A stretch of DNA of 13,879 nt, taken from a methanogenic archaeon (GTDB taxonomy: Archaea > Thermoplasmatota > Thermoplasmata > Methanomassiliicoccales > Methanomethylophilaceae). This document shows positions 1 to 13,879 of this stretch, in pieces. The notes under the pieces were generated by a model. That model searched no databases. It saw only the letters and a list, made by a program, of their open reading frames with translations, and was not told where the DNA came from. The first letter of the stretch is position 1; the number at the start of each line of letters is the position of its first letter. The stretch covers positions 1 to 13,879 of the forward strand of contig CADAGG010000025.1 of the NCBI GenBank assembly GCA_902787415.1. Direction: 5' to 3'. A program made the translations under genes and the position numbers.

Positions 1-2405
<2,405 letters not shown>

Positions 2406-2550
2406 CTGGCGTATGATCTAGCACACGTCCAGGTTACGTATGATCGGTTGTCATCAGCCTTTTCCATAGCGGAGGCCTCGACCTCTTCCCCGGTAGAAAT
2501 TCTCTTTTCTCCGAGTGCATGTGTTAGAAGCTGGTTTATTACCGCCATCT
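2406..2550 (-). other. Predicted leader of the 23S rRNA precursor
   Basis: This stretch lies between the predicted transcription start (about 25 nt below the TATA box at 2576-2586) and the estimated mature 23S 5' end. It holds no 16S, tRNA or convincing protein gene. The 9-base word CGTATGATC (plus-strand reading) occurs twice, at 2410-2418 and 2437-2445. In archaea such leaders usually pair with the 23S trailer to form a processing stem. The trailer is off the window, so this cannot be tested here. Both boundaries are inferred. Confidence 0.55.
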
Positions 2551-2575
2551 TCTGTGGAATCGTTGTATATCGAGG

Positions 2576-2586
2576 TTATATTTAAA
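2576..2586 (-). promoter_or_regulatory. TATA box of the 23S rRNA promoter
   Basis: On the minus strand the element reads TTTAAATATAA and sits in an AT-rich patch within otherwise mixed sequence. Transcription would start near 2550, leaving a leader of about 145 nt before mature 23S. The same 11 bases occur before tuf at 11775-11785, which supports a strong-promoter role. Confidence 0.75.
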
Positions 2587-2596
2587 CCCTGTTGGT

Positions 2597-2618
2597 ACAG
2601 CGCCACAGCGCATAGCGC
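2597..2618 (-). repeat. Three near-identical 7-mers just upstream of the 23S promoter
   Basis: On the plus strand ACAGCGC (2597-2603), ACAGCGC (2605-2611) and ATAGCGC (2612-2618) follow one another. On the minus strand this is a GCGCTRT triplet ending about 10 bp upstream of the TATA box. It could be a regulator site or chance. The rest of the spacer up to the stop codon at 2718 shows only a weak CCCCC/GGGGG pairing near 2690-2712, which may be a poor terminator for the upstream gene. Confidence 0.35.
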
Positions 2619-2717
2619 GTTCAGCTTCGATAATCCGCAAAGTCATGCGAATCACCCGATGTCTTCATCGAGCAACTCGGAGAGGGCCACCCCCTATTAA
2701 AGAGTTTGGGGGACGGC

Positions 2718-3131
2718 TCACGGCATGAACAGCGTATAGACCAGATCGGGGATGAGTTTCTTCAGTTGGAACAGGTCCGGGTAGTACAATGACATCCTGT
2801 CCTCGCTGTGGACCCTCTTCCCGAGCATGCGTGCGACCACGGCCACCTCGGTCCTGCCGTCGATCCTCCATCCTCCGGATTCCGAGGAGGGATCGGTGGA
2901 GACGAAGATAGGGAGCTTCAGGGTCAGCTTCTCCTGCTCGGTGCAGATGCTCTCAAGATAATCTATGCCCTCCCTGCCGAAGGAACAGATATCCCCTCCC
3001 TTGGTCTCGTAGGTGTATCCCCCGTTGTCGATGTAGTCGATGAGGGAGCGCCTCTTCACGGGCACGTTGCTGTTCATATGGGCAAGCATGCGGGTGACGT
3101 CACGGGGGTCGTCCTCGATTCCGTAGGGCAT
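2718..3131 (-). CDS. DUF61 / UPF0216 family protein
   Basis: This is a 137-residue protein resembling the archaeal DUF61 (UPF0216) family, which has no established function. Family-like features are the N-terminal segment with NSNVPVKRRSL (about residues 21-31), the central LKLPIF motif near residue 73, a GGWRIDGRTEV block, a VVARMLGK segment, and a C-terminal LYYPDLFQLKKLIPD stretch. The length is normal for the family and no signal peptide or membrane segment is visible, so it is probably cytoplasmic. The ATG at 3131 is chosen because a TATA-like AT tract lies about 20-30 bp upstream, which implies an almost leaderless mRNA. The stop is TGA. It is co-oriented with the 23S gene and divergent from nifB. 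The family call rests on recalled motif patterns. Confidence 0.8.
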   Translation of the reverse strand: MPYGIEDDPRDVTRMLAHMNSNVPVKRRSLIDYIDNGGYTYETKGGDICSFGREGIDYLESICTEQEKLTLKLPIFVSTDPSSESGGWRIDGRTEVAVVARMLGKRVHSEDRMSLYYPDLFQLKKLIPDLVYTLFMP

Positions 3132-3145
3132 GATTCCCTATTCTC

Positions 3146-3160
3146 TTAATAATATAATAA
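3146..3160. promoter_or_regulatory. Shared AT-rich core of a divergent promoter (DUF61 gene / nifB)
   Basis: The 74-bp gap between the two divergent starts contains one AT-only tract (TTAATAATATAATAA). Read on the minus strand it gives a TATA-like element positioned for a leaderless DUF61 transcript. Read on the plus strand it would place a start near 3180, about 25 nt before the nifB GTG. One tract may serve both genes, so their transcription complexes could compete. The AGGAGGG at 3161-3167 is too far from the GTG at 3206 to be its ribosome site. Confidence 0.55.
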
Positions 3161-3205
3161 AGGAGGGAATGACTGATTTTTTATCCTGCATGCGGATATA
3201 TCGGC

Positions 3206-4450
3206 GTGGACGCAGAGAAGCAACTGAAGGACATGCTCGAGACCCATCCCTGTTACAACGAGGAGGCCCACAGGAAATATGCACGTATGCACGTGCCCGT
3301 GGCCCCCAAGTGCAACATCCAATGCAACTACTGCAACAGGAAATACGACTGCAGCAACGAATCGCGTCCCGGGGTTACCAGCGAGGTGCTCACCCCCGAG
3401 CAGGCCGTATCGAAGGTGGGTTACGTCCTGGAGAAGATCCCCAACCTCAAGGTGATAGGCATCGCAGGCCCCGGGGACCCGCTCGCCAACGAGGAGACTT
3501 TTACCACGCTGGCACTTCTCAAAGAAAGGTATCCGTCGCTCACCCCCTGCATTTCCACCAACGGTCTCGCCCTGCCCGCTTCGGCACAGAGGCTGTACGA
3601 CCTCGGAGTCAGATTCGTCACCGTCACCATCAACGCTCCCGACGCGGAGACCGGTTCCAGGATCTACGGATCGGTCCTCTGGGAAGGGAAGAGGTACAAG
3701 GGCACCGAAGGCGCGGAGATCCTCCTCCGCAACCAGCTGGAGGGCATCAGGAAATGCCATGAGCTGGGCATGCTCGTCAAGGCCAACATCGTCATGGTCC
3801 CGGAGATCAATGCCGCCTCCATACCCGAACTGGTCCGCAAGGTGAAGGATCTCGGTGCATACACCGTCAACATCCTCCCCCTCATCCCCGTACCCGGAAC
3901 GGTATTCGAGAACGTCCGCGGGCCCACCCCCGCCGAGAGGAAGGCCCTCATGGACGAGTGCTCCCTCGATGCCAGGATGATGAGGCACTGCAAACAGTGC
4001 CGTGCCGATGCCATCGGCCTCCTGGGAGAGGACCGCTCCGCGGAGTTCACCGGCTGCGGCCTCGGTAAGGGGGACGGATGCGGACCCACCGAGTCCTGGT
4101 CAAACCTCATAAAGATAGATACCGGCAGGAAGTTCACCGTGGCCGTCGCCAGCGAGGGCGGCAAGGAGGTCGATGCGGGATTCGGCAGCGCCGGCAGGTT
4201 CCTCGTCTACAGGGTGGACGGAGACGATGTTCAGATGCTCAGGGAGGTAAGACCCAGAGACATGGATTCCTCTACTGCGGGGCTACCCCACAGGGAGCAT
4301 ATCGAGGCCATCATCAACCTCCTCGACGACTGCGACGCCATCGTCGTGAAGGAGATCGGCGACATGCCGAGGTCCGCCATAGAGCACAGGAACAAGAAGG
4401 TCGTCGTCACCTCCGGTCCCGTCAGAAAGGCCGTCTCGGACCTCTCCTGA
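3206..4450 (+). CDS. nifB: NifB, radical SAM FeMo-cofactor synthase, with C-terminal NifX-like domain
   Basis: NifB uses SAM radical chemistry to fuse two [4Fe-4S] clusters and insert a carbide, giving NifB-co, the precursor of nitrogenase cofactors. The 414-residue protein has the radical SAM motif C36-x3-C40-x2-C43 inside the NifB-typical HVPVAPKCNIQCNYCNRKYD block, an AGPGDPLAN motif, the GKRYKGTEGAE block, and the NifB-specific CKQCRADAIGLLGEDR segment (C262, C265). From about residue 309 a NifX/NafY-like cofactor-binding domain follows. That fusion is common in bacterial NifB, while several methanogen NifB proteins lack it. The start is GTG, the only reasonable start in frame after the TGA at 3170-3172. 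No strong ribosome site is seen, and TTG or later starts are less likely because the N-terminal HPC block must be kept. No nifH, nifD, nifK or nifE is in the window, so a nitrogen-fixing role is not shown here. Confidence 0.95.
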   Translation: MDAEKQLKDMLETHPCYNEEAHRKYARMHVPVAPKCNIQCNYCNRKYDCSNESRPGVTSEVLTPEQAVSKVGYVLEKIPNLKVIGIAGPGDPLANEETFTTLALLKERYPSLTPCISTNGLALPASAQRLYDLGVRFVTVTINAPDAETGSRIYGSVLWEGKRYKGTEGAEILLRNQLEGIRKCHELGMLVKANIVMVPEINAASIPELVRKVKDLGAYTVNILPLIPVPGTVFENVRGPTPAERKALMDECSLDARMMRHCKQCRADAIGLLGEDRSAEFTGCGLGKGDGCGPTESWSNLIKIDTGRKFTVAVASEGGKEVDAGFGSAGRFLVYRVDGDDVQMLREVRPRDMDSSTAGLPHREHIEAIINLLDDCDAIVVKEIGDMPRSAIEHRNKKVVVTSGPVRKAVSDLS

Positions 4451-4459
4451 GCACCCATC

Positions 4460-4480
4460 GTATATATGGGAGTATAATAT
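4460..4480 (+). promoter_or_regulatory. Candidate promoter of the alanyl-tRNA synthetase gene
   Basis: Two TATA-like elements, GTATATAT (4460-4467) and AGTATAATAT (4471-4480), begin 10 bp after the nifB stop. The first would start transcription near 4490, just keeping the GGAG ribosome site at 4493-4496. The second would give a nearly leaderless mRNA. Either way alaS probably has its own promoter, although read-through from nifB is possible because no terminator is seen between them. Confidence 0.55.
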
Positions 4481-4505
4481 CCGAGGTTCATTGGAGAGCA
4501 TCACA

Positions 4506-6281
4506 ATGGAAGCTCAGGAACTCAGAGACGCATACGTCAACTTCTTCAAATCGAAAGGGCACGCGCACATCAAGTCCGCATCCCTCATCCCCGAGAACGA
4601 CCCCACCGTTCTGTTCACCACCGCCGGAATGCACCCCCTGGTGCCCTATCTGCTCGGCGAGAAGCACCCCGCCGGAACCAGGCTCACCGACTACCAGAAA
4701 TGCGTGAGGACCGGGGACATCGAGGACGTCGGAGACGCGAGCCACCTCACCTTCTTCGAGATGCTCGGCAACTGGTCCCTCGGCGACTACTTCAAGAAGG
4801 AGTCCATCGCCTGGAGCTTCGAGCTCCTCCGCGACGTGCTCCACCTCACCCCTGACCAGCTGGCGGTCACCGCCTTCGCCGGGGACGAGGACGCACCCAA
4901 GGACGAGGAGACCGCCCAGCTCTGGGAGGCCCAGGGAATCGCCAAGGACCACATCTTCTTCCTCCCCAAGGAGGACAACTGGTGGGGCCCCGCTGGACAG
5001 ACCGGGCCCTGCGGACCCGACACCGAGATCTTCTTCATCGACAAAACCAAGAAGCCCTGCGGACCCGAGTGCAGGCCCGGCTGCCACTGCGGCTACTACA
5101 CCGAGATCTGGAACAACGTCTTCATGCAGTACTTCAAGGACAAGGACGGCAAGTTCACCCCTCTGAAGCAGAAGAACGTCGACACCGGTATGGGCCTGGA
5201 GAGGGCGCTCCGCGTCCTCTGCGGCACCGAGACCGTCTACGAGACCCCTCTCTTCACCGGCATCATCGGCAAGATCGAGGAGCTCTCCGGCAAGAAGTAC
5301 GCCGACGACATGAAGGCATTCAGGGTCGTAGCAGACCACCTCAGGGCATCCACCTTCCTCATCGCCGACGGAGTCGTCCCCACCAAGATGGGAGCCGGTT
5401 ACATCCTCAGGCGTCTCATCAGGAGGGCCAGCAGGTACATGTCCTCCCTCGGCATCGAGGAGTCCGGACACATGAAGGACGTCGCCCAGGTCGTCATCGA
5501 CGAGTACTCCGGCGCATATCCCGAGCTCAAACAGAACGAGCAGACCATCCTCACCACCATCACCGAGGAGGAGGAGAAGTTCCACAAGAACCTCAGGAAG
5601 GGTATGAGGAGGTTCGAGGAGATGATCGCCAACAACGGCGACGCCAAGGTGCTCCCCGGAGACAAGGTCTTCCAGCTGTTCGACACCTTCGGATTCCCCA
5701 TCGAGCTCACCAAGGAACTGGCCGAGGAGCGCGGATTCCAGGTCGATGTGGACGACTTCAACGGCAGGTTCAAGCAGCACCAGGAGACCTCCAGGATGGA
5801 CACCAACCAGACCTTCAAGGGAGGACTGGCCGACCACAGCGAGGAGACCACCAAGCTCCACACCGCCACCCACCTCCTCAACGCTGCGCTCAGGACCCTC
5901 ATCGACCCCGACATCCGCCAGAAGGGAAGCAACATCACCCCCGAGAGGCTCAGGTTCGACTTCAACATCGACAGGAAACTTACCCCCGAGGAGCTCGCTT
6001 CCATCGAAAAGTACGTCAACGACGCCATCAAGGCCGACATCCCCGTGGTATGCGAGGAGATGACCCTCGAGGAGGCCCGCGCCAGGAACGCCATCGGTGT
6101 CTTCGACAGCAAGTACGGCGAGAAGGTCAAGGTCTACACCATGGGAGACGTCTCCTGCGAAATCTGCGGAGGCCCCCACGTGCAGCACACCGGCGAGCTC
6201 CAGGGATTCAAGATCCAGAAGCAGGAGAACGTCGCGGCCGGTGTCAAGCGTATCAAGGCCGTCGTCGGAAAGTTCGACTGA
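4506..6281 (+). CDS. alaS: Alanyl-tRNA synthetase, short bacterial-type form lacking the C-Ala domain
   Basis: It charges tRNA-Ala with alanine. At 591 residues it is well below the usual 850-950. The class II catalytic core is at the N terminus (TTAGMHPLVPYLLGE, then FFEMLGNWSLGDYFKKE), followed by a Cys-rich insert (CGPECRPGCHCG) before EIWNNVFMQYF, the NVDTGMGLER motif and the tRNA-binding helical region. The editing domain keeps its metal ligands: H452 and H456 (HTATH), and C554 and H558 (CGGPH). The protein ends about 30 residues later, so the DHHA1/C-Ala region is absent. It lacks the N-terminal zinc-like extension of typical archaeal AlaRS and resembles the short forms I recall from candidate-phyla bacteria, including PENDPTVLFTTAGMHPLVPY and ICGGPHV. 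ATG 4506 is preferred over TTG 4491 because GGAG lies 9 nt upstream of it. Bacterial origin by transfer is inferred. Its codon use looks like that of its neighbours. Confidence 0.95.
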   Translation: MEAQELRDAYVNFFKSKGHAHIKSASLIPENDPTVLFTTAGMHPLVPYLLGEKHPAGTRLTDYQKCVRTGDIEDVGDASHLTFFEMLGNWSLGDYFKKESIAWSFELLRDVLHLTPDQLAVTAFAGDEDAPKDEETAQLWEAQGIAKDHIFFLPKEDNWWGPAGQTGPCGPDTEIFFIDKTKKPCGPECRPGCHCGYYTEIWNNVFMQYFKDKDGKFTPLKQKNVDTGMGLERALRVLCGTETVYETPLFTGIIGKIEELSGKKYADDMKAFRVVADHLRASTFLIADGVVPTKMGAGYILRRLIRRASRYMSSLGIEESGHMKDVAQVVIDEYSGAYPELKQNEQTILTTITEEEEKFHKNLRKGMRRFEEMIANNGDAKVLPGDKVFQLFDTFGFPIELTKELAEERGFQVDVDDFNGRFKQHQETSRMDTNQTFKGGLADHSEETTKLHTATHLLNAALRTLIDPDIRQKGSNITPERLRFDFNIDRKLTPEELASIEKYVNDAIKADIPVVCEEMTLEEARARNAIGVFDSKYGEKVKVYTMGDVSCEICGGPHVQHTGELQGFKIQKQENVAAGVKRIKAVVGKFD

Positions 6282-6296
6282 AATCCTTTACATTCC

Positions 6297-6331
6297 AGCC
6301 GTCTGGGTCATGCCCGGACGGCTTCCTTTTT
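6297..6331 (+). terminator. Intrinsic-type terminator after alaS
   Basis: An 11-bp stem with one T-G wobble (6297-6307 with 6313-6323, arms AGCCGTCTGGG and CCCGGACGGCT) and a 5-base loop is followed by a T-rich tract (6324-6331). It begins 15 bases after the alaS stop and would prevent transcription from running into the opposing tRNA gene. Confidence 0.8.
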
Positions 6332-6382
6332 CCTCTCTTCCGGACATGAAAAAACGATGGCGATGCCCATCCGATTGATTTG

Positions 6383-6387
6383 AAAAA
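6383..6387 (-). terminator. T-run terminating the tRNA-Ala transcript
   Basis: On the minus strand a TTTTT run begins 5 nt after the tRNA 3' end. A second run of six T lies at 6349-6354. Archaeal RNA polymerase commonly stops at such T-runs without a strong hairpin. Confidence 0.5.
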
Positions 6388-6391
6388 TGAG

Positions 6392-6464
6392 TGGACTGGG
6401 CGCGATTTGAACGCGCGACTTCTTGCTTGCAAAGCAAGCGATCTTCCAGCTGATCTACCAGCCC
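6392..6464 (-). tRNA. tRNA-Ala (anticodon UGC)
   Basis: A complete 73-nt cloverleaf folds by hand. The acceptor is GGGCTGG with CCAGTCC, including the G3:U70 wobble pair that is the main identity element for alanine. The D stem is GATC/GATC with an 8-base loop, the anticodon stem CTTGC/GCAAG carries loop TTTGCAA (anticodon TGC), the variable region is AAGTC, and the T stem is GCGCG/CGCGC with loop TTCAAAT. The discriminator is A73. The 3' CCA is not encoded and must be added afterwards. There is no intron. The body looks like a normal archaeal tRNA-Ala, unlike the bacterial-type synthetase gene facing it. Confidence 0.97.
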
Positions 6465-6488
6465 GTTATTTCCCACCATTGGTGTAAA

Positions 6489-6498
6489 TAATATAAAT
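6489..6498 (-). promoter_or_regulatory. TATA box of the tRNA-Ala gene
   Basis: The minus strand reads ATTTATATTA about 25-34 bp upstream of the mature tRNA 5' end, the standard archaeal distance. Transcription would begin at or a few bases before the tRNA. Confidence 0.7.
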
Positions 6499-6555
6499 CT
6501 TTCGACAATCGATTTCCTATCTGGCTGTTAACGGGAACGGCTCCCCCAAAGGAGG

Positions 6556-6563
6556 ATTATATA
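6556..6563 (+). promoter_or_regulatory. TATA box of the aroC operon
   Basis: ATTATATA follows a purine-rich AAAGGAGG stretch that could act as a BRE. The predicted start is near 6585-6590, inside the inverted repeat at 6582-6600. A small GGGA/TCCC pairing lies just upstream at 6533-6545. Confidence 0.6.
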
Positions 6564-6581
6564 GAATTGCGACAATCCCTT

Positions 6582-6600
6582 CGCATATCCCAGATATGCG
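6582..6600 (+). promoter_or_regulatory. Perfect inverted repeat at the predicted aroC transcription start
   Basis: Arms CGCATAT (6582-6588) and ATATGCG (6594-6600) are perfectly complementary around a 5-base loop. The repeat spans the predicted start site and ends 12 nt before the aroC ATG, next to the ribosome site AAGGTG (6604-6609). It may be an operator for a dimeric repressor or an RNA hairpin affecting translation. I do not recognise it as a known site. Confidence 0.5.
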
Positions 6601-6612
6601 GAAAGGTGCACC

Positions 6613-7674
6613 ATGTACGCCCTAGGAAAGAAACTCAGAATGTCGGTCTTCGGAAAGAGCCACGCCCCCTGCGTAGGCTGCGTGCTGGAGGGTGTCCCCC
6701 AGGGCACGGAGATCGACACCGAGGCCATGATACAGGAACTCGCCCTCCGCAAGCCTTCCAAGGGCATCGGCACCGACCGTGTGGAGAAGGACCTCCCGCA
6801 CATCGTCACCGGGGTCTGCAACGGCAAGGCCGACGGCAACCCCATCATCATCGAGATCATGAACGGCGACGTGGACGACTCCAAGTACCTCCCGTTCATG
6901 GAGACCCCCCGCCCCGGACACGCGGACCTCCCGGCACTGCTGGAGCTCCCCAAGTTCGACATCACCGGCGGAGGACAGTTCTCCGGCAGGCTCACCGCCC
7001 CCATCGTGGCCGCCGGAAGCATCGCCAGGAAGCTCCTGGAGGAGAAGGGCATCCGCATCGGTGCCTTCTGCCGGTCCATCGGTCCCGTGAAGGACGTTTC
7101 GGACCGCACTCTGGAGGATGCCGTGGCATCCAGGAAGTTCCCCACCCGTGCCTGCGACGGGAAACTGGACAGGAAGTACGATGAGTGCATCATGGCCGCC
7201 AGGGCAGACAAGGACAGCGTCGGCGGCGTGGTCGAGTGCATCATCACAGGCGTCCCCATCGGCTTCGGCGGCATCTGGTTCGAGTCCCTCGACGCAGAGC
7301 TGGCACATGCCATGTTCGGCATCCCCGCCTGCAAGGGCGTGGAGTTCGGAAAGGGCTTCGCCATCACCGAGATGAGGGGTTCGCAATCCAACGACGCCTA
7401 CCGTTTCGATGACGGCAGGATCGTCACCAGGACCAACAACATGGGCGGCATCGTCGGCGGTATGGCCGACGGCGCGGACATCGTGTTCCGCGTGGCGTTC
7501 AAACCCACCCCGTCCATCGGCGCCAAACAGGACACCGTGAACCTGAAGACCTGCCAGGATGCGGAACTTGAGATCAAGGGCAGACACGACCCGTGCATCG
7601 CACCCCGTGCAGTATCCGTCGTCGAGGCCGTCGCGGCCCTCGTGCTGGCGGACCAGATGGAGAGAGGATTATGA
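6613..7674 (+). CDS. aroC: Chorismate synthase
   Basis: This is the last step of the shikimate pathway, converting 5-enolpyruvylshikimate 3-phosphate to chorismate with reduced FMN. The 353-residue protein shows the family blocks in order: an N-terminal FGKSHAPCVG motif (usually FGESHG, with the histidine kept), RPGHAD near residue 100, TGGGQFSGRLTAP, DSVGGVVEC, a TRTNNMGGIVGGM block, RVAFKPTPSI and RHDPCIAPRAV near the C terminus. The GGG-FSGRLTAP and FGIPACKGVEFGKGF segments resemble clostridial enzymes more than the RGGGRSSARET form I recall from many other AroC proteins. ATG 6613 follows AAGGTG at a suitable distance. It is the first gene of a three-gene unit and its TGA stop overlaps the next start (ATGA). 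Confidence 0.96.
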   Translation: MYALGKKLRMSVFGKSHAPCVGCVLEGVPQGTEIDTEAMIQELALRKPSKGIGTDRVEKDLPHIVTGVCNGKADGNPIIIEIMNGDVDDSKYLPFMETPRPGHADLPALLELPKFDITGGGQFSGRLTAPIVAAGSIARKLLEEKGIRIGAFCRSIGPVKDVSDRTLEDAVASRKFPTRACDGKLDRKYDECIMAARADKDSVGGVVECIITGVPIGFGGIWFESLDAELAHAMFGIPACKGVEFGKGFAITEMRGSQSNDAYRFDDGRIVTRTNNMGGIVGGMADGADIVFRVAFKPTPSIGAKQDTVNLKTCQDAELEIKGRHDPCIAPRAVSVVEAVAALVLADQMERGL

Positions 7675-7952
7675 GCGACTACCTTGAAGTGCTGAGAACC
7701 GACATTGCAGAATGCGACCGCGAGATAATGGTGATCCTCAGGAAGAGGCTCGACCTGGCGATATCCATCGGAAAGTACAAGGCGGAGCACGGCATGGAGG
7801 CCCATAATCCCGCCGCTGAGCAGCGTGTGGTGGACAGGTACCGCGAGATCGCGGTGGAGCTGGGGATGGACCCCGGCATCGCCGAGAGGATCTGCAGGTG
7901 CATAATGGAAGAATCCATCGCCAACGAAGAGGCAGTTATCAGCAAGGAATGA
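7671..7952 (+). CDS. AroQ-type chorismate mutase, monofunctional
   Basis: It converts chorismate, the product of the gene just upstream, to prephenate for phenylalanine and tyrosine. It is a 93-residue all-helical AroQ protein. Catalytic positions R9, R26 and K37 keep the E. coli spacing (R11, R28, K39), and S82 matches E. coli S84. By hand alignment other positions differ: N46 for D48, A49 for R51 and E86 for Q88, while E50 matches E52. Glu at the Q88 position is known in some natural mutases. No dehydratase, dehydrogenase or ACT domain is fused to it. The start overlaps the aroC stop by 4 bases and its own stop overlaps the next start by 4 bases, indicating translational coupling. Confidence 0.88.
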   Translation: MSDYLEVLRTDIAECDREIMVILRKRLDLAISIGKYKAEHGMEAHNPAAEQRVVDRYREIAVELGMDPGIAERICRCIMEESIANEEAVISKE

Positions 7953-8263
7953 ACATGACTGACGTCACCAATCTGAAGAAGAGGATGCTCATCCTCGGTA
8001 TAGTATCCGCGGCCATCCTCATCGGACTGACCGCTCTCTGCGCCCTGAAGTTCAACACCCTGGAGAAATCCGGGATGATCCTCTACATGATGGCGGTACC
8101 GATCTTCATGACAGTCCTGGCCTTCGTCTTCGGATACGTGGACCTCAACGAGCGCATGGACGAGGACGAGATCACCTACATGCTCCGCAGGACCTACATC
8201 TTCGGCGGAGTGATGTTCTCCATCACCCTAGTCGCGGAGCTGGCACTGTATCTCAGCACCTGA
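7949..8263 (+). CDS. Small three-helix membrane protein of unknown function
   Basis: I do not recognise this 104-residue protein. It has three hydrophobic segments at about residues 13-33, 43-64 and 84-102. A basic N-terminal patch (KKR at 10-12) and a charged loop between helices 2 and 3 (LNERMDEDEITYMLRR) suggest the N terminus and that loop face the cytoplasm. No catalytic or transporter motif is visible. ATG 7949 is chosen because it overlaps the chorismate mutase stop (ATGA) and follows AAGGA; ATG 7955 is the alternative. The coupling implies co-expression with the aro genes, but a role in aromatic amino-acid metabolism or transport is only a guess. The gene ends just before a terminator hairpin. 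Confidence 0.8.
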   Translation: MNMTDVTNLKKRMLILGIVSAAILIGLTALCALKFNTLEKSGMILYMMAVPIFMTVLAFVFGYVDLNERMDEDEITYMLRRTYIFGGVMFSITLVAELALYLST

Positions 8264-8270
8264 AAAACTG

Positions 8271-8295
8271 AAAAAATACCGGCCGTGAGGCCGGT
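8271..8295. terminator. Bidirectional terminator between the aro operon and ilvD
   Basis: A perfect 7-bp stem (ACCGGCC 8278-8284 with GGCCGGT 8289-8295) closes a GTGA loop. On the minus strand it is followed directly by six T and then further T-rich sequence, a textbook terminator for ilvD. On the plus strand the hairpin is followed by a weaker T-run at 8302-8305. It sits in the 45-bp gap between the two convergent genes. Confidence 0.8.
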
Positions 8296-8308
8296 GAATA
8301 GTTTTAAC

Positions 8309-9955
8309 TCATTCCAGGTAAGCGCCGTTCACACCGTTGGTGACGAGCTTCCTGTACTTCTTCTGGACACCGGTGACGGGGCGCTCGACGATCTTGACCT
8401 TCTCGAGACGGGCCTTGATCTCCTCGTCGGAGAGCCTGACGTTGAGCTTCCTGTTGGGGATGTCGATGTCGATGATGTCCCCGTCCTGGAGGGCGGCGAT
8501 GGGTCCGCGCTCGTAGGCCTCGGGGGACACGTGTCCGATGGCTCCTCCCCTGGTGGCTCCGGAGAACCTTCCGTCGGTGATGAGCGCCACGGACTCTCCG
8601 AGACCCATTCCCTGGATGATGCTGGTGGGAGAGAGCATCTCGGGCATTCCGGGGGCTCCCTTGGGGCCCTCGTACCTGATGACGATCACATCTCCTGCGA
8701 CGATCTTGCCGGCCCTGATGGCGGCGTTTGCGTCGAGCTCGGAGTCGAAGCACTTGGCCTTTCCGGAGAAGACCATCATCTTGGGGCTCACGGCAGCCTG
8801 CTTGATGACGGATCCGAGGGGCGCGATGTTTCCCTTGAGGATGGCGATTCCGCCCTGCTGGTGGTAGGGGTTGTCGACGGGCCTGAGGACGTCCTCGTCG
8901 AGGACCTTGGCGCCGTCGGCGATCTCCATGACGGAGCGGCCGTTGACGGTGTCGGCATCCTCGATGAAGTCCTTCAGCCTCTTCAGGATGGCGGGGACTC
9001 CGCCTGCGTTGTCCAGGTCGCGGATGTGGTATGCACCAGCGGGCCTGAGGCTGGTGATGTGGGGGATGATGCGGGAGATCTTGTCGAACTCGTCGAGGGA
9101 GACGGGGCATCCGAACTCCTTGGATATGGCGGGGATGTGGAGGGCGGTGTTGGTGGATCCTCCGATGGCCATGTCCACGCAGATGGCGTTGTGGATGGAG
9201 TGGGCGTTGACGATGTCGCGGGGCTTGATTCCTTTCCTGGCGAGCTCCACGATCTTCTTTCCGGACTCCTTGGCGATCTCGAGCTTCTTCGCGTCGAGGG
9301 CGAGGGAGGTTCCGCATCCGGTGAGGGACATTCCCATGGTCTCGGTCAGGCAGGCCATGGTGTTGGCGGTGAAGAGACCGGAGCAGCTTCCTGCACCGGG
9401 GCAGGCCTGGCACTCCACCTTGTGGAGGTACTCCTCGTTCTCCTTGCCGACCTGGACCTTTCCGATGGCCTCGAAGACGGTCTGCAGGTCCATGCCCTTC
9501 TCGACACCGTTTCCGGCCTCCATGGCGCCTCCGGTGACGATGATGGCAGGGATGTTCATCCTTCCGGCCGCCATGAGCATGCCGGGGGTGACCTTGTCGC
9601 AGTTGCTGACTCCGACCCATCCGTCCATGGCGTGTCCTTCCACCATGACCTCGCAGCAGTCGGAGATGACCTCACGGGAGATGAGGGAGTACCTCATTCC
9701 CTTGTGTCCCATGGCGATTCCGTCGCAGACGGCGGGGGTTCCGAAGACGAAGGGGACTCCCCCCGCCTCCCTGATTCCTTCCTTGACGGCCTCCACGATC
9801 TTGTTGAGGTGGATGTGCCCGGGAACTACCTCGTTCCAGGAGTTGGCTATTCCGATGAAAGGTTTGTCAAAATCCTCGTCCGCAAGTCCGTCGGCCCTGA
9901 GCAGGCTCCTTGCAGGTGCGGCATCGACTCCGTGTTTGATGACGTCGCTTCTCAT
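8309..9955 (-). CDS. ilvD: Dihydroxy-acid dehydratase
   Basis: It dehydrates 2,3-dihydroxy-isovalerate and 2,3-dihydroxy-3-methylvalerate to the keto acids that precede valine, leucine and isoleucine. At 548 residues it has the usual length. Seen are SNCDKVTPGM (C119 of the iron-sulfur cluster), CPGAGSCSGLFTANTM (C191), a DGIAMGHKGM block with likely metal-binding D78, and DGRFSGATRG with the catalytic serine at about 465. Where plant-type [2Fe-2S] enzymes have a Cys before the NxHL motif, this protein has VPGHIHL like the oxygen-sensitive E. coli enzyme, so a [4Fe-4S] cluster is likely by inference. ATG 9955 is preferred because the TATA box at 9981-9990 predicts a start only a few bases upstream. 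In-frame sequence further upstream includes the promoter. It is transcribed alone. Confidence 0.96.
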   Translation of the reverse strand: MRSDVIKHGVDAAPARSLLRADGLADEDFDKPFIGIANSWNEVVPGHIHLNKIVEAVKEGIREAGGVPFVFGTPAVCDGIAMGHKGMRYSLISREVISDCCEVMVEGHAMDGWVGVSNCDKVTPGMLMAAGRMNIPAIIVTGGAMEAGNGVEKGMDLQTVFEAIGKVQVGKENEEYLHKVECQACPGAGSCSGLFTANTMACLTETMGMSLTGCGTSLALDAKKLEIAKESGKKIVELARKGIKPRDIVNAHSIHNAICVDMAIGGSTNTALHIPAISKEFGCPVSLDEFDKISRIIPHITSLRPAGAYHIRDLDNAGGVPAILKRLKDFIEDADTVNGRSVMEIADGAKVLDEDVLRPVDNPYHQQGGIAILKGNIAPLGSVIKQAAVSPKMMVFSGKAKCFDSELDANAAIRAGKIVAGDVIVIRYEGPKGAPGMPEMLSPTSIIQGMGLGESVALITDGRFSGATRGGAIGHVSPEAYERGPIAALQDGDIIDIDIPNRKLNVRLSDEEIKARLEKVKIVERPVTGVQKKYRKLVTNGVNGAYLE

Positions 9956-9980
9956 GTTATCTGGATGAGTATCTGCGCCA

Positions 9981-9990
9981 CGTATAAAAA
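9981..9990 (-). promoter_or_regulatory. TATA box of ilvD
   Basis: The minus strand reads TTTTTATACG about 26-35 bp upstream of the ATG, so the mRNA would be nearly leaderless. This fits the absence of a ribosome site before the start codon. I see no attenuator or riboswitch in the short leader. Confidence 0.65.
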
Positions 9991-10082
9991 GTATGGACTG
10001 CGCCGATACGGATGGGGTCGCCATCCTAAAGGGGGGATACCCCGATAGAAATGTACAGGTATTACCTGGAAAGTGGTTTTGA

Positions 10083-10397
10083 TCAGTTGCTGCGGAGGAC
10101 GATCTCGATGTTCACGCCATCGGGGACCTGGATCCTCATCAGCTGCCTGAGGGCACGCTCGTCCGCGTCGAGGTCGATAAGCCTCTTGTGGATGCGCATC
10201 TCCCACCTGTCGTAGGTCTCGCTTCCCTCTCCGTCAGGAGATTTCCTGCAGGCGACCTTGAGCTTCTTGGTAGGGAGGGGAACGGGTCCACGGATGGCCA
10301 CTCCGGTCCTCTGAGAAATGCCCTTGATCTGGTTGCAAACGCTGTCAACCATGGTAGGGTCGGTGCCGCTGAGAGAGATTCTAGCACGCTGGGACAT
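10083..10397 (-). CDS. rpsJ: Ribosomal protein S10 (uS10)
   Basis: This is the small-subunit protein of the 30S head, 104 residues, the normal archaeal length. It shows the family features [11 protein letters not shown] at the N terminus, [20 protein letters not shown] in the extended loop, and [11 protein letters not shown] followed by the C-terminal strand [14 protein letters not shown] 10397 has a ribosome site (GAGGT) about 8 bases upstream. It is the last gene of the fusA-tuf-rpsJ arrangement common in archaea and lies 60 bp after tuf, with a strong hairpin in the gap. No TATA box is evident in that gap, so it probably depends on the tuf transcript. Confidence 0.96.
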
Positions 10398-10416
10398 TTG
10401 TATACCTCTTAGGATT

Positions 10417-10451
10417 GACAAGGGAGAGGGGCGAACCCCTCATCCCTTATC
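10417..10451 (-). other. Long UUCG-loop hairpin between tuf and rpsJ
   Basis: On the minus strand GATAAGGGA-T-GAGGGG pairs with CCCCTCTCCCTTGTC around a TTCG loop. That makes 15 pairs, including one T-G wobble, with a single bulged T. It starts 6 bases after the tuf stop and is followed by AATCCTAAGAGG rather than a T-run, so it does not look like an ordinary terminator. It may stabilise the tuf 3' end, mark a processing site, or reduce S10 expression relative to EF-1 alpha. Confidence 0.75.
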
Positions 10452-10457
10452 GGGAAT

Positions 10458-11720
10458 TCAGTTTGCGCGCTCTACTGCGGTGCAGACACCAGCAGCGACA
10501 GTCTGTCCCATGTCACGGATTGCAAACCTTCCGAGCGGGGGGAAGTCCTTTGCGGGCTCGATGACGAGGGGCTTCATGGGCTTGAGCTTGACGACTGCGT
10601 TGTCACCGTTCTTCAGGAAGGACAGGTCGGTGAGGGGCTTTCCGGCGCGGGAGGCCTGGATGATCTCAACGAACTGGCATGCGACCTGGGCAGTGTGGAC
10701 GTGGAACACAGGAGTGTATCCGACGGTGATGACAGAGGGGTGGTTGAGCACGATGATCTGTGCGGTGAAGGTCTTTGCGACTGCAGGGGGGTTGTCAACA
10801 GGTCCTGCGACGTCTCCCCTCTTGATGTCGTTCTTTGCGACTCCACCGACGTTGAATCCGATGTTGTCTCCGGGCTCTGCCTTGGGCATCTGCTCGTGGT
10901 GCATCTCGATGGACTTGACGACTCCGCTGACGTGGGAAGGCTCGAAGATGACCTTGGTGTTGGGGGTCATGACTCCGGTCTCGACACGGCCGACAGGGAC
11001 GGTTCCGATACCGGTGATGGTGTAGACGTCCTGAACGGGGACACGGAGGGGCTTCTCGGTGTGCTTCTCGGGAACGCTGAGTGCGTCGAGTGCCTGGATG
11101 AGGGTGGGACCCTTGTACCAGGGGGTGTTGGCAGAGGGTGCCTTGATGTTGTCGCCCATGTATGCGGAGACGGGGATGAAGGGGATGTTCTCGACCTTGT
11201 TTCCGACCATCTTCAGGAGCTTGGACATTCCCTCTTTGGCCTCGTTGTATTTGGCCTCGTCGTATTTGACGGCGTCCATCTTGTTGATGGCGATGATGAT
11301 CTGCTTGACACCGAGGGTGGTTGCAAGGAAGACGTGCTCCTTGGTCTGTGCCTGGGGTCCCTCGATTGCGGAACAGGTGATGATAGCTGCATCGGCCTGG
11401 GAGGTACCGGTGATCATGTTCTTGACGAAGTCACGGTGTCCGGGTGCGTCGATGACGGTGAAGAAGTACTTGTCGGTGTCGAACTTCTTGTGGGCAACGT
11501 CGATGGTAACTCCACGCTCCCTCTCCTCCTTGAGTCCATCCATGACCCAGGCGAAGTAGAAGGATCCCTTTCCTTTCTCCTCAGCTTCTTTCTTGTATTT
11601 CTCGATGATGTGGGGGTCGATTGCACCGGTCTCGAGCAGGATCCTTCCGGTCAGGGTGGATTTTCCGTGGTCGACGTGTCCGATGATGACGAGGTTCATG
11701 TGCGGTTTGTTGCTTGCCAT
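10458..11720 (-). CDS. tuf: Translation elongation factor EF-1 alpha (aEF1A)
   Basis: This GTPase delivers aminoacyl-tRNA to the ribosomal A site. The 420-residue protein has G1 GHVDHGKST (residues 14-22), switch I with [10 protein letters not shown]3 DAPGH (91-95), G4 NKMD (146-149), a second domain with [16 protein letters not shown], and a third domain with [22 protein letters not shown] and [15 protein letters not shown] near the end. [25 protein letters not shown] and [14 protein letters not shown] closely resemble Thermoplasma EF-1 alpha, which is one reason for placing the organism in the Thermoplasmata. ATG 11720 is preceded by AAGGAGAG at 6 bases. It has its own TATA box downstream of the fusA stop, so it can be transcribed apart from fusA. 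Confidence 0.97.
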
Positions 11721-11774
11721 GTCTGTCTCTCCTTTTAGTTAACTGCGAACTAGGTTTTTTGTCGATAAGGGTGT

Positions 11775-11785
11775 TTATATTTAAA
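11775..11785 (-). promoter_or_regulatory. TATA box of tuf
   Basis: The minus strand reads TTTAAATATAA, identical to the element before the 23S rRNA. It begins about 19 bases after the fusA stop. The predicted start near 11750 leaves a leader of about 30 nt that holds the ribosome site. An internal promoter here would let EF-1 alpha exceed EF-2 in amount. Confidence 0.75.
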
Positions 11786-11803
11786 GGTTTTAGATGCTCA
11801 CGC

Positions 11804-13879
11804 TCACATTCCAGAGTAGTACTTGGAGTCGTAGGGCTCAGGGTTCATTCCCTTGCGGGTCCTGATCTCTGCGACGACCTTCTTCTGGAGGTCGGGCATA
11901 AGCTGCTTGAATCCGGCGTTCTCGATGGACCAGATAGCGCGTCCCTGGGTAGAGCCGCGGATATCGGACGAGAATCCGAACATGTCAGCGACGGGGACCT
12001 CTGCGGTGACAGTGGAGTCGGCTCCGTCCTGTCCCATCTCGAGGATGGTTCCACGCCTCTGGGTGATCTGGTTGGTCACGCCTCCCATGTAGTCGGGGGG
12101 TACGGACACGAAGAGCTTCTGCATAGGCTCGAGGAGGATCCTGCCTGCCTCGCACATAGCTCCGTAGATACCGTCCCTGACAGCGGGGATGATCTGGGCG
12201 GGACCCCTGTGGATGGTATCCTCGTGGAGTTTTGCATCCATGAGGACGACCTTGAGTCCGGAGACCTTCTCTGCTGCGAGAGGACCTTTCATCATTGCCT
12301 CTTCGAAGGACTGCTTGACGAGCTCCATGGTCTCGTGGAGGTACTGGATACCCTTGGTGCAGTCGATGAGGACGTTGTTGTTCTTGAATCCGACGACGCC
12401 CTTTGCCTCGACATCCTTCATACCGAGGTCCATGAGCTGTTTGGCCAGGGCCTTGGGGTCCTTGATCTTGGCTTCGGTGTCGATGTCTCCCCTGTGGATT
12501 GCCTGCTGAACGGCATCCTCGAGAGGGGATACGATGAAGTAGAACTTGTTGTGCTTGTTGGGGGACTTACCCTCGAACTCGGTGGGGTTGGATCCCTTGA
12601 CGCACTCCTGGTACACGACGATGGGGGCGGATGCGACGATGTCGACACCCTGCTCGTTCTTGATCCTGTACTCGGTGATCTCAAGGTGAAGCTCACCCAT
12701 TCCGGACATGAGGTGCTCTCCGGTCTCCTGGTTGATCTCGATGTTCAGGGAGGGGTCGGCCTTTCCGATGACCCTGAGGACCTCGATCAGCTTGGGGAGG
12801 TCGGACATGTTCTTTGCCTCGATGGCCTTGGTGATGACAGGCTCGGAGTAGTGGGTCATCTTCTCGAAGGGCTCCATGTCGGGGATGGAGGATACGGAGG
12901 ATCCTGCGATTGCATCCTTGAGTCCGGTGAGTGCGACGATGTTTCCTGCCTTACATTCCTCGACGGCGATCCTGTCCGCTCCGACCATGAGGTAAACTCC
13001 CTGGACACGCTGAGCGGCCTGGACACCGGAGATGTAGAGGGTGTCTCCCTTCTTGACGGTTCCGGAGAACAGCCTTCCGATTGCGATCTCTCCTGCCTGC
13101 TTGTCCATGATGATCTTGTTGATCATCAGTGCGACGTCTCCCTTGGGGTCGCAGGCGAGCATGTCCTTTCCGATCTTGGTGTTGAGGTCTCCGTGCCAGA
13201 TGGTGGGGATCCTGATCTTCTGGGAGTCGACGGGGTTCTGGATGTGGTTGATGGCCATCTCGAGAACGACGTCTGCGATGGGGATGATCTTGGCGAGCTT
13301 CTCCTGTCCGCCCTCCTGTGCACACAGGTCGAAGACGGTGTTGAGGTTGAAGGGCTTGCCGTTGAGCTTGTCTGCGATCTCGGGTGCGAGCTCGAGTGCC
13401 CTCTTGGTGACCTCAGGCCTGCTGAGGTAGGGGATGGAGACTGCCCAGTTGTTGTATGCGGAACCGAGTGCGACGGTTCCGTCCTGGAGGCTGACCTGCC
13501 ACTGCTTGTTGAGGGGTGCGGGCAGGATGTCCATGATCTTCTGGTTGAAGGCGGTGATGATCTTGGAGAATTTCTCGATCATCATCTGAGGGGTGAGCTG
13601 CTGCTCGACGATTGCCCTGTCGACCTTGTTGATGAAGAGCATGGGCTTGACACGCTCTTTGAGTGCCTGCCTGATGACAGTCTCGGTCTGGGGCATGATA
13701 CCCTCGACAGCGCAGCAGAGGATGTACACTCCGTCCAGTGCCCTCATTGCCCTGGTGACGTCTCCACCGAAGTCGACGTGTCCGGGGGTATCGATGAGGT
13801 TGACGAGATAGTGCTCGACGGCGTTGTTGTGCTTGGGGTTCCTGTAGGGAACGACCATTGCTGCGGAAGCGGCGTTGAT
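11804..13879 (-). CDS. fusA: Translation elongation factor EF-2, partial (N terminus off the right edge)
   Basis: This GTPase drives translocation on the ribosome. The frame is open to the window edge and gives 691 codons. The first visible residues, INAASAAM, continue the GITINA switch motif, so about 70 residues including the P-loop are missing. Seen are G3 DTPGHVDF, G4 NKVDR, the G5 region near GSAYNNWAVS, and the C-terminal domain IV loop LHEDTIHRGPAQIIPA, where the histidine before RGPAQ is the expected diphthamide site. Domain V follows with VPVADMFGFSSDIRGSTQGRA, ending in a KGMNPEPY segment. The loop has GPAQ where GGGQ is common. rpsL and rpsG are expected upstream beyond the window from the usual archaeal order, but this is not visible. 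Confidence 0.97.
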   Translation of the reverse strand: MNAASAAMVVPYRNPKHNNAVEHYLVNLIDTPGHVDFGGDVTRAMRALDGVYILCCAVEGIMPQTETVIRQALKERVKPMLFINKVDRAIVEQQLTPQMMIEKFSKIITAFNQKIMDILPAPLNKQWQVSLQDGTVALGSAYNNWAVSIPYLSRPEVTKRALELAPEIADKLNGKPFNLNTVFDLCAQEGGQEKLAKIIPIADVVLEMAINHIQNPVDSQKIRIPTIWHGDLNTKIGKDMLACDPKGDVALMINKIIMDKQAGEIAIGRLFSGTVKKGDTLYISGVQAAQRVQGVYLMVGADRIAVEECKAGNIVALTGLKDAIAGSSVSSIPDMEPFEKMTHYSEPVITKAIEAKNMSDLPKLIEVLRVIGKADPSLNIEINQETGEHLMSGMGELHLEITEYRIKNEQGVDIVASAPIVVYQECVKGSNPTEFEGKSPNKHNKFYFIVSPLEDAVQQAIHRGDIDTEAKIKDPKALAKQLMDLGMKDVEAKGVVGFKNNNVLIDCTKGIQYLHETMELVKQSFEEAMMKGPLAAEKVSGLKVVLMDAKLHEDTIHRGPAQIIPAVRDGIYGAMCEAGRILLEPMQKLFVSVPPDYMGGVTNQITQRRGTILEMGQDGADSTVTAEVPVADMFGFSSDIRGSTQGRAIWSIENAGFKQLMPDLQKKVVAEIRTRKGMNPEPYDSKYYSGM

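Follow-up and report, generated by a model that had tools for sequence, protein, structure and literature searches.

The locus described here raises the question of whether an essential archaeal enzyme, alanyl-tRNA synthetase (AlaRS), has been replaced by a compact bacterial one, and how such an enzyme would charge and proofread tRNA-Ala. A first-pass annotation made from the sequence alone had suggested the replacement, on the condition that the gene be the only AlaRS of its genome. The window, by which we mean the whole stretch of 13,879 nucleotides that was analyzed, belongs to a metagenome-assembled genome of the Methanomethylophilaceae (G000; 166 contigs, 82.6% complete); among the matches listed, the two closest named contigs, which encode AlaRS 74 and 71% identical to that of the window, are from this family. 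Features of the window are listed in Table 1.

Table 1. Positions of the features discussed, numbered from the first nucleotide of the window
Feature	Position	Strand	Basis
DUF61 gene, second landmark of the conserved neighborhood	2718..3131	-	Pfam; neighborhoods of relatives
NifB-like radical SAM gene, directly upstream of AlaRS	3206..4450	+	NifB, 433 bits (curated cut-off, 344)
Compact alanyl-tRNA synthetase gene, 591 aa	4506..6281 (stop included)	+	Intact ORF; NF002436, 871 bits
Class II catalytic core, about residues 1-240	4506..5225	+	AlphaFold2 model; matches to solved AlaRS catalytic fragments
Helical domain for tRNA recognition, about residues 248-433	5247..5804	+	Alignment; AlphaFold2 model
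Lys294, aligned with the G3:U70-reading Asn (E. coli N303)	5385..5387	+	Alignment; role of Asn from available text of PMC10036535
Asp393, retained, aligned with the G3:U70-reading Asp (E. coli D400)	5682..5684	+	Alignment
Low-confidence hinge, residues 432-441	5799..5828	+	pLDDT <50; alignment deletion where full-length AlaRS has the beta-barrel with Gly-rich motif
Minimal AlaX-S-like editing core, about residues 446-591 (protein end)	5841..6278	+	tRNA_SAD match, residues 541-583; AlaX sequence and Foldseek matches
First editing metal motif, H452 and H456	5859..5873	+	Sequence; alignment
Second editing metal motif, C554 and H558 (CGGPH)	6165..6179	+	Sequence; alignment
tRNA-Ala (TGC) with G3:U70, C4:G69, and archaeal-type D-stem	6391..6464	-	Comparison with other archaeal tRNA-Ala examined

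Gene, domain architecture, and family assignment

The AlaRS gene starts with an ATG at 4506, in an open frame that opens earlier, with a TTG at 4491. Its product scored 871.2 bits against NF002436/PRK01584, a curated NCBIfam AlaRS model of 595 positions (curated cut-off, 529), residues 1 to 588 aligning with model positions 1 to 593. Because full-length bacterial AlaRS can also pass this cut-off (626 bits for Anaerocolumna; 6 of 14 control genomes), the assignment to the compact type draws on architecture and phylogeny as well: the score extends over the whole model, the beta-barrel and C-Ala are absent, an editing core is present, and the protein falls among compact enzymes in the trees described below. 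The archaeal model TIGR03683 gave 260.4 bits, below its curated cut-off of 744.7, and the alignment reveals neither the N-terminal extension nor the C-Ala by which archaeal AlaRS are recognized. TIGR00344, the bacterial full-length model, gave 634.7 bits (cut-off, 457), with a best stretch covering only positions 1 to 431 of 847.

Three deletions separate the compact enzymes from full-length AlaRS in the alignment: the archaeal N-terminal extension, C-Ala, and a beta-barrel block of about 100 residues. The first two had been called by the first-pass annotation, and both calls hold. Ahead of the column of E. coli residue 10 stands a median of 10 residues in the Methanomethylophilaceae rows versus 63 in 17 full-length archaeal rows; past the column of E. 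coli residue 690 there are 11 to 16 residues versus 169 to 193 in full-length archaeal enzymes, which leaves neither C-Ala nor anything else after the editing domain, and a Pfam scan found no C-terminal DHHA1 domain in the window AlaRS. The third deletion, which had gone unnoticed, removes the beta-barrel and its GGQ motif; the interval from the helical domain to the editing core is 33 to 34 residues long in the Methanomethylophilaceae rows versus 119 to 125 in the 17 archaeal and 139 to 146 in two bacterial full-length rows.

An AlphaFold2 model of the window AlaRS (mean pLDDT, 88.6; pTM, 0.72) places the catalytic core, helical domain, hinge, and editing core in that order. Foldseek matched it to solved AlaRS catalytic fragments and to Pyrococcus horikoshii AlaX (1wnu, target TM of 0.82; 1v7o; 1v4p), and residues 450 to 573 match 1v4p and 1v7o by sequence also. 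With the Gly-rich beta-barrel also gone, the editing module is similar to minimal AlaX-S in sequence and fold, the difference being that in the window enzyme it is fused to a synthetase through a short hinge. The four editing ligands had been correctly named as H452, H456, C554, and H558; all four are kept in 43/43 Methanomethylophilaceae rows (which probably count one genome twice, as L039 and L173, whose contigs are equally long at 35,034 nucleotides), in the compact enzyme of G041, a genome from another family of the order, in 77/77 other compact rows, and in 20/20 compact rows from DPANN archaea. The metal site of the HxxxH and CxxxH motifs is intact.

The enzyme is not of a new kind, its type being already named in the databases as NF002436/PRK01584, and some relatives' compact AlaRS bear the plain annotation “alanine--tRNA ligase.” It agrees with this family in length, domain order, lack of beta-barrel and C-Ala, the CGGPH motif, and the four metal ligands. 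Among the matches listed, the family's holders include Spirochaetes, Christensenellaceae-type Clostridia, Lentisphaerae, candidate-phyla bacteria, and others; the AlaRS of Borrelia and Treponema pallidum are about 600 residues long. What differs from the family at large is the host, a Methanomassiliicoccales archaeon in which compact AlaRS stands in for the native gene. With E. coli alaS (TIGR00344) the window AlaRS shares the catalytic core and helical domain, at about 40% identity, and the editing ligands, but it lacks the GGQ beta-barrel and C-Ala and has Lys in place of Asn at E. coli position 303. With archaeal AlaRS (TIGR03683; Archaeoglobus fulgidus, 3wqy) it would share the reaction and, in relatives, shares a gene neighbor, whereas identity is about 24% and the N-terminal extension, beta-barrel, and C-Ala are all wanting.

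Distribution, gene neighborhood, and origin

A genome search of G000 found one AlaRS catalytic domain, and a full-length archaeal-type AlaRS was found neither there (at 82.6% completeness) nor in six single-contig relatives; because G000 is incomplete, the argument against a second AlaRS leans on those relatives. In a survey of 61 Methanomassiliicoccales genomes, 37 from the Methanomethylophilaceae and 24 from other families of the order, the compact enzyme was the only AlaRS found in 33 of the 37, including the six single-contig genomes (99% completeness), while the remaining four (G020, G022, G026, and G035) carry a full-length archaeal AlaRS, the G022 copy being split over two contigs. The other 24 comprise one with the compact gene (G041), 21 with all or part of a full-length-type gene, and two, G050 and G055, with no AlaRS catalytic match. 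Both types together were seen in 0/61 genomes. A scan of 292 genomes of the phylum yielded 27 above the compact cut-off (26 Methanomethylophilaceae and G041), each with at least 863 bits; the next best match reached 122 bits, and eight genomes had no match at all.

Within the family of G041 (15 genomes), the compact gene occurs in G041 only, 10 genomes have all or part of a full-length-type gene, and an AlaX match is all that was found in G050, G357, G360, and G363. Three of these (G050, G357, and G360; 93 to 98% complete), all of one genus, encode AlaX-L with no AlaRS catalytic domain found; in other genomes of that genus AlaRS lies near contig starts, and the missing genes are probably assembly gaps.

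These counts bear on the possibility that the compact AlaRS is a secondary paralogue, or sits on a contaminant contig, while a full-length archaeal AlaRS does the work. The fragmented, incomplete state of G000 leaves room for it, as do two Bacillota genomes (G088 and G450) that hold compact and full-length AlaRS together and a DPANN genome (G576) in which a frame of 863 codons gives a match in addition to the compact gene; however, the six single-contig relatives are compact-only, the two types never coincide among the 61 genomes, and the contig is archaeal. It encodes, together with the compact AlaRS, an archaeal 23S rRNA (positions 1-2410, minus strand; 2157 bits; cut by the contig end), S10, EF-1A, and archaeal EF-2, the two elongation factors scoring above curated cut-offs. 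This explanation is largely refuted, and we consider it very improbable. Two small ORFs inside the 23S region (344-619 and 999-1226) are without Pfam match and are rRNA.

Among 35 genomes reached via compact loci, the compact gene was the sole AlaRS found in all but two, namely, G088 (Anaerocolumna), which adds an 883-codon frame, and G085, which adds a piece of 250 codons containing a stop; beside its compact AlaRS, G079 shows one more match, weak and N-terminal. The compact gene is not the rule in the phylum of G088, the Bacillota, since 2/119 genomes carry it (G088 and G450), each beside a full-length gene; one other, G424, had an AlaX match only. Coexistence of the two types was thus observed in Anaerocolumna aminovalerica (G088; L098 and L117) and in G450. 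In the DPANN phylum of the Woesearchaeota MAG G082, compact AlaRS is present in 73/193 genomes (74 genes, 12 of them read with an internal stop), and 20 of the 74 genes were taken into the DPANN alignment and tree (L350-L369). One of these genomes, G555, has two compact genes (G555:C1:267867 and 753601; L355 and L356), 57 and 41% identical to the window protein.

The NifB-like gene lies upstream of AlaRS in compact and full-length relatives alike. The full-length order is NifB-like radical SAM gene, acetolactate-synthase-like TPP enzyme, and AlaRS (G026, G020, and G044), with DUF61 beyond this array in G026 and G044, and rps13-rps4-rps11-rpoD (names from G044) follow full-length AlaRS in G037, G040, G044, and G048. 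Eleven compact Methanomethylophilaceae loci were compared: the NifB-like gene is directly upstream in five and separated by one or two ORFs in three, and G002, G029, and G018 are exceptions, G018 retaining DUF61 upstream. The compact gene of G041 stands ahead of rps13-rps4-rps11-rpoD, the position of the full-length gene in its relatives. Because the NifB-like side is kept in one case and the rps13-rpoD side in the other, two separate replacements in the same neighborhood are indicated, each with one old flank kept; from these single flanks we infer that the swap was literally in place.

An upstream neighbor common to compact and archaeal AlaRS genes would also be expected if the compact AlaRS were the archaeal enzyme, shortened by domain loss in the Methanomethylophilaceae lineage. 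Identity to the full-length AlaRS of Methanomethylophilaceae, however, is 24 to 25% over long alignments (32% over 159 residues for one G022 fragment), compared with 40 to 42% to two bacterial full-length AlaRS and about 57 to 61% to compact Clostridia AlaRS; the Pro of CGGPH is common to 77/77 other compact rows and to 0/17 full-length archaeal rows; and an AU test rejected the grouping of compact Methanomethylophilaceae AlaRS with archaeal AlaRS (P = 0.0097). Domain loss is refuted by these data and retains even less probability than a paralogue or contaminant.

Two AlaRS trees were computed, the first from 25/43 Methanomethylophilaceae, 54/77 other compact, and 9/17 full-length archaeal rows and the second from 10 Methanomethylophilaceae rows, G041, 28 other compact rows, and 8 archaeal and 8 bacterial full-length rows; the over-long starts of L056 and L096 were trimmed beforehand. 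With the root on archaeal AlaRS, the compact enzymes form a clade that is the sister group of bacterial full-length AlaRS (branch values, starred, of 99 and 98/98) and does not fall inside the archaeal enzymes. Within it the Methanomethylophilaceae form one clade (95, starred, and 94/94), next to which come G041 (95/81, starred) and, after it, Anaerocolumna, an Alphaproteobacteria MAG, and gut Clostridia; Anaerocolumna and the Alphaproteobacteria MAG, the bacteria that branch nearest, are represented by one row each (forks of 96/90 and 99/83). Grouping with the compact enzymes of Woesearchaeota and Thorarchaeota was also rejected (AU test, P = 0.0078). The first-pass annotation was therefore right about the compact bacterial class, on the evidence of NF002436 and the tree, but not about a likeness to candidate-phyla bacteria: among the best 80 loci, the closest bacteria are of gut Clostridia/Christensenellaceae type. 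The immediate source is probably to be sought among the compact enzymes of Clostridia-like gut bacteria. A quick tree, for which bacterial full-length AlaRS served as the root, places some DPANN enzymes, with long branches, at the deepest splits of the compact family, and the family may have originated near DPANN or candidate-phyla lineages; “bacterial-type” here describes the nearest relatives of the window gene, not the lineage in which compact AlaRS arose.

An EF-2 tree of 30 genomes, with reading frames picked by BLAST, unites the 18 compact-AlaRS Methanomethylophilaceae in one clade (100/100), leaves four full-length ones outside, and pairs G041 with the full-length G044 (100/100). These starred branches therefore imply two changes of enzyme type, one in the Methanomethylophilaceae and one in the family of G041.

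We hold with high confidence that the window gene is the cell's only AlaRS, that it is of the compact NF002436/PRK01584 type, and that this type replaced the archaeal AlaRS of about 900 residues once, in an ancestor of most Methanomethylophilaceae, near the same address, from a source among gut Clostridia-like compact enzymes, with charging and editing presumed to proceed as outlined below. Gene content, architecture, phylogeny, shared neighborhood, a residue change, and the presence of AlaX-L were all observed directly. The replacement envisaged at the outset is thereby borne out.

tRNA-Ala and the residues that read G3:U70

According to the available text of PMC10036535, an Asn of AlaRS (E. 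coli N303) contacts U70 and an Asp (D400) contacts G3. The Asn is replaced by Lys in 36 and by Arg in 7 of the 43 Methanomethylophilaceae rows, compared with Arg in 6 of 77 other compact rows, and the Asp is kept in 43/43. Both residues are intact in all 49 full-length rows (17/17 archaeal, 30/30 Bacillota, E. coli, and Anaerocolumna); in 11 further rows from the family of G041, Asn is visible in 9 and Asp in 10, the others being gaps of cut genes. Changes at the reader are not confined to one lineage. The compact AlaRS of G041 keeps Asn and has Thr for Asp; of the 75 bacterial compact rows, 6 have Arg for Asn, 18 have another residue for Asp, and 20 are changed at one or both positions; in the compact rows from Woesearchaeota and Thorarchaeota, Asn is retained and the Asp position holds Gln and Thr; and the 20 DPANN compact rows keep Asn throughout and replace Asp in 17. 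Not every such change speaks equally for a new mode of reading, because Asp to Glu, which accounts for 7 of the 18 bacterial replacements, is described as natural variation in the accessible part of PMC6451123.

G3:U70 itself is kept in every one of the 36 distinct tRNA-Ala genes compared (37 rows, with one gene of G028 entering twice; 34 from the order and two from elsewhere in the phylum). What is new is thus the change of Asn to Lys or Arg at the G3:U70 reader while the G3:U70 of tRNA-Ala is unchanged. Since G3:U70 and one D-stem motif, present in all 37 rows, are common to the archaeal tRNA-Ala examined, the tRNA was not brought along with the synthetase. Linkage of the two genes in Methanomethylophilaceae had suggested such a co-transfer, which was rejected: the D-stem is archaeal, the acceptor-stem pairs match those of full-length-AlaRS relatives and differ from bacterial tRNA-Ala, and several full-length genomes (e.g., G037, G059, and G026) also have both genes on the same contig, at a distance of about 13 to 20 kb. 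Four full-length-AlaRS genomes (G020, G026, G044, and G048) yielded a CGC tRNA-Ala, as did none of the compact Methanomethylophilaceae genomes with extracted hits.

One explanation of the basic residue is that it adapted an incoming enzyme to the archaeal C4:G69 pair, contacting U70 and G69 together. C4:G69 is present in 35 of the 36 distinct archaeal genes (G015 has U4:A69), and G4:C69 is present in E. coli and in the 7 compact-AlaRS genomes yielding a tRNA-Ala, from an E. coli alaV search of 28 genomes that gave a match in 16 and so covers position 4:69 for one of the six Arg-bearing bacterial rows. That one, the Treponema MAG G074, combines Arg with G4:C69, however, and Asn occurs with C4:G69 in G041 and in full-length archaeal enzymes. 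The adaptation was not supported when checked and seems unlikely.

A possible alternative, which we put forward tentatively and with rather more doubt than assurance, is that the Methanomethylophilaceae AlaRS reads G3:U70 with a new pair, Lys or Arg plus Asp, the basic residue donating to U70 and tightening the hold on the acceptor stem, which might let a synthetase lacking C-Ala suffice as the only one; more broadly, the reader may have been rebuilt repeatedly across compact lineages, with the tRNA signal fixed where looked at. A precedent is the Tupanvirus mini-AlaRS, which, in the same partial text of PMC10036535, has no intact Asn/Asp pair and no C-Ala and still demands G3:U70.

Editing in cis and in trans, precedents, and significance

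Each step of catalysis and tRNA binding proposed here is deduced from residues and predicted folds. Charging would use a standard catalytic core and a helical domain gripping the acceptor stem only, by analogy with another AlaRS without C-Ala for which this has been shown, and G3:U70 would be read by the retained Asp393 and by Lys294, in the place of Asn. Mischarged Ser-tRNA-Ala would be cleared in cis by the AlaX-S-like, metal-dependent core on its short flexible hinge, without beta-barrel or C-Ala, as the intact ligands and the fold suggest, and AlaX-L would provide a backup in trans.

A search for AlaX found a second PF01411 match in G000, an AlaX-L cut by the contig end, and an AlaX-type match in 59/61 genomes. 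Twelve complete AlaX-L of 389 to 433 residues were retrieved from compact- and full-length-AlaRS genomes, and all four that were scanned, two from each kind of genome, contain a DHHA1 (C-Ala-type) domain. AlaX-L can back up serine removal, and the assertion that this cell must edit without C-Ala stands in cis but fails in trans, given that AlaX-L is encoded and carries DHHA1 in complete relatives.

A split AlaRS might be envisaged, in which AlaX-L docks on the compact enzyme and supplies C-Ala function in trans, a contact with the tRNA elbow apart from charging. The DHHA1 domains just mentioned are compatible with such an arrangement, and the available text of PMC10036535 describes the Nanoarchaeum equitans AlaRS as functioning as two subunits. 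AlaX-L is no special partner of compact AlaRS, however, because it is equally common where AlaRS has its own C-Ala; many compact-AlaRS genomes are without a PF01411 AlaX match (a short AlaX-S would escape PF01411); and the Tupanvirus mini-AlaRS, in that text, charges acceptor-stem RNA efficiently with no C-Ala. Docking of this kind is doubtful. The viral enzyme also differs from the window AlaRS, as far as the text goes: it has no editing domain and is kin to the AlaRS of its amoeba host, whereas the window AlaRS has an editing core and is bacterial-type.

A third tRNA_SAD match in G000 is a threonyl-tRNA synthetase (G000:C9; L004:1150-2913), which scored 737 bits with TIGR00418 (cut-off, 384) versus 227 bits with PRK03991 (cut-off, 484). 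We take PRK03991 to be the archaeal form of ThrRS. By these scores the G000 ThrRS also looks bacterial-type, in line with the bacterial SerRS and ThrRS transfers into Methanomassiliicoccales reported in PMC4427996, the accessible portion of which leaves AlaRS unmentioned. No report of AlaRS replacement in this order was found in the open-licence PMC literature.

The replacement is real, extends over nearly the whole family, and involves a compact class of enzyme that was already known. AlaRS is said, in the available portions of PMC10036535 and PMC10485164, to keep a conserved four-domain prototype across its biology, and an archaeal family whose sole AlaRS lacks both C-Ala and the Gly-rich beta-barrel is at odds with that statement. 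Sister genera that retain the enzyme of about 900 residues, with similar tRNA-Ala genes, offer a natural before-and-after comparison, and with Asn changed to Lys or Arg throughout the 43 Methanomethylophilaceae rows, the best-known rule of tRNA identity becomes open to direct testing in a new setting. The Methanomethylophilaceae thus provide a clean model of synthetase displacement across domains.
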